This document shows positions 1 to 64,000 of a DNA stretch of 64,000 nucleotides, one piece after another; the first letter of the stretch is position 1, and every line of letters starts with the position of its first letter. The DNA comes from Chthonomonadaceae bacterium (GTDB lineage Bacteria; Armatimonadota; Fimbriimonadia; Fimbriimonadales; Fimbriimonadaceae), in NCBI GenBank assembly GCA_015709495.1, contig CP054189.1, positions 2,356,001 to 2,420,000 of the forward strand. Reading direction: 5' to 3'. The notes under the pieces were generated by a model, which saw only the letters and a program-made list of their open reading frames with translations, was not told where the DNA came from and ran no database searches. Made by a program: the position numbers and the translations under genes.

Positions 1-71
1 GCAGCCTCGGCGATGGGAGTCCCCAGGTCGACGGCGACGACTTCAGGGTGCGAGAAGCTTAGAATGGTCAT
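1..71 (-). CDS. CBS-domain-like protein, N-terminal fragment
   Basis: A leftward gene starts at an ATG at 69-71 and runs off the left edge, so only about 23 codons are visible. A near-perfect Shine-Dalgarno AAGGAGG lies 6-7 bases upstream, which makes this a real start. The visible peptide begins MTILSFSHPEVVAVDLGTPI and continues with EAA. The pattern 'VVAVDLGTPIAEAA' resembles the first strand and helix of a CBS domain (an adenosyl-ligand sensing module), but this is inference from a short stretch. It lies downstream of and codirectional with the Hsp20 gene, separated by a strong hairpin, so it is probably transcribed separately or by read-through. Confidence 0.45.
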   Translation of the reverse strand, partial: MTILSFSHPEVVAVDLGTPIAEA

Positions 72-96
72 CGCAAACCTCCTTGGAAGGATGGGG

Positions 97-130
97 GAGG
101 AAAGGGGCCGATGACGAGGCCCCTTTCCTC
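97..130. terminator. Perfect 13-bp hairpin after the Hsp20 gene
   Basis: The arms at 97-109 and 118-130 are perfectly complementary (GAGGAAAGGGGCC paired with GGCCCCTTTCCTC) around an 8-base loop. It sits 11 bases past the Hsp20 stop codon and just upstream of the next leftward gene's ribosome binding site. There is no clear T-run on either side, so it may act as an attenuator, an mRNA stabiliser or a weak terminator rather than a classic intrinsic terminator. Confidence 0.6.
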
Positions 131-140
131 GGGAGACGGG

Positions 141-566
141 TCAGTCGACGGTAACGGTGACCTTGTGAGGGGCGGCCTGGGAAACCTTCGGCGCTGTAAC
201 CTTCAGCACTCCGTTGGAAACCTCGGCGACCACCCTATCCTCCGCCACTGGCGTCGTCAAGGCGTATCGCCTATGAAACGAGCCGTAGCAGCGTTCTCGT
301 CGGATGTAGTCGTCGGCGCGGTCCTCGTTTGAGAACTCGCGCTTTCCTGAAAGGGTGAGCGTGTCTCCCAAGACTTCGACTTCGATATCCTTGGGGTCGA
401 TTCCGGGAACGTCGGCGTAGAAGATGAACGCCTCGTCGGTTTCCTTGACATCCACGTGTGGACGCCACCCGGTTCTTAGCTCATCGAGGGGAGGAAGCAA
501 CTCGTCGATCAGCCTCGACCAGCGGTCGAAAGGCTGAATGTTGGATTGGGTTTGCAGTATCGACAT
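141..566 (-). CDS. Small heat-shock protein, Hsp20/alpha-crystallin family
   Basis: This 141-residue protein is an ATP-independent holdase chaperone that binds unfolding proteins in the cytoplasm. The alpha-crystallin domain runs from about residue 34 (WRPHVDVKETDEAFIFYADV) to near the C-terminus. It includes the conserved PG turn, the 'LTLSGKRE' strand and the 'NGVLKVTAPK' motif close to the end. Length is normal for the family. The start has an AGGAGG site 8 bases upstream. It diverges from the dipeptidase gene across about 255 bases. No CIRCE inverted repeat was found upstream, so HrcA-type control is not supported. Confidence 0.93.
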   Translation of the reverse strand: MSILQTQSNIQPFDRWSRLIDELLPPLDELRTGWRPHVDVKETDEAFIFYADVPGIDPKDIEVEVLGDTLTLSGKREFSNEDRADDYIRRERCYGSFHRRYALTTPVAEDRVVAEVSNGVLKVTAPKVSQAAPHKVTVTVD

Positions 567-821
567 TCGCCTAACCTCCTATGGGGTTTGAGCGTCCCGA
601 AAGCTGTGTGATCTCCGCTGTAGTGCCAGTTTGAGGTACTTCCGGGAGCGCTATGCCCAGCATATTCGCCGGGCCTTCGAGCTACTATGATAGACGTCAT
701 ACAAACAGGATTCGGGTTCAGGGCACGATAGATCTGTCGCGGGAGGCGAGCTAGGGTCCCTGACCACGAAGATCGCAACCTCCGGAAAGGACATTTCGCC
801 CCCGCGTCGAATTCTCCCCCC

Positions 822-2051
822 ATGACGCTAACGATCCTTGCCGTGCTCATGGCGATCGGGCAGACTCCCGAAGCCCCGTCCCAAGACCTCGACCTGCTTT
901 CCCGAGCGATCGGCATTCACGCCAAGTACCCCCTCATCGACGGGCACAACGACCTCCCCTGGCGCCTCCGGGCTCTCAATCAGAGAAACCCCATGGCGCT
1001 CGACATCAGCAAGAGGCTCGACGATGGGCAGACCGACATTCCGCGCCTGCGAGAAGGCGGGCTGAGCGGTCAGTTTTGGTCGGTGTATGTGCCCGCTACG
1101 CTGACAGGGGATGAGGCCGTTCGAACCACGAAGGAGCAAATCGGGATCGTCTACAAGCTGGCGAGGACGTATCCCGACGTGTTCGAAATCTGCACGACCG
1201 CCGAGCAAGTGGATCGAACCTTCCAAAAGGGCCGGATCGCCTCGCTGATCGGGATGGAAGGGGGGCACTCCATCAACGCCTCGCTCGACGTGCTCCGCGA
1301 TATGTACTTTCTTGGGGCAAGATACATGACCCTCACGCACTCCAAGAACACGCCTTGGGCGGACTCAGCGACCGACACCCCTCAGCACGGCGGCCTCACG
1401 GAGTTTGGAGTTGAAGTCGTGCGCGAGATGAACCGGTTGGGAATGCTCGTGGACCTTTCTCATGTATCGGAGGAGACCATGAACGACGTGCTCGACGTGG
1501 CCGAGGCGCCGGTAATCTTCTCACACTCCAGCGCGCGGGCGATTTGCGGGCACGCGCGCAACGTCCCGGACGGCGTTCTGAAGAGGTTGAAGTCCAACGG
1601 CGGAGTCGTCATGGTCGTGATTCTCGATTCCTACGTCTCGGAAGAACTGCGGCTCTGGCAAGAAGCCCGGCAGGAGCACCGTCGAAGCCTGGACGTTCAG
1701 GCTGTCGGAGTCGAGGCCATCGAAGCTCAGATGCGGGAGTGGGAGCGCAGGAACCCGCAACCCAAGGCCACGCTCGCGCAGGTGGCGGATCATATCGACC
1801 ACGTTCGAAAGGTCGCGGGCATCGACCACATCGGGATCGGAGGCGACTACGATGGGGGTGGCGGAGTCGAGGGACTCGAGGATGTGTCGAAGTATCCGAT
1901 GCTGACAGCCGAACTGCTCAAGAGAGGATATTCTACATCGGATATCGGCAAGATCCTGGGACTCAACGTTCTGAGAGCGATGCGTGGAGCTGAGAAGACC
2001 TCCCAGCGGCTCAGGCGCGAGGAAACCGCGATCGCCGCCGCTCGGCATTGA
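822..2051 (+). CDS. Membrane dipeptidase family (peptidase M19) metallo-dipeptidase
   Basis: This 409-residue protein belongs to the renal-dipeptidase family, which hydrolyses dipeptides with a binuclear zinc site. The expected ligands are visible: H42 and D44 in 'IDGHNDLPW', E146 in 'GMEGGHS', H214 in 'DLSHVS' and H235 in 'FSHSSA'. A 'GIGGDYDGGGGV' segment lies near residue 345. The first 13 residues are hydrophobic and may be a short signal peptide or anchor. There is no Shine-Dalgarno before the ATG. The upstream sequence is C-rich with a weak TCGAAT about 9 bases away, so translation may be leaderless. Family assignment is firm; the natural substrate is unknown. Confidence 0.92.
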   Translation: MTLTILAVLMAIGQTPEAPSQDLDLLSRAIGIHAKYPLIDGHNDLPWRLRALNQRNPMALDISKRLDDGQTDIPRLREGGLSGQFWSVYVPATLTGDEAVRTTKEQIGIVYKLARTYPDVFEICTTAEQVDRTFQKGRIASLIGMEGGHSINASLDVLRDMYFLGARYMTLTHSKNTPWADSATDTPQHGGLTEFGVEVVREMNRLGMLVDLSHVSEETMNDVLDVAEAPVIFSHSSARAICGHARNVPDGVLKRLKSNGGVVMVVILDSYVSEELRLWQEARQEHRRSLDVQAVGVEAIEAQMREWERRNPQPKATLAQVADHIDHVRKVAGIDHIGIGGDYDGGGGVEGLEDVSKYPMLTAELLKRGYSTSDIGKILGLNVLRAMRGAEKTSQRLRREETAIAAARH

Positions 2052-2123
2052 GCGTTGGGGCGCGGGCGTTCTGGGGGAGAGATCGAGGTCCCGAAACCGG
2101 TGTGAGCGGCCGTCTGCAGAACG

Positions 2124-2129
2124 TATAAT
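2124..2129 (+). promoter_or_regulatory. -10 box of the tRNA-Leu promoter
   Basis: A perfect TATAAT lies 17 bases before the mature 5' end of tRNA-Leu, leaving room for a short leader. No good TTGACA match is present 16-18 bases upstream. Confidence 0.5.
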
Positions 2130-2146
2130 AGGGCTCGCATCCACGT

Positions 2147-2231
2147 GCCTTCGTGGTGAAATTGGTAAACACGCACGGTTCAGGTCCGTGTGCCGCAAGG
2201 CTTGGGAGTTCGAGTCTCCCCGAAGGCACCA
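2147..2231 (+). tRNA. tRNA-Leu (anticodon CAG)
   Basis: The 85-base gene folds as a class II tRNA. The acceptor stem is GCCTTCG with CGAAGGC. The anticodon stem CACGG/CCGTG encloses loop TTCAGGT, giving anticodon CAG, which reads CUG leucine codons. The long variable arm GCC-GCAA-GGC is typical of leucine tRNAs. The T arm is GGGAG-TTCGAGT-CTCCC. The discriminator base is A and the CCA end is encoded at 2229-2231. It is preceded by a perfect TATAAT and followed 57 bases later by the serine hydrolase gene. Confidence 0.97.
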
Positions 2232-2288
2232 TCGCTCTCACGCGAGAATCAAGAGGAAGCCCGAACCCACAAGGCGAATCCTTCAGGC

Positions 2289-3449
2289 ATGGTTCGCCTC
2301 GCCCTCATCCTTTTAGGCAGTTCTCTTGCCGCCGCGCTTTACGCGCAATCCGCCACTCCACAAGACCTTTCTGGCAAGATCGACGCCCTCGTGACGAGCG
2401 TCATGTCGGAAGAGCGGATTCCCGGCGTTTCCGCGGCCGTTCTGAAGAACGACCGGATCATCCACAGCGCGGGATATGGCCTTGCCGACATCGAGAACAA
2501 CGTTCCCGTGACTCCCCGGACTGTCTTTCGGCTTGCGTCGATCTGTAAGGCGTTGACGGGAGTCTTGGCCGGGCGGCTCTTCGAAAGGGGCGTGCTCGAT
2601 CTTGATAGGCCGATCCGGGAGTACGTTCCCGAATGGCCGGAAAAGCACCCCCCTCTCACTTGTCGGCAACTCCTGGGCCACCTTGGGGGCATCCGCCACT
2701 ACAAGGGCGATGAGGTGAACAGCACGAAGTTCTATCCCGACCTCAGCTCGTCGCTCGCCATCTTCAAAGACGAACCGCTGATCGCTGCTCCAGGCGAACG
2801 GTATTCCTACACAACCTATGGATTCACATTGTTGGGTCGCGCGCTCGAAGTCGCGGCAGGGAAGAGCTTCCGCGAGTTGATTCGAGAGGAAGTGCTCGCT
2901 CCCGCGGGAATGGCGAGCACCTATATCGACGAGGTGGCGATGATTGTCCAAGGCAGAGCCCAAGGTTATCGCAGAAACCCGCTGGGGGGAATCTCTAACT
3001 CGGCCTTGGCCGACACGAGTTACAAGCTTCCAGGCGGAGGGCTTTGTGGCACGGCTGAGGACCTTGTTCGCCTCGCAAGCGCGCTTCTAAGCGGGCGCAT
3101 ACTGAAGCCCGAAACTCGCGAGCTCCTGTGGACGCCCCAAAGCACGTCCGACGGGAAGAAGACGAGTTATGGATTGGGCTGGGTAATCGGTGAAATCTCC
3201 AATCGAAGAGCCGTCATGCACTCCGGCGGGCAACAGCGGGTTAGCACGTTCCTCCTCATCGTTCCAGAAGCCAGCCTTGCGGTCGCCGTAATGACGAACC
3301 TCGAAGGTGCTGGAGCGGGCCGCATCGCCCGGTCGATCGCTACCGAACTGATCAAAAGCTCAAGCTCCGTCGGCGTCGTTCAAGGGAGCCTTTGCGTTCC
3401 CGCTGCTTTCGAGCACCATCAAAGCGGCCTCGACGCCCCTTGCCGCTGA
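2289..3449 (+). CDS. Secreted serine hydrolase, class C beta-lactamase/PBP-like
   Basis: This 386-residue protein has a signal peptide of about 20 residues ending in ALYAQ. The ATG at 2289 is preferred because upstream codons run into the tRNA. The active-site motif SxxK is S84-I-C-K87 in 'RLASICKALTG'. The second motif is Y174-T-T in place of YxN, and the third is HSG in 'VMHSGGQQ'. Family members are D-Ala-D-Ala carboxypeptidases, esterases or beta-lactamases acting outside the cytoplasm; the substrate here cannot be told. The last 30 codons overlap the 3' end of the converging mscS-family gene, so the tail after about 'ELIKSSSS' is probably not part of the conserved fold. Confidence 0.88.
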   Translation: MVRLALILLGSSLAAALYAQSATPQDLSGKIDALVTSVMSEERIPGVSAAVLKNDRIIHSAGYGLADIENNVPVTPRTVFRLASICKALTGVLAGRLFERGVLDLDRPIREYVPEWPEKHPPLTCRQLLGHLGGIRHYKGDEVNSTKFYPDLSSSLAIFKDEPLIAAPGERYSYTTYGFTLLGRALEVAAGKSFRELIREEVLAPAGMASTYIDEVAMIVQGRAQGYRRNPLGGISNSALADTSYKLPGGGLCGTAEDLVRLASALLSGRILKPETRELLWTPQSTSDGKKTSYGLGWVIGEISNRRAVMHSGGQQRVSTFLLIVPEASLAVAVMTNLEGAGAGRIARSIATELIKSSSSVGVVQGSLCVPAAFEHHQSGLDAPCR

Positions 3450-5066
3450 CCTCTCGACAACTTCTTTAGGCACGGGCGGCATCGGACGGTGCGAAGCCTC
3501 GTCGCTTCGTAAGTAAACGGTTTGGCTGGGAAAGGCGATCGAGACGCCAAGCGTAGCGGCAAGACGGAAAATGTCGAGGAGAAGCCGGTGCCTATCGCTC
3601 AACTCCTCCGACCAATCAGGAGCTTCGAAGAAGACGTTGAGCAGGATCTCAATGGCGGAGCCTCCAAACTCGTTCGCGTACACCTGAAAGTAGTCTTTTC
3701 GGGTGTTCGGGTGCCTTCGGATGAGCTCCCTAACACCTTCGCAAAAGGCTTCAATTTGCTCGGGAGCCGTGCCGTATTCGACGCCAAGGGTCGTCTTCCA
3801 ACGTCGAAAGTCCCTTGCGCCCATGTTGTCCACCGCGGAATCGAGGAGCCTGGAATTCGGCAGGGTCAAGACCGAGTTGTAGAAGGTGCGAATGCGCGTC
3901 GTGCGGAACCCCACCTCGATCACGTTGCCTTCGTGCTCTCCGATCTTGACCCAGTCACCGACTTGGAATGGGCGGTCCATCAAGACGGCGAGGGAGCCAA
4001 ACATGTTCTTGAGCAGGTCTTGGGCTGAGATCGCCAAAGCCAACCCGCCTATCCCCAAACCGGCGATCAGGCTCGTGATGTTCACTTGGAGGTTGTCGGC
4101 GATGAAGACGACCCCGAAGGCAACTGTGATGACTTTGAGGGACTTCCGAATCAAGGGTACAAGCAGATCGTCGAAACGAGTGTCGGTCCGCTCGGCGCGT
4201 TGCTCCATTACGGCGCTCAGCACGTCCACGAGCCGGTAGGCCTGCCAGACGACCGCGCTCGTCGCGACCAACTTGATGGCGACCGCGACAACCGCCATGA
4301 CATCCGGGGGAAGCCCCAGCGCCGCGACGGTCAGCATCCACCAAAGCGCCATGCCCAAAAGCCCGATGGGCCTCGTGCGATCCAAGATGAGTTTGGAGTC
4401 GACGGTGAGGGCGCTCCAGCGCAAGAACCGTTCGGCTACGGCCGCCCCGACCGCGCGCAGCAGCCTGTCGATCAGGAGGCCCAGCACCAGAATGACCAAG
4501 AGCCCGAGCCATTGCCAGGTCTCGATGAGAATGCCTTCTCCCTTCAGCGCGGGCGGCATCGACGCTCGAATCCATTGGGACAACGATGCGAGTTCCTCGG
4601 TCCCCGGAACCGTCGGGAGTGAAACGGAACGCAAGTTCAGCATCTGCAACCGCGGAACCGCCGCGATAGTGCTCGCCGTAAACTTCCACTCCCCCGATGG
4701 GAACCGGTCCAGCGTGATATCGCCTGCCTCGTCCGTGAAGTAAACGAACGGCTCGCCCACTGGCGCATCTGGAAGGGCTGAGTAGTCGATGGGACGAACC
4801 CTCTCCAACACGTCCTTGAGAGCGAGCGAAATCGTGTGCCCGTACTCAACCCTTGCCGACTCTGGAACGTAGCTTAGGTCGAGGCACGAAGCCGCGACAT
4901 CGAGAGGCGACAGATCGCTGGGTTTCGCGCTCTTGGCGGCCTCGTAGAACGTCCGGAAGGTCCTTCGAGGGGTCGAAAGGTCGGGAGATTCGCCTGTTTG
5001 CGCCATCGAGAACGCTGCCGGAAGCAGGGTCAGGAGGGAGACAACTGCACGAAAACAAGGACGCAT
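3360..5066 (-). CDS. MscS-family mechanosensitive ion channel
   Basis: This 568-residue protein has a signal peptide ending near FSMAQ and a periplasmic N-terminal domain of about 160 residues. Membrane helices follow from about residue 187. The MscS pore-lining helix and beta domain are clear: 'GLGIGGLALAISAQDLLKNM', then 'MDRPFQVGDWVKIGEHEGNV', then 'RTTRIRTFYNSVLTLPNS'. Such channels release solutes upon hypo-osmotic shock. The protein is about twice the size of E. coli MscS because of the N-terminal extension. It is the last gene of a leftward set with the aldehyde dehydrogenase (29-base gap), and its 3' end overlaps the converging serine hydrolase gene by 90 bases. Confidence 0.92.
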   Translation of the reverse strand: MRPCFRAVVSLLTLLPAAFSMAQTGESPDLSTPRRTFRTFYEAAKSAKPSDLSPLDVAASCLDLSYVPESARVEYGHTISLALKDVLERVRPIDYSALPDAPVGEPFVYFTDEAGDITLDRFPSGEWKFTASTIAAVPRLQMLNLRSVSLPTVPGTEELASLSQWIRASMPPALKGEGILIETWQWLGLLVILVLGLLIDRLLRAVGAAVAERFLRWSALTVDSKLILDRTRPIGLLGMALWWMLTVAALGLPPDVMAVVAVAIKLVATSAVVWQAYRLVDVLSAVMEQRAERTDTRFDDLLVPLIRKSLKVITVAFGVVFIADNLQVNITSLIAGLGIGGLALAISAQDLLKNMFGSLAVLMDRPFQVGDWVKIGEHEGNVIEVGFRTTRIRTFYNSVLTLPNSRLLDSAVDNMGARDFRRWKTTLGVEYGTAPEQIEAFCEGVRELIRRHPNTRKDYFQVYANEFGGSAIEILLNVFFEAPDWSEELSDRHRLLLDIFRLAATLGVSIAFPSQTVYLRSDEASHRPMPPVPKEVVERSAARGVEAALMVLESSGNAKAPLNDADGA

Positions 5067-5095
5067 GGCTCTTTCTGTACCCTTAGGATACGGAT

Positions 5096-6523
5096 TCAGG
5101 CGCGCTGGAGCAAGACCTTGGGCTCGGTCATCGCTTCCATCGCGTGCGCGACGCCCTCCCGTCCAAAGCCGCTGTCCTTGATCCCGCCATAGGGCATGCC
5201 GTCGAACCGAATCGTCGGCGCGTCATTCACGATCAAGCCCGCGACCTCCAGGTTGTCGTGGCAAGCGCGGACCACCGCTTCGTTTCGCGTAAAGAGAGAG
5301 GCGTGGATGCCGTACTTCGAGGAGTTAACCCTTGCGAGGGCCTCGTCGAGCGAGTCCACTCCGACGAGGGTCAGCACCGGTCCAAACACTTCCTCGCTGC
5401 CGAGTTGAGATTCGGGAGGCACGTTTTCGATCAAGGTGGGCGGGTACCACGTGCCGTTGCGAACGCCGCCTGCCAAAAGGTTCGCGCCGCCCTTGAGGGC
5501 CTCCTCGACCCAGGCTTCGACCCTCGCGGCCTCGACCTCAGAGATCATTGGCCCGCAAACCGTGTCGCGGTCAAGCGGCGAGCCTATCTTGCAAGACAGC
5601 GTCGCCTCCGTTAGCGCGGCCCGCAGCCGATCCAGCACGCCCGCGCTCGCGACCACATGCTGAGCGGAAATGCACACCTGCCCCGCATACCCGTAAGCGC
5701 TGGCTGCGATCCTTTGGGTGGCCCATTCGAGGTCGGCGTCCTCCCAGACGATCACCGACGCGTCGCCTCCCAACTCGAGCACCACCGGCTTCCTCGGGAC
5801 GAGGGACTCCAGAAACCAACCGACCCGAGACGAACCCGTGAAACTTAGCAGCTTCACCCCGTCATGTTGAGCCAGCCATTGCGCGTCGTCGTTCGAGAGG
5901 TTCATTGCATTGACGACGCCTGCGGGGCACCCGACATCGTGGATCAGGCGGACGACTTCGAGCGAGGAAATGGGCGCATGGGGGGAGGGCTTGAGAAGGA
6001 CCGTGTTGCCGGTGGCCAGCGCGGGCGCGAGCTTGTGCGCAGCGAGATTGTAAGGCCAGTTGTAAGGGACGAAAGCCAGGACCGGCCCCCTTGGCTCCTG
6101 TTGGACGGACCCGGCGAAGTCTTTGCCGCGAGGATCATAGCTGAGATCGAGAGTCTGCGGGCGCTCGATCGATGCCAGTTGCGCCGCGAGTCGAAACGTG
6201 ACCTCGAGCCGCGCAACCTCTCCTTCGGCCCACACGATGGGCTTTCCGATCTCATAGACAAGAAGCTCCGCGAGCCTCTCCTTCCGATGGGCGATTTCGT
6301 CGGCGATTCGAGTTAGCAGGGAAGAGCGTTCCTCCGATCTCGATCGCCGCCACACCTCAAAGGCCCTTAGGCTCGATTCGACGGCGTCTTCGGCCAGCTC
6401 CCGGCTGGATAGGAAGCTGCGGCCGATCCAATTGGGGTCCCAAGGCGATTGGACCTCGACAACCTCAGCGTTCCGGGGCTGAGCGATCTCTTCGCCGCCC
6501 ACATACGCGCCCCGCCACTCCAT
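5096..6523 (-). CDS. NAD(P)-dependent aldehyde dehydrogenase family protein
   Basis: This 475-residue protein oxidises an aldehyde to an acid in the cytoplasm. The key residues are in place: N155 in 'VPYNWPYNL', K178 in 'LLKPSPHAP', general base E250 in 'LELGGDA' and nucleophile C284 in 'YAGQVCIS'. The C-terminal motif 'MPYGGIKDSGFGREG' is also present. The segment around 'NDAPTIRFDGMPYGG' resembles lactaldehyde/glyceraldehyde-3-phosphate (GapN-like) dehydrogenases, but the substrate is not determined. The ribosome binding site is weak. It lies 33 bases downstream of the DTG protease gene and 29 bases upstream of the mscS-family gene. Confidence 0.93.
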   Translation of the reverse strand: MEWRGAYVGGEEIAQPRNAEVVEVQSPWDPNWIGRSFLSSRELAEDAVESSLRAFEVWRRSRSEERSSLLTRIADEIAHRKERLAELLVYEIGKPIVWAEGEVARLEVTFRLAAQLASIERPQTLDLSYDPRGKDFAGSVQQEPRGPVLAFVPYNWPYNLAAHKLAPALATGNTVLLKPSPHAPISSLEVVRLIHDVGCPAGVVNAMNLSNDDAQWLAQHDGVKLLSFTGSSRVGWFLESLVPRKPVVLELGGDASVIVWEDADLEWATQRIAASAYGYAGQVCISAQHVVASAGVLDRLRAALTEATLSCKIGSPLDRDTVCGPMISEVEAARVEAWVEEALKGGANLLAGGVRNGTWYPPTLIENVPPESQLGSEEVFGPVLTLVGVDSLDEALARVNSSKYGIHASLFTRNEAVVRACHDNLEVAGLIVNDAPTIRFDGMPYGGIKDSGFGREGVAHAMEAMTEPKVLLQRA

Positions 6524-6556
6524 AACCCATTGAACCTGATCGCCCGACTCGAAGTC

Positions 6557-7729
6557 TCAGTAGCCGTTGACAAGGTAGGCCCGCTCGACCTCGAGCCGCA
6601 TGAGGTTGCCGCCCCGCGACAATGCCAGCTTGACCTTCGAACCCAACGGACCCTCCATCATCTTGGCGAGCCTTCGATAGCCGACATTGAGTTCGCTCAC
6701 TTCATCGATCGAGAGCACAGCGTCCCCGACCTTGATGCCCGCCTTATCTGCCGGGCTCGCGGGCGCCACGCGATACACCCGGACCCGCCCCGCGCGAGGA
6801 TCGAATCCCGCGGTGATCCCAATGTCCGCAACCGGTTGGTTGCCCACCTCGCCCGTGAAGTTCTCCAGCCACACGCGCCGCCTTTCGTAGTCGATGGTGA
6901 TGTTGAAGTTCTTAAGGAAGCCGAACCCGATCGTTCCGTCGCCCTCTGCCGAACTTGAGGGAAGATCGATGATGCTCCAAACGCTCTCCGGCACCTTCAC
7001 TCCAAAGATGGTGACGTTCTTCATCAGGATATCCCAGCTAGGCACTTCTCCTGAGGCCACCATCGAAGACCTCATGAACTTGGCTTCGGCGCCTGGTTTC
7101 CAGAGCCCGACCCTTTCGAGCACGTCCCGGTGCGTGGTGGCGAAGAAAGCGTTCCCCGTGTCGAGGGCGAGGATCATCCGCTCGCCGGCGTCCGTTTGAA
7201 CGCTCATCTCCAGCGAGTTGTGGCCCGTGGGCAGCAGCCGGTTGAGGAAGGTCTTCGCGCCATCGGGGGTCCTCTTCGTCACGTCGACGGAGCTCGGGTG
7301 GAAGATGAACTTCTGGCCTTGAAAGTTGATTTCAGTAATGTTGTGCTTGATGACCTCGAAACCCATAATGCCGTCAACGTGGGTGTTGTAGGACATCGAG
7401 TAGTTCGCCGAAGGCGTCAGGACCGCTTCCATTCCCGTGGGGTCGATCGTTTGCGCCCCGATCTTGAGCGAGGTCACCTTGACCGTAGGGACTTCAAGCT
7501 CGCCAACAAAGTCCCGGAGCACCATCTTTCCGGTGGGCTTGCCGATGTTGATCGTGTCGTTAAGCACGACCGACCCGCCGAAGCCCGTGTCGAACATGAG
7601 CGACACCTTCTTGCCGTTCACCTCGGCGTCGACGACGATCGCATCTTCGCCGAGCCGGAAGGGGACCTCGACGCGCCCGCCCGCTTGGGCGCCCGCAAGA
7701 AGCAGCGTCGCGATTAGAATGCCTGACAT
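6557..7729 (-). CDS. Secreted retropepsin-like aspartic protease with C-terminal PDZ domain
   Basis: This 390-residue protein has a short signal peptide (MSGILIATLLLAGAQA). Two DTG motifs follow in one chain: 'FDTGFGGSVV' with D47 and 'LALDTGNAFF' with D190. Each is followed by a hydrophobic 'DGIMGF' or 'GTIGFGF' segment as in pepsin/retropepsin folds. A PDZ domain covers about residues 305-375 ('SPADKAGIKVGDAVLSIDEV'). The two DTG halves suggest a single-chain active site formed by internal duplication, rather than the homodimer of classical retropepsins. The protein probably acts in the periplasm; substrates are unknown. Confidence 0.85.
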   Translation of the reverse strand: MSGILIATLLLAGAQAGGRVEVPFRLGEDAIVVDAEVNGKKVSLMFDTGFGGSVVLNDTINIGKPTGKMVLRDFVGELEVPTVKVTSLKIGAQTIDPTGMEAVLTPSANYSMSYNTHVDGIMGFEVIKHNITEINFQGQKFIFHPSSVDVTKRTPDGAKTFLNRLLPTGHNSLEMSVQTDAGERMILALDTGNAFFATTHRDVLERVGLWKPGAEAKFMRSSMVASGEVPSWDILMKNVTIFGVKVPESVWSIIDLPSSSAEGDGTIGFGFLKNFNITIDYERRRVWLENFTGEVGNQPVADIGITAGFDPRAGRVRVYRVAPASPADKAGIKVGDAVLSIDEVSELNVGYRRLAKMMEGPLGSKVKLALSRGGNLMRLEVERAYLVNGY

Positions 7730-7789
7730 TCCGCCGTCATCACCTCATTCAGTCTTTACGTAAGAAGGACGCGCGGGCGTCGCAAGGCG

Positions 7790-8755
7790 TTAGCTCCGGC
7801 CCTTCCACATATAGATGAGGATCACCGGCCCATGGAGGCCGCAGCAACAACAGATCACGAACGGCAGCATCCAGAGCCAGGGTCCGCGTCGATCTGTAAG
7901 CTCAAGGATCATCCAAATGAGCGCGACCAAAGCGACGAGCATCGAGATCATCGAGAGCGCCATTTGACCCGGCGTATTCCCCAAGAAGCCGCTTTGACTC
8001 TGAGCGAACGCTTCCATATCGTTCATCATCGCGGGGATGTCGACCAAGATCGCCTTGCCCCAAGTGATCGCCGCAATTGCTGTCCCGATTCCCCCGATGA
8101 CGTAGCCCAGAGCCGTCCAGCTCGATCCGAGGTTTTCGACGAACGAAAGCGAGTGGACGGTCGAAGACGACTCGTACCCCGGACGGTAGTAGGCGCCTTC
8201 CGGAGAGGACCCATAGGGTGAAGTCCCGTGAGGCGACGACTCGTAGGGTGAGGACCCCGTCGGCGGCTGCGCAGAAGGAGCGGGCCTCTGAGGCTTGCCG
8301 AAGGGCGGCCCGCTCGAAGAAGGCGCCTGGCCGCCTCCGGGCGAATAGGGAGAAGGGCCTTCGATGGCGGTGCTGATCGGCTTTTCGGGAGCCCGTTCCG
8401 CTTCGATCCGCGAAAGCAGGTCGCGCGCGCCCGCATGACGGGGATCGATTCGCACGGCCTCGCGCGCCATCTCCTCCGCTCCGACCTTGTTACCGGTCGA
8501 AAAGTAGTGGACGCCAAGGTTGAAGTACGCCTTTGCGTTGTACGAAGAAAGCATGATCGCTTGGCGAAACGCCTCGACCGCGGCGTCCGCTTCTGCAGTT
8601 TGCGAAAGCGCGACCCCCTTGATCACGTACGCGTCGCTGGAGTTTGGCTCCAACGCGATGGCCTGCTCGATGAACTCGAGCGCTCCCTTGAAGTCAGAAT
8701 TCTGGATCGATTGCGTCGCTTGATCGATAAAGGACTGGGCTTGCTCTGACGCCAC
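7790..8755 (-). CDS. TPR-repeat protein with proline/serine linker and membrane C-terminus
   Basis: The 321-residue protein starts at GTG 8755, chosen because GGGAGG lies 5 bases upstream; an ATG 10 codons earlier has no such site. Residues 5-115 hold about three tetratricopeptide repeats ('ALEFIEQAIALEPNSSDAYV', 'AYFNLGVHYFSTGNKVGAEE'). A low-complexity linker rich in S, P, G and Y follows, with imperfect repeats of SSPYE/SPHGT/SPYGS. After it come about three hydrophobic segments and a run of four cysteines (VICCCCGLHG) near the end. TPRs mediate protein contacts; the role here is unknown. It heads a leftward gene set running to the mscS-family gene. Confidence 0.7.
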   Translation of the reverse strand: MASEQAQSFIDQATQSIQNSDFKGALEFIEQAIALEPNSSDAYVIKGVALSQTAEADAAVEAFRQAIMLSSYNAKAYFNLGVHYFSTGNKVGAEEMAREAVRIDPRHAGARDLLSRIEAERAPEKPISTAIEGPSPYSPGGGQAPSSSGPPFGKPQRPAPSAQPPTGSSPYESSPHGTSPYGSSPEGAYYRPGYESSSTVHSLSFVENLGSSWTALGYVIGGIGTAIAAITWGKAILVDIPAMMNDMEAFAQSQSGFLGNTPGQMALSMISMLVALVALIWMILELTDRRGPWLWMLPFVICCCCGLHGPVILIYMWKGRS

Positions 8756-8949
8756 GGCTTCCTCCCACCTCGAAGATGCGGGCATATTACCCAGGCTCAG
8801 CGACCCGAACGCTGAAAGAAGGGCCCAACTTATCCAAAACTCCCGGCTCCCTATCCCTAGCCCTGCCTGACCCTTCCGGGTAGAATTCGTAGGGTCTTCG
8901 ACAGGGGTCGGCGCGGCGGAGCGCTCATCCGGGGGCCTGGAAGAGTGAC

Positions 8950-10052
8950 GTGCCGAGCTACCTCGTCCTAAGCGACGGTTCCATCTATCAAGGCGAGCCG
9001 CTGGGGTCGCAGGGCGATACCATTGGCGAGGTCGTCTTCAACACCGGGATGACCGGCTACCAAGAGATACTCTACGATCCGAGCTACGCGGGCCAAATCG
9101 TCACCTTCACCTACCCTTTGATCGGGAACTACGGCATCAATGACGACGACTTCGAGTCCGATCGGGTGCAGGTTGCCGGAATCGTCGTCAGGGAAGCCTG
9201 CGAAGTGCCTTCGAACTGGCGCTCCCGTCGTTCGCTTGGCGCGTTCTTGGCAGAAAACGGCGTCACCGGCATCCAAGGGATCGACACCCGGGCCGTCACC
9301 AAGCACATTCGCAGCCGGGGCGTCACGATGGCGACGATCACCTCGGCGCAGCCGGAACTTGCCGCCGAAAGACTCCAGTCGGCCACCGCATATGACGACA
9401 CCGACTTCGTTCAGCGCGTCACGACGAAGGCCCCCTACAAGTGGGGAAGGACCGGCAAGGAGTCGGTCGAGGAGGCTGACGACGAGGGCCGCCCCCGGCT
9501 TGTGGTTCTCGATTTCGGGCTCAAGTTCAACATCCTTCGTAGGTTCTGGCGGGCCGGATGCCGACCCGTCGTCTTGCCCGCGACTGTCACCGCAGACGAA
9601 ATCCGGGCCTGGAAGCCGGACGGCATCCTCCTTTCGCCCGGCCCGGGAGACCCCGCAAGGCTCGGCCCCCAAATCGAAGTCGTGAGCGAACTCCTTGGCG
9701 AACGGCCGCTGTTTGGAATCTGTTTGGGAAATCAAATCCTGTGCCACGCGGTCGGCGGCTCGACGTACAAGCTGAAGTTCGGGCATCGGGGCTCCAACCA
9801 GCCGGTCAAGGACCTCGAAACCAACACGAACACCATCACCTCGCAGAACCACGGATACGCGGTCGACGCGAACTCGCTTTCGGGCACAGACGCGCGAGTC
9901 ACCCAGATCAACCTCAACGACGAGACGGTCGAAGGGATCGACGTCCCCGGCGCGGACGCTTTCGCGATTCAGTACCACCCCGAAGCCGCTCCGGGCCCTT
10001 GGGATTCCCGCCCGTACTTCGAGAAGTTCGTGGGCCTGATGGGGGCCATGCG

Positions 10053-10056
<4 letters not shown>
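8950..10056 (+). CDS. carA: Carbamoyl-phosphate synthase small (glutaminase) subunit
   Basis: This 368-residue protein releases ammonia from glutamine for carbamoyl phosphate synthesis (pyrimidine and arginine pathways). The N-terminal CPSase small-subunit domain contains '[19 protein letters not shown]'. The class I amidotransferase domain has nucleophile C258 in 'FGICLGNQ' (N where H is usual) and the H343/E345 pair in '[10 protein letters not shown]'. Translation starts at a GTG. A TAGAAT at 8881-8886 could be its -10 box. The stop overlaps the start of the next gene by ATGA, so translation is coupled to the first half of the large subunit. Confidence 0.96.
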
Positions 10057-11801
<1,745 letters not shown>

Positions 11802-11903
11802 CCCCAAGACCTGAAGATCGCACAGCGTTTTTTGGGAACTAAGTGTATATTCAAAACATTAGACCGTTTGTCGAGCCGCGTCCGGCTCGCTGGAGGAAAG
11901 TGA

Positions 11904-12455
11904 ATGAATCGTAAGTTTCTCATTGCCGCGTCCGCGCTCTCTCTTCTCGTCGTCCCCGCGCTTGCCAATTGGGCCGAATCGGGCCTGAACGTGGGCGAGA
12001 CGGTCACGCCGTTCTACCCGAGCCACATCGCCGGGCCCGACAAGGGAACGAAGAACTGCCCACCTTGCACCTATGGCAATCGGCCGGCCGTTCAGGTTTG
12101 GTTCCATAATGAGGACAAGAACAACGCCGCCGGGATTCTCACCGCGCTGCACACTGCCGTCGAGTCCAACAAAGCCAAGGAGTTCAAGGCCTTCGGAATC
12201 TTCGTCGCCGACTGCGAGATGTGCATCACGAACACGAACGCCGTCGTCGAAATGCTGAAGTTCAACAACGTCGGCATCGCGACAGTTACTCACGACGACC
12301 CGGCGCCCAAGAACTACAAGATCGACACCTCGGAAGAGGTAAAGAACACGGTGCTTGTTTACGTGAACAAGAAGGTCGTGGCCAAGCTCGTCAACGTCAA
12401 GGCGGATAAGGCCGGCCTTGCCAAGCTGAACGAAGCGATCACGAAGTCCCTGTAA
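11904..12455 (+). CDS. Secreted thioredoxin-like protein with CPPC motif
   Basis: This 183-residue protein has a signal peptide of about 21 residues (cleavage after ALA) and a good ribosome binding site (GGAGG). The segment 'KNCPPCTYGNRPAVQVWF' places a CPPC motif before a beta strand, as in redox-active thioredoxin folds. Two further cysteines lie in 'VADCEMCIT', and 'NTVLVYVNKKVVAKLVNVK' looks like the closing strands. A role in periplasmic thiol or metal chemistry is inferred; no specific partner is known. It sits between the two carB halves in the same orientation and is followed by its own terminator. Confidence 0.6.
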   Translation: MNRKFLIAASALSLLVVPALANWAESGLNVGETVTPFYPSHIAGPDKGTKNCPPCTYGNRPAVQVWFHNEDKNNAAGILTALHTAVESNKAKEFKAFGIFVADCEMCITNTNAVVEMLKFNNVGIATVTHDDPAPKNYKIDTSEEVKNTVLVYVNKKVVAKLVNVKADKAGLAKLNEAITKSL

Positions 12456-12472
12456 CGACGATCGAGTACCTC

Positions 12473-12511
12473 ACAACGGCAGGACCCGCAATTCGCGGGC
12501 CCTGCCGTTGT
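12473..12511 (+). terminator. Intrinsic terminator of the CPPC protein gene
   Basis: A long hairpin pairs ACAACGGCAGG...CCCGC with GCGGG...CCTGCCGTTGT around AATT, with one bulge, and is followed by ATTTT. It starts 17 bases after the stop codon. It should separate this gene's transcript from the downstream half of carB. Confidence 0.8.
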
Positions 12512-12546
12512 ATTTTGGGAGGCGACCGCGTTGAAGAGGGTGTCGC

Positions 12547-13110
12547 TCACCGCTTCGACTTCCTCGCTCCACAAAGCCTCTCGGTAAAGCCCCCTTCGTT
12601 CTCAAAGGAGTTCGCCTGAGACTGGATTTGTCTCGTGAGCAGGGCAGTGGCCACGGCGATCAGCGCAAGGGCAGCGTTGGCGCGGATTTCGGGTTCGGGG
12701 GATAGGGTGGACGAAATGGATTGGATCCAAGCATCGATATCGTCGAGGGATCGGGGACGGGCGTCGATGAGGCGTTGCCGTCGGGCGTCGTCGCGGTCCC
12801 ACTGAAGCAGCTTCCTGTGTCGCAGGAAGTCCTCGTAGTCAAGGCGCAGCTCCTCCAGGCTCGCACGCGCCACGCTGGTGAGCTTCATTTCCATCTTCTT
12901 GGACGTCGCGCTCACCTGGCTGCCTTCTGCGATGTTCTGTACACCTGAGCGAGCCGCCTGCACCATCTGATCCCTGGTTCGGCTCCTCGAGTCCACATAT
13001 CGGTCTACAAAGTCCACCGTCAGGTCGTAGGCCAACTGCGCAACCTGAAAGGACTTGAGGTTCCTATATCCGCCATGCCTCGGAATCAATCCATCGTTCA
13101 CTCTGTCCAC
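12547..13110 (-). CDS. Four-helix-bundle protein (S23/23S rRNA intervening-sequence type)
   Basis: This 187-residue protein matches the four-helix-bundle family: 'YRNLKSFQVAQLAYDLTVDF' is followed by 'RDQMVQAARSGVQNIAEGSQ' and 'MKLTSVARASLEELRLDYED'. Family members are found in 23S rRNA intervening sequences and, as Avd, in diversity-generating retroelements; most free-standing copies have no known role. The GTG start lies inside a 9-bp tandem repeat (GTGGACNNN), so the first residues are repeat-encoded (M-D-R-V-N-D). The C-terminal 60 residues are less conserved. It is the only leftward gene between the carB halves. Confidence 0.8.
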   Translation of the reverse strand: MDRVNDGLIPRHGGYRNLKSFQVAQLAYDLTVDFVDRYVDSRSRTRDQMVQAARSGVQNIAEGSQVSATSKKMEMKLTSVARASLEELRLDYEDFLRHRKLLQWDRDDARRQRLIDARPRSLDDIDAWIQSISSTLSPEPEIRANAALALIAVATALLTRQIQSQANSFENEGGFTERLCGARKSKR

Positions 13111-13194
13111 TTAGTCCACTCCGTCCACTTAGTTCACACGGTCCACCCAGTCCACTCCGTCCACCCAATCTTCGCTGTCCACCCAGTCCACCCC
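13096..13194. repeat. 9-bp tandem repeat, 11 units of GTCCACNNN
   Basis: Eleven 9-base units run head to tail with consensus GTCCACNNN (GTGGACNNN... read on the minus strand as NNNGTGGAC). Eight units are exact in the first six bases, two read GTTCAC and one is degenerate (ATCTTCGCT). Read leftward, the repeat is in frame with the four-helix-bundle gene and encodes V-D-x units, broken upstream by TAA codons in two units. It covers that gene's start codon. Confidence 0.9.
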
Positions 13195-13326
13195 TTCCCC
13201 CAAAAAGCCTACTGATTCCCCCATCCAGGAATCTCGGCCGTCCGTTCTCCCCGCGGACCTTCAGGTAAAGCCACGTCGTACAGTGACCGGAAAGCCAGAC
13301 GACGGCAGGGAGGGGGAGGCGTCGGA

Positions 13327-13332
13327 TACAAT
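13327..13332 (+). promoter_or_regulatory. Candidate -10 box before the second carB half
   Basis: TACAAT lies 11 bases before the ATG of the C-terminal carB gene, which has no Shine-Dalgarno. This placement would give a nearly leaderless mRNA. No -35 match is seen. Confidence 0.3.
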
Positions 13333-13343
13333 ATCCTTTTGAA

Positions 13344-15053
13344 ATGCCACAGAAGGTGCTCGTGCTCGGCTCCGGGCCGATTCGGATCGGACAAGGAATC
13401 GAGTTCGACTATTCCTGTGTCCACTGCGCTTGGGCTTTGCAGGACATGGGGTACGAGGCGATCCTTCTCAACAACAACCCCGAGACCGTTTCGACGGACT
13501 TCGACACCGGGGATGCCCTTTACTTTGAGCCTGCGACGCTGGAAGACGTCCTGGACGTGTACCGGCGGGAGTCTCCAATCGGCGTGGCGGTGCAATTTGG
13601 TGGGCAGACCGCGATCAACCTCGCGCAGGGGCTTCATGACCGGGGCTTGAATATCCTAGGGACCTCGGCCGAGGCGATCGCATTGGCGGAGGACCGAGAC
13701 CAGTTCGAGCGGTTGTTGCGGCGGCTGGGGATCCCCAAACCTCCAGGTAGGGCGGTGCGAAGCTTATCGGAGGCGCTGGAGGTGGCCGAGGAGATCGGCT
13801 TTCCGGTGCTGGTTCGCCCGAGTTTCGTGCTGGGGGGCAGGGCGATGGAGATCGTTTTCGACGCGGAGCAGCTCCGTCGCTTCTATCGGATCGCGGAGGA
13901 CGAATCGCCGGGCCAGCCGGTCTTGATCGACAAGTATATGCAGGGGATCGAGGCCGAGGTCGACGTGATCTCAGACGGCGAGGCGACATTGGTGCCGGGC
14001 GTGATGGAGCACATCGAGCGGGCCGGAGTCCATAGCGGCGACTCGATGGCCGTGTTTCCCCCGGTGAACCTCTCGGACCGGGTGATTTCGCGGATGGTGG
14101 CCGCCGCTTGCGACCTTGCGCGAGAGATCGGGGTTCGGGGGCTGATGAACATCCAGTTCGTGGTCGCTCCGACCGAAGGTTCGGGGGGCGAGGCCGTCCC
14201 GCAGATTCTGGAGGTGAACCCTCGCGGCTCGCGCACGGTTCCTTTCTTGGCGAAGGTAACGGGGATTCCGATGGTGGACCTCGCTACGCGGGCGATGATG
14301 GGGCAAAGCCTTTCGGAACTAGGGTACGAGTCGGGGCTTTGGCGGCTCGACGCTCGCGGAAGGCTTCATGGGGCGGAGCCTGAGGTGCGGTCGAAGTCCA
14401 AGGGGACGGTACTTTCCGAGGCGGAGATCTCGCGGCTGTCGGATGGGAGCGCGGACACGCGGAGCCTATTCTCGGGCGCGCCCTTCTATGCGGTAAAGGC
14501 CCCTGTCTTCAGCTTCCAGAAGTTGGCGCGAGTCGAGCCGAGTCTTGGCCCTGAGATGAAGTCGACGGGTGAGATCATGGGGATCGATTCGACGTTCGAG
14601 GGCGCGCTCTATAAGAGCCTGGTGGCGTCTGGGATTTCGCTCCCGACTGGAGGGGTGGTGGTGATCAGCGTCAACGATGCCGACAAACCGGCGGCCATCG
14701 AGATCGCGAAGAGTCTCTCGGCGCGGGGACACGAGATCGCATGCACGGGCGGAACTCACCGGACCTTGCAGGCTGCGGGCGTGGGGAGTCAAAGGGTCGC
14801 CAAAATCAGCGAGGGTTCGCCGCATTTGCTCGACCTGGTGATGTCGCGGCGGGTCAGCCTGCTGATCAACACTCCCGGGACAGACGCGGAGACCGAAGCC
14901 GAGGCGTCTCGTATTCGGAGGGGATGCATCGAAACGGGCGTTGCTTGCATCACAAACATCGACACGGCGGAGGCCCTGGTGAAGGCGCTGCCGTTCTTCG
15001 AGGACCCTTTGGGAGTCTCGTGCCGTCGGCTCGACGAGTACTTCGGGCAGTAG
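13344..15053 (+). CDS. carB: Carbamoyl-phosphate synthase large subunit, C-terminal half
   Basis: This 569-residue protein is the second half of CarB: the carbamoyl-phosphate ATP-grasp domain plus the MGS-like allosteric domain. It starts 'MPQKVLVLGSGPIRIGQGIE', which in intact CarB lies mid-protein. It contains 'EVNPRGSRTVPFLAKVTGIP'. The C-terminal 140 residues form the regulatory domain ('GGVVVISVNDADKPAAIEIA', 'CTGGTHRTLQAAGV', 'LLINTPGT'). It must pair with the 10053 gene product to form a working subunit. No ribosome binding site is evident, and its expression cannot be coupled directly to carA because 1.5 kb, including a terminator and an opposing gene, lie between. Confidence 0.95.
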   Translation: MPQKVLVLGSGPIRIGQGIEFDYSCVHCAWALQDMGYEAILLNNNPETVSTDFDTGDALYFEPATLEDVLDVYRRESPIGVAVQFGGQTAINLAQGLHDRGLNILGTSAEAIALAEDRDQFERLLRRLGIPKPPGRAVRSLSEALEVAEEIGFPVLVRPSFVLGGRAMEIVFDAEQLRRFYRIAEDESPGQPVLIDKYMQGIEAEVDVISDGEATLVPGVMEHIERAGVHSGDSMAVFPPVNLSDRVISRMVAAACDLAREIGVRGLMNIQFVVAPTEGSGGEAVPQILEVNPRGSRTVPFLAKVTGIPMVDLATRAMMGQSLSELGYESGLWRLDARGRLHGAEPEVRSKSKGTVLSEAEISRLSDGSADTRSLFSGAPFYAVKAPVFSFQKLARVEPSLGPEMKSTGEIMGIDSTFEGALYKSLVASGISLPTGGVVVISVNDADKPAAIEIAKSLSARGHEIACTGGTHRTLQAAGVGSQRVAKISEGSPHLLDLVMSRRVSLLINTPGTDAETEAEASRIRRGCIETGVACITNIDTAEALVKALPFFEDPLGVSCRRLDEYFGQ

Positions 15054-15061
15054 AGCCGATC

Positions 15062-17269
15062 TTATCGGGGAGGAGGCGGGTTGCCGCGTCCCATGTTGCC
15101 GAAGTTCGGCATTGTTTTCTTGAGTTCCGCTACCTTTTCGTCGATCAATTTCGAGAGGCCCGGAGGAAGTTGTGAGAGGGGAGTAAGGGGAGCGTCCTTG
15201 GGAACCCGGTCGTCGTTGAGAGTTTTCTCGGCGCGGACTCTTGGGGCGACGTGAAAGTTGAACTTGAGGGTCGAGCGCGACCCGAGCCTAAGGCCGTCCA
15301 TCGTGGGCATCCCACCACTCATGCTCGCAAAGTTCGGGTCTTCGGAGAACCACCGGAACAGCGCGAGTTCGTCGGCGCCCAGCGCAAAATCGAAGCCTGG
15401 GGGCCAATTTCCCCCGGCGGGCGCGCCGATGATCGACTCACTCGCATCGAGGGCCAAAGCCCCTGCCGGCGGCAGCCCGTTGGGCATGACCTCGGTCGGC
15501 TCGTCGCGAAAGTCCTGGTGATTGGAGGGAGCGAAGTCCTCCATCATCGAGAAGAACGAAAGGGCGCTGGGCGGGGCGGTTTGACCCCGGTCGACGGTGA
15601 GCTTTGTACTCGGCCCAAAGAGGATTTTGGAGGTTTGGGCCGAGATGCCGGGGGTGAGTTGGCTAAAGCGAAGCGTCCCGCCTTGGGTCAGGTTTGCGAG
15701 AATTCCCGGCGGGAGCATCCCGTAAAGCCGGAGCATGTTCCAGTCCGGCATACGCATCCCCGAGTTCAGCGTCTGCGGAGCAAAGCGGACGAGGTGCAGC
15801 ATGGCGACCTGGTTCTCCATGGGCGCGGGCGAAGTGAGGGCGTACTGGGCGATGTCAGCGAGCCTTGCGCCGGCGTTGGCTTTGCTGGCGGCGATCAAGC
15901 GGGTCAGAGCCAGGCGGTCGGACCTCTCGTTACGAGCGGCTTCGGCGAACTTGGGTCGCACCTCGAGCCACCCCACCGTTTCTGCGACTTCGCACTCCAT
16001 GGAGTCTTGGAGCAGCTTCAGATAACGGCTGGGCGTGAGGTCTTGCGAAAGCCCGGTGAGCATCGACAAGCCAGAGGCGGCGTCCGGGAGATTGGCCACG
16101 ACGTTACGTTTCTTCGCCAGGGCGACCGCCGGAAGCGCTGAGGCATGGACAATGCGCAAGGGGTCGTTCAGGTCGGGGCGACTCAGCCACTCATCGACCG
16201 CGGGTTCAAAGTTCGGAGCCGTGCCCATGCTCCCGAACGTCTTGAGCACCGACGTACTGATCTCGTCGAACTTGATGGGATCTTCCTTGGGCGCTGGGGG
16301 CTGGTCGGATTGCGGTTTCGTTTCGCCTTCTGGTTCCACAACGTCTGTGCTCGCGGACACCATCATCCCGCCGAAGCCTGGCATCCTTCCCAACCCCTCG
16401 CCTGCGAGGACCGTGGATTCTTCGAGCAGGACCTCTCCTGATTGACCGTAGAGCCGGAAGGCCAGGTTGATGCCAAAGGACACCTGAGGCGACTCAGCGA
16501 CGAGCAGGGCTTTGGCGGGAGGCTCGGTGATAGGCTTTTCTCGCCTGGACCCCCCAAACATCCCCAGCAATCCCTGGAGCGCGGCTGCCCCTTCGTCGTC
16601 ATCGACCGCGGTTTCACGGGGAGGGGCTTTGGCGACCCTTGCGTTGTGCGAAGCGACGAGGCGGTCGACCATGGGACCGATGTTACGCGGAAGCGGACGC
16701 TGCATTCGGTTGGGCGAAGAGGAGAACACGACCCGGTTGCCGCCGATCGCTTGCGTAAGGTGGTTGGCGTCGATCAAGGGCAATAGATCGGCGAACACGC
16801 GATTCGACATGCCGAACATGAATCCAAACATTTCAGCGTCGGCACCCTCCGAGGGTTCCTCTTGGGCTCGATTCGCTGCCTGGTTGGCGGTTTTCACCAG
16901 TTGCTGAACCGCCTTCCGAACGGCCGCGAGCCTGATTTGGTACTCCGCCTGCACTTCGCGCCCCTGTTGAGCAGCGTTCCGACCGAGCCGACGCGCCTCG
17001 CCGTCCTGACTCCACTCCCCGCTCGTCACCTTGGCGATCCGTTGGAGAACCTCATCGAGGGGTCGCTCGGCAACCGAAAGAAACACGACCGGTGAGGCCA
17101 TGCTTGGAGAAACCTCGAGCTTCGCGCCGGTCGCCTCGGCGATCTTGGCTACGACTTGTGATACTCTTGCGGGGCCGAACGTGAGGGTCAGCGATTCCTT
17201 CTGCAAGGGCAGGGAAGAGGCCGGAGTCGGCGCGAGCAAACTGAGAGCGACCAGGGTTGGAAGGATCAT
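15062..17269 (-). CDS. Secreted protein with N-terminal STN/secretin-like domain, unknown function
   Basis: This 735-residue protein has a signal peptide (about 20 residues). Residues 26-90 ('LTLTFGPARVSQVVAKIAEA', 'PLDEVLQRIAKVTSGEW') resemble the STN domain of secretin and TonB-dependent transporter N-termini, including paired hydrophobic helices. A basic, Q/A-rich helical stretch follows (residues 95-140). The rest is not recognised: it has many FG/MFG-containing loops and ends in PPPPR. Its ATG overlaps the stop of the VanZ-like gene by ATGA, so the two are translationally coupled. Its 3' end meets the second carB half tail to tail, 8 bases apart. Confidence 0.55.
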   Translation of the reverse strand: MILPTLVALSLLAPTPASSLPLQKESLTLTFGPARVSQVVAKIAEATGAKLEVSPSMASPVVFLSVAERPLDEVLQRIAKVTSGEWSQDGEARRLGRNAAQQGREVQAEYQIRLAAVRKAVQQLVKTANQAANRAQEEPSEGADAEMFGFMFGMSNRVFADLLPLIDANHLTQAIGGNRVVFSSSPNRMQRPLPRNIGPMVDRLVASHNARVAKAPPRETAVDDDEGAAALQGLLGMFGGSRREKPITEPPAKALLVAESPQVSFGINLAFRLYGQSGEVLLEESTVLAGEGLGRMPGFGGMMVSASTDVVEPEGETKPQSDQPPAPKEDPIKFDEISTSVLKTFGSMGTAPNFEPAVDEWLSRPDLNDPLRIVHASALPAVALAKKRNVVANLPDAASGLSMLTGLSQDLTPSRYLKLLQDSMECEVAETVGWLEVRPKFAEAARNERSDRLALTRLIAASKANAGARLADIAQYALTSPAPMENQVAMLHLVRFAPQTLNSGMRMPDWNMLRLYGMLPPGILANLTQGGTLRFSQLTPGISAQTSKILFGPSTKLTVDRGQTAPPSALSFFSMMEDFAPSNHQDFRDEPTEVMPNGLPPAGALALDASESIIGAPAGGNWPPGFDFALGADELALFRWFSEDPNFASMSGGMPTMDGLRLGSRSTLKFNFHVAPRVRAEKTLNDDRVPKDAPLTPLSQLPPGLSKLIDEKVAELKKTMPNFGNMGRGNPPPPR

Positions 17270-18114
17270 GACGGTGGTTCCTCGGTGCGTTCGATTGATT
17301 GTACGTCAGTCTGGCGAAAAGGTTGCTTTCTTCCGCCTCTCGAAACGAAGAGCGCCAAGACGACGAACACGACCGCTCCCGCGAGATCGAGCCCCACGTC
17401 GGCAAGGCTCCCGGTGCGGCCCACCGAGAACCCCTGGCGCGCTTCATCGAACGCTCCGATCAGCGTAGCGAACGCCAAGGCCAACAGCGCCGCCAGGTGG
17501 CGTGAGACCGTCCAAGCCGCCGCAGCGAAGAAACAACCTGCGGCAAGTCCATACGCCAGGAAGTGAACCGACTTCCGGAAGGCGACCACCAAGCGGTGCG
17601 CTTCGGGTTCGCTGAGGTCAAACGTTCGGATCAGCCACTCGACCATTCCGCTCGCTCCGCCTCCCTCGCCGCTGAGTCCGCCGACGGTCAGGGCAAAGAG
17701 AACGCAAATCGAGAACAGCGCCACGGAAGCTGAGGAGGGTTGGCCCCTTCGCCAGCCGAGGAAGCCGTGCAGTAAAGTGCCCACCGCAACGACCCACCCA
17801 AGCGCCGCCGCCGACGGTGGAAAGTACTTCACGAGGGTCGATTGCGCGCCCATGTCCCGAGTCCATGCTTCGAGCGCCCAAAGGCCGGGAAGGCCGCTGA
17901 AGAGCGCGGCAGCGTGGAGTCGAAATTGGGCTGCGCGGGCCCACAAAAACATCATCGATGCGTCTGCCGCAACTAACGCCGGAAGCTCCCGACCCTCAGC
18001 TTGATTGGGAGTCACCACGAACAGCCCCAAGACGGCGAGAGCGAAGCCCATGCTCGTCAGGAGAAGCACGTTCGGAAGGGCATGACGCGCCAACACAGCG
18101 CCATTTTGATCCAT
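17266..18114 (-). CDS. VanZ-like integral membrane protein
   Basis: This 282-residue protein is highly hydrophobic, with about seven membrane segments. The C-terminal 110 residues match the VanZ-like family: 'RKSVHFLAYGLAAGCFFAAA', then 'GAFDEARQGFSVGRTGSLAD', then 'GLDLAGAVVFVVLALF'. VanZ gives low-level teicoplanin resistance in enterococci, but most relatives are uncharacterised. The ATG at 18114 is chosen because longer versions would run into the divergent surE gene. Its stop overlaps the start of the STN-like gene, indicating an operon of two. Confidence 0.75.
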   Translation of the reverse strand: MDQNGAVLARHALPNVLLLTSMGFALAVLGLFVVTPNQAEGRELPALVAADASMMFLWARAAQFRLHAAALFSGLPGLWALEAWTRDMGAQSTLVKYFPPSAAALGWVVAVGTLLHGFLGWRRGQPSSASVALFSICVLFALTVGGLSGEGGGASGMVEWLIRTFDLSEPEAHRLVVAFRKSVHFLAYGLAAGCFFAAAAWTVSRHLAALLALAFATLIGAFDEARQGFSVGRTGSLADVGLDLAGAVVFVVLALFVSRGGRKQPFRQTDVQSIERTEEPPS

Positions 18115-18190
18115 CGGCCCGATCCGCTGAACCTTCCCCTTAGGTTGGCCCAGCTTCGAAGCCTTGGAAACGGGTAGATAGGGAGTTCTT

Positions 18191-18943
18191 ATGCGAATTC
18201 TGGTCACCAACGACGATGGCGTTCGCGCCGAAGGCTTGCAGGCGCTGGTTCGGGCTCTCGAAGGATTCGGCGAGGTCAAAATCGTTGCGCCCGACCATGA
18301 GCAAAGCGCCTGTGGCCATGGGATGACCCTGCGGAGACCGCTCCGAGTCTGGCCGGTCGAGTGGGATGGCCACGAGGCCTACGAAGTGGACGGGCTACCG
18401 GTGGACTGCATCAACGTGGGGTTGACGGTAGCATGGCCGGAGGGTTGCGATCTGATCTTGAGCGGGATCAACAACGGCCCGAACCTGGGTTTCGACGTTA
18501 CCTACAGCGGCACTGTAGCTGGCGCTATCGAGGGCGCGATCAATGGGATTCGGTCAATTTCGATCAGCATGGCGGTGTTCGTTAGCGGCGCCCCGTATCA
18601 CTACGAAACCGGCCAGGCCTGGCTCAAGGAGCATCTGCCGTTGCTGCTCGAATTGCCTAACCCCCCATTGAGTTTCTTCAATATCAACGTCCCTGCAATC
18701 GCCGCGGCGCAGTTGCGGGGCCATAGATTCGTCGCCATGGGAAAGAGAGTGTATGAGGACCGAGTCATTCGCCGCGAGGACCCTTGGGGCAGGCCGTACT
18801 ATTGGCAAGGCGGCAGCGTCGTGATGAGTGAGGAGCAACCGGGCACCGACGTGGAAGCCGTACGACAAGGCTACGTTGCCATCACGCCCCTCTCTCTCGA
18901 CTGGACTCACCCTGCCTTGCTCGCCGAGATCGAAGGGAAGTAG
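18191..18943 (+). CDS. surE: 5'/3'-nucleotidase SurE
   Basis: This 250-residue protein is a metal-dependent phosphatase for nucleoside monophosphates in the cytoplasm. The metal and active-site motifs are present: 'MRILVTNDDGVRAEG' (N7, D8, D9), S39 in 'PDHEQSACGHGMTLRR' and 'LSGINNGPNLGFDVTYSGTV'. Length is normal. The ATG has an AGGGAG site 7-8 bases upstream. It diverges from the VanZ-like gene across 76 bases and converges on flagellin, sharing a terminator hairpin. Confidence 0.96.
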   Translation: MRILVTNDDGVRAEGLQALVRALEGFGEVKIVAPDHEQSACGHGMTLRRPLRVWPVEWDGHEAYEVDGLPVDCINVGLTVAWPEGCDLILSGINNGPNLGFDVTYSGTVAGAIEGAINGIRSISISMAVFVSGAPYHYETGQAWLKEHLPLLLELPNPPLSFFNINVPAIAAAQLRGHRFVAMGKRVYEDRVIRREDPWGRPYYWQGGSVVMSEEQPGTDVEAVRQGYVAITPLSLDWTHPALLAEIEGK

Positions 18944-18969
18944 AAAAAAAGCCCCGAGCGTGTCGGGGC
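18944..18969 (-). terminator. Intrinsic terminator of the flagellin gene
   Basis: GCCCCGA (18951-18957) pairs with TCGGGGC (18963-18969) around GCGTG. On the minus strand it is followed by a run of seven Ts (18944-18950). It lies 41 bases past the flagellin stop. The hairpin also sits right after the surE stop codon, so it may serve both converging genes. Confidence 0.9.
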
Positions 18970-19009
18970 CAAGAGGATAGGAGGAGGTTCTTTCGTCTAT
19001 TCCCGGGGC

Positions 19010-20467
19010 TTATCCACCCCTGAGAAGCTGGAGTACGCCCTGCGGAATCTGATTGGCCTGAGCCAAGACGGCCATGCCGCTTTGCTGCAGGATTTGCAGG
19101 CGCGTGTATTGCGTGATCTCAGACGCCATGTCGGCGTCTCGAATCTGACTCTCTGTCGCTGTGAGGTTCTCTTGCGCGATGCCGAGGGAACGGACCGTGG
19201 ATTCAAGGAAGTTCTTTTGGAACGAACCAAGGTCGCCGCGAAGCTGCGCCAGTTCCTCGATCGCGCTGTCGATAATCTTCATCGCCTCTTGTGCGCCCGC
19301 CGGGCTGGTGACGTCGAGGTCGGCCAGAGATTTCCCAGCCACGGCGTTTACTCCCAATCGGTTGGCAAACACCACTGGCATGGCGAACTGCGACGACTGA
19401 TCGCTGTTCGCTCCGATCTGGAAGAGGACGGAACCCGCGGTCACTTGGGCGATTTCCGAGGGAGTGCCTGTGAGATTGGCGTTCCCTGTTTCGGTCAGCG
19501 TCAGGGCGTTGCCGAAGTTGTCGCTGAGCCGCAACCCGGAGACGCCTGGTCCGCGTCCTCCGGTGAACGGCACCGTCGTCACTCCCGCACTCGTCGTTAG
19601 GGATACGTCGAAGACCGCGTCGACGCCTGCGTCGGAAGCGCTCGAGGACGTGTGGAGAATGCTATTGGCGTCGAAGAAGTCGATGCGGTGTTGCGCGCCG
19701 AAGTCGTTTTGAACGAGTTGAACGCTCACAGGTCCCGACCCAGCGATCTGAGCCGTTACGCCCGTGACGTTCGACATAGCGTTGATTCGGGAGACGATCC
19801 CTTGGACGGTCTCTGAGCCTGAGCTAACGAACGAGTACCCGTTGATTACGAACGACCCGGCGACCGTTACCAAAGCTGTCGCGGACGCGAAAGACTGGGC
19901 AAGGGCTACTTGCGCGCGTTCGCCCTGGGTCACGCGGGCCACAGTCACGGGGCCGCTTTGCACTCCATAACCCGCGAACGTGCTGCCGACGTAGACGCTG
20001 GAGACGTTCGCCGAAGAAGTGACGTTGGCCATGACCCCGGCCGATCCATCGAGGAGCTTCTTCTTTCCGAATTGCGTTTGCGTAGCGATCCGATTGATCG
20101 ACTGAATCGTCGAGTGAATCTGGTTCTGATTCGCTTGAAGAGTGGCCGCATCGACGACCGCCGCGTTCGCGGAGTGAACCGTCAGCGCTCGGACATTGCG
20201 GAGCAGACGCTGCACCTCGTCGAGGGCCGCCTCGGCGGTCTTCGACATGTTGACGGCGTCTTGGGAGTTCTTGATCGCTTGCTCGATTCCCTTGAGCTGC
20301 GCGCGCATGTTCTCGCTGATGATCAGGCCGGCAGGATCGTCGGCCGCCGTGTTGATTCTCAGTCCCGAACTCAGGCGCTGAATCGTGCCGCCCAGCTCAT
20401 TCTGGGTGGTTTCCAGGTTCCTGAGCGCCTGGATCGACGGGATGTTCGTATTGATCCTTAGACTCAC
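19010..20467 (-). CDS. fliC: Flagellin
   Basis: This 485-residue protein is the flagellar filament subunit. The conserved N-terminal D0/D1 region is classic ('SLRINTNIPSIQALRNLETT', 'RLSSGLRINTAADDPAGLII', 'NSQDAVNMSKTAEAALDEVQ'), as is the C-terminal one ('SQIRDADMASEITQYTRLQI', ending 'GVLQLLRGG'). The middle, about residues 150-390, is the variable surface region. Translation starts at GTG with an AGGAAGG site. A sigma-28 promoter lies about 90 bases upstream and a strong terminator downstream, so it is monocistronic. No other flagellar gene is in the window. Confidence 0.97.
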   Translation of the reverse strand: MSLRINTNIPSIQALRNLETTQNELGGTIQRLSSGLRINTAADDPAGLIISENMRAQLKGIEQAIKNSQDAVNMSKTAEAALDEVQRLLRNVRALTVHSANAAVVDAATLQANQNQIHSTIQSINRIATQTQFGKKKLLDGSAGVMANVTSSANVSSVYVGSTFAGYGVQSGPVTVARVTQGERAQVALAQSFASATALVTVAGSFVINGYSFVSSGSETVQGIVSRINAMSNVTGVTAQIAGSGPVSVQLVQNDFGAQHRIDFFDANSILHTSSSASDAGVDAVFDVSLTTSAGVTTVPFTGGRGPGVSGLRLSDNFGNALTLTETGNANLTGTPSEIAQVTAGSVLFQIGANSDQSSQFAMPVVFANRLGVNAVAGKSLADLDVTSPAGAQEAMKIIDSAIEELAQLRGDLGSFQKNFLESTVRSLGIAQENLTATESQIRDADMASEITQYTRLQILQQSGMAVLAQANQIPQGVLQLLRGG

Positions 20468-20555
20468 TTCTCTTGACCTTCCTGTGCTTGCCGGCTTGCA
20501 GTTTCAACCTACAGCATCGACTCTTTCCAGATTCCAGCCAATGCTCCATGGGGAA

Positions 20556-20582
20556 TTCTCGGCGAAACATGGAATAACTTTA
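20556..20582 (-). promoter_or_regulatory. Sigma-28 (FliA-type) promoter of flagellin
   Basis: On the minus strand TAAAGTTA (20575-20582), an 11-base spacer and GCCGAGAA (20556-20563) closely match the flagellar sigma-28 consensus TAAAGTTT-N11-GCCGATAA, with one mismatch in each box. The predicted leader is about 80 bases. The rest of the 306-base gap between flagellin and the dehydrogenase gene (20468-20773) shows no gene or other clear element. Confidence 0.9.
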
Positions 20583-20773
20583 GGTTTCGCTTCGCGCAGC
20601 TTCGGGCGGAGCCCTCGCGCGTACCAATGTTTGCGATTTCATACGCAATGACCTTAGAACAATTCCAGCCAGCTAGCAGTCATACTTACTTGGGAGTTGG
20701 CTGATCCTGAATTCGCTGCCACCCGAAGGTGTGGGGCAAGGGGGAAAGGGCAGCCTGCCATTAGGGAGGATGG

Positions 20774-22087
20774 ATGACGACTCGCGGATCGGTGACGACT
20801 CGCCACGCAGTAGCCAACGTTGAAGCGGCCGAACGCATTCTCGTTGTTGGCTTGGGCTACATTGGCCTGCCCACGAGCCTTGCCTTCACGGAAGCCGGGT
20901 TCGAAGTGGTTGGGTTCGACGTCAACGCCGAGACCGTTCGCATGTTGAACAGCGGCGAGCTTCACATTCACGAGGCTGGCCTTCAAGAACGCCTCGACTC
21001 GGCCCTTGAGAAGTCGTCCTTCCGAGCCACGGGAGTTCCTGAGGCGGCCGACGTCTTTATCATTGCCGTGCCGACCCCCTGCTCCGATGCGTTCCGCGCC
21101 GACCTTTCCTACGTCAGAGCCGCCGCGGAGTCGGTAGCCCAGCAGATTCAGCCCGGCAACATGGTCGTACTCGAGAGCACGGTCCCGCCCGGAACCACGG
21201 AATCGATCGTAGGCGAGGTGATCCGGCAGAAGACCGGCCTGAGTCATGAAGACGATTACGATCTCGTTCACTGTCCCGAGCGGGTGATCCCGGGCCGGAT
21301 CTTTGAGGAAATCGTCGGCAACAGCCGCGTGATCGGCGGGACGACCGTACGAGCGACCGAGCGCGCCGCGGAGCTTTACTCCAGCTTCGTCGAGGGCAAG
21401 GTCCTGACGACCGATGCCCGCACCGCCGAGATGGCCAAGCTGATGGAAAACGCCTTCCGCGACGTCAACATCGCGCTCGCGAACGAATTCCGGAGCATCG
21501 CCGAACTCCATGGGATCGACGTCTTGCGGGCCATCGAACTCGCCAACCACCACCCACGCGTGCACGTCCACCAGCCTGGAATCGGAGTGGGCGGGCACTG
21601 CATCCCCGTCGACCCTTGGTTCTTGATATCGTCTGCGCCGGGGCGGTCCAAGCTGCTCCGCACGGCGCGGGAACTCAACGCGTCGATCCCTTTGCAAGTG
21701 AGTTCGTGCGTGTTGGACCGCGCGTACTCAACCGGGGCAAAGAGCCTCGCTTTTTATGGTCTTGCCTTCAAGCCCAACGTCGATGACCTGCGGGAATCTC
21801 CGGCCATCGAAGTTGTGAAGCATGTTGCCAGCCACCTGGACCCGAACGTTCGTATCGCCGTCATTGAGCCCTTCGCCGAGAGCCTGCCCGAAGACCTGAG
21901 CGAGTTCAGCAACGTCGAGTTCGCCAACGCCCGCCCTCCCGAAGCCGAATTCGACCTGCACGTCGGGTTAGTGGCTCACGACCAACTTCGGCGGCAGGGT
22001 CCCCCGACCGCGGAGTTGGAGCGGATTCTAGACTTCGTTGGAGTCTGGGGGCTTCCCAGGCCGGTCGTCACGGCGGGACCTGCTTGA
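20774..22087 (+). CDS. wecC: UDP-N-acetyl-D-mannosamine dehydrogenase-type nucleotide sugar dehydrogenase
   Basis: This 437-residue enzyme oxidises a UDP-sugar to the uronic acid using two NAD+ in the cytoplasm. The N-terminal Rossmann motif is 'ILVVGLGYIGLPTSLAFTEA'. The WecC-like segments 'VLESTVPPGTTESIVGEV', 'VHCPERVIPGRIFEEI' and the catalytic cysteine C276 in 'GVGGHCIPVDPWF' are present. The match is closer to ManNAc/GlcNAc dehydrogenases (WecC/WbpA) than to UDP-glucose dehydrogenase. The ATG follows AGGGAGG by 4 bases. It opens the exopolysaccharide cluster and supplies a uronic acid precursor. Confidence 0.9.
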   Translation: MTTRGSVTTRHAVANVEAAERILVVGLGYIGLPTSLAFTEAGFEVVGFDVNAETVRMLNSGELHIHEAGLQERLDSALEKSSFRATGVPEAADVFIIAVPTPCSDAFRADLSYVRAAAESVAQQIQPGNMVVLESTVPPGTTESIVGEVIRQKTGLSHEDDYDLVHCPERVIPGRIFEEIVGNSRVIGGTTVRATERAAELYSSFVEGKVLTTDARTAEMAKLMENAFRDVNIALANEFRSIAELHGIDVLRAIELANHHPRVHVHQPGIGVGGHCIPVDPWFLISSAPGRSKLLRTARELNASIPLQVSSCVLDRAYSTGAKSLAFYGLAFKPNVDDLRESPAIEVVKHVASHLDPNVRIAVIEPFAESLPEDLSEFSNVEFANARPPEAEFDLHVGLVAHDQLRRQGPPTAELERILDFVGVWGLPRPVVTAGPA

Positions 22088-22119
22088 CCCTGCGCTAGCG
22101 ATCTGTCACCATCAGAACG

Positions 22120-24015
22120 ATGTGCGGAATTGTTGGCGCGATCAGCTTCGAAGTTTCTGGCTTCGAGATCACTTCCTCCTACATCGAACGTATGCGCGAT
22201 GCGATGGCGCACCGTGGCCCTGATGGCGCGGGAACTTGGATCAGCCCCGACCGGACGGTCGGGCTGGGCCATCGCAGGCTGAAGATCATCGACCTCTCCG
22301 AGCAGGCCGCGCAGCCCATGTCCAACCTGGACGGCGCACTCTGGATTACCTTCAACGGCGAAATCTACAACCACGCCGAGATTCGAAAGGAACTCCAAGC
22401 TCTCGGACACCGGGAATGGAAGACCGACCACTCCGACACCGAAGTGATTCTGAGGGCCTATGAACAGTGGGGGATCGAGTGCATACAGAAGTTCAAGGGG
22501 ATGTTCGCCTTCGGGTTGTGGGATGGCCGCTCGCGAGACCTATGGCTCGTGCGCGACCGGATGGGGATCAAGCCGCTTTACTACTCGTGCCACCATGGAC
22601 GGCTCGTGTTCGCTTCGGAGATCAAGGCGCTGCTCGAAGACCCTCAGCAGGTTCGCGAGGTCGAGCAAGAGGCGCTGATTCCGTACATGGCGTTCATGAG
22701 CGTTCCGGCTCCGATGACGCTTTTCAAGGGAATCCACAAAGTCCCATGTTCTCGGATTGTGAGTGTGCGTCCGAACGGTTCCGTTTCTGTTCGGAGGTAC
22801 TACAACCCGCTCGAATCCCGCGAAGACGCGGGTCGGTCGGAGGAGGAGACGGCCTCGCTCGTGCTGGAAACGTTGCGCGACGCCGTTCGGATTCGGAAAG
22901 TCTCTGACGTTCCGGTGGGGGTCTTTCTTTCAGGCGGGATCGATTCGAGCACGAACGCAGTGTTGTTCTCGGAAGGGGAATCGGGACCGGTTAAGACGTT
23001 TACCGTTTCCTACGATGGCCATTACTCCTCCTATCCGAACGAATCGAAGTATGCCCAAACCGTCGCAGACCTGGTGGGCGCGGAACATCATGAGATCGTT
23101 CTCGGCCCCGACGACGTCCTCGACTTCCTGCCGCGAATGATCGAGTTGCAGGACGAGGCGATCGCGGACCCCGTGTGCGTCCCGAGCTACTACGTTTCCA
23201 AATTGGCGCGTCAGAACGGGGTCATCGTAGCTCAAGTCGGCGAAGGCGCGGACGAGTTGTTTTGCGGATATCACGGCTGGAAATCAGCCCTGAAGATCGC
23301 GGGCTGGAACGAGATTCCGATGACGGGCGCGCTGAAGAGGCTCCTGCTCGTGGCGTTGGACGTGTGCGGAAGGTCGAGAAGGCCGCATCGGGAGCGCCTT
23401 CGGAGAGGGATCGCGGGGTATCCGGTTTTCTGGACCGGTGCCGAGGCGTTTGGCCAGACCGAGCGCGAATGGCTGATCGGAGAAGCCGCGCGTCCCCTTC
23501 GGCGAAGAGACGCCTGGGAGTTCATCCGCCCGCTTTGGCAGGAGTTTCAGGACTCTCCCGCCGAGAAGACCCACCTCAACTGGATGACCTACTCCGACCT
23601 GAACTTCCGGTTGCCCGAGTTGCTCCTCATGCGCGTCGACAAAATGAGCATGGGCGTGAGCTTGGAGGCGCGGGTTCCGTTTCTCGACCACCGGCTCGTC
23701 GAACTCGCGTTTTCGATCCCTTCAGCCACTCGCATCAAGGAGGGCAATCTGAAGTACATCCTCAAGAAGGCGGTCCGTGGGCTGATTCCCGACGAGATCA
23801 TCGATCGAAGAAAGCAGGGGTTCGGGGTTCCGCTGGTCGAGTGGTTCTATGGCAAGGTCGGCGAGCAGGCGAAGAAAGATTTGAAGGCGTTCTCGAAGCG
23901 CACCGGGTATTTCGACGGTGAGAACGCCTGCGCGCTGATCGACCAAGGCGAGGGCAAGCGAGCCTGGTATCTGTGGAACTTCGCCAAGTGGCACGAACGG
24001 TTCATCGAGTCGTAG
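22120..24015 (+). CDS. asnB: Asparagine synthase (glutamine-hydrolysing), exopolysaccharide-cluster type
   Basis: This 631-residue protein has an N-terminal class II glutaminase domain starting 'MCGIVGAISFE' (C2 nucleophile), with 'MAHRGPDGAG' and 'FNGEIYNHAEIR'. A C-terminal ATP-pyrophosphatase domain carries the P-loop 'VFLSGGIDSSTNAV'. AsnB-like proteins occur often in polysaccharide clusters, where they are thought to amidate uronic acid residues; a housekeeping asparagine synthase role cannot be excluded. The context here, directly after a uronic-acid-forming dehydrogenase, favours sugar amidation (inference). The gap to the next gene is 3 bases. Confidence 0.9.
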   Translation: MCGIVGAISFEVSGFEITSSYIERMRDAMAHRGPDGAGTWISPDRTVGLGHRRLKIIDLSEQAAQPMSNLDGALWITFNGEIYNHAEIRKELQALGHREWKTDHSDTEVILRAYEQWGIECIQKFKGMFAFGLWDGRSRDLWLVRDRMGIKPLYYSCHHGRLVFASEIKALLEDPQQVREVEQEALIPYMAFMSVPAPMTLFKGIHKVPCSRIVSVRPNGSVSVRRYYNPLESREDAGRSEEETASLVLETLRDAVRIRKVSDVPVGVFLSGGIDSSTNAVLFSEGESGPVKTFTVSYDGHYSSYPNESKYAQTVADLVGAEHHEIVLGPDDVLDFLPRMIELQDEAIADPVCVPSYYVSKLARQNGVIVAQVGEGADELFCGYHGWKSALKIAGWNEIPMTGALKRLLLVALDVCGRSRRPHRERLRRGIAGYPVFWTGAEAFGQTEREWLIGEAARPLRRRDAWEFIRPLWQEFQDSPAEKTHLNWMTYSDLNFRLPELLLMRVDKMSMGVSLEARVPFLDHRLVELAFSIPSATRIKEGNLKYILKKAVRGLIPDEIIDRRKQGFGVPLVEWFYGKVGEQAKKDLKAFSKRTGYFDGENACALIDQGEGKRAWYLWNFAKWHERFIES

Positions 24016-24018
24016 CCC

Positions 24019-26082
24019 ATGCGTTTCGTGAGCGTGTTGCGTCGCGGATTCCAAGTCCCTCCGAGGATATTGCTGAGCAAGTTCGGCGAACGGCTTCACA
24101 ACGCCCTGGAAGCTCCCCTCCGGCGAAGGCAAGACTGGCAGCGCGACACCTATGGCGGCGTCCCCGAAGGAATCCGCATCGAATACCTCTTGCCCCCGAA
24201 TACTCTCGACGACCTTTCCGAACTGCATCCGGGTCTTCAACACTTCGCCGGACAGGCGCTTGCCGGACGCATGAACCTCTTGGGTTCTGGTTGGCGATCG
24301 ACCGCCTTCGAGGGCCCTGAACAGCGCCAGGTCCCGCCGAACACGCGGGCCACTTCTGAGAGGATCGAGGGACTCAAGAACGACCGTTGCACGCGGATCG
24401 ATTGGCACAAGGACCTTCGCTCGGGGCATCGGTACAACCCGCTTTGTTGGTACCGCGACGCTCCGATCGGGCGACCCGTTGGAGCGGAGATCAAGACGCC
24501 TTGGGAGTTGGCGCGTTGCCATCACCTCCCCCAGTTCGCCTGCATGGCGCGATTCGCAGAAGAACCCGCGACATGGGTGCGGGCCATCGAGGACCACCTT
24601 CTGGACTTCTGGGCGGCGAACCCTCCGCGGTGGGGGGTCAATTGGCGCTGCGCGATGGACGTCGGGATTCGAATCGCCAACCAACTTCTGGCCCTCGACC
24701 TCCTGCACGCATCGAGTTGCGAAGTGCGCAAAGAGGTCGAAGAGGAGGCCGCGCGCGCGGCTTGGCTTCACGGCGAGTACATCTCCAGCCACCTCGAATG
24801 GAGTCCGTCGCATCGAGGCAACCACTACCTCGCCGACCTTCTCGGGCTGGCTGCGTGCGGAGCTTATCTTGGGGGTCACGAGACCCCGCGGGCTTGGCTG
24901 CGCTTCGCCATCCACGAATTGAACGCGGAGGTCCTTCGGCAGTTCCTCTCTGACGGGGGTGGCTTTGAAGGCTCGACGTGCTATCACAGGCTCTCGGCTG
25001 AACTGGCCGTATGGGGGCTTGCCCTCGCGAGCGCGACGACCCCCGAACAGAGGCAGGCCCTCGAAAACGCGGACCCGAGCGGGCTGGGTAGGCGACCCTG
25101 GACTTCGAACCCTCCCCCCACGTTTCAGGCTTCGACGGGCGCGTTCTGGCCCGAGACCCTGCAGAGGCTTCACCTGGCACGTAAGTTTGCGGAGTGGCTC
25201 ACCAAGCCGGATGGCCGCGTGTCCCAGATCGGGGACAACGATTCTGGCCGCGCAATCAAACTCGACGGCGCCTACAGAGAGTCGGGCGGATCCTATGTTG
25301 AGTACTCGCTGAATCTCGAAGGTGTAGTTGATTTGTTGGGCGTCGTAGTCGGCGTTCCTCCCACGACCCCCGGCGGCAGCGTCTTGCGGGCGCTGCTTTC
25401 GAAAGACGCCTTCGGTGAACCTAATCCGCCAGAGGAAAATCCACCGGCGTTGGACCCCATCGACCCCGATCAGTTCCTTCATGCGAAGTCGCGTTTCCCG
25501 CGCAGGACGTACCGGTTTGAACTGCCGGAGCGTTGCCTTCGGAATCTCCGGTTTCGGGCGTTTCCCGAATTCGGAGTTTGCGTTTGGAAGAGCGACTCGC
25601 TTTTTGTGAGTTTCCGGTGCGGCAAGTCGGACCTCGACGGACGAGGGGGCCATTCGCACAACGACCAACTATCGATCGAGCTCCAGGTCGAGGGAAAGGA
25701 CTGGATCGCCGATCCCGGGTCGTACCTCTACACGTCGGACCCGTCGGCGCGAAATCGCTACCGGTCGTGCCAGGCGCACTTCGTCCCCCGAGTCGGACGC
25801 TCGGAGCCCAACCCGCTCGACTTGGGGTTATTCTTGTTGCCCGATCGGTGCGGGGGCAGGCTCCTCGGCGCGGGAGCCTCCGGCGCAGTCGGCGGACATC
25901 TGGGGTTCAAGTTCCCGGTTTGGCGCGTCGTGAAGTTTGTGGGTTCTACGCTCGAAGTGACCGACATCGCCGAATCGGAATCTGCCGAACTCGAAGAACT
26001 GAAGTTCATGGGCAACCGCTTCTTGTCATCTGTACCCTTCAGTTCGGGGTACGGCGAGGCTTCGAAGGAGGGTTCGGACTAA
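24019..26082 (+). CDS. Heparinase II/III-family protein of the exopolysaccharide cluster
   Basis: This 687-residue protein has an alpha-helical N-terminal part (alginate-lyase-like toroid; 'GSGWRSTAFEGPEQ', 'WRCAMDVGIRIANQLLALDL', 'HLEWSPSHRGNHYLADL') and a beta-rich C-terminal heparinase II/III domain from about residue 500 ('RGGHSHNDQLSIELQVEGKD', 'IADPGSYLYTSDPSARNRYR'). The family cleaves uronic-acid-containing polymers by beta-elimination. There is no signal peptide, which is common for copies in polysaccharide clusters, where they are thought to trim or epimerise the polymer. Its reading frame ends within the ribosome binding region of the O-antigen ligase gene. Confidence 0.85.
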   Translation: MRFVSVLRRGFQVPPRILLSKFGERLHNALEAPLRRRQDWQRDTYGGVPEGIRIEYLLPPNTLDDLSELHPGLQHFAGQALAGRMNLLGSGWRSTAFEGPEQRQVPPNTRATSERIEGLKNDRCTRIDWHKDLRSGHRYNPLCWYRDAPIGRPVGAEIKTPWELARCHHLPQFACMARFAEEPATWVRAIEDHLLDFWAANPPRWGVNWRCAMDVGIRIANQLLALDLLHASSCEVRKEVEEEAARAAWLHGEYISSHLEWSPSHRGNHYLADLLGLAACGAYLGGHETPRAWLRFAIHELNAEVLRQFLSDGGGFEGSTCYHRLSAELAVWGLALASATTPEQRQALENADPSGLGRRPWTSNPPPTFQASTGAFWPETLQRLHLARKFAEWLTKPDGRVSQIGDNDSGRAIKLDGAYRESGGSYVEYSLNLEGVVDLLGVVVGVPPTTPGGSVLRALLSKDAFGEPNPPEENPPALDPIDPDQFLHAKSRFPRRTYRFELPERCLRNLRFRAFPEFGVCVWKSDSLFVSFRCGKSDLDGRGGHSHNDQLSIELQVEGKDWIADPGSYLYTSDPSARNRYRSCQAHFVPRVGRSEPNPLDLGLFLLPDRCGGRLLGAGASGAVGGHLGFKFPVWRVVKFVGSTLEVTDIAESESAELEELKFMGNRFLSSVPFSSGYGEASKEGSD

Positions 26083-27404
26083 TCGCTCCCGACGGGCTCC
26101 GGCCAAAATCGAACCTCGTCCGGTCTGTCGCGATCGGGTGCGCCGCCCTTTATTTCGTGTCCGGCCTTCAAGCCTACACGCTCGGGCCGGTCCCTTTCGA
26201 CTGGATCGCGTCCGCAGGTTGGATCGGGGCGGCGCTGACCCTGCTCGTCTACCGCCCCGTCGGAATCCCCAAGGTCATGCTCGGCTTCGTGCTGTTCGTT
26301 GGGGTCGCGGTGGCGTTCACTGCGTTCGCTTCGCTTCAAGGCGATTACTCGCGCCACATGCCCTCGATGGCGTCGAATCCATACCCGGTGTATATGGCGC
26401 TGCGCGTGTTTGTTTTGGCGGCGTTCCTCAGCGCGGGCTACTGCGCCTGGTGGCTGTGCAAGAGGGCCCGATTCGAAATCTTCGCCGGCGCCATCGTATT
26501 CGTCGGCGTCGTCTTGTCCGCGCTGGCCCTCTACATCTTCATCGCACAAGTGGTCGGGCTGCCCGAGCCGCCCCGAAGCCGTGCGGGGACGAGCGGAGCC
26601 GAACAGGCGACAACATTCAGCTACGCGGTCCACAGGGCGATCGGGACGTTTAGGGAGCCGAGCCACCTGGCTTCCTTCCTGCTCCTGCCGCTGTTTCTCT
26701 CGCTTCGGGGCAAGGGCTTGGCTTCGCTGGCGAAGTCCGTGATGATCGGCAGCGCCCTCTTGCTGACTGGGAGCCTGACGGGCATCTTCGGGGCCGTGAT
26801 CGGCTTGGTGCTCGGCGCAGGGTCGCTCTCGGTCAGGAGCCCACGGGTCCTGGGGATCGTCGTCACGATGCTGGGAGCGCTCGCGCTCGGCTCGGGCGTG
26901 TTCGTACTGGTCATGGCCCTCACCGGAGGCGGACAGGCGTCGATCTTCAGCATCCTCCTCGATCGTGTGCTGCCTATGCTCGAAGGCGGAGCGGCGGCTA
27001 GCAACCGGGCCTTCGTGTACACCTACGTGGCCAGTCATCCGCCCGCGTTCATTGGGGTCGGCCTGGGCAACTCGAACCTGCTCTTTGCCGACGCGCTCAA
27101 CCTCAAGGTCATCCCCAGCTTTTCCAGCCTCTATCTTTCCGTGGCGTATGGACTTGGCTATCCGGGAATCGCGCTCTTGGCCTACGCGCTGCTCGCCCCT
27201 GTGGGTCACGCCTTCCTTCGAGTCCGCCGCAGCAACGAGGTTCAAGTGGCGCTGCTGCTTTCGGCGTATGTAGGATGGATGGTAGCGTTTGCGGCGCAGG
27301 CGGAGGAACTCAACGTCTCGTTCGGGCTTGTCTTGGGCCTGCTCGCATGGCAGACCTCGAAGTCGGCTCGTGCCCCCTTGCTGGCCGAGGCGGAGGGGTC
27401 TTGA
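26082..27404 (+). CDS. O-antigen ligase/polymerase (Wzy-like) membrane protein
   Basis: About 440 residues with 10-12 membrane segments and a large loop around residues 150-175. The pattern 'SGLQAYTLGPVPFDWIASAG' at the start, 'AIGTFREPSHLASFLLLPLF' in the middle and 'HPPAFIGVGLGNSNLLFADA' later fits Wzy_C/O-antigen ligase proteins that polymerise or transfer undecaprenol-linked glycans. The start is problematic. AAGGAGGG lies at 26065-26072 but no ATG, GTG or TTG follows in frame until GTG 26157, which would cut into the first membrane helix. The start given is the ATC at 26082, spaced correctly from the ribosome site; it overlaps the heparinase stop. A sequencing indel is an alternative. 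Confidence 0.72.
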   Translation: MAPDGLRPKSNLVRSVAIGCAALYFVSGLQAYTLGPVPFDWIASAGWIGAALTLLVYRPVGIPKVMLGFVLFVGVAVAFTAFASLQGDYSRHMPSMASNPYPVYMALRVFVLAAFLSAGYCAWWLCKRARFEIFAGAIVFVGVVLSALALYIFIAQVVGLPEPPRSRAGTSGAEQATTFSYAVHRAIGTFREPSHLASFLLLPLFLSLRGKGLASLAKSVMIGSALLLTGSLTGIFGAVIGLVLGAGSLSVRSPRVLGIVVTMLGALALGSGVFVLVMALTGGGQASIFSILLDRVLPMLEGGAAASNRAFVYTYVASHPPAFIGVGLGNSNLLFADALNLKVIPSFSSLYLSVAYGLGYPGIALLAYALLAPVGHAFLRVRRSNEVQVALLLSAYVGWMVAFAAQAEELNVSFGLVLGLLAWQTSKSARAPLLAEAEGS

Positions 27405-28690
27405 ATCTCCTCGTCGTGACGTTTTCTTATTCCCCTGCGCTCTCTCCGCGCGCTTTTCGCTGGACATCGCTCGCGGAGGCTTGGGCCGCAGAGGGCCACC
27501 AAGTCGATGTAGTCTGTTCCGCAGTACGGGGTCTGCCCACAGAGGAAGCGCTCAGCGGCGTATGCGTCCATCGCGTCGGAGGAGGGCTCCGCCAAAAACT
27601 GACTCAAACCGCCTCGCAAGGCCCCACGAGCGTGGGACAGCCCGCTACGCCTGCCGGACCCATCATCGTGGCGGCTAAGGCGGCAAGGGCCCTCTATCGA
27701 GTCGCGGTGAAGCCCTTTCAGTGGCCCGACTACGCGGCCTCATGGCGAAGGTTGGCGGCGCACACGGCGAAGGAGATCGTTCACCGGCGCGGTGTCGATC
27801 GAATCGTCGCGGTTTCCCACCCGTTTTCTTCGCTCCTCGCGGGCTCGGAAGTCGCGGCCGAGACCGGGATCCCTTGGCTCGCCGACGTTGGCGATCCCTT
27901 TTCGTTTGACGAACAAGTGCCGCTCAACAACCGCGTGTTATTTGGCGCAAGAAACCGCAAGGCGGAGCGAGAAGCCTTGGGGCGAGCGAAGGCCGTCGCC
28001 GTTACGAACGATCTCGTGAGGCAGGAATACGCGCGCCTGTTTCCGGAACTGGCCGAAAAGCTCGCCGTCATCGGACCGCTCGCTTCTGACCTTGCGGCAA
28101 GCGAAGACGCGGAACCCCTCTTCAGCGCGGAACAAGGGAAGTGCAAGCTACTCTTTACCGGCACGGTCTACCGGGACATCCGGAGCCTGAACCCCGTGCT
28201 CGCGGTGTTCAAACGGCTCGTCGAGTCGACTTCGAGATGTGAGTACGAAATCCACTTCGCGGGTCGGCTCCAGGGCTGCTCAAGGTGCTTGGAACCTGTC
28301 CAGGACTGGATCGGAACGAAGGTGTTCGTACATGGATTGGTGAGTCGGGAACGGATTGCCGCCACGATCCCGGGATGTTCGGCGCTCGTCAACATCGGCA
28401 ACTCCACCCCCTACCAGCTTCCCAGCAAGGTGGCGGAGTACGCGGTTTCGGGCAAGCCGATCCTCAACTTCCATACGCGGGACGACGATGCGAGCAAGTG
28501 CTTCTTGAAACCCCACCCGGGGGTGTGCAACGTTCTATGCGCGGAGGGCTTCTCTCCCGATCAGCGGGCCAGCGAAATCGAAGCGTTCTTCGCAGCTATG
28601 GCTCAATCCCCCCCTCGCCCCTGTGAGGAGTGGCTCGACACGTTTCGTTTGCCCTACCTCAAGGCTAGGTACGAGGAGTTGCTGAGGTGA
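27401..28690 (+). CDS. Glycosyltransferase, GT4-like (GT-B fold)
   Basis: This 429-residue protein starts at TTG 27401, which overlaps the previous stop (TTGA) and follows GGAGGGG. The N-terminal segment 'NLLVVTFSYSPALSPRAFRW' and 'SLAEAWAAEGHQVDVVCSAV' is typical of GT4 acceptor domains. 'HPFSSLLAGSEVAAETGIPW' and 'LADVGDPFSF' follow. The C-terminal donor domain contains 'KLLFTGTVYRDIRSLNPVLA' and 'YQLPSKVAEYAVSGKPILNF'. It probably adds one sugar to the lipid-linked repeat unit; donor and acceptor are unknown. Confidence 0.82.
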   Translation: MNLLVVTFSYSPALSPRAFRWTSLAEAWAAEGHQVDVVCSAVRGLPTEEALSGVCVHRVGGGLRQKLTQTASQGPTSVGQPATPAGPIIVAAKAARALYRVAVKPFQWPDYAASWRRLAAHTAKEIVHRRGVDRIVAVSHPFSSLLAGSEVAAETGIPWLADVGDPFSFDEQVPLNNRVLFGARNRKAEREALGRAKAVAVTNDLVRQEYARLFPELAEKLAVIGPLASDLAASEDAEPLFSAEQGKCKLLFTGTVYRDIRSLNPVLAVFKRLVESTSRCEYEIHFAGRLQGCSRCLEPVQDWIGTKVFVHGLVSRERIAATIPGCSALVNIGNSTPYQLPSKVAEYAVSGKPILNFHTRDDDASKCFLKPHPGVCNVLCAEGFSPDQRASEIEAFFAAMAQSPPRPCEEWLDTFRLPYLKARYEELLR

Positions 28691-29883
28691 GAGTCGCCGT
28701 AATCGCACCCCATTACCTCCCCGGAACGAGAGCCGGAGGGCCCGTCCGGAGCATCGCGAGCCTCGTCGAGACGCTTGGGGATGAGATCGAGTTCTTCATT
28801 CTCACCCACGATCATGACTTTGGGACTTCGGAGCCTTACCCTGGAGTCGTTCGTGGGCAGCCGGTGAGGGTCGGGAAGGCAAGTGTGGTCTATCTTTCTG
28901 AGGAGGACTTCCGGCCGAAAGCCCTCGAGGCGAGAATCCTCGCCTCTGAACCCGACGCCCTGTATCTCAACAGCTTCTTTCACCCGCTGGCCTCGATCGG
29001 TCCCGTTCTTCGAAGGAAGTTTGGAGGGTTGCACGGTCTGCCTCTCCTCATCGCTCCGAGGGGCGAGTTCGCCGAAGAGGCCCTCCGCATCAAAGGACGC
29101 AAGAAATCCGGCTATCTCGCCTTGGCAAGAGTGCTCAGCCTCTATCGCGACGTGATCTGGCAGGCCTCTTCCGAGTTCGAAGCCGCCGACATCCACCGGG
29201 TCGTTGGCAAGGACGCGAAGGTCCGGATCGCCCACCTTCCTCCCAGCCTCCCTCAGGTTGCTGGCGATGCACATGAGGCATCGCGGCGAGAGAAGTCCGC
29301 AGGTTCGCTCAAGCTGATTTTCGTGGGCCGTTTCGCTCCGATGAAGAACGTGGAGTTCGCTCTTTCGGTGCTCGCTGGCGTCGAGGGAAAGGCTCGTTTC
29401 GAGCTTGTCGGCCCGAAGGAAACGGAGGAGTACTGGCGGCTCTGCCAAGACGCCGCGCGCCGCTTGCCGCCGAACGTACAAGTGGAGTTCGCAGGCGCTT
29501 TGCCGCACGACGAGGTCCTGCGCAGACTCAACAATTCTCATGCCTTTCTGTTGCCGACTCTTGGCGAGAACTTCGGCCACGGGATCCTCGAGGCAATGTC
29601 TTGCGGGTGTCCGGTGGTCATCAGTCAAAACACCCAATGGCGGGACCTTGCGCCGCGGCGGGCAGGTTGGGACTTGCCGCTTTCGGCTCCGGGCCAGTTC
29701 ACCCTCGCGCTTCAGCGATTGGCCGACATGGAAACCGACGAGTGGCTGGAGTGGTCGCGCGGAGCTCGGGAGTACGCTCGCGGACGGACCCTCGATGCCG
29801 ACGCCGTCGAAGCCACGCGAAGGCTCTTCCTCGACGCCGCCCGAGTCGCCTCGGCAGGCGTTCGCGGGGCCCGTCAGAGGTAA
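28687..29883 (+). CDS. Glycosyltransferase family 4 protein
   Basis: This 398-residue protein starts at a GTG overlapping the previous stop by GTGA. The N-terminal 'RVAVIAPHYLPGTRAGGPVR' and the C-terminal donor-binding segments 'KLIFVGRFAPMKNVEFALSV' and 'FLLPTLGENFGHGILEAMSC' are standard GT4 features, including the E-x7-E-like 'ENFGHGILEA'. It uses a nucleotide-sugar donor in the cytoplasm. Its place in a tightly overlapping gene string implies that it builds the same polysaccharide repeat as its neighbours. Confidence 0.9.
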   Translation: MRVAVIAPHYLPGTRAGGPVRSIASLVETLGDEIEFFILTHDHDFGTSEPYPGVVRGQPVRVGKASVVYLSEEDFRPKALEARILASEPDALYLNSFFHPLASIGPVLRRKFGGLHGLPLLIAPRGEFAEEALRIKGRKKSGYLALARVLSLYRDVIWQASSEFEAADIHRVVGKDAKVRIAHLPPSLPQVAGDAHEASRREKSAGSLKLIFVGRFAPMKNVEFALSVLAGVEGKARFELVGPKETEEYWRLCQDAARRLPPNVQVEFAGALPHDEVLRRLNNSHAFLLPTLGENFGHGILEAMSCGCPVVISQNTQWRDLAPRRAGWDLPLSAPGQFTLALQRLADMETDEWLEWSRGAREYARGRTLDADAVEATRRLFLDAARVASAGVRGARQR

Positions 29884-29931
29884 CCTAAATCTTATGCTCC
29901 CTTCGAAACTCCACCAGGGAGAGCGCTCGCG

Positions 29932-32076
29932 TTGAAGTTACTATTGCAGTCGCTCTCGTCGGGTGAGATCGACCTCATCGACGCCCCAGTTCCTCGCCCT
30001 CGCCCCCACGAGGTGCTGATCCGCTCGCAGACGACCGTGATCTCGACGGGCACGGAAGGGATGCTCCTTGAGTTCGGGCGGGCGGGCTGGATCGGGAAGG
30101 CGAAGCAGCAACCCGACCGCGTACGGGACGTGTTGGACAAGATCAAGACCGACGGCTTGGCGACCACGCTCGAGGCCGTACGGCGCAAACTCAACCAGCC
30201 GATTCCGCTTGGCTACAGCCACTGTGGAGTCGTTATGGCCGTCGGTTCGGCGGTTTCGGACATCTCGGTGGGAGATCGGGTCGCCAGCAACGGCAATCAC
30301 GCTGAGGTGGTCTGCGTCCCCAAGACCCTCTGCGTCCGCGTTCCCGCAGAGATCGACGACGAGAGCGCGGCCTTCGCGACTCTCGGGGCCATTTCGCTGC
30401 AAGGGATTCGGCTTCTGTCTCCTACTCTCGGCGAATCGGTCGCGGTCATCGGTGTCGGCCTGTTGGGTCTGCTCGCCGTTCAAATGCTGGTGGCGAACGG
30501 CTGTCGGGTTCTTGCATTCGATCCCAATGAAAGCCGCTGCAAGCTGGCGGAGGAGTTCGGCGCGGAAGCGTGCTGGGTTCGGGAAGGCGTCGATCCGGTA
30601 GATCGCGCCTTGGCGTTTTCGAAAGGTCTCGGAGTCGATGGCGTCCTGATCACGGCGTCGGCCTCGGGTTCTGAGATCGTGCAGCAGTCCGCGAAGATGA
30701 GCCGGAAACGAGGACGTGTGGTTTTGGTCGGCGTGACCGGGCTGGAACTCAATCGAAGGGACTTCTTCGACCGCGAGCTTTCCTTCACCGTCTCGTGCTC
30801 CTATGGCCCCGGCAGGTATGAGCCCGACTACGAAGGGCGGGGCGTTGACTACCCTCCAGGCTTCGTTCGTTGGTCGGCCCAGCGCAATATGGAAGCGTTC
30901 CTCGAACTCGTGCGCCGAGGCTCGGTCCGGGTTGGGCCGCTCATCACCCACAGGTTTGAATTCGAGCAAGCCAAACAAGCCTATGAAGCGCTGGGTTCGG
31001 GGGCAATGGGGATCGTCCTCAGCTACCCAAAGCCGGATGGCGGCAAAGAGGGTCAATTCCCGAACCGGGTGCGTCACTCCGAGCCGGCCACGGCGCGCGG
31101 CAAGGCCGTTCTTGGGTTCATTGGAGCAGGGAACTATGCGACGGCCGTCCTGATTCCTGCGTTTAAGGAGGCGGGCGCCCGGCTGAAGATCGTCGCGAGC
31201 GGGGGCCACAGTTCGGCGCTTGCGGCCCGGACGTTCGGGTTTGAGGAGTCCACATCCGACGCGGCTAACGTACTCGACGACCCTGAAGTGGGCGCAGTGG
31301 TGATCGCGACCCGCCATGAGAGCCATAGCCGACTTGTCCTCGAGGCCCTACGGCGGGGAAAGCACGTCTTCGTCGAAAAACCCCTCGCGCTCGATCTGGA
31401 GTCGCTCGGCGCATTGGAATCAGGGGCGCGTGGGGCTGCGGCCCGCGGCGTCCACCTCATGGCCGGCTTCAACCGCCGGTTCGCCCCCGCCACGGTAGCT
31501 CTGCAAGACCTCCTCGCGGCCATAGCCGAACCCAAGACTTTCGTCGCGATCATGAACGCCGGAGAACTGCCGCCCGAGCACTGGACCCGCGACATCGAAG
31601 TCGGCGGCGGCAGAATCCTCGGTGAGGCCTGTCACTTCATCGACTTATTGCGCTTCTTGGCCGGGTCGCCCATCGTCGGCGTAGACGCCCGAGGCATGAG
31701 GGGGGAGACTCCGCGCACCTCGCCCGAGGACTCCGCTTGCATCCTCTTGAGCTTTGAAGACGGGTCGATCGGCACGGTGGTCTATACTGCTGCAGGCGCA
31801 AAGAGCTATCCTAAGGAGCGGATCGAGTGCTTTGCGGGAGGTAAGGTTGCTCTGATCGACAACTTCAAGTCGCTGCGGCTGTTCGGATTCGGCAAGTTGC
31901 GTTTGCCCGCCTTAGGCAAGCAAGACAAGGGGCAGAAGACGTTGGCGGCGGCTTTTGTGAATCTGGTCGCCCATGGGGGTGAGAACCCAATGGCGCTCGA
32001 CGAGATGTTCGATGCCGGAAAGGCGACCGTCGAGGCGGCGCTCAGGATTCGAAGGCAATTCGACGCGGAGGTATAG
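29932..32076 (+). CDS. Two-domain oxidoreductase: zinc-type alcohol dehydrogenase fused to Gfo/Idh/MocA
   Basis: This 714-residue protein joins two enzymes. Residues 1-370 are a medium-chain dehydrogenase/reductase ('PLGYSHCGVVMAVGSAVSDI', 'VAVIGVGLLGLLAVQMLVAN'). Residues 385-714 are a Gfo/Idh/MocA oxidoreductase ('LGFIGAGNYATAVLIPAF', then 'EKPLAL', then 'GEACHFIDLLRFLAG'). Such fusions recur in polysaccharide clusters and are thought to oxidise or interconvert a sugar intermediate, with both NAD(P) sites in one chain. The exact reaction is unknown. Translation starts at TTG, with GGGAGAG upstream. The gap to the upstream GT4 gene is 48 bases. Confidence 0.9.
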   Translation: MKLLLQSLSSGEIDLIDAPVPRPRPHEVLIRSQTTVISTGTEGMLLEFGRAGWIGKAKQQPDRVRDVLDKIKTDGLATTLEAVRRKLNQPIPLGYSHCGVVMAVGSAVSDISVGDRVASNGNHAEVVCVPKTLCVRVPAEIDDESAAFATLGAISLQGIRLLSPTLGESVAVIGVGLLGLLAVQMLVANGCRVLAFDPNESRCKLAEEFGAEACWVREGVDPVDRALAFSKGLGVDGVLITASASGSEIVQQSAKMSRKRGRVVLVGVTGLELNRRDFFDRELSFTVSCSYGPGRYEPDYEGRGVDYPPGFVRWSAQRNMEAFLELVRRGSVRVGPLITHRFEFEQAKQAYEALGSGAMGIVLSYPKPDGGKEGQFPNRVRHSEPATARGKAVLGFIGAGNYATAVLIPAFKEAGARLKIVASGGHSSALAARTFGFEESTSDAANVLDDPEVGAVVIATRHESHSRLVLEALRRGKHVFVEKPLALDLESLGALESGARGAAARGVHLMAGFNRRFAPATVALQDLLAAIAEPKTFVAIMNAGELPPEHWTRDIEVGGGRILGEACHFIDLLRFLAGSPIVGVDARGMRGETPRTSPEDSACILLSFEDGSIGTVVYTAAGAKSYPKERIECFAGGKVALIDNFKSLRLFGFGKLRLPALGKQDKGQKTLAAAFVNLVAHGGENPMALDEMFDAGKATVEAALRIRRQFDAEV

Positions 32077-32170
32077 GATCGTTCGGCGTGAAAGAACCGT
32101 CCGTCTAGTGGGTCCAAACCGTTGGGCGTCCAATAGCTTGCTTGGTTTCGAGTAAACGAAAGGTTCGGCG

Positions 32171-33445
32171 ATGCGAATTCTCTTCTTAGCGGACAACTAT
32201 CCCCCCGAGTCGAACGCCGCGGCGTCTCGCGTTCATGAGCGGGCGGCCCTCTGGGTCCAGGAAGGGCACGAGGTCACCGTCATCACCAGCGCCCCCAACT
32301 TCCCCGAAGGCAAGCTCTACGCTGGGTACAGAAACCGGCTCGTTCAGCGGGAACGGATCGACGGCGTGGATGTGATTCGGGTCGCAACGCTCATCATGCC
32401 TAACAAGGGCGTCTACTTCCGGATCGCCGACTTCCTTTCGTACATGGTTTTTGGCACTCTGGCTGGAGCGTTCTTACGCCGTCCCGATGTGGTCATCGCG
32501 ACCTCGCCCCAATTCTTCTGCGCCGTCGCGGGATGGATGGTCTCCAAACTGAAGCGACGCCCCTTCGTCTTCGAACTGAGCGATTTGTGGCCCGCGTCGA
32601 TTCGAGCGGTCGGCGCGCTCAAGAACAGGCGCGTGTTGCGCTGGGTCGAGCGGATGGAGTTGGGTCTCTACCGAAAATCCACACAGATCGTCGCGCTCAC
32701 GGGAGCCTTTCGGGAGGACCTCGTCTCTCGTGGGATCGATCCGGCGAAGATCACCGTGATTCGCAATGGCGTGGACGGCTCGCGCTACTCCCCAGGCCCG
32801 AAAAACGTGGAGCTGGCCCGAAAACTCGGGCTCGAAGAGAAACTCGTCGTCGGGTACATCGGCACTCATGGGATGGCCCATGCCTTGGAAGGAGTCTTGG
32901 CAGCGGCCGAACTCTTGCGGGACGACGGTCGGGTTGCTTTCCTCCTCGTAGGAACCGGAGCGAAGCGCGAGGAACTCCTGCGCAAACGGGACGAAAGGGG
33001 TCTCTCGAACGTGGTGATGCTGCCGTCGCAACCCAAAGAAAGCATCGTCGAATACTGGCGGCTCTGCAATGTCTCGCTGGTTCATCTCAAGGATGATCCA
33101 GTTTTCAAGACCGTCGTTCCTTCCAAGATCTTTGAGGCGATGGCGATGGGGCTGCCGATTCTTTTCGCAGGGCCCGAGGGGGAGGCGAGTTCGATCATCG
33201 AGCAGGAGGGGTGTGGCGTCTGCGTACCCTCCGAACGGCCCCAGGTCCTCGCCGACGCCGTACTCCATTTGCTCGAAGACCCCGAACTCGTTTCCCAACT
33301 TTCTGCGGCGAGCGCTCGGGCCGCGAAGGACCATACTCGGCAGCAGCAGGCCACGGAGTTCTTGGCGGTTCTCAGGCCGCTCGCGGGGAGGCAGTCGGCA
33401 GAGCCTTCAAACCAGGTTTCCTCCAAGGAATCGACGCTCGTTTGA
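32171..33445 (+). CDS. Glycosyltransferase family 4, WbuB-like
   Basis: This 424-residue protein begins 'MRILFLADNYPPESNAAASR' and has 'TVITSAPNFPEGKLYAGYRN', 'LSDLWPASIRAVGALKNRRV' and 'VIRNGVDGSRYSPGPKNVEL'. Together these resemble WbuB-type transferases (L-fucosamine transferase in E. coli O26). The donor domain has 'VVGYIGTHGMAHALEGVLAA' and 'VPSKIFEAMAMGLPILFAGP'. The sugar specificity cannot be read from sequence. It is the last rightward gene of the cluster and meets the Wzz-like gene tail to tail with 5 bases between. Confidence 0.9.
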   Translation: MRILFLADNYPPESNAAASRVHERAALWVQEGHEVTVITSAPNFPEGKLYAGYRNRLVQRERIDGVDVIRVATLIMPNKGVYFRIADFLSYMVFGTLAGAFLRRPDVVIATSPQFFCAVAGWMVSKLKRRPFVFELSDLWPASIRAVGALKNRRVLRWVERMELGLYRKSTQIVALTGAFREDLVSRGIDPAKITVIRNGVDGSRYSPGPKNVELARKLGLEEKLVVGYIGTHGMAHALEGVLAAAELLRDDGRVAFLLVGTGAKREELLRKRDERGLSNVVMLPSQPKESIVEYWRLCNVSLVHLKDDPVFKTVVPSKIFEAMAMGLPILFAGPEGEASSIIEQEGCGVCVPSERPQVLADAVLHLLEDPELVSQLSAASARAAKDHTRQQQATEFLAVLRPLAGRQSAEPSNQVSSKESTLV

Positions 33446-33450
33446 GCCCG

Positions 33451-34779
33451 TCAATCCTCAAGCGCAAGCCGGTTGCGAACGTGCGGCCACACTTGAACCA
33501 GTAGCGCCAAGACGAAGATCACGCCCGCGATCATGGCCCGGCGGGGACCCACGGGCTCTTCGAGGCCCATCGGTTCGTCGACGACTTCGAATCGGGACGG
33601 GTCTCGATCTTCGGCGATCCGCGCGATTTCGAGTTCGTTCTTCAGAGCGGTCACCCGGGAGAGCGCCGCCTCGGACTCGCGCTTGGCGCGGGAGAGATCG
33701 ACGTCTTGACGGGCCGAGGCGCCGAGCCTCCGCTCGTACTGCTTGCGGAGTTCCTCGTACCGCGATAAGGTGGCCTTCATCGTAGCGAACTCGACTTTGG
33801 CCTGAGAGAGTTGCGGCGAGTCACCCGATCGGATCGCGCTCTTTTCCGCGTTGACCAACTGTTCGGCAAACGATTCGATCACGTCGAGGTCCCGCTTGGC
33901 GTCCCGGAACTCGGAACTGGTCTTGGTGAACCGGTCCATCGTTCGCTCCAAGGCGAGCCTTCGGCCTAAGATGTCCGCCGCAATGCTCGAAAGGCTGTCG
34001 TTAACGTACTGCAGCGCGAGCATCCGGAACGGATACTCCTGCGACATGTCAATAAGTTCGAGCAGCCTGGCCTCCCCGGCCTTGAGCCGAGCCTCCGCGA
34101 GAATCATCGAAGTCCTCGCGTCTTCGATCTTGGCGACGAATTCCGCGTAATTCGAGGACGCGCCCGCGAGTTCGGCCACCTTCGGGTCTGACATCAGTTC
34201 GACCACTTCGTTCTCAAGCTGCTCGGCTTGCTCCGCAGCTTCGGTGAGTCGCTCCTCGATGAACTGGCGGTTCTTTCGGCTTACGTTGATCGAAAGCTGA
34301 TTCGCTCTGCGATTGAGGTGCGATTGCAAATCCTTGAGCAACTCGGTGCAGAATTCGCGCGATTCTCCGGAAACCTCGACCTTCAGGAACCCGCTGTCGT
34401 CGATCTCGACTTCGAGCGATTTTCGCAGCAACTCGGTGGCCTTACCCTCGGTCACTCCCCATCGTTGCGCGAGGTCGCGCTTTTGAACGACCTCCCGGAG
34501 CGCCGTCATGCTCGCAAGAATGCCCTTCGCGGTTTGCGGCCCGGAGGCGACCACAGGCGATACGAGCGCCCCCCCAAGGGTCTTGATCGAGCCTGGGTCC
34601 GAACCTCCCGACTGGGCGGGAGCTGTGGGGAGCGAGGGCAGCGAGGGCGCAGCATTGGGGAAATACAGCGAGAATCGCGCGGCATAGGTCGCTGGAATCA
34701 GGTAGGTCGCCAAGTACGCAAGGGCCGCGATCCCCACAGAGATCCCCCCGACTTTGGCAATGGTCCGAAACTGAGACAT
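33451..34779 (-). CDS. Wzz/GumC-like polysaccharide chain-length or export protein
   Basis: This 442-residue protein has an N-terminal membrane helix (residues 10-30), an extended coiled-coil region (about 170-390, with many E, R and A heptads) and a C-terminal membrane helix just after a proline-glycine segment ('EEPVGPRRAMIAGVIFVLAL'). This is the layout of Wzz/PCP co-polymerases that set polymer length in the inner membrane. No Walker-type tyrosine kinase domain is attached. Orientation is opposite to the biosynthetic genes, but position implies the same pathway. Confidence 0.82.
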   Translation of the reverse strand: MSQFRTIAKVGGISVGIAALAYLATYLIPATYAARFSLYFPNAAPSLPSLPTAPAQSGGSDPGSIKTLGGALVSPVVASGPQTAKGILASMTALREVVQKRDLAQRWGVTEGKATELLRKSLEVEIDDSGFLKVEVSGESREFCTELLKDLQSHLNRRANQLSINVSRKNRQFIEERLTEAAEQAEQLENEVVELMSDPKVAELAGASSNYAEFVAKIEDARTSMILAEARLKAGEARLLELIDMSQEYPFRMLALQYVNDSLSSIAADILGRRLALERTMDRFTKTSSEFRDAKRDLDVIESFAEQLVNAEKSAIRSGDSPQLSQAKVEFATMKATLSRYEELRKQYERRLGASARQDVDLSRAKRESEAALSRVTALKNELEIARIAEDRDPSRFEVVDEPMGLEEPVGPRRAMIAGVIFVLALLVQVWPHVRNRLALED

Positions 34780-34901
34780 GGCAAACGCAGCAAGCAGAGG
34801 CTCGCCAACCTTCTCTGTGAGGACGTGCCAGCGTCGCCAAACGCGGCGAGTCGAAGGGCAGAAAACTCAATCACCTTCGAAGGGGCTTGACCCTTTCCGG
34901 G

Positions 34902-36452
34902 TCATGTTGCGATGTACACCGAGTACTGGTAGGTGATCTCGGCGGACTCGCCGGAACTCAGGTCGAGCTTCCACTCGATGCGATTGCGAGGATTGACCGC
35001 GCGAAGTCCTTTGGCGAGCACGGTCACCTTGGGGTTTAGATCCGTTGCGAGAATCTCACCCGATACGCCTTTCGAGAGTTCAAGGCTGACGGCTTGCGCC
35101 TTGCGGTTGATCACCCGAACTCTCCCCCTGATCGTGACCTTGTCGTAGGTCCTGCTCCGAGTTCGGAGGGCGTCTCGCTGACGTTCGGTTTCTTCTTCTG
35201 CGTCCTCGACCGCGACGTCCAGCGCCTTCGTGATTTTGACGGTCGCCTCAGCGTTCGCCGACGTATAGTGCATCATGTCTTGGCCGAGGAGCGAGGAATC
35301 CTTCATCGTGATCGCCGAAGCCGTGGTAAAGGGCTTGCCGCTCGTATTCTTGAATTTCAGGCTATGCCACACGTCCCGCGGCCCCTCAGGGCGCTCGACG
35401 TATTGGTCGTCCACGATCGAATCACCGAGTGAGCAGGTGTAGACGTGGGCGTACTCGCTTTCGGCCGTAAAGAGAACGTGATAGCCTCGGTCACCGCGCT
35501 TCAGCGTGACCTTGGAGAGCGGGTAGAAGAACAGGTCCTCGTTTTGTTCGCCCGTTGCCTGAGAGATCGGAAACGCCTCTGCGAAGTCCAGCTTTTCTGA
35601 AAGACGGTTCCGGGCCATCTGGTAGGCCATGCCGGCCTGCGCCGCGTCTTCCGGCGCGCCCGCCCGCATCAGCGCGCTCACAAACATCTGAAGGTTCTGA
35701 AATGAAGTGAAAGGGTCTTGAATGTTGAGGAAAGGAACATTCGGAAAGCCCGTCACGAGGCGGACATCCACCCCATCGAGGTCGAGGCTGTCGTTGATGA
35801 GGGAAGCGCGAGCCACGAGTCGGAGGGTCTTTTCGTCGCTGATGTCAAGAGCGTAGGCAGGCGCCCAACTGATCCCAGGCTCCAGGCTGACTAGCTTGAT
35901 CACGCCTCCCCGGGGCGCGACGGCGGTGAAGCGAAGCGCCTGCTGGTTGGTCTTCTGCTTCACCTTCCACACCACTTCGCCCGTCGCTCCCGAGATTTCC
36001 AGGACGGACCCCTTCGGGAGGATCAGCACCCCTCGCTGTTGCGTTCGTTCGGTGGGCTCAAGTATGACGATCGAACCGGATGCGCTCAGAATCTTGGCCG
36101 TCCCCTCGAAGTGTTCGCGGACCTTGATGCCGACGACCTTTCCCACGTTCGCGGTAAGCGCCTCGTCGAGGCTCTGCACGTCGCGGTCGGACTCCTTCGT
36201 TAGGGTCGTCGCAATCAGTTCGCGGATTTGGACTCCAGGGCTCGAACTGATCCAGAAGGTCCCTAAGACAGATTGCGGAGGGGCGGGAATAATCCCCTGA
36301 CCTGTGGTTGGCACCAGAGCTTCTCGAACAACGACGGCATAGCCGTTCTTGAAAAGGGACGCAGAGACGACCTTGGCAGGGACTTCGGGAAGATCACCCT
36401 GAGCTAGACCGGTGGAGAGCAGCGTCAAAGCAGCGATTGCGGACATCGTCAA
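34902..36452 (-). CDS. Secreted DUF4139-like protein, copy 1
   Basis: This 516-residue protein has a signal peptide (about 18 residues). The region 'EPGISWAPAYALDISDEKTL' plus 'LVARASLINDSLDLDGVDVR' and the C-terminal 'VRVINRKAQAVSLELSKGVS' and 'NRIEWKLDLSSGESAEITYQ' fit the DUF4139 beta-rich family, whose role is unknown. 'GQDMMHYTSANAEATVKITK' is shared with the protein at 61222-62736 (there 'GQQMMQYTAPGDKTELRLAQ'), so the two are paralogues. It lies 127 bases downstream of the metallopeptidase gene, across a terminator, and is probably exported to the periplasm or surface. Confidence 0.7.
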   Translation of the reverse strand: MTMSAIAALTLLSTGLAQGDLPEVPAKVVSASLFKNGYAVVVREALVPTTGQGIIPAPPQSVLGTFWISSSPGVQIRELIATTLTKESDRDVQSLDEALTANVGKVVGIKVREHFEGTAKILSASGSIVILEPTERTQQRGVLILPKGSVLEISGATGEVVWKVKQKTNQQALRFTAVAPRGGVIKLVSLEPGISWAPAYALDISDEKTLRLVARASLINDSLDLDGVDVRLVTGFPNVPFLNIQDPFTSFQNLQMFVSALMRAGAPEDAAQAGMAYQMARNRLSEKLDFAEAFPISQATGEQNEDLFFYPLSKVTLKRGDRGYHVLFTAESEYAHVYTCSLGDSIVDDQYVERPEGPRDVWHSLKFKNTSGKPFTTASAITMKDSSLLGQDMMHYTSANAEATVKITKALDVAVEDAEEETERQRDALRTRSRTYDKVTIRGRVRVINRKAQAVSLELSKGVSGEILATDLNPKVTVLAKGLRAVNPRNRIEWKLDLSSGESAEITYQYSVYIAT

Positions 36453-36527
36453 TTACCTCTTGCAGCCCCAAAACGGCGGGCCGCTCCTCTTGCAAGACGC
36501 TCCAACGCTTCGGGTGTTACCGTGCGA

Positions 36528-36564
36528 ACAAAAAGAAAGCGCAGGCCCCCAAAAGGACCTGCGC
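36528..36564 (-). terminator. Intrinsic terminator of the metallopeptidase gene
   Basis: On the minus strand GCGCAGGTCC pairs with GGGGCCTGCGC (36539-36564, one mismatch) around TTTT. A T-rich tract TTTCTTTTTGT follows at 36528-36538. It starts 15 bases past the stop codon. Confidence 0.85.
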
Positions 36565-36579
36565 AGATTAGGGCAACAA

Positions 36580-39171
36580 TCAATTGCAGAGCAATCGTTT
36601 GACGACGAAGTGGTCGACGCCAGCTTCCGTGATCGAGTTGTTCGGGTTGTCCGCCACTCGGAACCGAACCCTAACTTGACTGCTGGGAGTGACGTACTGG
36701 CCGACTTGGAACGACCTTCGAACCCAGGAGTTCTGAATGCCCATAACGGCCTCCACCTGAACCCAACTGTTTCCGTTGTCGTTGGATATCTCGACGTAGA
36801 GCACGTCGTCGCCGTCGTCGTTATAGAACCACCGGCTGTATTCGACGATCGCGTTGTCGCCTTGCAGGTTCAGCAAAGGTGAGGTTAGGATCGTCGGGCC
36901 ACCATCGACGTCGGCAGCCCCAACTGAACCGCCGACCGTACCCTGGCCCGTAAAGTAGCACTGCGCGCCGGGGTCGCTGGAGTCGTCTTCGGGGTTCGCC
37001 TGTTGGCCGTTTTGGGTCGTGCCGTTGGGGTTCGCCCGGACCCAGGCGCCCGAAGTCAGGCTCTGGTTGGTTACACCCCAGCCAAGGTTCGTTTCAAACG
37101 TGTCTTCAAGGATCGTTTGAAGGCCCTGAGCCACGATGAAGGTCTTGAGATCGGCAGGGGCGTTGAAAGGATAGGTCGACTCGTGTCCTTGCGTGTCTTC
37201 CGTCGTCAAGTACCAATCGACTACGGTTCCGCAAGGCGGCAGCGCCAGCTTGAGGATGTACCAACCCGGGTCGGCGTAGTTGATGAGTTCCCGAGACTGC
37301 CAGGCGCCGCCATTGAAACGGTACTTGAGAACGACAGGCGCGCCCACGGGGTTTACGTTCGGCAGGACGCGGAACAGCCACGCTGGGGAAACGATGTCGT
37401 TCGGATTCCACAGCATGAACGCGGGCGGCTCGACGAACTTGGTGTACTTGACCCATTCGAGTTTGGGGGCGTGGAGGTTCTTTGCTCCAAACCCCGTCGC
37501 GATCTCGTCGTAATGGGGCGTGCCGTTGTAGATGTCGCCATCGTTATCGTCCAGGGTCAGCACGTCGATCGTGATGCCAGGATCGATTGCGGGCGGGTGG
37601 AGCAGGATGCTGTTGAGGTACCAGGACCGAGCTCGTTCGAGCGCAGCCGGGTTGCCTTCGGTGAGCTTCAACTCATCGTAGGTCAGCCAGAACGCGCCGC
37701 TAATCACCTGGCCCGCGGTATGGGCTTCCGCCGTACTGGGGTAGGTGATGCTGTTGTAGCAGCTTCGGAGCGGACCGGTGTTGGGACCTCGAAAGTCCTC
37801 GCCAAGCCAGGGGGTGTCGCCGCAAAACGCTGCCGTCACGTCCGCCATTCCTTCGTGGTAGGCGCCGGTCGGGAACGGGTGCCCCATATCGATGATAAAG
37901 TGGCCGTACTCGTGCCAAACGACGGTACTGTACGCCGTGTTGGGGCATCCGCCGCCGCTTGCATAGAAGTTGATCGTGCTGTTCGTGTAATAGGCGTTGC
38001 ACGTGCTATTGCGGTTCACCGTGCAGGTGATGGCGATGTCGATGCCCGGATAGGTCGGGATGATCGCCTTCGCGAAGTTGTGGACTCGGGTGGTATGAAT
38101 GAACCCGTTGACTTGCGCCGTGGCTGCCTGAGCAGGCGCCGGATTATGGATGAAGTTCGCGGGCCCCGGAGGCGTCACGACCTGGCTCAGCGCGAGGGTG
38201 CTGCCCTGAAAGTCCACGACGTTCACCCACTGGCCAAGCATGCCTAGATTGACCGTGACGTTCGCCGTTCCAGCGTTGGGTATGACGAAATGGCCCGTCG
38301 CGTTGGAGTATGCGTTGTTGCCACCCGTGATCGACGCGCGGATCAGTTCGAGGTCTTGAAGCGTCGAGGGGTTGTTCGTTTGGTCGGGCTTGAACCCCGG
38401 AGTCGCCCAGCCTTGGGCGCGCCCACTGACGTCAACAGCGAAGACCTCATTCCGTTCTTCAAGGATTCTGCCCGAGACGGCGTCGACGAAGATGTAGTAG
38501 CGCTCAGGTGCGTGAGCTACGGTCCCGGAACAGCCGCACAGCGCCGGGTGATACACCGGGTTGTATTCGTGGTCTACGATCTCGGGATTCTCGCCCCGGA
38601 ACGCCCAAGCGAGGTGCTGGCCCTCTCCCGTCCACACCCAGAGTTCGGGATCGGTGAACTGCTTGAGGCTCGGGCGGTTCTTCTTGGCCAGGGCAACAGC
38701 TTGCTTGGCGTTGACTTTCGCCACGGGCAGAGGCCGGTGGACCGTTTGAACGTTCGACGAAGCAAGCACCAGCGGATACCCGATCTGGTCCTTCGCTAGC
38801 AGGGTCAGGTGCCCTTTGTCGACGGGTATGCCATCGACGCGTTGCCGGAAGTAGCCCGCCACGAACTTGCCGTTCATGATGTCCTGATCGCCGACGAACT
38901 CGAGTTCGCTGTCGCCGGGCGCGAACAGGTTGCCGTACCGAGTCACGAAAGTGCTGAACGCGTCGCTCGCGTTCACTCCGCCCCCAAAAGGCACGCCATA
39001 GACTCGCCGAATCGTATCGGAGGTTTCGTAAAAGAGAACTCGGGGCGCCTCGCTGAGCAACGAAGCCGACGCCTTGGCCCGCATCGCGGCGTCTCTGGGC
39101 GGGGTTTGAGCGACCGCAAAAGACGACAGAACAAGGGCCAGACCCCAAAAGGCCCTACTTACGTAACGCAT
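36580..39171 (-). CDS. Large secreted metallopeptidase, fungalysin/M36-like, with C-terminal beta domain
   Basis: This 863-residue protein has a signal peptide (about 22 residues). A propeptide-like region with FTP/PepSY character follows ('YFRQRVDGIPVDKGHLTLLA'). The zinc site is H420-E421-Y-G-H424, with probable third ligand E440 in 'YHEGMADVTAAF', the arrangement of the M36/thermolysin-like gluzincins. The C-terminal 170 residues ('NAIVEYSRWFYNDDGDDVLY', 'QVRVRFRVADNPNNSITEAG') resemble a MAM/jelly-roll adhesion or carbohydrate-binding module. Several Cys pairs suggest disulfides. The start has GGAGGAAG upstream and a terminator follows, so the gene is probably monocistronic. Confidence 0.85.
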   Translation of the reverse strand: MRYVSRAFWGLALVLSSFAVAQTPPRDAAMRAKASASLLSEAPRVLFYETSDTIRRVYGVPFGGGVNASDAFSTFVTRYGNLFAPGDSELEFVGDQDIMNGKFVAGYFRQRVDGIPVDKGHLTLLAKDQIGYPLVLASSNVQTVHRPLPVAKVNAKQAVALAKKNRPSLKQFTDPELWVWTGEGQHLAWAFRGENPEIVDHEYNPVYHPALCGCSGTVAHAPERYYIFVDAVSGRILEERNEVFAVDVSGRAQGWATPGFKPDQTNNPSTLQDLELIRASITGGNNAYSNATGHFVIPNAGTANVTVNLGMLGQWVNVVDFQGSTLALSQVVTPPGPANFIHNPAPAQAATAQVNGFIHTTRVHNFAKAIIPTYPGIDIAITCTVNRNSTCNAYYTNSTINFYASGGGCPNTAYSTVVWHEYGHFIIDMGHPFPTGAYHEGMADVTAAFCGDTPWLGEDFRGPNTGPLRSCYNSITYPSTAEAHTAGQVISGAFWLTYDELKLTEGNPAALERARSWYLNSILLHPPAIDPGITIDVLTLDDNDGDIYNGTPHYDEIATGFGAKNLHAPKLEWVKYTKFVEPPAFMLWNPNDIVSPAWLFRVLPNVNPVGAPVVLKYRFNGGAWQSRELINYADPGWYILKLALPPCGTVVDWYLTTEDTQGHESTYPFNAPADLKTFIVAQGLQTILEDTFETNLGWGVTNQSLTSGAWVRANPNGTTQNGQQANPEDDSSDPGAQCYFTGQGTVGGSVGAADVDGGPTILTSPLLNLQGDNAIVEYSRWFYNDDGDDVLYVEISNDNGNSWVQVEAVMGIQNSWVRRSFQVGQYVTPSSQVRVRFRVADNPNNSITEAGVDHFVVKRLLCN

Positions 39172-39264
39172 AGTGCTTCCTCCAAACAGGCGAATGATCT
39201 CCTATGTCGGAGACGGCCCGCCCGAACCGGAGAGTTCTTGGCAGGGGTGAGACCTGGTAATTCC

Positions 39265-40083
39265 TTAACGGCGCGCGCCTTCTCGGAGACGCTCAACCAC
39301 GCAGCGCGTGTTCCAATTGCAGCGCTCCAGTTCGTGTCGAGCTTCTTCTTCGGTCGCGTTCGTTAGCTCTCTCACGATGCGGATGCACCGCTGCTTGAGC
39401 TTGGAGTTCTTGGGCGTCACATCGACCATGAGGTTCTCGATCACCTTGCCGGAGAGCACCATCGCGCCGGTGCTGATCCGGTTGAGGGCCAGCTTTTGCG
39501 CCGTCCCCGCCTTGAGCCTCGTCGAACCCGTGAGGACCTCGGGGCCCGTGTCGAGGACGATCCCAAGGATGGCTTCCTTCACGAGTGGGGTGTTCTTGTT
39601 GTTCGCGATCCCGCACGTCCAAACGCCCTTTTGATTGGCGTGGCGAATTGCCGAGATCGTAAAGGGCGTCTTTCCGCTCGCCGCGACTCCGATCACCACA
39701 TCGTCGAGTGAAAGATCGAGTTCGTTCAACATCTCGATCGCCATGTGTTCGTCGTCCTCCATGTCCTCGACCGCGCTACCTGCAGCCGCAGGACCTCCCG
39801 CGACGAGCGCTACGAACCTCTTGGGGTCGACTCCGAATGTGGGAGGCATTTCGGCTGCGTCGGCGGCGGCGATCCTCCCGCTCGTGCCCGCTCCAACGTA
39901 CACGATCCGTCCCCCAGAGGCAAATGCGCCAGCGACGCGCTCGACCGCCTGGGCGAGCAAGGGCTGCACCTTCTGCAGTGCGCGGAGGACCGAATACTCC
40001 TCCTCGTCCATCAAGCGGACGATCTCCTCGGCGCTCATGTGGTCGAGCCCGTATGATCGAGGGTTGCGGGATTCTGTACTCAT
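39265..40083 (-). CDS. murQ: N-acetylmuramic acid 6-phosphate etherase
   Basis: This 272-residue enzyme cleaves the lactyl ether of MurNAc-6-phosphate to give GlcNAc-6-phosphate and D-lactate during cell-wall recycling. The SIS-domain motifs are clear: 'IVYVGAGTSGRIAAADAAEM' with 'PPTF', 'AVEDMEDDEHMA' and 'GVAASGKTPFTISAIRHA'. The signature 'TGSTRLKAGTAQKLALNRIS' is also present. The N-terminus is about 10 residues and the total about 25 residues shorter than E. coli MurQ, but no core element is missing. It is coupled by ATGA overlap to the upstream kinase gene. Confidence 0.95.
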   Translation of the reverse strand: MSTESRNPRSYGLDHMSAEEIVRLMDEEEYSVLRALQKVQPLLAQAVERVAGAFASGGRIVYVGAGTSGRIAAADAAEMPPTFGVDPKRFVALVAGGPAAAGSAVEDMEDDEHMAIEMLNELDLSLDDVVIGVAASGKTPFTISAIRHANQKGVWTCGIANNKNTPLVKEAILGIVLDTGPEVLTGSTRLKAGTAQKLALNRISTGAMVLSGKVIENLMVDVTPKNSKLKQRCIRIVRELTNATEEEARHELERCNWNTRCVVERLREGARR

Positions 40084-40967
40084 AGAAGGTTCATTGCCAG
40101 TTTTGCGGCGCCGTACACAGGTGGCTTCGAAGGGCGTCGAACATGAAGTTCCCGTTGGGGGAGTACTTCGCCCAACTCTTTTTCAAACGAACGCTGAAAC
40201 AGCAGCGAAATTTCCCAAAGCCCTCCCGACAGTCCCACCGAAAGCGGAGTTCTGGGGGGGAGAAATCGGTGGACGTGGCCGGCAACGACGGTCGCAAGTG
40301 CTTGAAACTCGCTTCGGAGGGCTTCGGTGGCGTAGGGAAGTCCGTCGGCCGCATCCTTCGCCAGCGGACGCGCGAACTTGGCGACTTGGCTCGCCACGGT
40401 CCTGCCGCCATAGACTTTCGCTATCACTTCGGCGGGTTCCGTGGTGCCGAACCGTTTTTCGATGGCTTGGAGGACCCTGCAAGAGCACTCGTCCGGGTCG
40501 TCGAGGAAGTGCCGGAGCGCCGCGCGCCCAAACCGAAACGCCGAGCCGTCGTCGCCGATCGCAAACCCGCCTCCGCCCGACTTTGCGAACCCGTGCTCGC
40601 CGCTCGAACAAACCACCGACCCTGTTCCCGATATCACGCAGACGCACACGGGAGGATCGAATGAGGCGTACGCTGCGTAGTAGTCAGGCGTTACCCTGTG
40701 CCTGGCCTTGGGGAACAGTTCGGCAAGGAGATCGCCCGCCTGCAGAAAAGTCGCCTTGGTCAGTATCCCGGCACCGCACAGGCAGACGGTATCGGGCTCA
40801 GGGCAGCCAGAGGTCGCTTTTTGAAGGTTCTGTCGGACGAGCCTGGGGGGCGAGGTTGTGAAGTTGGCAGACCCCGCTTGACCTGTGAATAGGACCTGTC
40901 CAGCTTCGTTCACAAGCATCGCACGCGTCGAAGTTCCGCCGGAGTCGATTCCAAGGTGAAAGGGCAT
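40080..40967 (-). CDS. BadF/BcrA-type ATPase, probable N-acetylhexosamine (MurNAc/GlcNAc) kinase
   Basis: This 295-residue protein has the ASKHA phosphate-1 motif 'LGIDSGGTSTRAMLVNEAGQ', a phosphate-2-like 'VCVISGTGSVVCSS' and 'KSGGGGFAIGDDGSAFRFGR'. The adenosine motif is in 'PLSVGLSGGLWE'. These features are typical of N-acetylglucosamine and MurNAc kinases in the BadF/BcrA group. Its stop overlaps the murQ start (40080-40083). The pair would therefore phosphorylate and then split MurNAc in peptidoglycan recycling, though GlcNAc is an alternative substrate. Confidence 0.85.
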   Translation of the reverse strand: MPFHLGIDSGGTSTRAMLVNEAGQVLFTGQAGSANFTTSPPRLVRQNLQKATSGCPEPDTVCLCGAGILTKATFLQAGDLLAELFPKARHRVTPDYYAAYASFDPPVCVCVISGTGSVVCSSGEHGFAKSGGGGFAIGDDGSAFRFGRAALRHFLDDPDECSCRVLQAIEKRFGTTEPAEVIAKVYGGRTVASQVAKFARPLAKDAADGLPYATEALRSEFQALATVVAGHVHRFLPPRTPLSVGLSGGLWEISLLFQRSFEKELGEVLPQRELHVRRPSKPPVYGAAKLAMNLL

Positions 40968-41017
40968 GGGGCCAAGGGCTGTTATACCCGCCGCTCCGCG
41001 TTCGGGGCCGAATTTGC

Positions 41018-41023
41018 TAGAAT
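41018..41023 (+). promoter_or_regulatory. Candidate -10 box for a leaderless GT9 mRNA
   Basis: TAGAAT ends 6 bases before the GTG start at 41030, and no Shine-Dalgarno is present. Transcription would begin at or next to the start codon. No -35 match is seen. Confidence 0.4.
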
Positions 41024-41029
41024 CACTTC

Positions 41030-42046
41030 GTGCGACGTCATGCTGGCGAGAAGATCGTGCCCGGAGGCAACGTCGCGGTTCTTGCCAACGACGCCATCGG
41101 GAACTTTGTCGCTGCCACTCCGCTGCTCCAGCTCCTGAAAACAGAGTCCAAGGCAGCGAGCGTGCACTTTTGGTGCGGAACTCGAGTCGCCGAGTTTCGC
41201 CACGCGCCAGAATTGTTCGACCTCTTCTTGCCGCTTCACGGGAGTTCCCCAGCCGAGCTTCTGGGCCTCATCGCCGAACATACGGGAAGCTATGACTGGA
41301 TCATCAACCTCGAATCGACGGCGCACTCGAAGGCCATTGCGGGCCTTTTGTCGGGCGAACTGACCTTCGTTTCTGGCCCTTGCGTCGGCCCTGGCGGGAG
41401 GGGCGAACTGCCGTTTCCAGACGACCCGCAAGGCGAGCTTTGGGCGGACCGTCGCTGGGTCGCCGAGGACTTGAAGGAGCGATACCCTTTCCTCCGTTCG
41501 GGGTTCATCGCTGAAATCTTCGCGCGCGGATGCTATTTCGAGTCCGAGATCCCGCCGTACCGGGTGCCCAGCCAACCCCCCGGCCAGCAACCTCCTGATC
41601 TACTTGTTGCCACATCGGCGAGCTTGCCGGAAAAGCTCTGGCCCCGAGAAAAATGGGCCTGGGTTCTGGACCGCGTAGGAAGCGCAGGCTACACGGCCGG
41701 TCTTCTCGGCGCAAAGCCCAAAGACCAGAAGACCCACTGGATGGGCGGCACGGCCGAAGATGAGCTAGTTGCTCAAGGGCTGCTGATCGATCTCAGGGGG
41801 CAGTACTCCCTGCCGGAGGTCGTTGGCGCGCTGGGCCAGTGCCGTGCGGTCTTGACTCTCGACAACGGGATTCTGCACCTGGCAGTGGCGGCCCGCGCAA
41901 GGACGGTCGGGCTCTACCGGCACGGCATTCACCGTCTCTGGACGCCCCCTTCGGCTACGCTCACCGTATTGACGCCGGGGGAGGGAAGGGAGGTGAGCGA
42001 GATCGACCCCGAGATCGTTTGGGAGGCCGTCGCTCATGCCCTCTAA
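41030..42046 (+). CDS. Glycosyltransferase family 9 (heptosyltransferase-like), first copy
   Basis: This 338-residue protein has the GT9 N-terminal pattern 'VAVLANDAIGNFVAATPLLQ' and the donor-binding segment 'SLPEVVGALGQCRAVLTLDN' followed by 'GILHLAVA'. GT9 enzymes add heptose or other sugars to the lipopolysaccharide core on the cytoplasmic face of the inner membrane. The GTG at 41030 may be leaderless; an alternative GTG at 41057 would remove nine residues before the fold begins. It overlaps the next GT9 gene by 11 bases. Similarity to classical WaaC/WaaF is moderate, so the sugar transferred is uncertain. Confidence 0.82.
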   Translation: MRRHAGEKIVPGGNVAVLANDAIGNFVAATPLLQLLKTESKAASVHFWCGTRVAEFRHAPELFDLFLPLHGSSPAELLGLIAEHTGSYDWIINLESTAHSKAIAGLLSGELTFVSGPCVGPGGRGELPFPDDPQGELWADRRWVAEDLKERYPFLRSGFIAEIFARGCYFESEIPPYRVPSQPPGQQPPDLLVATSASLPEKLWPREKWAWVLDRVGSAGYTAGLLGAKPKDQKTHWMGGTAEDELVAQGLLIDLRGQYSLPEVVGALGQCRAVLTLDNGILHLAVAARARTVGLYRHGIHRLWTPPSATLTVLTPGEGREVSEIDPEIVWEAVAHAL

Positions 42047-43010
42047 GAGAGTGGCCGTGATCCTCAAGCCCAACTTCATCGGTGACGCCGTCATGACCGC
42101 TCCGGCGATTGACAGCCTGCGGGGTGCGGGATATGAGATTGGGGTCTATTGCGGCCCGACCGTACGCGAAGTGCTCTTCGATCGAGCGGACGGGGTCCAA
42201 TTCGAGGTCGACGATTGGGCGGGTTCGACGGGCAGTCTGCTACGATTTGCGCGCTCGCTGAGGAGAGGTAGGTTCGACGCTGCGCTCGTGGTCAACCACA
42301 GCTTCCGTTCTGCGTTGGCCGCCTGGCTCGCGAGAATTCCCAACCGAGTGGGCCACGACACGGAGGGCCGTTCGTTTCTGCTCACCCGCAAGGTGGCCTA
42401 CGATCAGGAGTGTTTTGAGGCTCGGTCGTTTCTGGACCTTGCCGACGCACTTGGCGGGAGTGCGGTGCCGGTCGAGCCTCATCTGAGCGTCACCTTCTCA
42501 GAGAGTGAACGGGGCGAAGAGCTTCGGGGAAATGCGACGGTAGGGATTCAACTCGGAGCTTCGACGTTGGGCAAGGTTGCCCCAAGTCGGATCTGGGCAG
42601 AAGTCGCCTCCAGGCTCGTCACAGAAGGACACAAGATCGCGATCTTGGGCGGACCCAACGACCGCCCGCTCGCGGATGGGTTCCTCTCGCTGTTTCGGGG
42701 CGAGGCCGTCGATCTCGTCGGACGATGCTCGATCCGCGAGTCGATGGCCGTGATCTCCGGCCTTCAACTGCTGGCCGGCAATGACACAGGCTTCTTGCAC
42801 GTCGCAGCCGCTTTGGGACGCCCGACCGTTACGGTCTTCCGGCCCAGAATGGCGCGCAAATGGCGCCACGCAGGCGAAACGCATCCCTGCGTCATCGTGA
42901 GTTCGGGCAACCTATCGGACGCCGAACCCGACGCCATTGTTGAGGCGGCAAAGAAGGCTCTCGCCGAGCGCGCTCCTATCCCCTCCGCCCGGCCTCGACA
43001 CGGCAGGTAG
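42036..43010 (+). CDS. Glycosyltransferase family 9 (lipopolysaccharide heptosyltransferase-like), second copy
   Basis: This 324-residue protein begins 'RVAVILKPNFIGDAVMTAPA', the standard GT9 opening (IG-D). The donor-site motifs are 'TVGIQLGASTLGKVAPSRIW', 'IAILGGPNDRPLAD' and 'LLAGNDTGFLHVAAALGRPT'. The last match (GNDTG..H.A) is the clearest signature of the heptosyltransferase family. It is translated with the preceding GT9 gene and probably works on the same glycolipid. Its last 33 codons overlap the 3' end of the converging M61 peptidase gene. Confidence 0.9.
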   Translation: MPSKRVAVILKPNFIGDAVMTAPAIDSLRGAGYEIGVYCGPTVREVLFDRADGVQFEVDDWAGSTGSLLRFARSLRRGRFDAALVVNHSFRSALAAWLARIPNRVGHDTEGRSFLLTRKVAYDQECFEARSFLDLADALGGSAVPVEPHLSVTFSESERGEELRGNATVGIQLGASTLGKVAPSRIWAEVASRLVTEGHKIAILGGPNDRPLADGFLSLFRGEAVDLVGRCSIRESMAVISGLQLLAGNDTGFLHVAAALGRPTVTVFRPRMARKWRHAGETHPCVIVSSGNLSDAEPDAIVEAAKKALAERAPIPSARPRHGR

Positions 43011-44717
43011 GTCCGAGGGAATCCTCAGCCACTCGTCCCTTCGTCGGACTTGTTCGGCTGAGGCGAACGGGTCGTTCGCAAGTCGATAGGCCGAAGGCGT
43101 AGAGCTGCCGACTGCGACTTCGAGCTTCAGGTTTTCGGACGACCTTTGCACGTCAACCTGAACCTTATCCCCCATCGTCAGCCCCGAGAACGCTCCCGGA
43201 GCGAACGGCCTTTGATTGACAGCAAGGACCTTGTCGCCCGGTTGGAAGCCGCTCCCCGCGTCGACCGATCGGACCACGTCGCCCAGAAGCTCAAACGGGA
43301 GATGCGCCTGAATTCGGCCCGGAATCGCCAACCGAAGTCCGATCTTCCTAAGTTCCTCATAGGGGAGTTCTTGCGTCGAGCGCACGCACCGATCGTAGAG
43401 CGCCGAGAGGTCTCTTCCGGCTATCTCATTGATCGTGGTCCGAAGGTCGTCTTCCCCATAGCCCAGCTGGGGCAACGCATGGCGTTTCATCAAGGTTCGG
43501 AGGACATCGTCGAGGCTCTGCTTGCCCTCAGTGGCGCCCCGCAAGGCCGCATCGAGAATCAGCCCCACGACGAGGCCCTTGTTGTAGTAGCTCAGGTCGC
43601 CGACCCCGAATCCGCCATTCTCCCACGTCTCCCATCCCGCTTGTTCGAGCGTCTTCGTAAGCCGGGTCTTCGACCGCTGGAGCGTTTGGATTTCGTTGGA
43701 GAGTTGGCTCAGGAGCCATGTCGGCCCCTGGGCGCCGGCTTGGTAAACGTGGAGTTGGGCGTAGTAGTCAGTCACGCCCTCGGCGAACCAGAGGTTGTTC
43801 GTCCGAACGGCTTGCGTGTAATCGAACGGGCCAAGAACCTTAGGGCGGATGTGCTTGACGTTCCAGGTGTGGAAGAACTCGTGCGCGGCTAGCGTCTCGA
43901 ACTTGAGATTGGGAACGTTCGGCAGCGCCATAAGAGTGCTTGCCCGATGCTCCAATCCGCCTTGGAAGCCCCCTCGCGCGAGATGGATCAGATAGACGTA
44001 TCTCTTGAACGGAGCTTCGCCGAACATCGCGATTGCCGGTCGGCTTAGCTGCGTGAGCTCGTCCGCGATGGCGTCGGGCGAGGTGCGATAGGTTTGGTCT
44101 TCTGAGGCGATCGCAACTTCGAACTTGTACTTGCCGACAACGAACTTTCGCTTCTCAAACCGCCCAAGCTGCATCGGATGGTCAATGAACTCATCGTAGC
44201 TGGCTGCCGCGAACTTATCGACTCCGGCTTCGTCCATGCCCGTCGCCACATCCCATTCGTCGGGAAGTTGCACTCTCAGCAGCGCGGATTCTTCCTTTCG
44301 GCCCTCGATGTACACGAAAGCCGCCGGGCCGTTGACGAATGCGGTGTGCGACTTGACGCTGACCCCGAAGAAACCGAGCCCAGCGTCATCGCCCAGAACC
44401 CGATAACTGAAGGTGACCTTCGAGCCGGGTCGAGTTCGCACGCGCCAAGTGTGACGATTCGGCCGCTCGATGGGGAGCGCCGCGCCGTCGCCGGAGGTGG
44501 CCTTCGCGTCGAACAACTTTGCCGGGTAGTCGAGCAGGAAATAGAAGCCGGGGCACCATGCGGGTATGCGGAAGTCGGTGATTTCGGAGGTCGCAACCGC
44601 CGATGCCGAAACGCGAATCGAACCTGCCGATGGATCGGGGGCGAGGGAGTATTCGATCTGAGCCCACGAGGCGGCGGAGAGCGCGCCGAGGCCAAGAACA
44701 GCGCAAATCAGCTTCAT
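42912..44717 (-). CDS. Secreted M61-family glycyl aminopeptidase-like protein with PDZ domain
   Basis: This 601-residue protein has a signal peptide (about 19 residues) and an N-terminal beta domain. The gluzincin zinc site is H279-E280-F-F-H283 with third ligand E313 in 'LWFAEGVTDYYAQ'. The C-terminal PDZ domain lies around residues 470-555 ('DVVRSVDAGSGFQPGDKVLA'). M61 peptidases remove N-terminal Gly/Ala or act as broader peptidases. Its last 33 codons overlap the converging GT9 gene, so the tail ('ESLLCRLNNGVGFGVR') is probably not conserved. Confidence 0.92.
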   Translation of the reverse strand: MKLICAVLGLGALSAASWAQIEYSLAPDPSAGSIRVSASAVATSEITDFRIPAWCPGFYFLLDYPAKLFDAKATSGDGAALPIERPNRHTWRVRTRPGSKVTFSYRVLGDDAGLGFFGVSVKSHTAFVNGPAAFVYIEGRKEESALLRVQLPDEWDVATGMDEAGVDKFAAASYDEFIDHPMQLGRFEKRKFVVGKYKFEVAIASEDQTYRTSPDAIADELTQLSRPAIAMFGEAPFKRYVYLIHLARGGFQGGLEHRASTLMALPNVPNLKFETLAAHEFFHTWNVKHIRPKVLGPFDYTQAVRTNNLWFAEGVTDYYAQLHVYQAGAQGPTWLLSQLSNEIQTLQRSKTRLTKTLEQAGWETWENGGFGVGDLSYYNKGLVVGLILDAALRGATEGKQSLDDVLRTLMKRHALPQLGYGEDDLRTTINEIAGRDLSALYDRCVRSTQELPYEELRKIGLRLAIPGRIQAHLPFELLGDVVRSVDAGSGFQPGDKVLAVNQRPFAPGAFSGLTMGDKVQVDVQRSSENLKLEVAVGSSTPSAYRLANDPFASAEQVRRRDEWLRIPSDLPAVSRPGGGDRSALGESLLCRLNNGVGFGVR

Positions 44718-44763
44718 TGGGGGCGGGTATACCTCGAACCGCGCTCCAACTTGGGCCTTCTGG

Positions 44764-44769
44764 TATATC
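44764..44769 (+). promoter_or_regulatory. Candidate -10 box for a leaderless GNAT mRNA
   Basis: TATATC ends 7 bases before the ATG at 44777 and there is no Shine-Dalgarno, so transcription would begin at the start codon. Confidence 0.35.
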
Positions 44770-44776
44770 TGCTGCG

Positions 44777-45340
44777 ATGGAATTCCCCTTTCGCCGCGCG
44801 GAACTGGCCGACATCCCCGAAATTGTCCGGGTCGTCCGAACGGTTTACGACGAGTACGGCTTCACCTGGGACGAGCAGGAGTATCACGCCGACCTGTACG
44901 ACATTGAAGGGCACTATGACCGCCTGGGCCACTCGTTCTTTGTCGTGGGAAGTGGCGCGATCCCAGGTGAGAGGCTTCTCGGGGTCGTGGCTCTCAAGCG
45001 CTTTGCGGCAGTTCCTGGCTCGCGAGGAGAATCGACGCTGCTCGAGGGAATCGTTCGGCTTGCTGGGGCGGATTGCTCGCTGGACCGGCTTTACGTGGAC
45101 CCCGCGGCCCGCCGACAAGGGTTGGGGTCGGCCCTGACGGAGCATGTCATCCGCATAGCCCGTTCCGAAGGAAAGTCGGCCATGGAGATTTGGAGCGACA
45201 AGCGGTTCGTCGAGGCTCACCGACTTTACCAGCGTCTGGGCGCATTCGTTGTCGCCGATCGTATCTGCTCCGACCCGGACAACAGCCCTGAATGGGGCCT
45301 TTTGCTACCGCTCGATACCCCCGAAGCACCTACGCTGTAG
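44777..45340 (+). CDS. GNAT-family N-acetyltransferase
   Basis: This 187-residue protein has the GNAT fold: 'FRRAELADIPEIVRVVRTVY' at the start, the acetyl-CoA loop 'LYVDPAARRQGLGSALTEHV' (R/Q-x-x-G-x-G/A) and 'AHRLYQRLGAFVVADRI' at the end. The acceptor is unknown. The ATG at 44777 is chosen because the protein family starts here and upstream codons lie inside the divergent M61 gene. The 3' end overlaps that of the converging ABC ATPase gene by 11 bases. Confidence 0.88.
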   Translation: MEFPFRRAELADIPEIVRVVRTVYDEYGFTWDEQEYHADLYDIEGHYDRLGHSFFVVGSGAIPGERLLGVVALKRFAAVPGSRGESTLLEGIVRLAGADCSLDRLYVDPAARRQGLGSALTEHVIRIARSEGKSAMEIWSDKRFVEAHRLYQRLGAFVVADRICSDPDNSPEWGLLLPLDTPEAPTL

Positions 45341-46091
45341 GAAGGGAAGTCGCCGAGGACTTGTCCAATAGCTCCCGGATCGCAGGATGGCCCGAGCCTC
45401 GGAAGCCCTCCGTATCGCCCCAGTACGCGATCCGACCCTCCGCCAAGAAGGCCACCCGGTCGGCAGTCCGAAACACCGAGTTCACGTCGTGCGTCACGAT
45501 CAGGCTGGTCATCCCGAATTCGCGCCTGAGGGTTACCACCAACTCGTCGATAGCGTAAGTCGTGATCGGGTCCAGACCCGTCGTGGGCTCATCATAGAGC
45601 ATCAGTCGGGGGCTGAGCGCGAGCGCCCGCGCGATGCCCACCCGCTTCTTCATGCCACCGCTCAGCTCGGAGGGCAACAGCAGGTCGGAGCCTTCGAGCT
45701 TGACGGCGTTCAGCGAGCCGCTCAGAATGCCCTCGTGGTCCGACTTCGATCCTGGGAGCCAGCGATGGACCCCAAAAAGGACGTTGTCGCGCACGTTGAG
45801 CGAATCGAACAGCGCGGCTGATTGAAACACCATCCCCATGTGTTTTCGGGCTTCTTCAGGGTTCAACACCACGTCAACCCCATCGACTTCGATCACGCCA
45901 GAAGTGGGTGTGATCAGCCCGCTGATGCATTTGAGAAGGGTCGTCTTTCCTCCACCGGAACTCCCCATGATTGCGACGATCTCACCCTCGCGGACTTCCA
46001 AATCGATGTCGTTCAGAACACGTTTGGGTCCGAACGAGTGCGAGAGACCTCGAACCGAGACGAGCGGCGTCCGAGGGTCCTCTGCGGTCAT
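45330..46091 (-). CDS. ABC transporter ATP-binding protein, MlaF-like
   Basis: This 253-residue ATPase has Walker A 'IMGSSGGGKTTLLKCISGL' (residues 41-59), a Q-loop in 'GMVFQSAALFDSLNV', the signature 'LSGGMKKRVGIARALA' and Walker B 'LMLYDEPTTGLDP'. The 'SGGMKKRVGIARA' form with 'FDSLNVRDNV' is characteristic of MlaF/TtgA-type ATPases that move phospholipids between membranes. No MlaE permease or MlaD gene is adjacent, so it would have to act with partners elsewhere. Its ATG overlaps the AraC gene's stop. Confidence 0.85.
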   Translation of the reverse strand: MTAEDPRTPLVSVRGLSHSFGPKRVLNDIDLEVREGEIVAIMGSSGGGKTTLLKCISGLITPTSGVIEVDGVDVVLNPEEARKHMGMVFQSAALFDSLNVRDNVLFGVHRWLPGSKSDHEGILSGSLNAVKLEGSDLLLPSELSGGMKKRVGIARALALSPRLMLYDEPTTGLDPITTYAIDELVVTLRREFGMTSLIVTHDVNSVFRTADRVAFLAEGRIAYWGDTEGFRGSGHPAIRELLDKSSATSLPTA

Positions 46092-47335
46092 CGCTGGCCT
46101 CGGCGCTCGTCCCTCAGCGCGCTCGGAGGCGTGCCGTAGTGCCTTGCGAAAGCTCGGCTGAAGCTCGCCAGACTCGAAAACCCGAGTTCGGCGCCGATGT
46201 CCTGGACCGGGATATCGGTCTCGATCAACAGGCGCCGGGCTTGCTCGAGTCTTCGAGCCAGGAGATATTGCTGAAACGGCCTGCCCGTCGCTTGGCGGAA
46301 CAAGTAGCGAAAATGCGACGTGCTCAAGCCAACTCTGTGGGCGACTTCGTCGTCCGAGAGGTCCTTGCCGAAGTTCTGGTCGACGAAGCCGAGCGCAGCG
46401 CGAATCTGCCGGTCGGTGGGTCGGAACGGCTGGCCCATCAGGGGATCGAGGATACTGTGGACGGTCCTCTCGGTGATCTCGACGACCTCATCGAGGTCCT
46501 GCGCGCGATCCAGCCTACGGGCGGTTTCGAGTTGGACGCGGTGGAGTTCTCGGCCGCCTCCGATTTCGAGAGCGCTTGCGGCCACAACCGCGACGAAGAG
46601 GAGCGACTCGCTTCGGGCTTCGTCGAGATCGCTGGCCTTCTGAAGTCCGGCGGTCAGTTGGCTGATCGCCCGCCAGAGCGCGCCGACGTTTCTGAGCCGA
46701 ATCGAACTCCCCAAGGCCGCCAGCGAGACCCCTTCGCTCGAAGAGTGGAATGGGCAGCCCGAAGCCGGGTTACTCAGCGCTTGCGCTTCGAAAATCACGA
46801 ACGCAGCCGACGAACCGGAGTCCCGAAACACGACTTTCTCGACTTGCCGAGTCCCACCGAGATCGATTTCGAAGCTATCGACTCGCAGTGGCCGGTCTTC
46901 AAACTCGCCCTTTCCGAGAGTGTGCACCAGCACGCCATCGCCGGGGCTTCTTTCCCACGGCGCAAGATCGAACGCGTCCCGGTAATGAACGCCGCTTGCC
47001 AGCGATACGCTTAGGGGAGCGGACTTTTCGGCGTGAACTGTGATGCTCGCCCCGACCGTTCCGTGAGGCTCTATGTCAGGCGATGACCAGAGCGCGAAGC
47101 TGCCGATCAATCGAATGGCCGAGGCCGCTTTCTGGTCCTGCGAAACGCGAAACTCCTGAGTAAACGGGTGGGTGCGATGGGGATGCCTCGCCGTCGGGCC
47201 GCCGTTGCTGCACCATCCGCACAACTCCGAACGAAGGCCCGGAACATCGACGCCCCGCACGAGGGGGCCGCGAGCCGGCCTGTCCCACGTCAGGTCGACC
47301 CATGTGGCGCTTGGTTGGGCGGAGTTCCGGTTCAC
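46088..47335 (-). CDS. AraC-family regulator with N-terminal beta-rich sensor
   Basis: This 415-residue protein has a C-terminal AraC double helix-turn-helix (about 310-410: 'ALGFVDQNFGKDLSDDEVAH', 'RLEQARRLLIETDIPVQDIG', 'GFSSLASFSRAFARHYGTPP'). The N-terminal 200 residues look beta-rich ('DRPLRVDSFEIDLGGTRQVE'), unlike the usual cupin arm and more like a carbohydrate-binding or NPCBM-type module (inference). A helical middle region follows. It lies 25 bases after the peptide-binding lipoprotein gene and overlaps the ABC ATPase start, so it may regulate that transport set. Confidence 0.8.
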   Translation of the reverse strand: MNRNSAQPSATWVDLTWDRPARGPLVRGVDVPGLRSELCGWCSNGGPTARHPHRTHPFTQEFRVSQDQKAASAIRLIGSFALWSSPDIEPHGTVGASITVHAEKSAPLSVSLASGVHYRDAFDLAPWERSPGDGVLVHTLGKGEFEDRPLRVDSFEIDLGGTRQVEKVVFRDSGSSAAFVIFEAQALSNPASGCPFHSSSEGVSLAALGSSIRLRNVGALWRAISQLTAGLQKASDLDEARSESLLFVAVVAASALEIGGGRELHRVQLETARRLDRAQDLDEVVEITERTVHSILDPLMGQPFRPTDRQIRAALGFVDQNFGKDLSDDEVAHRVGLSTSHFRYLFRQATGRPFQQYLLARRLEQARRLLIETDIPVQDIGAELGFSSLASFSRAFARHYGTPPSALRDERRGQR

Positions 47336-47360
47336 GGGTTCTTACGTCGGCCTACGCTTT

Positions 47361-48968
47361 CTACTTTCTCGGCCCTAGCTGGACCGTCGTGTGGGGCAAG
47401 TGCCCAAACAACGATTCCCGCAGTCCACTGACCCGTGGGTGAATCAGTTCGACGTCCCTTTGGAAGTAGATGGGGATGAATGGGGCATCATTGACGACAA
47501 TTTCCTCTGCTTGAGCGTAGAGCCGCATCCTCTTGTCCGTGTCCATTTCCGTGTCGGCCTGCGCGCAAAGGGCGTCGTACTCCGGGTTTTGGTAGCCGAC
47601 CTTGTTCTGAGGGCCGTAGCCTGCGAGCAAGAAGCTTAAAAAGTTCTCGGGGTCGAGATAATCCGCGGCCCAGCGCATGTGGAAGAACCCGAGTTCGCTT
47701 CGTTCGTGCTTTTCGAGGTAGGCGCGCCACTCCATCGTCCGAAGCTTGACCGTGATGCCGAGGTTCTTCTGCAGTTGGCTTGCGGCAGCTTCTGCGACGA
47801 GCCGGATGTCCGGCCTCGCTTCTCGGAAGTTCATTTCGAGTTCAGGGAACCCTCGTCCGTTGGGATAACCCGCTTCCGCGAGCAACTTGCGGGCTTGGTC
47901 CGGGTCGTAGGGAAGCGCCTTGGCCTCGGGGCGATAGCCAAGAACCCCCGGCGGGACGACGGTGTTCGCCTCCTGATTGATCCCGCCCAGGTAGCTGTCG
48001 ACGATGGTCTTGCGGTCGATCGCCATCGCGAAGGCCCTACGCACCCGTCGGTCCTTGAACTGCGGATACACCAAGTGGTTCATCGCGATATACCAAATCG
48101 CGGGTCGGTCGAAGTACTTCAGGTGACTCGAAAGCTCGGGGTCCTTCTTGAGTCCCTCCACGTCTTGCCGCTCGAGCATGACCAGGTCGAGCTCGCCGCC
48201 GCGGTACTTGTTGAGCCGAGTGGCGGGGTCCTTCAGAACGGGACGCTCGATACGCTCGATCAGCGGTACGCCCCCGTGGTAGTCCTTGTTGGCCTCCAAC
48301 ACCACGATTTGGTCCGGCACGTACTGCACGGCTCGAAACGGGCCGGTGCCCACCATCTGTTCCACGGACCGGATTTCCTCTTTTGCTGGCGCCTTGTCTT
48401 TGTCGACGACGGCCATCGCAAGATAGGTGAGCTTCCCAAGGAAGTAGGGCCGGGGTTTGTCGATCGTGATGGCGAGCGTGTACTTGTCGCGAACCTGCAC
48501 GCCGGGGATTTCGTGGGTCTTACCTCGCAGCTTGTCCATGACCCCGACGATCTCTTGAAGGTAGGTTTCCGCCGTCGGAGATCCCAGCGCGGGATCGCAA
48601 GTCCGCTCGATCGTCCATTTGAAGTCATCGGCGGTCACTTCGCGGCCGGAATGGAACTTGACGCCCTGCTTGAGTTTGAAGACGTAGGTTCGGCCTCCGT
48701 CTTCGATGTCCCAGCTTTCGGCCAGGAGTGGGTGAACTCGATTGTCCGTACCCCAAGTAACCAACCCCTCATACACCTGCTGCATCATGTCCAGCGTGTC
48801 GCCGTCCTGCACGACCCCAGGATCGAGGGACGTCGGGTTAGTGACGATCGGGTAGCGGAAAGTGTTCTCTTTGCCTACGGCCTCCCGCTCCGAAAACCCG
48901 CCTTTGCCGCATCCCCATACCAGGGAGCCGGCTGCACACGCGATCACGAAATGACACAGAACCCTCAT
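47361..48968 (-). CDS. Oligopeptide-type ABC transporter substrate-binding lipoprotein
   Basis: This 535-residue protein has a lipoprotein signal peptide with a lipobox-like LVWGC at about residue 20. It is an SBP family 5 protein: 'RYPIVTNPTSLDPGVVQDGD', 'QQVYEGLVTWGTDNRVHPLL', 'DGGRTYVFKLKQGVKFHSGR' and the C-terminal 'WAADYLDPENFLSFLLAGYG'. These bind peptides or other solutes outside the cytoplasm. The ATG at 48968 is chosen because the signal peptide begins there. No permease genes are adjacent. The gene is 13 bases downstream of recO. Confidence 0.93.
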   Translation of the reverse strand: MRVLCHFVIACAAGSLVWGCGKGGFSEREAVGKENTFRYPIVTNPTSLDPGVVQDGDTLDMMQQVYEGLVTWGTDNRVHPLLAESWDIEDGGRTYVFKLKQGVKFHSGREVTADDFKWTIERTCDPALGSPTAETYLQEIVGVMDKLRGKTHEIPGVQVRDKYTLAITIDKPRPYFLGKLTYLAMAVVDKDKAPAKEEIRSVEQMVGTGPFRAVQYVPDQIVVLEANKDYHGGVPLIERIERPVLKDPATRLNKYRGGELDLVMLERQDVEGLKKDPELSSHLKYFDRPAIWYIAMNHLVYPQFKDRRVRRAFAMAIDRKTIVDSYLGGINQEANTVVPPGVLGYRPEAKALPYDPDQARKLLAEAGYPNGRGFPELEMNFREARPDIRLVAEAAASQLQKNLGITVKLRTMEWRAYLEKHERSELGFFHMRWAADYLDPENFLSFLLAGYGPQNKVGYQNPEYDALCAQADTEMDTDKRMRLYAQAEEIVVNDAPFIPIYFQRDVELIHPRVSGLRESLFGHLPHTTVQLGPRK

Positions 48969-48981
48969 GACGGCCTGTAGT

Positions 48982-49755
48982 TTACTCAGATGGCGCGTTG
49001 GAGTCTTGGGAAGCTGGCGAAGTTGACTTGAGGAACGCAAGGAGTTGGCGGTGGGCGGGCAGGTCTTGATCTGCCAGTTTACGGGCAAACGCGACGATCG
49101 CTTTCGCGCAGTCGCCAGCGTGTTTGAGGTTCGCGGGCGGGATCTCGAGTTCTGCGATCCGAGCCAGGCCGATGCAAACCTCCCGACTCGCCGCAAATCG
49201 ATCGGTGTAGCCTGAATTGTGCTCGGAACAGATGTAGCCGCCCGCCCAAGGCGAAAGGGAACACGCCGAGCCGGAAGCTTTCTTGCCGCACACGACGCAT
49301 CGGTCGAACAGCGGCGCGGTCCCCGCCACTCCGAGAAGGGCCGCTTCGGCCCAAACAAAGGCCGCCACGGGCTTGGCGTGAACCTCCACGTAGCGCAGCG
49401 CCTCCAGAAGCAACTGAAAGGAGTCTTCGGCCGGTTGTTCGTGGGGAAGAATCGCCGCAGCCAACTCCACTAAAGCGAGCGCGATCGCCAGCTTTTCATA
49501 TTCCCCCCGAAGCGCGGGGAACGATGTGATGGCTTGCGCTTGGGTTACGTAAAGGAACCGCTTTCCGGAGGCGAGTTGGAACGTCGCCAGAGTCAAGGGC
49601 TCGGTCACCCCTGCCAGCCGTGATCCCCCTTTACGCGACCCCCGCGCGTAGGCGTCCACGACGCCCCATTCCCGGGTGAGCAGGGTCAGCTTTCGGTCGG
49701 ACTCGCCCGCATCCCATCTTCTCAAGACGATCGCGTCCGCCGTACGGGGCTCCAG
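48982..49755 (-). CDS. recO: DNA repair protein RecO
   Basis: This protein of about 257 residues loads RecA at gaps and anneals single strands in the RecFOR pathway. The N-terminal OB-fold segment reads 'ADAIVLRRWDAGESDRKLTL' and 'TREWGVVDAYARGSRKGGSR'. A four-cysteine zinc site follows ('CVVCGKKASGSAC' and 'GGYICSEH'). The conserved 'ADAIV' precedes the first TTG (49725), and no ATG or GTG lies between it and the preceding in-frame stop. The CTG at 49755 is therefore the most likely start, preceded by a G-rich possible ribosome site. Its start lies just 6 bases after the stop of the last membrane-cassette gene. Confidence 0.85.
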   Translation of the reverse strand: MEPRTADAIVLRRWDAGESDRKLTLLTREWGVVDAYARGSRKGGSRLAGVTEPLTLATFQLASGKRFLYVTQAQAITSFPALRGEYEKLAIALALVELAAAILPHEQPAEDSFQLLLEALRYVEVHAKPVAAFVWAEAALLGVAGTAPLFDRCVVCGKKASGSACSLSPWAGGYICSEHNSGYTDRFAASREVCIGLARIAELEIPPANLKHAGDCAKAIVAFARKLADQDLPAHRQLLAFLKSTSPASQDSNAPSE

Positions 49756-49761
49756 GGCCGC

Positions 49762-50514
49762 CTATCCCCCTGAGAACGTCCGGGTAAGCGCTTCGAGCCA
49801 CTCGATCCAGACGAAGTACATTCGGTCGATCAGCAGCGTAAACCGCATCATAACGGTCGACCCGAAGATCGCGCCGAAGCCCACCATCAACAGCCAACGG
49901 CCACTCATCGTCATGCCCTTGAGGAACCGGTTCTTGAACTCGATGCTGAACAAGAAATAGCTGAGGACGCAAAGGGCCGTGATGATGAAGACGAAGTTGC
50001 TAATGGCCGTCGAGAGGTAGACCGTCCGGGCGACTTCAGCCGCCTGATCCGGCGGTAGGTTCGCCATCGACGGCATGAAGAGTTCGCTCGTGGTGGGTAG
50101 GACGGGTCGAGCGGTGTCGTAGATCTGAGGGCCGTACCGGTTCCACCAAATGGAGACCTGCTGCCCAGACCACAGACCGATGATGACGCCGATCGGCACG
50201 CGGCTGATCCAGTTGTGCTTCTTGCTGTAAACGAAGTAGGCCATGAAACCGAGCGGCAAGAGGAACGACCACGCCCAGTAGCCGTTGGTAAGCGTGCCTG
50301 CCTCCTCCCGGCCGACCATCTTGTCCCACCACTGCGGCTTGAGGGTCTCGACCCAAAGGGTTACCGAAGCCCAGCCTGCCGCAAGCCCGAGGAACACGTG
50401 CTCGAAGAAGCGGTACAGCTTCGTCTCGCGGTAGAGAACGCTGTAGAGGCCGATAGTGCAGATCACGCCTGCCGTCAGCTTCCAGAATTGGTACTTCTCA
50501 AGGTCGATGTTCAC
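49762..50514 (-). CDS. Membrane cassette gene 6: polytopic membrane protein, unknown
   Basis: This 250-residue protein has about six to seven hydrophobic segments (for example 'TAGVICTIGLYSVLY', 'FLLPLGFMAYFVYS', 'IGVIIGLWSGQQVSIWW' and 'FVFIITALCVLSYFLFSIEF') and no recognised catalytic motif. Conserved-looking polar segments sit at 'RETKLYRFFEHVFLGLAAGW' and 'KNRFLKGMTMSGRWLLMVGF'. It starts at GTG with GGAGGG upstream, and its start overlaps the stop of the preceding gene (50511-50514). It is the last gene of a six-gene overlapping membrane cassette. Confidence 0.6.
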   Translation of the reverse strand: MNIDLEKYQFWKLTAGVICTIGLYSVLYRETKLYRFFEHVFLGLAAGWASVTLWVETLKPQWWDKMVGREEAGTLTNGYWAWSFLLPLGFMAYFVYSKKHNWISRVPIGVIIGLWSGQQVSIWWNRYGPQIYDTARPVLPTTSELFMPSMANLPPDQAAEVARTVYLSTAISNFVFIITALCVLSYFLFSIEFKNRFLKGMTMSGRWLLMVGFGAIFGSTVMMRFTLLIDRMYFVWIEWLEALTRTFSGG

Positions 50515-51473
50515 GACTGAACCCTCCGCTTTCGGCTCACGTACATGCCGACATTGCCCAAGACGATTGCGAGAATCATGAGGCCGAGCGCGTTATGCAG
50601 CGGGAAGTAATAGCGCGACCCGTTGCCGATGTTCTTCATCCCTTTGAAGCCCTCGATCTTGGGATATCCGCTGGCGAGCACTGCGCCATCTCCCCCGTTC
50701 GGGTCCATGCCACGCTCCATGAGTTGTTCGATTTCGGCGACGCCGGTCAGCCCGATGGCCAATCCTGAGATTTGCCCCGTCTGGTGGTAGACCAGCGTTT
50801 CGGGTCCCATGACTCCCGTAACCATTGCGCAGAGCTTGGTGCGCCTCGCAAGCCGCTCGACGAGAATGTCGATCGTCTTAGAGGCCGTCACGACGATCAT
50901 GGCGGGGAAGTCCTCGATTCTGCGGATGTCCTTGAGGACGGGCGTTTCCATGACGGCGACTCTGCCGCTTTCCCCTTGATCGTAGCGGCCGGAAAAGAGC
51001 TCGGCGACGTTGGAAGCCAGCCCCTGGCCAGTGCCTTCGGCGTTCGGGAAGAATCCCAAGTTGACCCAGTCGACGCCCCGTACGTAGGGCCTTTCGCTGT
51101 CCGCCACGCGCTCACGGTTCACGTCGTCGATCGCCTTTCTCGCGACCTCAGGCGCCTGAGGGTCGGCAGAAGTCATCACGGCGAACTTGATATTCCGGCG
51201 CATGAGAATCCGCATCAGAGCTTGAAACTCCCACGCGCTCTCGCCTCGTGTGCTGTTCGTCCAGTCCGATTGGATCAAGATCGTCGATCCTTCGGGGATC
51301 GTCATCAGGATCGAAAAGAGGTCCTTCGTGCTCTTCTGGGGGACGACCGGAACCTGAACGGGCACGAACAGGGTGATGGAGATGATCACGATCAGCAGGC
51401 CGTACAGAACCTGCCGAGGCACGTTCATCATCACTTCCGACCAGTGCTTGCGAGTGGGTTCGTTTTGTGCCAT
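50511..51473 (-). CDS. Membrane cassette gene 5: protein with two anchors and a Rossmann-like middle domain, unknown
   Basis: This 320-residue protein has one membrane helix at residues 20-42 and another near 300, enclosing a soluble alpha/beta domain of about 240 residues. That domain has strands such as 'GSTILIQSDWTNSTRGESAW', 'MRRNIKFAVMTSADPQAPEV', 'RGVDWVNLGFFPNAEGTGQG' and 'FPAMIVVTASKTIDILVERL'. The alternating strand/helix pattern looks Rossmann-like, but no nucleotide-binding motif is identified. It begins at an ATG sharing one base with the upstream stop (TGATG). Confidence 0.6.
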   Translation of the reverse strand: MAQNEPTRKHWSEVMMNVPRQVLYGLLIVIISITLFVPVQVPVVPQKSTKDLFSILMTIPEGSTILIQSDWTNSTRGESAWEFQALMRILMRRNIKFAVMTSADPQAPEVARKAIDDVNRERVADSERPYVRGVDWVNLGFFPNAEGTGQGLASNVAELFSGRYDQGESGRVAVMETPVLKDIRRIEDFPAMIVVTASKTIDILVERLARRTKLCAMVTGVMGPETLVYHQTGQISGLAIGLTGVAEIEQLMERGMDPNGGDGAVLASGYPKIEGFKGMKNIGNGSRYYFPLHNALGLMILAIVLGNVGMYVSRKRRVQS

Positions 51474-52378
51474 CAGTTACTCATCCCCGTTCTTTCCAGG
51501 CTGAGCCAAAGCCGGAGGCCCATTGCAAGAGCCCCCAGGCCGATGCCGAAGTCGATCGCCCTCAGACCCGGCCTTTCGACGTTGTTTCTGAGCCATCCGG
51601 CGACTTCCGAGAGCTTGAAGTTGTTGAGGAAAGCGTCTGGGTTCTGCCCGGTCATGGCGTCGATCCTGCCGTCCCAAAGGAACACCGCTCCTCCCATCAG
51701 GCTGAGCATGATGATCACCGCGGAAGCCAGAAGGATGGTCGCCTCGATGGAGCGCACCCGGAACGCTCGATAGGCCGCGCTCAGGATGAAGAACGCGATC
51801 AACGAGAACATGACGGCCTCCATTTGCTGGAGCAAACCGTCGAACATATAGTCTTGCAGGACCTTGGCGGTGGTGTTGAGGTCACCGGTTACGGCGTCCG
51901 GCCGAGTGCTTTCGACGAACTTCCAATAGCCGACTCCAGTCATCGAAAGCATCGAAAGCAACAGGAAACCGCTAAAGACCCAGTCTTTCTGTCGCTTGAT
52001 GAACTTGCGGATGTGGATGCGAGCCAGCGAATACACGCCCAGGCCCAGGATGAACGCGGTCAGGATGTTGGAGAATCCGCCCACGACGACAACCGCATCG
52101 CTGAGGAAGAAGGACACCCCATCGAGCAACCCTGAAGGCACATCGTTATCGGATCGGGCAACCGGTTGCGGGAACACGTAAACGAGAACCCAAAAAGCGC
52201 CCGCGACGAACGTAAAGATCGCCACGATCGGACGTCTCGCCCGCGTCGGCGCCTTCATGAACCCGAAGATGAGCGCAAATCCCAGAAGGGTAGCGATGAC
52301 GATTTTCACCCAGAGGGAGTTCGAACCGTGCTCGTCGCTCCAGAGGGGAGAGGCTTGTGCCAGAGCGGTCCAGTTCAT
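51473..52378 (-). CDS. Membrane cassette gene 4: polytopic membrane protein, unknown
   Basis: This 301-residue protein has about seven to eight membrane segments ('LWVKIVIATLLGFALIFGFM', 'PIVAIFTFVAGAFWVLVYVF', 'SFFLSDAVVVVGGFSNILTA', 'WVFSGFLLLSMLSMTGVGYW', 'AVMFSLIAFFILSAAYRAFR', 'ATILLASAVIIMLSLMGGAV'). No known family motif was recognised. Its ATG has AAGGAGG upstream and overlaps the stop of cassette gene 3 by 4 bases. Confidence 0.6.
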   Translation of the reverse strand: MNWTALAQASPLWSDEHGSNSLWVKIVIATLLGFALIFGFMKAPTRARRPIVAIFTFVAGAFWVLVYVFPQPVARSDNDVPSGLLDGVSFFLSDAVVVVGGFSNILTAFILGLGVYSLARIHIRKFIKRQKDWVFSGFLLLSMLSMTGVGYWKFVESTRPDAVTGDLNTTAKVLQDYMFDGLLQQMEAVMFSLIAFFILSAAYRAFRVRSIEATILLASAVIIMLSLMGGAVFLWDGRIDAMTGQNPDAFLNNFKLSEVAGWLRNNVERPGLRAIDFGIGLGALAMGLRLWLSLERTGMSN

Positions 52379-53523
52379 TCGGTTCCTCCTTCCACGATCT
52401 CTTTAGCCGGCTGTTTGAGCCTCGAACGGAACTCCCGTATCACTCGAACGCTTCCCGACTCCGAGATCACGACCAGGTCTTCCACGTTGCGTTCAAGCTC
52501 GTCTTCATAAAGCGTGTAGGTATGCCACTGACCCTTGTCTTCGCCGATCACTTCTTCCGATCCAGGGGTCGGCGCCTGGTCGGTGGCAAGCTCGCCCATG
52601 CGCTGCGCCAGGTAGGCTTGGAACGACTCGTACTCCCGACTGACCACGCTTCCCTTGACCGGTGCGATCGGGTTGAAAAGCCGATACAGCGAGGTCTCGC
52701 TCTTGAGCCTCTTGTGGGGCTCGGCTTGAATCTGGGTGCCGTCCGGCGCCAGGGCGAATTCCACCGTCTGGGCCATCTGAATCGAGTTGAGCGGGAATCC
52801 GATGAGGACGAACGCACCGATCAGCATCTTGCACCAGTCTTGACCCACGAGGCTGCCGACGAGCACCGGAGCGCGGCTGAGATAGGCGCTCGCAGCATAG
52901 AACTCGTCACCGATCAGAACATAGTCGCAAGCCGCGATGAAGAACGGGGTTTGAGTCTTCTCCGTAGAGGCGGCGACCTGAATCGCGCCGATGGCGTTCG
53001 CGGTTTCGGCGAAGATCATCGACTCCGCGAAGAACTCGCCGAGGAAGAAGGCCGCCGAAGTTCGCTCGCGGTGGATGATGCCCGAAACCGCGGCGGCGAA
53101 CGCAAATTGCCGGTCGATCAAGAACATGACCGAGTCGGGGTCGTACTTTTCGGGAATCCCCTCCTGCTGGTAAACGTCGCGGATCATCTCCTGCGCCACG
53201 GTGTAAACGGCGGGGTTGTAGCAGCAGAGCCGGATGGGGTTGGCGAACCTCGCGGCGATCCGGGTGACGTGAGTGAAGATCGTCAGCGCTTGAACGGAGA
53301 TCGCGTTGAGGTCGCCGAGTCCGGGCACCATCAGGACGGGAGTTCCCATTTCGGTGGCGCGGCCGACCGCTTCGTCGATCGCGTTCAGGCCGGGAATTCG
53401 CCGGATGAACAGCTCCCCCTTCTTGCCGTGAGCTCGTTTGATGTTGAGAAGCACGAACGCGACCATGATGAGGGTCACGACGACTCCAAACCAACGGGTG
53501 TCGAGGTATTGCTCGCCTAACAC
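52375..53523 (-). CDS. Membrane cassette gene 3: DUF6754-like membrane-anchored protein
   Basis: This 382-residue protein has one N-terminal membrane helix (residues 10-29) and then a soluble domain with 'FIRRIPGLNAIDEAVGRATE', 'PVLMVPGLGDLNAISVQALT', 'TSAAFFLGEFFAESMIFAET' and 'FIAACDYVLIGDEFYAASAY'. This pattern resembles proteins annotated as DUF6754; the name is from memory and needs a profile search. A possible second hydrophobic stretch lies near residue 235 ('MLIGAFVLIGFPLNSIQMAQ'). GTG start with AAGGAGG. It overlaps cassette gene 2 by 7 bases. It is the most conserved-looking member of the cassette, but its function is unknown. Confidence 0.65.
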   Translation of the reverse strand: MLGEQYLDTRWFGVVVTLIMVAFVLLNIKRAHGKKGELFIRRIPGLNAIDEAVGRATEMGTPVLMVPGLGDLNAISVQALTIFTHVTRIAARFANPIRLCCYNPAVYTVAQEMIRDVYQQEGIPEKYDPDSVMFLIDRQFAFAAAVSGIIHRERTSAAFFLGEFFAESMIFAETANAIGAIQVAASTEKTQTPFFIAACDYVLIGDEFYAASAYLSRAPVLVGSLVGQDWCKMLIGAFVLIGFPLNSIQMAQTVEFALAPDGTQIQAEPHKRLKSETSLYRLFNPIAPVKGSVVSREYESFQAYLAQRMGELATDQAPTPGSEEVIGEDKGQWHTYTLYEDELERNVEDLVVISESGSVRVIREFRSRLKQPAKEIVEGGTE

Positions 53524-53822
53524 GCTTCCTCCTTCGTTCGCTTTGCGCTCGATTCTATCTCACAGATCAGCGCCTCCACGTTCTCTTTCTTCTGCAGCAG
53601 CATGGTGTATTCGTTGATCCTGTCAAAACCTAAGAATGGGACGAGGAAGGGCGCGAAAACGATTGCCGCGTTCACCCCAACGTTGCACAGCGGTTTGTGC
53701 ATCTCGAGGAAAAGCACGGCGGGCGTCTCAAGCCCCCTCTTGATCACCTGATTCGCCGCCTTGCGAATCAATTCCTTCCGTTTCTCCTCCGATAGCTCGT
53801 TCTCCCAGAACTCCAATTTCAC
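53517..53822 (-). CDS. Membrane cassette gene 2: small protein, unknown
   Basis: This 101-residue protein has a charged helical N-terminus ('NELSEEKRKELIRKAANQVI'), then 'RGLETPAVLFLEMHKPLCNV', and a hydrophobic segment ('VNAAIVFAPFLVPFLGFDRI'). The C-terminal helix is acidic and ends near the stop. It is too small for a full transporter and may be an accessory subunit. Translation starts at a GTG next to a GGAGAG. Its first 95 bases overlap the tail of cassette gene 1 in another frame. Confidence 0.6.
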   Translation of the reverse strand: MKLEFWENELSEEKRKELIRKAANQVIKRGLETPAVLFLEMHKPLCNVGVNAAIVFAPFLVPFLGFDRINEYTMLLQKKENVEALICEIESSAKRTKEEAC

Positions 53823-54258
53823 CTCTCCAGAATCGCCGAACCTGATTCACGACCTGTTCCTGATTCTCTTCGAACCGAAGGTAAACCCCGCGAAAGACGG
53901 CCGTCCTGCCTGGGGCGGCCAGCGGCGATATTTTGAGACCGTCCTCCGAAAGCGTCACTCGTTTTACGTCGTCCCAATCGATCGCGGTTACCGAAATGCC
54001 TGACCGGACCCTCGCCCCCTTCGCGTCGACGGTGTATCGAAGTGGGAGCCAGAACTCGGTTGTCGAACCGAGGATCACGAGGGCGCCGACCAAAGCCAGC
54101 AGAGCGTTCTGGAAAAGGAACCAACCGAACAGCCCTGCAACTCCCGCGCATACGAAGACGACGATTCGGCGGCCGGGTTGTTGCTTCCAAAGTCTTAGTT
54201 CCCAGTTCAAAGGCTCGGCGGCCATGCCTTCCGAGCTCGAATCGTTATCGCCACTCAT
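53728..54258 (-). CDS. Membrane cassette gene 1: membrane protein with PH-like domain
   Basis: This 176-residue protein has two membrane helices (about residues 30-70). Then comes a beta-rich segment ('TTEFWLPLRYTVDAKGARVR', 'SVTAIDWDDVKRVTLSEDGL', 'FRGVYLRFEENQEQVVNQVR') typical of bacterial PH-like domains that follow a membrane pair. The last ~32 residues (from about 'GEIGVLGERAIGG') overlap cassette gene 2 and are probably not part of the fold. Its start overlaps the prs gene by 14 bases, so it is read from the same transcript. Confidence 0.6.
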   Translation of the reverse strand: MSGDNDSSSEGMAAEPLNWELRLWKQQPGRRIVVFVCAGVAGLFGWFLFQNALLALVGALVILGSTTEFWLPLRYTVDAKGARVRSGISVTAIDWDDVKRVTLSEDGLKISPLAAPGRTAVFRGVYLRFEENQEQVVNQVRRFWRGEIGVLGERAIGGETEGIDSQGGESGDQEGA

Positions 54259-55186
54259 TGAAAAGACTGCTCACCGAAACGTTCAGATGGATTCTGCGAA
54301 TCGCCTCGGCGACGAGCGGAGCGATCTGAAGCACCGTTAGCTTGGGGAACTGCCGCTCGCTGGGAATCGGGATCGTGTCCAGGGTGATCACCTGCGAAAT
54401 GACGCTGTCTTGAAGGCGCTGCGCCGCGTTTCCGCTGAACACCGGGTGGGTGCAGGAAGCCATGACGTCGACCGCCCCGCGCTTCAATAGCGCCTCGGCC
54501 CCTTGGATGATCGAGCCCCCGGTATCGATCATATCGTCGATCATGATGCACCGCTTGCCTTCCACGTCACCGATGATCTCGACGATGTCCACCTTGTTGG
54601 GCTCGGGCCGCCGTTTGGCGATGATGGCGAGGGGAGAATTGAGCATCTCCGCAAGGGCCCGCGCTCGGGTGACTCCCGCGACGTCCGGGCTCACCACCAC
54701 GATGTCCTGCTCTTGAAGGTGCTGGTCGATCATGTGGCGGCCGAGAATCGGACCCGCATAAAGGTGGTCGACGGGAATGTCGAAGAAGCCCATGATCTGT
54801 TCGGCGTGGAGGTCTACGCACACCACTCGATGGGCTCCTGCGACTTGAATGAGGTCGGCCACGAGCCTCGCAGTGATCGGCTCGCGGGGTTTGATCTTCT
54901 TGTCCTGCCGCGCGTAGCCGAAGTAGGGCATGACCACGGTGATCCTCCTGGCCGAAGCCCGACGAAACGCATCGAGCATGATCAAGAGTTCCATCAGGGA
55001 ATCGTTGACCGGGTGGCAGGTGGGCTGAAGGAGGAAAACGTCGTTGCCGCGCGCGCTTTCATCCACCAACACCCGAATCTCCCCATCGCTAAAACGCGTG
55101 GCGGTCAGGCGTCCCAAATCGATGTCGAGATACTCGGCCACCCGGTTCGCCAACTCGCGGTTCGCGTTTCCGGCGAACAGCTTCAT
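54245..55186 (-). CDS. prs: Ribose-phosphate pyrophosphokinase (PRPP synthase)
   Basis: This 313-residue enzyme makes PRPP from ribose-5-phosphate and ATP for nucleotide synthesis. Motifs include 'MKLFAGNANRELANRVAEYL', 'RFSDGEIRVLVDESARGNDV', 'MPYFGYARQDKKIKPREPIT', 'VVCVDLHAEQIMGFFDIPVD' and the PRPP loop 'CIMIDDMIDTGGSI'. The ATG at 55186 fits the family length and has GGGAGG and GAGGG upstream. An ATG at 55216 overlapping the glmU stop by ATGA would add ten residues and is a real alternative. It is followed by cassette gene 1, overlapping by 14 bases. Confidence 0.97.
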   Translation of the reverse strand: MKLFAGNANRELANRVAEYLDIDLGRLTATRFSDGEIRVLVDESARGNDVFLLQPTCHPVNDSLMELLIMLDAFRRASARRITVVMPYFGYARQDKKIKPREPITARLVADLIQVAGAHRVVCVDLHAEQIMGFFDIPVDHLYAGPILGRHMIDQHLQEQDIVVVSPDVAGVTRARALAEMLNSPLAIIAKRRPEPNKVDIVEIIGDVEGKRCIMIDDMIDTGGSIIQGAEALLKRGAVDVMASCTHPVFSGNAAQRLQDSVISQVITLDTIPIPSERQFPKLTVLQIAPLVAEAIRRIHLNVSVSSLFNEWR

Positions 55187-55212
55187 GCCCTCAAGTTCCT
55201 CCCTGCGAGAAC

Positions 55213-56607
55213 TCATTTCGACTGCGCTTCTTTGCGCCGACGCCATTTCGATGCCCATTGCTCCTTGATCACCTCTTGCCCTCTTGCTATCGCGAGCGAA
55301 TCGGGAGGGACGTCGTGACTAATGACGCTTCCGGCCGCCACAATAGCTCCCTCCCCCACAGAAACCGGCGCAATCAGAGTCGTATTCGACCCGACGAACG
55401 CGTTTTCCCCTATCGTTGTGCGATTCTTCTGAAAACCGTCGAAATTGCAGCAGATCGTGCCCGCGCCAATGTTGGCGGAAGCCCCGATCGTCGCGTCGCC
55501 GAGATAGGCCAGGTGCGAGGCGCTCGCGGCCACGCCGAGGCTGGCGTTCTTGACCTCGACGAAGTTGCCGACGCGGGACTTCGAATGGAGCCGGGCGCCG
55601 GGTCGGAGGTTGGCAAAGGGACCACATCGCACGTCGTTTTCGAGCCACGCGCCGTTGAGGTGGCTCATCAATACGACGCAGCGATCGCCGAGGGTCGATT
55701 CGCGAATCGTCGTCGAGGGGCCGATTCGGCAGTTCTTGCCGATCTTGCAACCCCTGCCGATCGAAGTCATCGGCTCCAATACCGTATCGCGCCCGACTTC
55801 GACATCCACCGCAACATACGTCGTCGCCGGGTCCACCACGCTGACCCCGTCCTCACAGAGGCGCCTCAGGATGCGTTGCCGAAGAGCAAGCTCGGCTTGC
55901 GCTAGCTGCCAGCGGTCGTTCACACCTTGGAACAGCCAAGCTTCTTCGAAAAAGCAGGTCTCGACCCGGCCTCCGGAACCCGCGACCGCCTCAACCATGT
56001 CGGTCAGGTACTGCTCGCCCTGAGCGTTGTCGGTCGAGAGGGAAGGGAGGAGCCGAAAAAGGGTCTTTGCGTCGAAGCAATAGACGCTCACGCAAACCTC
56101 TCGAATCTTCCGCTCCGCCTCGCTCGCGTCGCGTTCTTCCGCGATGCGAACCGGACGGCCCGAGTCGTCTCGAATCACCCTGCCATACCCGGTCGGATCG
56201 TCGAGTTCGACTACGGCAAGCGTGCATTGGGCTTGGGCTTCGTCGTGGCGGGAAAGGAGCTGTTGGAACACGTCGGACGTGAGCAAAGGAACGTCTCCGG
56301 CGGCCACGAAGACCGGGCCGTCGAAGTCCTTCAAGGCGTCCGAGGCCGACGCTGCCGCATGGCCGGTGCCGCGCTGCTCGCGCTGCCACGCGTAGTCGTA
56401 CCCTTCGCCAAGCGCCCCTTGAACCTCCTCACCGCACACACCGATGACCACCACAGGTCGGTCCGCTCCTGCTCCTTGCATCGCCCTGCCGACGAGTTCC
56501 GCCATCGGCGCGCCGCAAACCTCGAAAAGCGCCTTGGGTCTGTCCGACTTCATGCGGGTTCCTTTGCCCGCGGCGAGAACGATTCCGGCTAGTTGACGTG
56601 ATCTCAT
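55213..56607 (-). CDS. glmU: Bifunctional GlcNAc-1-phosphate uridyltransferase / glucosamine-1-phosphate acetyltransferase
   Basis: This 464-residue protein makes UDP-GlcNAc for peptidoglycan and lipopolysaccharide. The N-terminal pyrophosphorylase domain has 'AGIVLAAGKGTRMKSDRPKA', 'EQRGTGHAAASASDALKDFD' and 'VFVAAGDVPLL'. The C-terminal left-handed beta-helix carries hexapeptide repeats ('IGKNCRIGPSTTIRESTLGD') and the acetyltransferase segment 'SHLAYLGDATIGASANIGAG'. The ATG at 56607 is chosen because the fold begins there. No good ribosome site is seen. It heads the long leftward gene train and diverges from upp. Confidence 0.96.
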   Translation of the reverse strand: MRSRQLAGIVLAAGKGTRMKSDRPKALFEVCGAPMAELVGRAMQGAGADRPVVVIGVCGEEVQGALGEGYDYAWQREQRGTGHAAASASDALKDFDGPVFVAAGDVPLLTSDVFQQLLSRHDEAQAQCTLAVVELDDPTGYGRVIRDDSGRPVRIAEERDASEAERKIREVCVSVYCFDAKTLFRLLPSLSTDNAQGEQYLTDMVEAVAGSGGRVETCFFEEAWLFQGVNDRWQLAQAELALRQRILRRLCEDGVSVVDPATTYVAVDVEVGRDTVLEPMTSIGRGCKIGKNCRIGPSTTIRESTLGDRCVVLMSHLNGAWLENDVRCGPFANLRPGARLHSKSRVGNFVEVKNASLGVAASASHLAYLGDATIGASANIGAGTICCNFDGFQKNRTTIGENAFVGSNTTLIAPVSVGEGAIVAAGSVISHDVPPDSLAIARGQEVIKEQWASKWRRRKEAQSK

Positions 56608-56723
56608 CGAGTTTCTGACCGACCGCGAGACCGAAGGGGGTTGAGGCGGTGATAGCATTATGCACTTCGAAGCCTATTTGGCGACACGGCACGCAGCGGG
56701 AACGATTGGGCAAAAATAGCCAC

Positions 56724-57344
56724 ATGAAGCTCACAGTGCTCGATCACCCTCTTGCGGGCCACCTGATGTCGGACCTGAGGGATGTATCGACGCCTCCGGA
56801 GAGGTTTCGGCAAATTTGCCGGGCACTCACGACGTTGCTGATTCTGGAGGCGACGAAGTCACTCCTGACCGAGAACTCGCAAGTGCGGACCCCTCTGGAA
56901 GTCGCGCCCACTCGCATCCTTGGCCAAGGGCTTGCGGCCGTCCCGGTTCTTCGCGCGGGACTGGGAATGCTCGAGCCTGTGACGGAGCTGTTTCCCGACG
57001 TGGCGGTGGGCTATATCGGTCTCGAACGCAACGAGCAAACCGCCATTGCCCGCAGCTATTACTGCAAACTGCCCAGCTTCGAGGGCAGGTTCGCGATTTG
57101 TCTCGACCCGATGCTGGCGACGGGCGGCTCCGCGTCGCAAGCGCTTTCCCTTATGAAGTCGCAGGGGGCCACGGACCTGACGATGGTGTGCGTCGTCGCC
57201 GCGCCGGAGGGAGTCGAGAAGCTGAACGCGGACCACCCTGAGGTTCGGATCGTCGCAGCGGCTTTGGATCGCACCCTGAACGACCAGAAGTACATCTTGC
57301 CGGGGTTAGGCGATTTCGGCGATAGGCTGTATGGAACCTTGTGA
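56724..57344 (+). CDS. upp: Uracil phosphoribosyltransferase
   Basis: This 206-residue enzyme salvages uracil to UMP using PRPP. The signature PRPP site is 'FAICLDPMLATGGSASQALS'. The conserved start is 'MKLTVLDHPLAGHLMSDLRD', and 'LGQGLAAVPVLRAGLGMLEP' and 'GYIGLERNEQTAIARSYYCK' are present. The ATG at 56724 matches the family N-terminus; an upstream in-frame ATG at 56649 would add 25 unrelated residues. It uses the product of the prs gene across the divergent region. Its stop overlaps the start of the next small gene. Confidence 0.97.
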   Translation: MKLTVLDHPLAGHLMSDLRDVSTPPERFRQICRALTTLLILEATKSLLTENSQVRTPLEVAPTRILGQGLAAVPVLRAGLGMLEPVTELFPDVAVGYIGLERNEQTAIARSYYCKLPSFEGRFAICLDPMLATGGSASQALSLMKSQGATDLTMVCVVAAPEGVEKLNADHPEVRIVAAALDRTLNDQKYILPGLGDFGDRLYGTL

Positions 57345-57643
57345 TGCTTCACTCGCGCGTTCAACTCAGCACCCTTGTCTTGGCGACCGTGGCGATCTTC
57401 GATCTGGCTACGACGATCCTGCTTTTGGGACGAGGGTTTTCGGAGGGCAACCCGATTTTTCGCTGGCTCCTCGCGTTGGGACCTTGGGCGTTCGTCTTCG
57501 GCAAGGCGGCTTTGCTCGCGGGACCGATCCTGTTGCTCGAGTACGCCCGAACGAAGAAGCCCGCACTCGCCGAATCCGCGACGTGGGTTGCCGCATTGCT
57601 TTACCTGTTTCTGTACATTTCGCACATTCTCAAACTTTGGTGA
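57344..57643 (+). CDS. Small membrane protein, DUF5658-like
   Basis: This 99-residue protein has three to four hydrophobic segments ('STLVLATVAIFDLATTILLL', 'LLALGPWAFVFGKAALLAGP', 'WVAALLYLFLYISHILKLW'). The 'FDLATTILLLGRG' and 'EGNPIF' pairing fits the DUF5658 family of small bacterial membrane proteins. Start is ATG 57344, sharing one base with the upp stop (TGATG); GTG 57341 is an alternative. The function is unknown. Confidence 0.7.
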   Translation: MLHSRVQLSTLVLATVAIFDLATTILLLGRGFSEGNPIFRWLLALGPWAFVFGKAALLAGPILLLEYARTKKPALAESATWVAALLYLFLYISHILKLW

Positions 57644-57726
57644 TCGCCGCTACCCACGCGATTGCGCGATGAGTTGAGCCAATTCGGCGTTGAATTCCGT
57701 CCCATTAGTTCAGGAGGATGCTGGAG

Positions 57727-58146
57727 ATGCAAAACGATTTTCCTGCCGACAAGCCCATCGGGATCATCATCATGGTGCTGTCGGTCTGTTGCACGCTGTT
57801 GGGCGCTGCCGCGACTCTTGGGATGGGGGCTTTCGGCGCGGCGCTCGCGGGAGCCGCAGCCGAACAAGGCGACTCACAATCTGCGTCGGCGATTATGGGT
57901 TTTGCCGGAGCTGCCGCGGTCGTCGTGGGCCTGATCCTGATCGTCTCGGGCGCGCTCGGAGTCGTCGTCGGCTACGGGATCATGAAGAGCGCCAAATGGG
58001 GATTCATCATGGGGATCGTCGTCTATGGCCTCAGCACGTTGATGAACCTTATGAACTTCAACGTGTTCGGCCTGATGTTCGCGGGCGCGATCCTCACCTA
58101 TTGCATCTTGAGGATGGCCGGTTCGGTCGGCCCTAAGCCCGCATAG
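57727..58146 (+). CDS. Small four-helix membrane protein, unknown
   Basis: This 139-residue protein has four hydrophobic segments ('IGIIIMVLSVCCTLLGAAAT', a small-residue region rich in A and G, 'AAAVVVGLILIVSGALGVVV', 'WGFIMGIVVYGLSTLMNLMN') and ends in 'KPA'. The ATG at 57727 is preferred because AGGAGG (57712-57717) lies 9 bases upstream, whereas the ATG at 57718 touches it directly. No family recognised. It is followed by a bidirectional terminator. Confidence 0.65.
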   Translation: MQNDFPADKPIGIIIMVLSVCCTLLGAAATLGMGAFGAALAGAAAEQGDSQSASAIMGFAGAAAVVVGLILIVSGALGVVVGYGIMKSAKWGFIMGIVVYGLSTLMNLMNFNVFGLMFAGAILTYCILRMAGSVGPKPA

Positions 58147-58168
58147 CCACGCTCCCGAACCAAAAAGC

Positions 58169-58200
58169 AGGGCGCCCGACGAATCGGACGCCCTTTCTTG
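58169..58200. terminator. Bidirectional terminator between converging genes
   Basis: AGGGCGCCCGA pairs with TCGGACGCCCT around CGAA with one mismatch. TTTCTTG follows rightward and CTTTTTGG leftward, so it can end both the small membrane gene and the redoxin gene (stop at 58228). Confidence 0.85.
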
Positions 58201-58227
58201 TTGTGAATGGATCGCGAATCAACGGGA

Positions 58228-58833
58228 CTACGGATACTTGACGTTGCAGCCGTATGGTTCCTTGTAAGGAATGCTGACGGCCTTGCCGTTGGAGGCTTCG
58301 TTGTAGGCGCGGAGAATCAAGTTCTCGGCCTTGGCGATGTCGGCTATGTTCGCCGAACGAATATCGTCGATGGCTCCGTTGTACAGGACCTCTTGCTTGT
58401 CCGGCGAGATCAGAACCATCTGGGGAGTGGTTTTGGCGTTGTACATCTTGCCAACCTTCCCCTCGGGGTCGAACAGCACGTGCGTGGCGTTGCCCTTCAG
58501 GTCCGCAAGAATCTTTTCGGCCTGCTCACCCGAAACGTGGCCCTGCTTGCCCGGGGCCGACGAGCAGATCGTCAGCCAAACGACTCCTTTGTCTGTGAGC
58601 TGCTTTTGCGTCTTCTGCATGTTGCCGCTGTTGTAGTGCTTCTGCACAAACGGGCATTGGTAGTTCCACCATTCGAGCACGACCCACTTGCCCTTGAAAT
58701 CCGTCAGATTGACGGACTTGCCCTTGCTAGAAGTGAGCGTGAAGGCGGATGCAGGGGTCGATTCTGACGAGCGGAACGCCGCCACTACGAACAATGACGA
58801 TACGGCTAAGATGGCTAGGATCCCTGTTTTCAT
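58228..58833 (-). CDS. Secreted thioredoxin-like/redoxin protein
   Basis: This 201-residue protein has a signal peptide (about 20 residues). A thioredoxin-like fold follows: 'LTDFKGKWVVLEWWNYQCPF', 'GVVWLTICSSAPGKQGHVSG' and 'GKMYNAKTTPQMVLISPDKQ'. The active cysteine in 'YQCPF' has no second cysteine two residues later, so it resembles a peroxiredoxin-type site rather than CxxC. Another Cys is in 'PYGCNVKYP' near the end. The ATG at 58833 has GGGAGGG upstream and overlaps the stop of the DsbD-domain gene. Confidence 0.78.
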   Translation of the reverse strand: MKTGILAILAVSSLFVVAAFRSSESTPASAFTLTSSKGKSVNLTDFKGKWVVLEWWNYQCPFVQKHYNSGNMQKTQKQLTDKGVVWLTICSSAPGKQGHVSGEQAEKILADLKGNATHVLFDPEGKVGKMYNAKTTPQMVLISPDKQEVLYNGAIDDIRSANIADIAKAENLILRAYNEASNGKAVSIPYKEPYGCNVKYP

Positions 58834-59654
58834 TCGTACCCTCCCGGTATTTTGGCTTCGATGGCGTAGGCCGCCGATCGGCCCGACTTCCATCTAACAT
58901 ACAATACGCCCTTGAGCACTTTCGGAGTTTCTTCAAAAAACTGACTCTTGGGGATGCTGACCTGAACCTCACCCTCCCGCACCGTCATTTTCTGCTCTCC
59001 GCTGTAATCGATGACTTGGGACGTCTGGGAAAAGAACTTCACGGACACGATCTCTGCGGGATCGGGAACTCCTCGGAAGTCCAGCGAGATGGACGTCGGG
59101 TCCTCCGTGAAACCGGCCGCGACCTTTCCCGAAACCGGGAGCTTCTCCGCGACGGATTCGAGCCAGCGCGACTCAGGACCCTTGGGGCCTGTTTTCTCGG
59201 CTACTTCGACCCGGCGCGAGACTTTCGCCGACCCCACCATGCAATTCTCTTTGCAGATCAACCACCCCACGTTCGCCGCCAGCTCGCTTCTTCCGATCGC
59301 GGCGTCGGCTGCGACGGTGATTTTCGTCAACAGAATCACGTCGTTGGCGTAGCCGTAGCTCGTGATCCCCGACGACCGAAAAGCTAGGGGAGTGGGCCAT
59401 TCGATGGGCCCAGCGGCGAACCCCGGAGGCAACTCCCACTGGAGGGTCGTCGGAATGCCCGAGTCGCCGGGATTGAGCCAGTAGATGTGCCATTGGGGCT
59501 CGATGCGGAATCTCACTCCCACCCAAAACGCCTCGCCCGGAGCGACTGTCGTCCGTTCGAGGAGCAACTCGACATCGCACCTGGGGTTCTCGACGTCTTG
59601 CGCCCACGACCCAGCAATGAGCCCGAACAGAGCGATCACCAAAGCCCTCTTCAT
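58830..59654 (-). CDS. Secreted DsbD N-terminal (thiol:disulfide interchange) domain protein
   Basis: This 274-residue protein has a signal peptide (about 18 residues). Its body matches the N-terminal domain of DsbD/ScsB: 'RIEPQWHIYWLNPGDSGIPT', 'LPPGFAAGPIEWPTPLAFRS' and the conserved 'NVGWLICKENCMVGSAKVSR'. The membrane and thioredoxin domains of DsbD are absent, so it may accept electrons from a separate membrane partner. Its stop overlaps the redoxin start by ATGA, which links the pair into one oxidoreductase unit. Confidence 0.85.
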   Translation of the reverse strand: MKRALVIALFGLIAGSWAQDVENPRCDVELLLERTTVAPGEAFWVGVRFRIEPQWHIYWLNPGDSGIPTTLQWELPPGFAAGPIEWPTPLAFRSSGITSYGYANDVILLTKITVAADAAIGRSELAANVGWLICKENCMVGSAKVSRRVEVAEKTGPKGPESRWLESVAEKLPVSGKVAAGFTEDPTSISLDFRGVPDPAEIVSVKFFSQTSQVIDYSGEQKMTVREGEVQVSIPKSQFFEETPKVLKGVLYVRWKSGRSAAYAIEAKIPGGYE

Positions 59655-59712
59655 ACTCTTCCTAAACGAATCTGGGGGCGATTCGTTCTCAAGACAATCT
59701 CCGATCCTTCGC

Positions 59713-60120
59713 CTAAGCGGGTTGATAGAGCCAGATGTGCGCGCCTGCTGGGTCTGCGATCAAGGTCATTCGGCCGACCGTCGGCACCTCCATGATCGGA
59801 ACCACCACCTTCGCCCCAAGCTCCAGGCACTTCGCGAGCCGTGCGTCGACGTCATCGACCGACATGAATACGGACCAGTGGGGAGGAACGCCCTGCATGT
59901 CGGGGCTGTTCGTATCCATCGAGCCCGCGACCGCCTTTCCGTCGACGGTCAGCATCTTGTACATGGTGCCCGTGCCCATGTCCATTTCCGTGATCCCAAA
60001 GCCGAGCGCATCCACGTAGAATTGGAGCGCCTGGTCGATGTTCGGAGCGTACAGCTCGTGCCAAGGGAAAGCGCGCCCTTCGGCCAGCGCATGTTGATCG
60101 TTTTGGTCTGACATTTTCAT
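59713..60120 (-). CDS. VOC-family (glyoxalase/bleomycin-resistance-type) protein
   Basis: This 135-residue protein has the two beta-alpha-beta-beta-beta modules of the VOC superfamily: 'FPWHELYAPNIDQALQFYVD', 'GFGITEMDMGTGTMYKML', 'HWSVFMSVDDVDARLAKCLE' and 'GRMTLIADPAGAHIWLYQPA'. H21, H81 and the acidic residues near the ends are candidate metal ligands. Function is not predicted beyond the superfamily. It lies 58 bases upstream of the DsbD-domain gene in the same direction. Confidence 0.85.
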   Translation of the reverse strand: MKMSDQNDQHALAEGRAFPWHELYAPNIDQALQFYVDALGFGITEMDMGTGTMYKMLTVDGKAVAGSMDTNSPDMQGVPPHWSVFMSVDDVDARLAKCLELGAKVVVPIMEVPTVGRMTLIADPAGAHIWLYQPA

Positions 60121-60290
60121 ACTCTACATCAGAGGTAAGAATAAGCGCAAGGTACTAGGACAACGCCGATTGCAGCACTTTGGGCCCCTCCCAGAGGGAG
60201 CAGAGATCGAGGTCGTTGACCTTCCAAGCATCGAGCCAATCCGAAACGTTCATCGTCCCTAGGATATCGCAGGTTCGAGGCCGTCTGGCC

Positions 60291-60296
60291 GATAAT
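60291..60296 (+). promoter_or_regulatory. Candidate -10 box for the PH-like membrane protein
   Basis: GATAAT lies 9 bases before the GTG start at 60306, which has no clear Shine-Dalgarno. This suggests a very short or absent leader. Confidence 0.25.
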
Positions 60297-60305
60297 GGGA
60301 AAGTC

Positions 60306-61211
60306 GTGGAGCAAGAGTCCTTCCAACCCGAGACGAGCGTTGCGAACGCCGAGCGCCGAGCGGATGCGTGGATCGCGAGGTTTGCCCCGTTGGTCATGAA
60401 CCAAGATGTGGCTTCGGTCGACGAGATTCGCGGGAGGCTTCGGGTGCTTCGTGCATTGCGGGAGGAGTCGGCCCCACTGACTTCCAACCTTGAATCGACG
60501 CCCCACCCTGAGCGTCCGGAGTGGGCCGATACGCTTCTCATGGCCATCGAGCAGCTCGATTCGGTCGAGCGAAGCCTGCGAAGGAAGCTCGCCCTGCTGG
60601 CGCCAGGTGATCCCGAAGGACTCGTCGACATGGACGCTCTCCGGGACCGACTGGCGGAGCGGGCCGCGCACGATGAGTTGGGAGTGGACGCGGACCTCGT
60701 CCAACCGCTCTCGCTCACGGAACGAACTTCTCCGGCGAACTACGGCATGGCGGCGGGCCTGCTGGGAGTAAGTATCGCCTGGAACAGCTTCACGGCGGTC
60801 CATGCGTACTTCATGATCGGTGGCTTCAAGCAGGTGATCGGGTGGGCTGCGCTGGGGCTTTTGGGGTTCTACGCGCTTTTCTTCGGCGCGGGGATTTCGA
60901 TGCTTGCGGCCGCGTTCAATGCGGCCAGCGAAGAGTCGATCGAACTCTCCGGCAGAACTCTCACCGTCCGCAGGAGACTCGGTTTTTGGGTCCGAAAGAA
61001 GACCCACAAGCTCGCAAGGAGCGCGGTGGCGCGGATTCAGAAGGTCAATACCATGAAGTTCACCTCCGGACGTCAGGCGAGCATGACCCCTTCCATCGTC
61101 CTCGAAGACGAGCAGGGCCGAGAGGTCAGCTTCGCGAGCGGAGTGTCCACCACGGCCCGGAATCGCATCATGAGGCGAATCAACGCGTATCTCAGGCTTT
61201 CTAGCGAGTAG
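60306..61211 (+). CDS. Membrane protein with C-terminal PH-like domain, unknown
   Basis: This 301-residue protein has a helical N-terminal half with many charged residues ('RGRLRVLRALREESAPLTSN', 'QLDSVERSLRRKLALLAPGD'). Two membrane helices follow (about 165-225: 'GMAAGLLGVSIAWNSFTAVH', 'VIGWAALGLLGFYALFFGAG'), then a beta-rich tail ('ELSGRTLTVRRRLGFWVRKK', 'SIVLEDEQGREVSFASGVST') like a bacterial PH domain. GTG 60306 is chosen as start because the earlier codons are not conserved-looking. Its architecture resembles membrane cassette gene 1. Function unknown. Confidence 0.65.
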   Translation: MEQESFQPETSVANAERRADAWIARFAPLVMNQDVASVDEIRGRLRVLRALREESAPLTSNLESTPHPERPEWADTLLMAIEQLDSVERSLRRKLALLAPGDPEGLVDMDALRDRLAERAAHDELGVDADLVQPLSLTERTSPANYGMAAGLLGVSIAWNSFTAVHAYFMIGGFKQVIGWAALGLLGFYALFFGAGISMLAAAFNAASEESIELSGRTLTVRRRLGFWVRKKTHKLARSAVARIQKVNTMKFTSGRQASMTPSIVLEDEQGREVSFASGVSTTARNRIMRRINAYLRLSSE

Positions 61212-61221
61212 CAGGAATCGC

Positions 61222-62736
61222 TCAGCGTCCCATCGAAGTGTACGTCTCCACCGAATAGACGATCTCGTGCTTCTTTCCGGGAGCGACGGTGACGTTCCAT
61301 TCGACTGAGTTCTTGGTGTTCGGCCCTGAGTTGGCGACTTCCGCGCCCTTGACGACGCCTCCGCCAATGTCGATGAGCTTCCCGTTGAGAGTTCTCTTGA
61401 TTCGAACCTTCGCAGGCTCCTTTCGGAAGTTCTCGAGCGTGAGCCTTCCTTCGAGGGTGATCGGGAGCCAGTTCTCGGTTCCGATGCGGAACGGGTCTCC
61501 TCGCTTCAGTTCCTTTTCCGCGCGCTCGACCTTGAGGCCGATCCCTTGGGCCAGCCTAAGTTCGGTCTTGTCCCCCGGAGCGGTGTACTGCATCATCTGC
61601 TGGCCGGCAGGCCGAAGGTCTTCCACGACGAACACCGGCCCCGTCGTGAACGGTTGCGACGACTTGTTGTTCAGCGTGAGGATGTACTCCACCTGGTCGC
61701 CATCCGCGTTCCACTCGAAGAGCGGGTCGATCGGGATCTCGATCTCGAAGATCATCGACATCGCCCGTTCCCCCGGCCGCAGGTAGAAGTTCGACTTCGT
61801 ATAGTACTGCAACTCCCCGGTTTCGTCGGAGGTCATCGGCCCGCCGAAACCGCCGCCGCCAAATCCACCGCCTCCGCCGATCCCGCGTCCCTCGCGAAGC
61901 GCTCCCGGGGCGGCCGATTTCGCCGAATCACGCTCAGCGAGAGAATTCACCAAAGGGTCTGCGTTCTTGAATTCAATCGACCTGCCCAGCATCGCCGCAA
62001 GGCTGCCCGAGACGAAGCCCTGCAGTAAGGAATCGACCGTGCCGCGATTGACGAGCAGCGGCGCGCCGACGACAAACACCACGTTGGCGTCGACCAACTC
62101 TTCGTTGAGGTCGAGCAAGGTGCCGCGAAGCGTCAGTCGTCCCGATGTCCCGTTCAACTCCAGCAGGTAGCTCGGCGTCCATTTCACGCCGTCTTGAACG
62201 TACGCGATTCCGAGGTCCGCCTTGCCCCCGGGCATTTCGGTTCGAAGCTTGATGCGAACAGGGAAGTCCGAAAGCGCAACTCGCTTGATCTTCGCGTACT
62301 CGATAGCGACGTAGTTTTCCTTCTCGTCGCGCACGAGCATCATTTTGTCGAGGAGATTGGTGAGCAGTCCGGTGACCACGCCCGTTTCCGTGGTCACCCT
62401 TAGCCTGAGCCCCACCTTGTTCGCCAAGCGCGAGCGCAGTTCTTCCGGCTTTTCGAAGTCGATGCGATGGTCGGTGGTGAGAACGACCGTGTCCACTCGG
62501 TCGGCGGGGTCCTTAGGGTACACCCAGAACGTCCCCCCGATGGCCTGCGGAACCAAATTCGTCGTAGCCCATCCGTCTTCGAGCGTCGCGCTGCCCTCTC
62601 GAACGTAGAACCCGAACCCCTCTTTGAAAACGACGAGCGTCTTCAACTTCGAAGCGAACGCGGGACCCTCTGGGGGTAGTTGAAGTCCGGCGCCCCACGA
62701 TGCGCCTACAGCAAGCGTAGCGATCCAAGTCAACAT
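61222..62736 (-). CDS. Secreted DUF4139-like protein, copy 2
   Basis: This 504-residue protein has a signal peptide (about 16 residues) and the same layout as the protein at 34902-36452, including 'DGVKWTPSYLLELNGTSGRL', 'DLNEELVDANVVFVVGAPLL' and 'KSSQPFTTGPVFVVEDLRPA' plus a shared 'GQQMMQYTAPGDKTELRLAQ'. A glycine-rich linker (GGGGGFGGGGFGG, about residues 290-303) divides it. The start has CGGGAGGG upstream. Role unknown; presence in two copies suggests a structural or surface function important to this organism. Confidence 0.7.
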   Translation of the reverse strand: MLTWIATLAVGASWGAGLQLPPEGPAFASKLKTLVVFKEGFGFYVREGSATLEDGWATTNLVPQAIGGTFWVYPKDPADRVDTVVLTTDHRIDFEKPEELRSRLANKVGLRLRVTTETGVVTGLLTNLLDKMMLVRDEKENYVAIEYAKIKRVALSDFPVRIKLRTEMPGGKADLGIAYVQDGVKWTPSYLLELNGTSGRLTLRGTLLDLNEELVDANVVFVVGAPLLVNRGTVDSLLQGFVSGSLAAMLGRSIEFKNADPLVNSLAERDSAKSAAPGALREGRGIGGGGGFGGGGFGGPMTSDETGELQYYTKSNFYLRPGERAMSMIFEIEIPIDPLFEWNADGDQVEYILTLNNKSSQPFTTGPVFVVEDLRPAGQQMMQYTAPGDKTELRLAQGIGLKVERAEKELKRGDPFRIGTENWLPITLEGRLTLENFRKEPAKVRIKRTLNGKLIDIGGGVVKGAEVANSGPNTKNSVEWNVTVAPGKKHEIVYSVETYTSMGR

Positions 62737-62800
62737 GGCAAGCCCTCCCGGAACGGTCGCCGCCGTCCCATTGGAAAGACGAAGCGAGGCCCCTTGTGCT

Positions 62801-64000
62801 TCAGTCTTCTACCGAGAACACCCGTGTCGTGGGGGCGTTAAGGACGGGAAGCTTGTAGATCGGATAGGTTTCTCCCGGCAACAGCTTCTCGCCGAGGAAA
62901 CCCCAAGCGGCGAGTCCATCGAGGCTTTCCGGTTCGAGTAGCATGAAAATGAGGTTCTGCAGCGGTTGGGCCGTGCGGACGATGTAATCCCCTACTGGAA
63001 CAGCGCAATCGCCGTCAACGAACTCCCCCTCTAACCTGAGCAGCCGCGCGCCTTGGAACGGCTGCGCCGAAGAATTGGCCTCCCGAATGCGAAAATACTC
63101 GCAGCCAAATGCGCGCTTGTTCGTGGGTTCAAGCCGCTCGACGACGACCCCGTGAGCGAGAAGCAGCCGGACAGCGTCTCGGAACGAGGAAGGGATCACA
63201 TAGGCGACCGGCAAGTTCGCCGTTCGCGTCGGACGAAAGCGATCGAACACCTCCATCGGAACGCGCTCGATGACTTCGGGCGCCATACCGGACCGTGGAG
63301 CGCCCGCCTTTTCCATCAGGACCTCTTCGACTCCGCGCGAGGCCATTTCGAACCGCACTCCTAGCCTCTTCGGTTGCCTTGTGATCTCCCTTCCCATCGA
63401 GGATGCGTCCGCTTCACGGATGAGTCGAGCCACCCTCTCGCGCTGGTTGGCGATTTCTTCCAGGACCAGATAGGTGAACCAATACGTCGCTTCGATTCTT
63501 TTCTTGAACGGCAAGTAGCTCATCGCCTCGGAGAGCACGGCGATGCGGTTGCGAAGGCCCGCGTAGTTGGTGACGTAGCGTCCCTCTTCGCCGAAGGTCT
63601 GCCAAACTTGGGAACCCGGCTGACCCGAAGCGTTGCCGTAGTCGAAGGTCTCCAGGTGGGCCTCAGCCCTCATCCGCTCCCGCACCTTGGGAAGGAGTTC
63701 CGACCGGCAGTAATCGAGAACCCACGGATCCGTGTTGGGATGGAGCGGCGGGGAATACGTAAGGTGATATCCGTGCCGGGTGCCGTTCGTGGTGTGCAGG
63801 TCCATGACCACGTCGGGGTCCCATTTGCGGTACACGTGCTCGAGAACCGCGTTCATCTCGGGGGACCTCGCTTTCATGCAGTCTCGGTTGAGGTCGAGAC
63901 CCTCGCCGTTGGCCCTTTGTCCGACTCGCGCCGGTCCGTCCTGCGACGGGCGATTGCGGCGTCCTTCTCCCCAGTTCTCGTTGCCGTCGGCGTTGTAGAC
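62801..64000 (-). CDS. Zinc carboxypeptidase (peptidase M14) family protein, N-terminus cut by window edge
   Basis: The reading frame is open to the right edge, giving 399 residues of a longer protein. At the edge it reads 'VYNADGNENWGEGRRN' and 'GLDLNRDCMKARSPEMN', which is the M14 pattern of an N-P/A-D-G-N loop and a DLNRD motif. The third zinc ligand is in 'VVMDLHTTNG' and the catalytic glutamate in 'IAVLSEAMSYLPF'. The HxxE part of the zinc site would lie beyond the window. Members remove C-terminal residues or cleave gamma-D-Glu-type bonds in peptidoglycan; which applies is unclear. Confidence 0.88.
   Translation of the reverse strand, partial: VYNADGNENWGEGRRNRPSQDGPARVGQRANGEGLDLNRDCMKARSPEMNAVLEHVYRKWDPDVVMDLHTTNGTRHGYHLTYSPPLHPNTDPWVLDYCRSELLPKVRERMRAEAHLETFDYGNASGQPGSQVWQTFGEEGRYVTNYAGLRNRIAVLSEAMSYLPFKKRIEATYWFTYLVLEEIANQRERVARLIREADASSMGREITRQPKRLGVRFEMASRGVEEVLMEKAGAPRSGMAPEVIERVPMEVFDRFRPTRTANLPVAYVIPSSFRDAVRLLLAHGVVVERLEPTNKRAFGCEYFRIREANSSAQPFQGARLLRLEGEFVDGDCAVPVGDYIVRTAQPLQNLIFMLLEPESLDGLAAWGFLGEKLLPGETYPIYKLPVLNAPTTRVFSVED

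Follow-up and report, generated by a model that had tools for sequence, protein, structure and literature searches.

In the window, the 64,000-nucleotide stretch of a Chthonomonadaceae bacterium genome that we analysed, carB is split in two. Its N-terminal half lies within 9558–11801 and its C-terminal half (ATP-grasp and MGS) at 13344–15053 on the plus strand, and the halves are separated by a thioredoxin-like gene and a four-helix-bundle gene; some relatives have the two halves side by side. The thioredoxin-like gene (11904–12455, plus strand), which has no Pfam hit and is named from its sequence, is followed by a terminator-like inverted repeat (12473–12516, plus strand). Next, on the minus strand, comes the gene for a 184-residue four-helix-bundle "suffix" protein (12547–13101) of the 23S-IVP/S23 superfamily (TIGR04258), whose proposed GTG start codon at 13101 is included in an 11-unit GTGGACnnn array (13093–13191, minus strand). 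No Rfam match was found in 12400–13400.

The distance between the thioredoxin-like gene and the second carB half is 889 bp here, compared with 136 bp in a genome of the same genus (G225) and 118 bp in a further relative (G216), and the extra DNA consists of the four-helix-bundle gene and its array. A comparable terminator-like repeat is also present 3′ of the thioredoxin-like gene in both relatives, so the insertion begins after the terminator. These comparisons showed the window gene to be a lineage-specific insertion relative to its relatives, with ends that are approximate because the relatives are distant (~61–72% protein identity in CarB).

A strain-variable array over the start codon

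Read 5′ to 3′ on the minus strand, the array runs GTGGACTGG GTGGACAGC GAAGATTGG GTGGACGGA GTGGACTGG GTGGACCGT (units 1–6) and GTGAACTAA GTGGACGGA GTGGACTAA GTGGACAGA GTGAACGAT (units 7–11), giving eight GTGGACnnn, two GTGAACnnn, and one degenerate 9-bp unit (GAAGATTGG). TRF called it at 13099–13203, with scores of 74–112 and periods of 9, 18, and 36. An earlier, sequence-only reading had described eleven units in a V-D-x frame, two of them with in-frame TAA; all of this was confirmed, and its coordinates for the array had to be moved by 3 bases. The array also stands above chance, since its pattern, GTGGACNNNGTGGAC, has 15 matches in the 2.9-Mb genome versus one for the reversed-pattern control.

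The likeliest start is the GTG at 13101 in the last unit, since it falls opposite the ATG of the paralogues when the N-termini are aligned (VNDGLIPRHGG with MSEPLIPRHGG and MGESLIPKHGG); a GTG at 13110 is an alternative that this alignment favours less. The two TAA units lie two and four units upstream of GTG 13101, and the V-D-x frame can therefore not be read far into the array. At the same locus of the same-species genome G085, which is 97.2% identical over the region, the array has 13 units (an 18-bp gap in the alignment), so that the unit number, for which a count in close relatives had been suggested, is indeed variable. The array of G085 has stop units of its own, and in-frame TAA or TAG codons are found near the start in both strains. 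The two-unit difference leaves the ORF intact, as 9-bp units preserve the frame; a unit change that switches the reading frame, as in phase-variable (contingency) genes, was not seen between the window and G085.

An S23-type bundle protein under purifying selection

In profile scans, the window protein scored 59 bits with TIGR04258 (curated cut-off 40) and 30.8 bits with TIGR02436 (cut-off 24). The match to PF05635 (23S_rRNA_IVP) covered positions 3–74 of 106 only, at 30.4 bits (E = 4.8e-7), below the gathering cut-off of 33.8. The AlphaFold model (mean pLDDT 91.9) has helices at residues 17–36, 42–64, and 69–96, a linker at 97–136, and a helix at 137–170. According to DSSP on this model, bundle helices 1–3 (residues 17–96) are encoded at 12817–13056, followed on the same minus strand by the helix 3–helix 4 loop (12697–12816) and the TIGR04258 suffix domain (12550–12693). 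With this layout, the suffix domain is modelled as bundle helix 4 and an additional C-terminal helix, and repeats within the gene fall in the helix 3–4 loop, which is variable in length within the subfamily and is the seat of its in-frame repeat arrays. In the window gene the loop holds a single inverted unit, GTCCAC (12707–12712, minus strand; peptide S-S-T-L), where the sister genes have three. We had considered the suffix as an extra domain beyond a 3′ arm, and dropped this because the model makes it helix 4, with the arrays between helices 3 and 4.

In agreement with an S23/IVP fold, 2gsc (Xcc0516) and then 2rld (BT_0352, S23 family) headed the PDB list, with probabilities of 1.00 and 0.99, TMt of 0.79 and 0.49, and modest E-values (4.7e-3 and 7.4e-2); Foldseek gave no match below E = 0.001, the best being 2gsc. 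The sole profile match to the window protein was again 2gsc (E = 0.23). Neither the family scans nor the model, a helical bundle, revealed a domain recognisable as a nuclease or transposase. Between the two strains, purifying selection acts on the window protein: its gene differs from that of G085 by eight synonymous and two non-synonymous changes, both in the loop, for a dN/dS of 0.077; the other dN/dS value obtained was 0.084.

The same word at the sister genes

The genome has four PF05635-type genes, three of the suffix kind and one suffix-less. Almost no solo arrays exist in it: of the 15 matches to GTGGACnnnGTGGAC across the genome, 14 are at the three TIGR04258 suffix loci, including a modification-like gene beside one of them. 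Each suffix gene has GTGGAC units before its start and at least one inverted GTCCAC unit inside the coding region. Scanning other family genes for the 9-mer, as had been proposed, thus found it at both other suffix genes; constant unit numbers and repeat-free family members, which the sequence-only reading had tied to chance expansion, were not encountered. The three copies have diverged at dS ~2, so recent transposition was not seen. The fourth, suffix-less gene lies between groES and groEL, with a long 8-bp array (CCAACAnn) after it and the inverse word before it.

The modification-like gene by one sister copy, in whose stretch no Pfam match was found, contains runs of GTGGAC/GTCCAC in several places of its coding sequence, and these differ between the two same-species genomes (L004, 300–1100; L051, 1700–2650). 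In G085, the adjoining modification-gene DNA is missing at the site of the second own copy, which is therefore uninformative as an empty site. A restriction-modification partner was considered, because genes of this type adjoin several copies, including two of the three in the own genome, and was rejected, because the neighbours of the 74 suffix loci sampled are very diverse: 95 Pfam families among 136 proteins, with Methylase_S in 6, N6_Mtase in 3, HSDR_N in 3, and Cas1 in 3. At most, the proximity reflects a preference for accessory regions.

Arrays in the loops of the TIGR04258 subfamily

The suffix sample comprised 74 named loci from more than 20 phyla. We measured repeat density as 5-mers recurring at an exact lag of 9, per kb, and took 330 bp as the upstream region. 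The loop had the highest density (27.8/kb), followed by the upstream (12.4/kb) and downstream (10.8/kb) regions, and the background was 2.9/kb in the coding bundle and 3.3–5.1/kb in the flanks; other lags were low, except lag 10 in the loop (8.9/kb). At 30 of the 74 loci, none of the three regions had as many as three lag-9 pairs. Loop length ranged from 29 to 89 residues in 50 aligned members with constant helix lengths. Period 9 was seen in 30 of 41 translated loops versus 6 of 63 arms of suffix-less genes (p = 2e-11); being common where translated and rare where untranslated, it fits a need to keep the frame.

Many loops contain a stretch of one word and then its inverse, as in a hairpin. 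Inverted 6-mers numbered 7.5 per loop versus 2.6 after codon shuffling, and folding was strong in three of the four loops tested (z −4.7 to −4.9; the fourth, −1.3). The loop of the window gene has its one inverted unit only. Its word and the upstream array are complementary, and the whole repeat-to-repeat segment did not fold above shuffles (z −1.5); the corresponding segment of a sister copy gave z −0.1. Pairing between the upstream array and the loop was rejected as a general rule of the subfamily: the inverted match was weak, with 14% of loci beating 95% of mismatches, and within-loop hairpins are commoner. Five suffix proteins (L026, L034, L048, L052, and L057) have a C-terminal topoisomerase-type zinc-finger motif (CPxCGxPM...FWGC..YPxCKG), a hint of nucleic-acid binding.

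The word follows the protein clade

We built a tree of 77 proteins with the loop removed, in which internal support is mostly weak, and set four word classes from the loops (TGGAC, ACGGAC, GTCnGAC, and GACCTAT), leaving 17 rows without a class. Word class required three changes on this tree, the minimum possible (shuffled mean 27.3, 0 of 200 as low), whereas host phylum required 49 (shuffled mean 52.5, lowest 49). In 20 of 21 cases, the noncoding arrays beyond the gene agreed with the word of the clade. Each protein clade was thus shown to keep its own word across many phyla.

That word and protein are inherited together could simply reflect the descent of one intragenic block. We infer selection on the word because it has persisted across phylum-level distances and also occurs outside the ORF. 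The peptides encoded by the forward word (S-G-x) and by its inverse (S-T-x) differ, which favours action at the nucleic-acid level; in the TGGAC clade, the word is in a single fixed reading phase within the loop, so that a peptide-level constraint may add to the nucleic-acid one.

Suffix-less S23 genes and the groES–groEL site

Around 70 suffix-less genes, the arrays are outside the ORF, have a period of 7 or 8, and are often inverted. Lag-7 density was 29.1/kb upstream and 25.1/kb downstream, and lag-8 density 13.3/kb and 16.6/kb, with flanks at 1.6–3.4/kb for both. The two arms of a locus had 23.7 6-mers in common versus 12.9 for mismatched pairs, and own arms beat 95% of mismatched pairings at 37 of the 70 loci (p = 1e-29), showing that the two flanking arrays of ordinary members tend to be inverse copies of one word.

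The same was observed at a single site. In 17 genomes of the same family, two of them of the same species, a suffix-less gene lies between groES and groEL, most often with matching inverted arms, and its word varies between genera: GTTGGCA at 7 bp, TGTTGGnn at 8 bp, TGTAAGGAT at ~9 bp, and TGGCTTTGnn and GGTTCGGATT at ~10 bp. Own arms had 12.6 inverted 5-mers in common, against 5.1 with the arms of other genomes and 1.2 in direct orientation, a score that was zero for L289, L291, and L233 and low for L288, all loci at which the automatically set gene ends gave hardly any arm sequence for the comparison, or none. Matching arms probably result from copying between inverted repeats together with slippage, perhaps with selection for pairing. 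In two same-species genomes, the 8-bp CCAACAnn array before groEL (L001, 1879–2030; L283) has an equal total length and a different order of units.

Three suffix-less genes are found inside large ORFs (L217, 3–2732, plus strand; L224, 2–3310, minus strand; L239, 3–2192, plus strand) that resemble DNA methyltransferases by motif (DPACGSGHFL, DPAMGSGAFL) and are putatively assigned as such. In all three, the host ORF is open through the whole element in another frame, with equal offset, which would give the host protein a long insertion overlapping the bundle gene.

Solo arrays in the phylum

Three-unit GTGGAC arrays occurred in 9 of 201 genomes of the phylum. A suffix gene was present in 7 of these 9 versus 24 of the 192 others (31 of 201 overall; p = 3e-5). 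One genome, G171, had 35 three-unit matches, and at nine of its solo-array loci no four-helix-bundle gene was found within ~1.5 kb. G171 is also dense in other dispersed short repeats near the solo arrays (L201, 8002–8290), given which these solo arrays are suggestive only.

Discussion

The repeats in the window are one case of a widespread pattern in which four-helix-bundle genes and short-word arrays move jointly between phyla. The descriptive pattern, with arrays beside or inside the genes, inverse arms, a word tied to the protein clade, and lateral movement, is well supported. It bears out in part the earlier suggestion of a mobile or selfish feature of this protein family: the same 9-mer is at two other subfamily genes, strains of the species differ in unit number, family members in many phyla are accompanied by arrays, word and protein stay together in inheritance although exchange between phyla is strong, and the window copy is inserted. 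That protein and word move together between distant phyla suggests that they work as a pair.

As a mechanism, we propose that a four-helix-bundle cassette of the 23S-IVP/S23 type moves horizontally and that the window array is its 5′ repeat block. The arrays would form hairpins or binding sites, in DNA or RNA, that the four-helix-bundle protein of the same cassette uses; a parallel would be the stem at the ends of a 23S rRNA intervening sequence, which is cut by RNase III. Unit number would drift through slippage. Copying from one inverted repeat to the other would keep the two arms alike, as would a requirement that they fit the protein or each other. We give an even chance to the idea that the arrays serve in this manner as nucleic-acid handles of an IVS-like, horizontally moving S23-type cassette for its own protein. 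More tentatively, such cassettes may represent a class of mobile unit, consisting of a small helical-bundle protein and a clade-specific word as a pair, with the word at the ends of the unit (and inside the gene in the TIGR04258 subfamily), arms kept alike by concerted change, and passage from phylum to phylum unaided by any transposase, phage, or plasmid; a phage or plasmid vehicle was rejected on searches that gave zero phage matches and one plasmid match.

Two other readings of the array itself fare worse. A plain microsatellite, in which slippage expanded a chance GTGGAC duplication by the start codon into a repeat without a role, accords with the two-unit difference between the strains, with imperfect units that include stop codons, and with the rarity of other strong 9-bp arrays in the window. 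It does not account for the same word at the two other subfamily genes of the genome, for an architecture that recurs in more than 20 phyla with a word that tracks the protein clade, or for flanks of the same contigs that are free of such repeats. As a full explanation it is largely refuted, and we consider it quite improbable, whereas slippage is the likely cause of the changes in unit number. The sequence-only reading had favoured a translation-start switch or variable N-terminus, where the start would shift from one in-frame GTG to another as units are added or lost. The units are indeed in frame and each was seen as supplying a GTG, but in-frame TAA or TAG units restrict any extension to a few codons in both strains, the paralogues begin with ATG at or after the array end, other homologues start just 3′ of it, and the length variation of the family is in the helix 3–4 loop, with none in the helices. 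Such a switch is not supported, and we regard it as highly improbable.

Two other alternatives give the repeats a role. If the array stems in mRNA were used by RNase III or termination to set expression in host operons, with no binding by the protein, the stable hairpins in coding loops and the matching inverted arms in operons such as that of groES and groEL would be expected, and the IVS offers a precedent (PMC4990558). Control at the RNA level only leaves unexplained both why one word goes with each protein clade across phyla and why units are found inside the coding loop, and we find it unlikely. Spread of the arrays through the genome by the protein and host enzymes, in the manner of REP/RAYT systems, would leave solo arrays behind; the solo loci of G171, the excess of suffix genes among array-bearing genomes, and the strain-variable GTGGAC/GTCCAC runs at several spots of the modification-like gene beside one copy all point in this direction. 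Against it, solo arrays are abundant in one genome only, itself full of other dispersed repeats, the helical bundle has no recognisable nuclease or transposase domain, and the own genome is nearly free of solo arrays; we consider this explanation improbable.

Under the cassette reading, the pairing of protein and repeat across phyla raises a testable question, namely whether each protein recognises its own word. If true, the pairing would account for the repeat blocks around S23/IVP genes, which are common (four-helix-bundle genes of this type are present in 49 of 101 sampled genomes of the phylum), and would offer a simple system for the concerted evolution of inverted arrays.

Comparison with known systems

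In REP/REPIN systems, a RAYT gene encoding a tyrosine transposase is flanked by short lineage-specific repeats, which are single palindromes. The present cassettes are similar in that short lineage-specific repeats flank a gene and solo repeats occur elsewhere in some genomes. They differ in having tandem 7–10-mers, solo copies that are rare outside one genome (G171), and no tyrosine transposase: the window protein has no Y1_Tnp match, its Pfam and NCBIfam matches being to four-helix-bundle families only, and many solo copies were found in G171 and not in the own genome. An S23-like small helical-bundle fold is also known from Avd of diversity-generating retroelements, which was absent among the structure matches listed for the window protein. 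The window protein is above the cut-offs of TIGR04258 and TIGR02436, and in the scan output the entries of these families and of PF05635 give no more than the name of a domain.

The closest published relative is the 23S rRNA IVS of Coxiella burnetii with its S23 gene. There, tandem GACAGAT heptamers precede the S23 ORF in two or three sets depending on the strain, within an inverted-repeat stem cut by RNase III; IVS occurrence is sporadic, horizontal transfer has been proposed, and the ORF was considered expendable (Warrier et al, 2016; PMC4990558). Our literature search, which covered subscription papers and preprints poorly, found no description of the repeat association, the loop position, or the co-inheritance of the word; these were worked out in the present analysis. 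Both systems have a protein of the same superfamily and short repeats just before the start (GACAGAT, with a GAC core, in Coxiella) whose number depends on the strain. The Coxiella ORF is enclosed by complementary ends, to which the complementary array and loop word of the window may correspond. The Coxiella element resides in 23S rRNA, whereas the present cassettes are in ordinary intergenic or operon positions, that of the window lying between the thioredoxin-like gene and the second carB half and not in helix 9, 25, or 45 of the 23S rRNA. Unlike the Coxiella IVS, the window subfamily has mostly 9-bp units, which are also found inside the gene, and words that depend on the clade, and, in contrast to the supposedly expendable Coxiella ORF, its representative in the window is kept by purifying selection.
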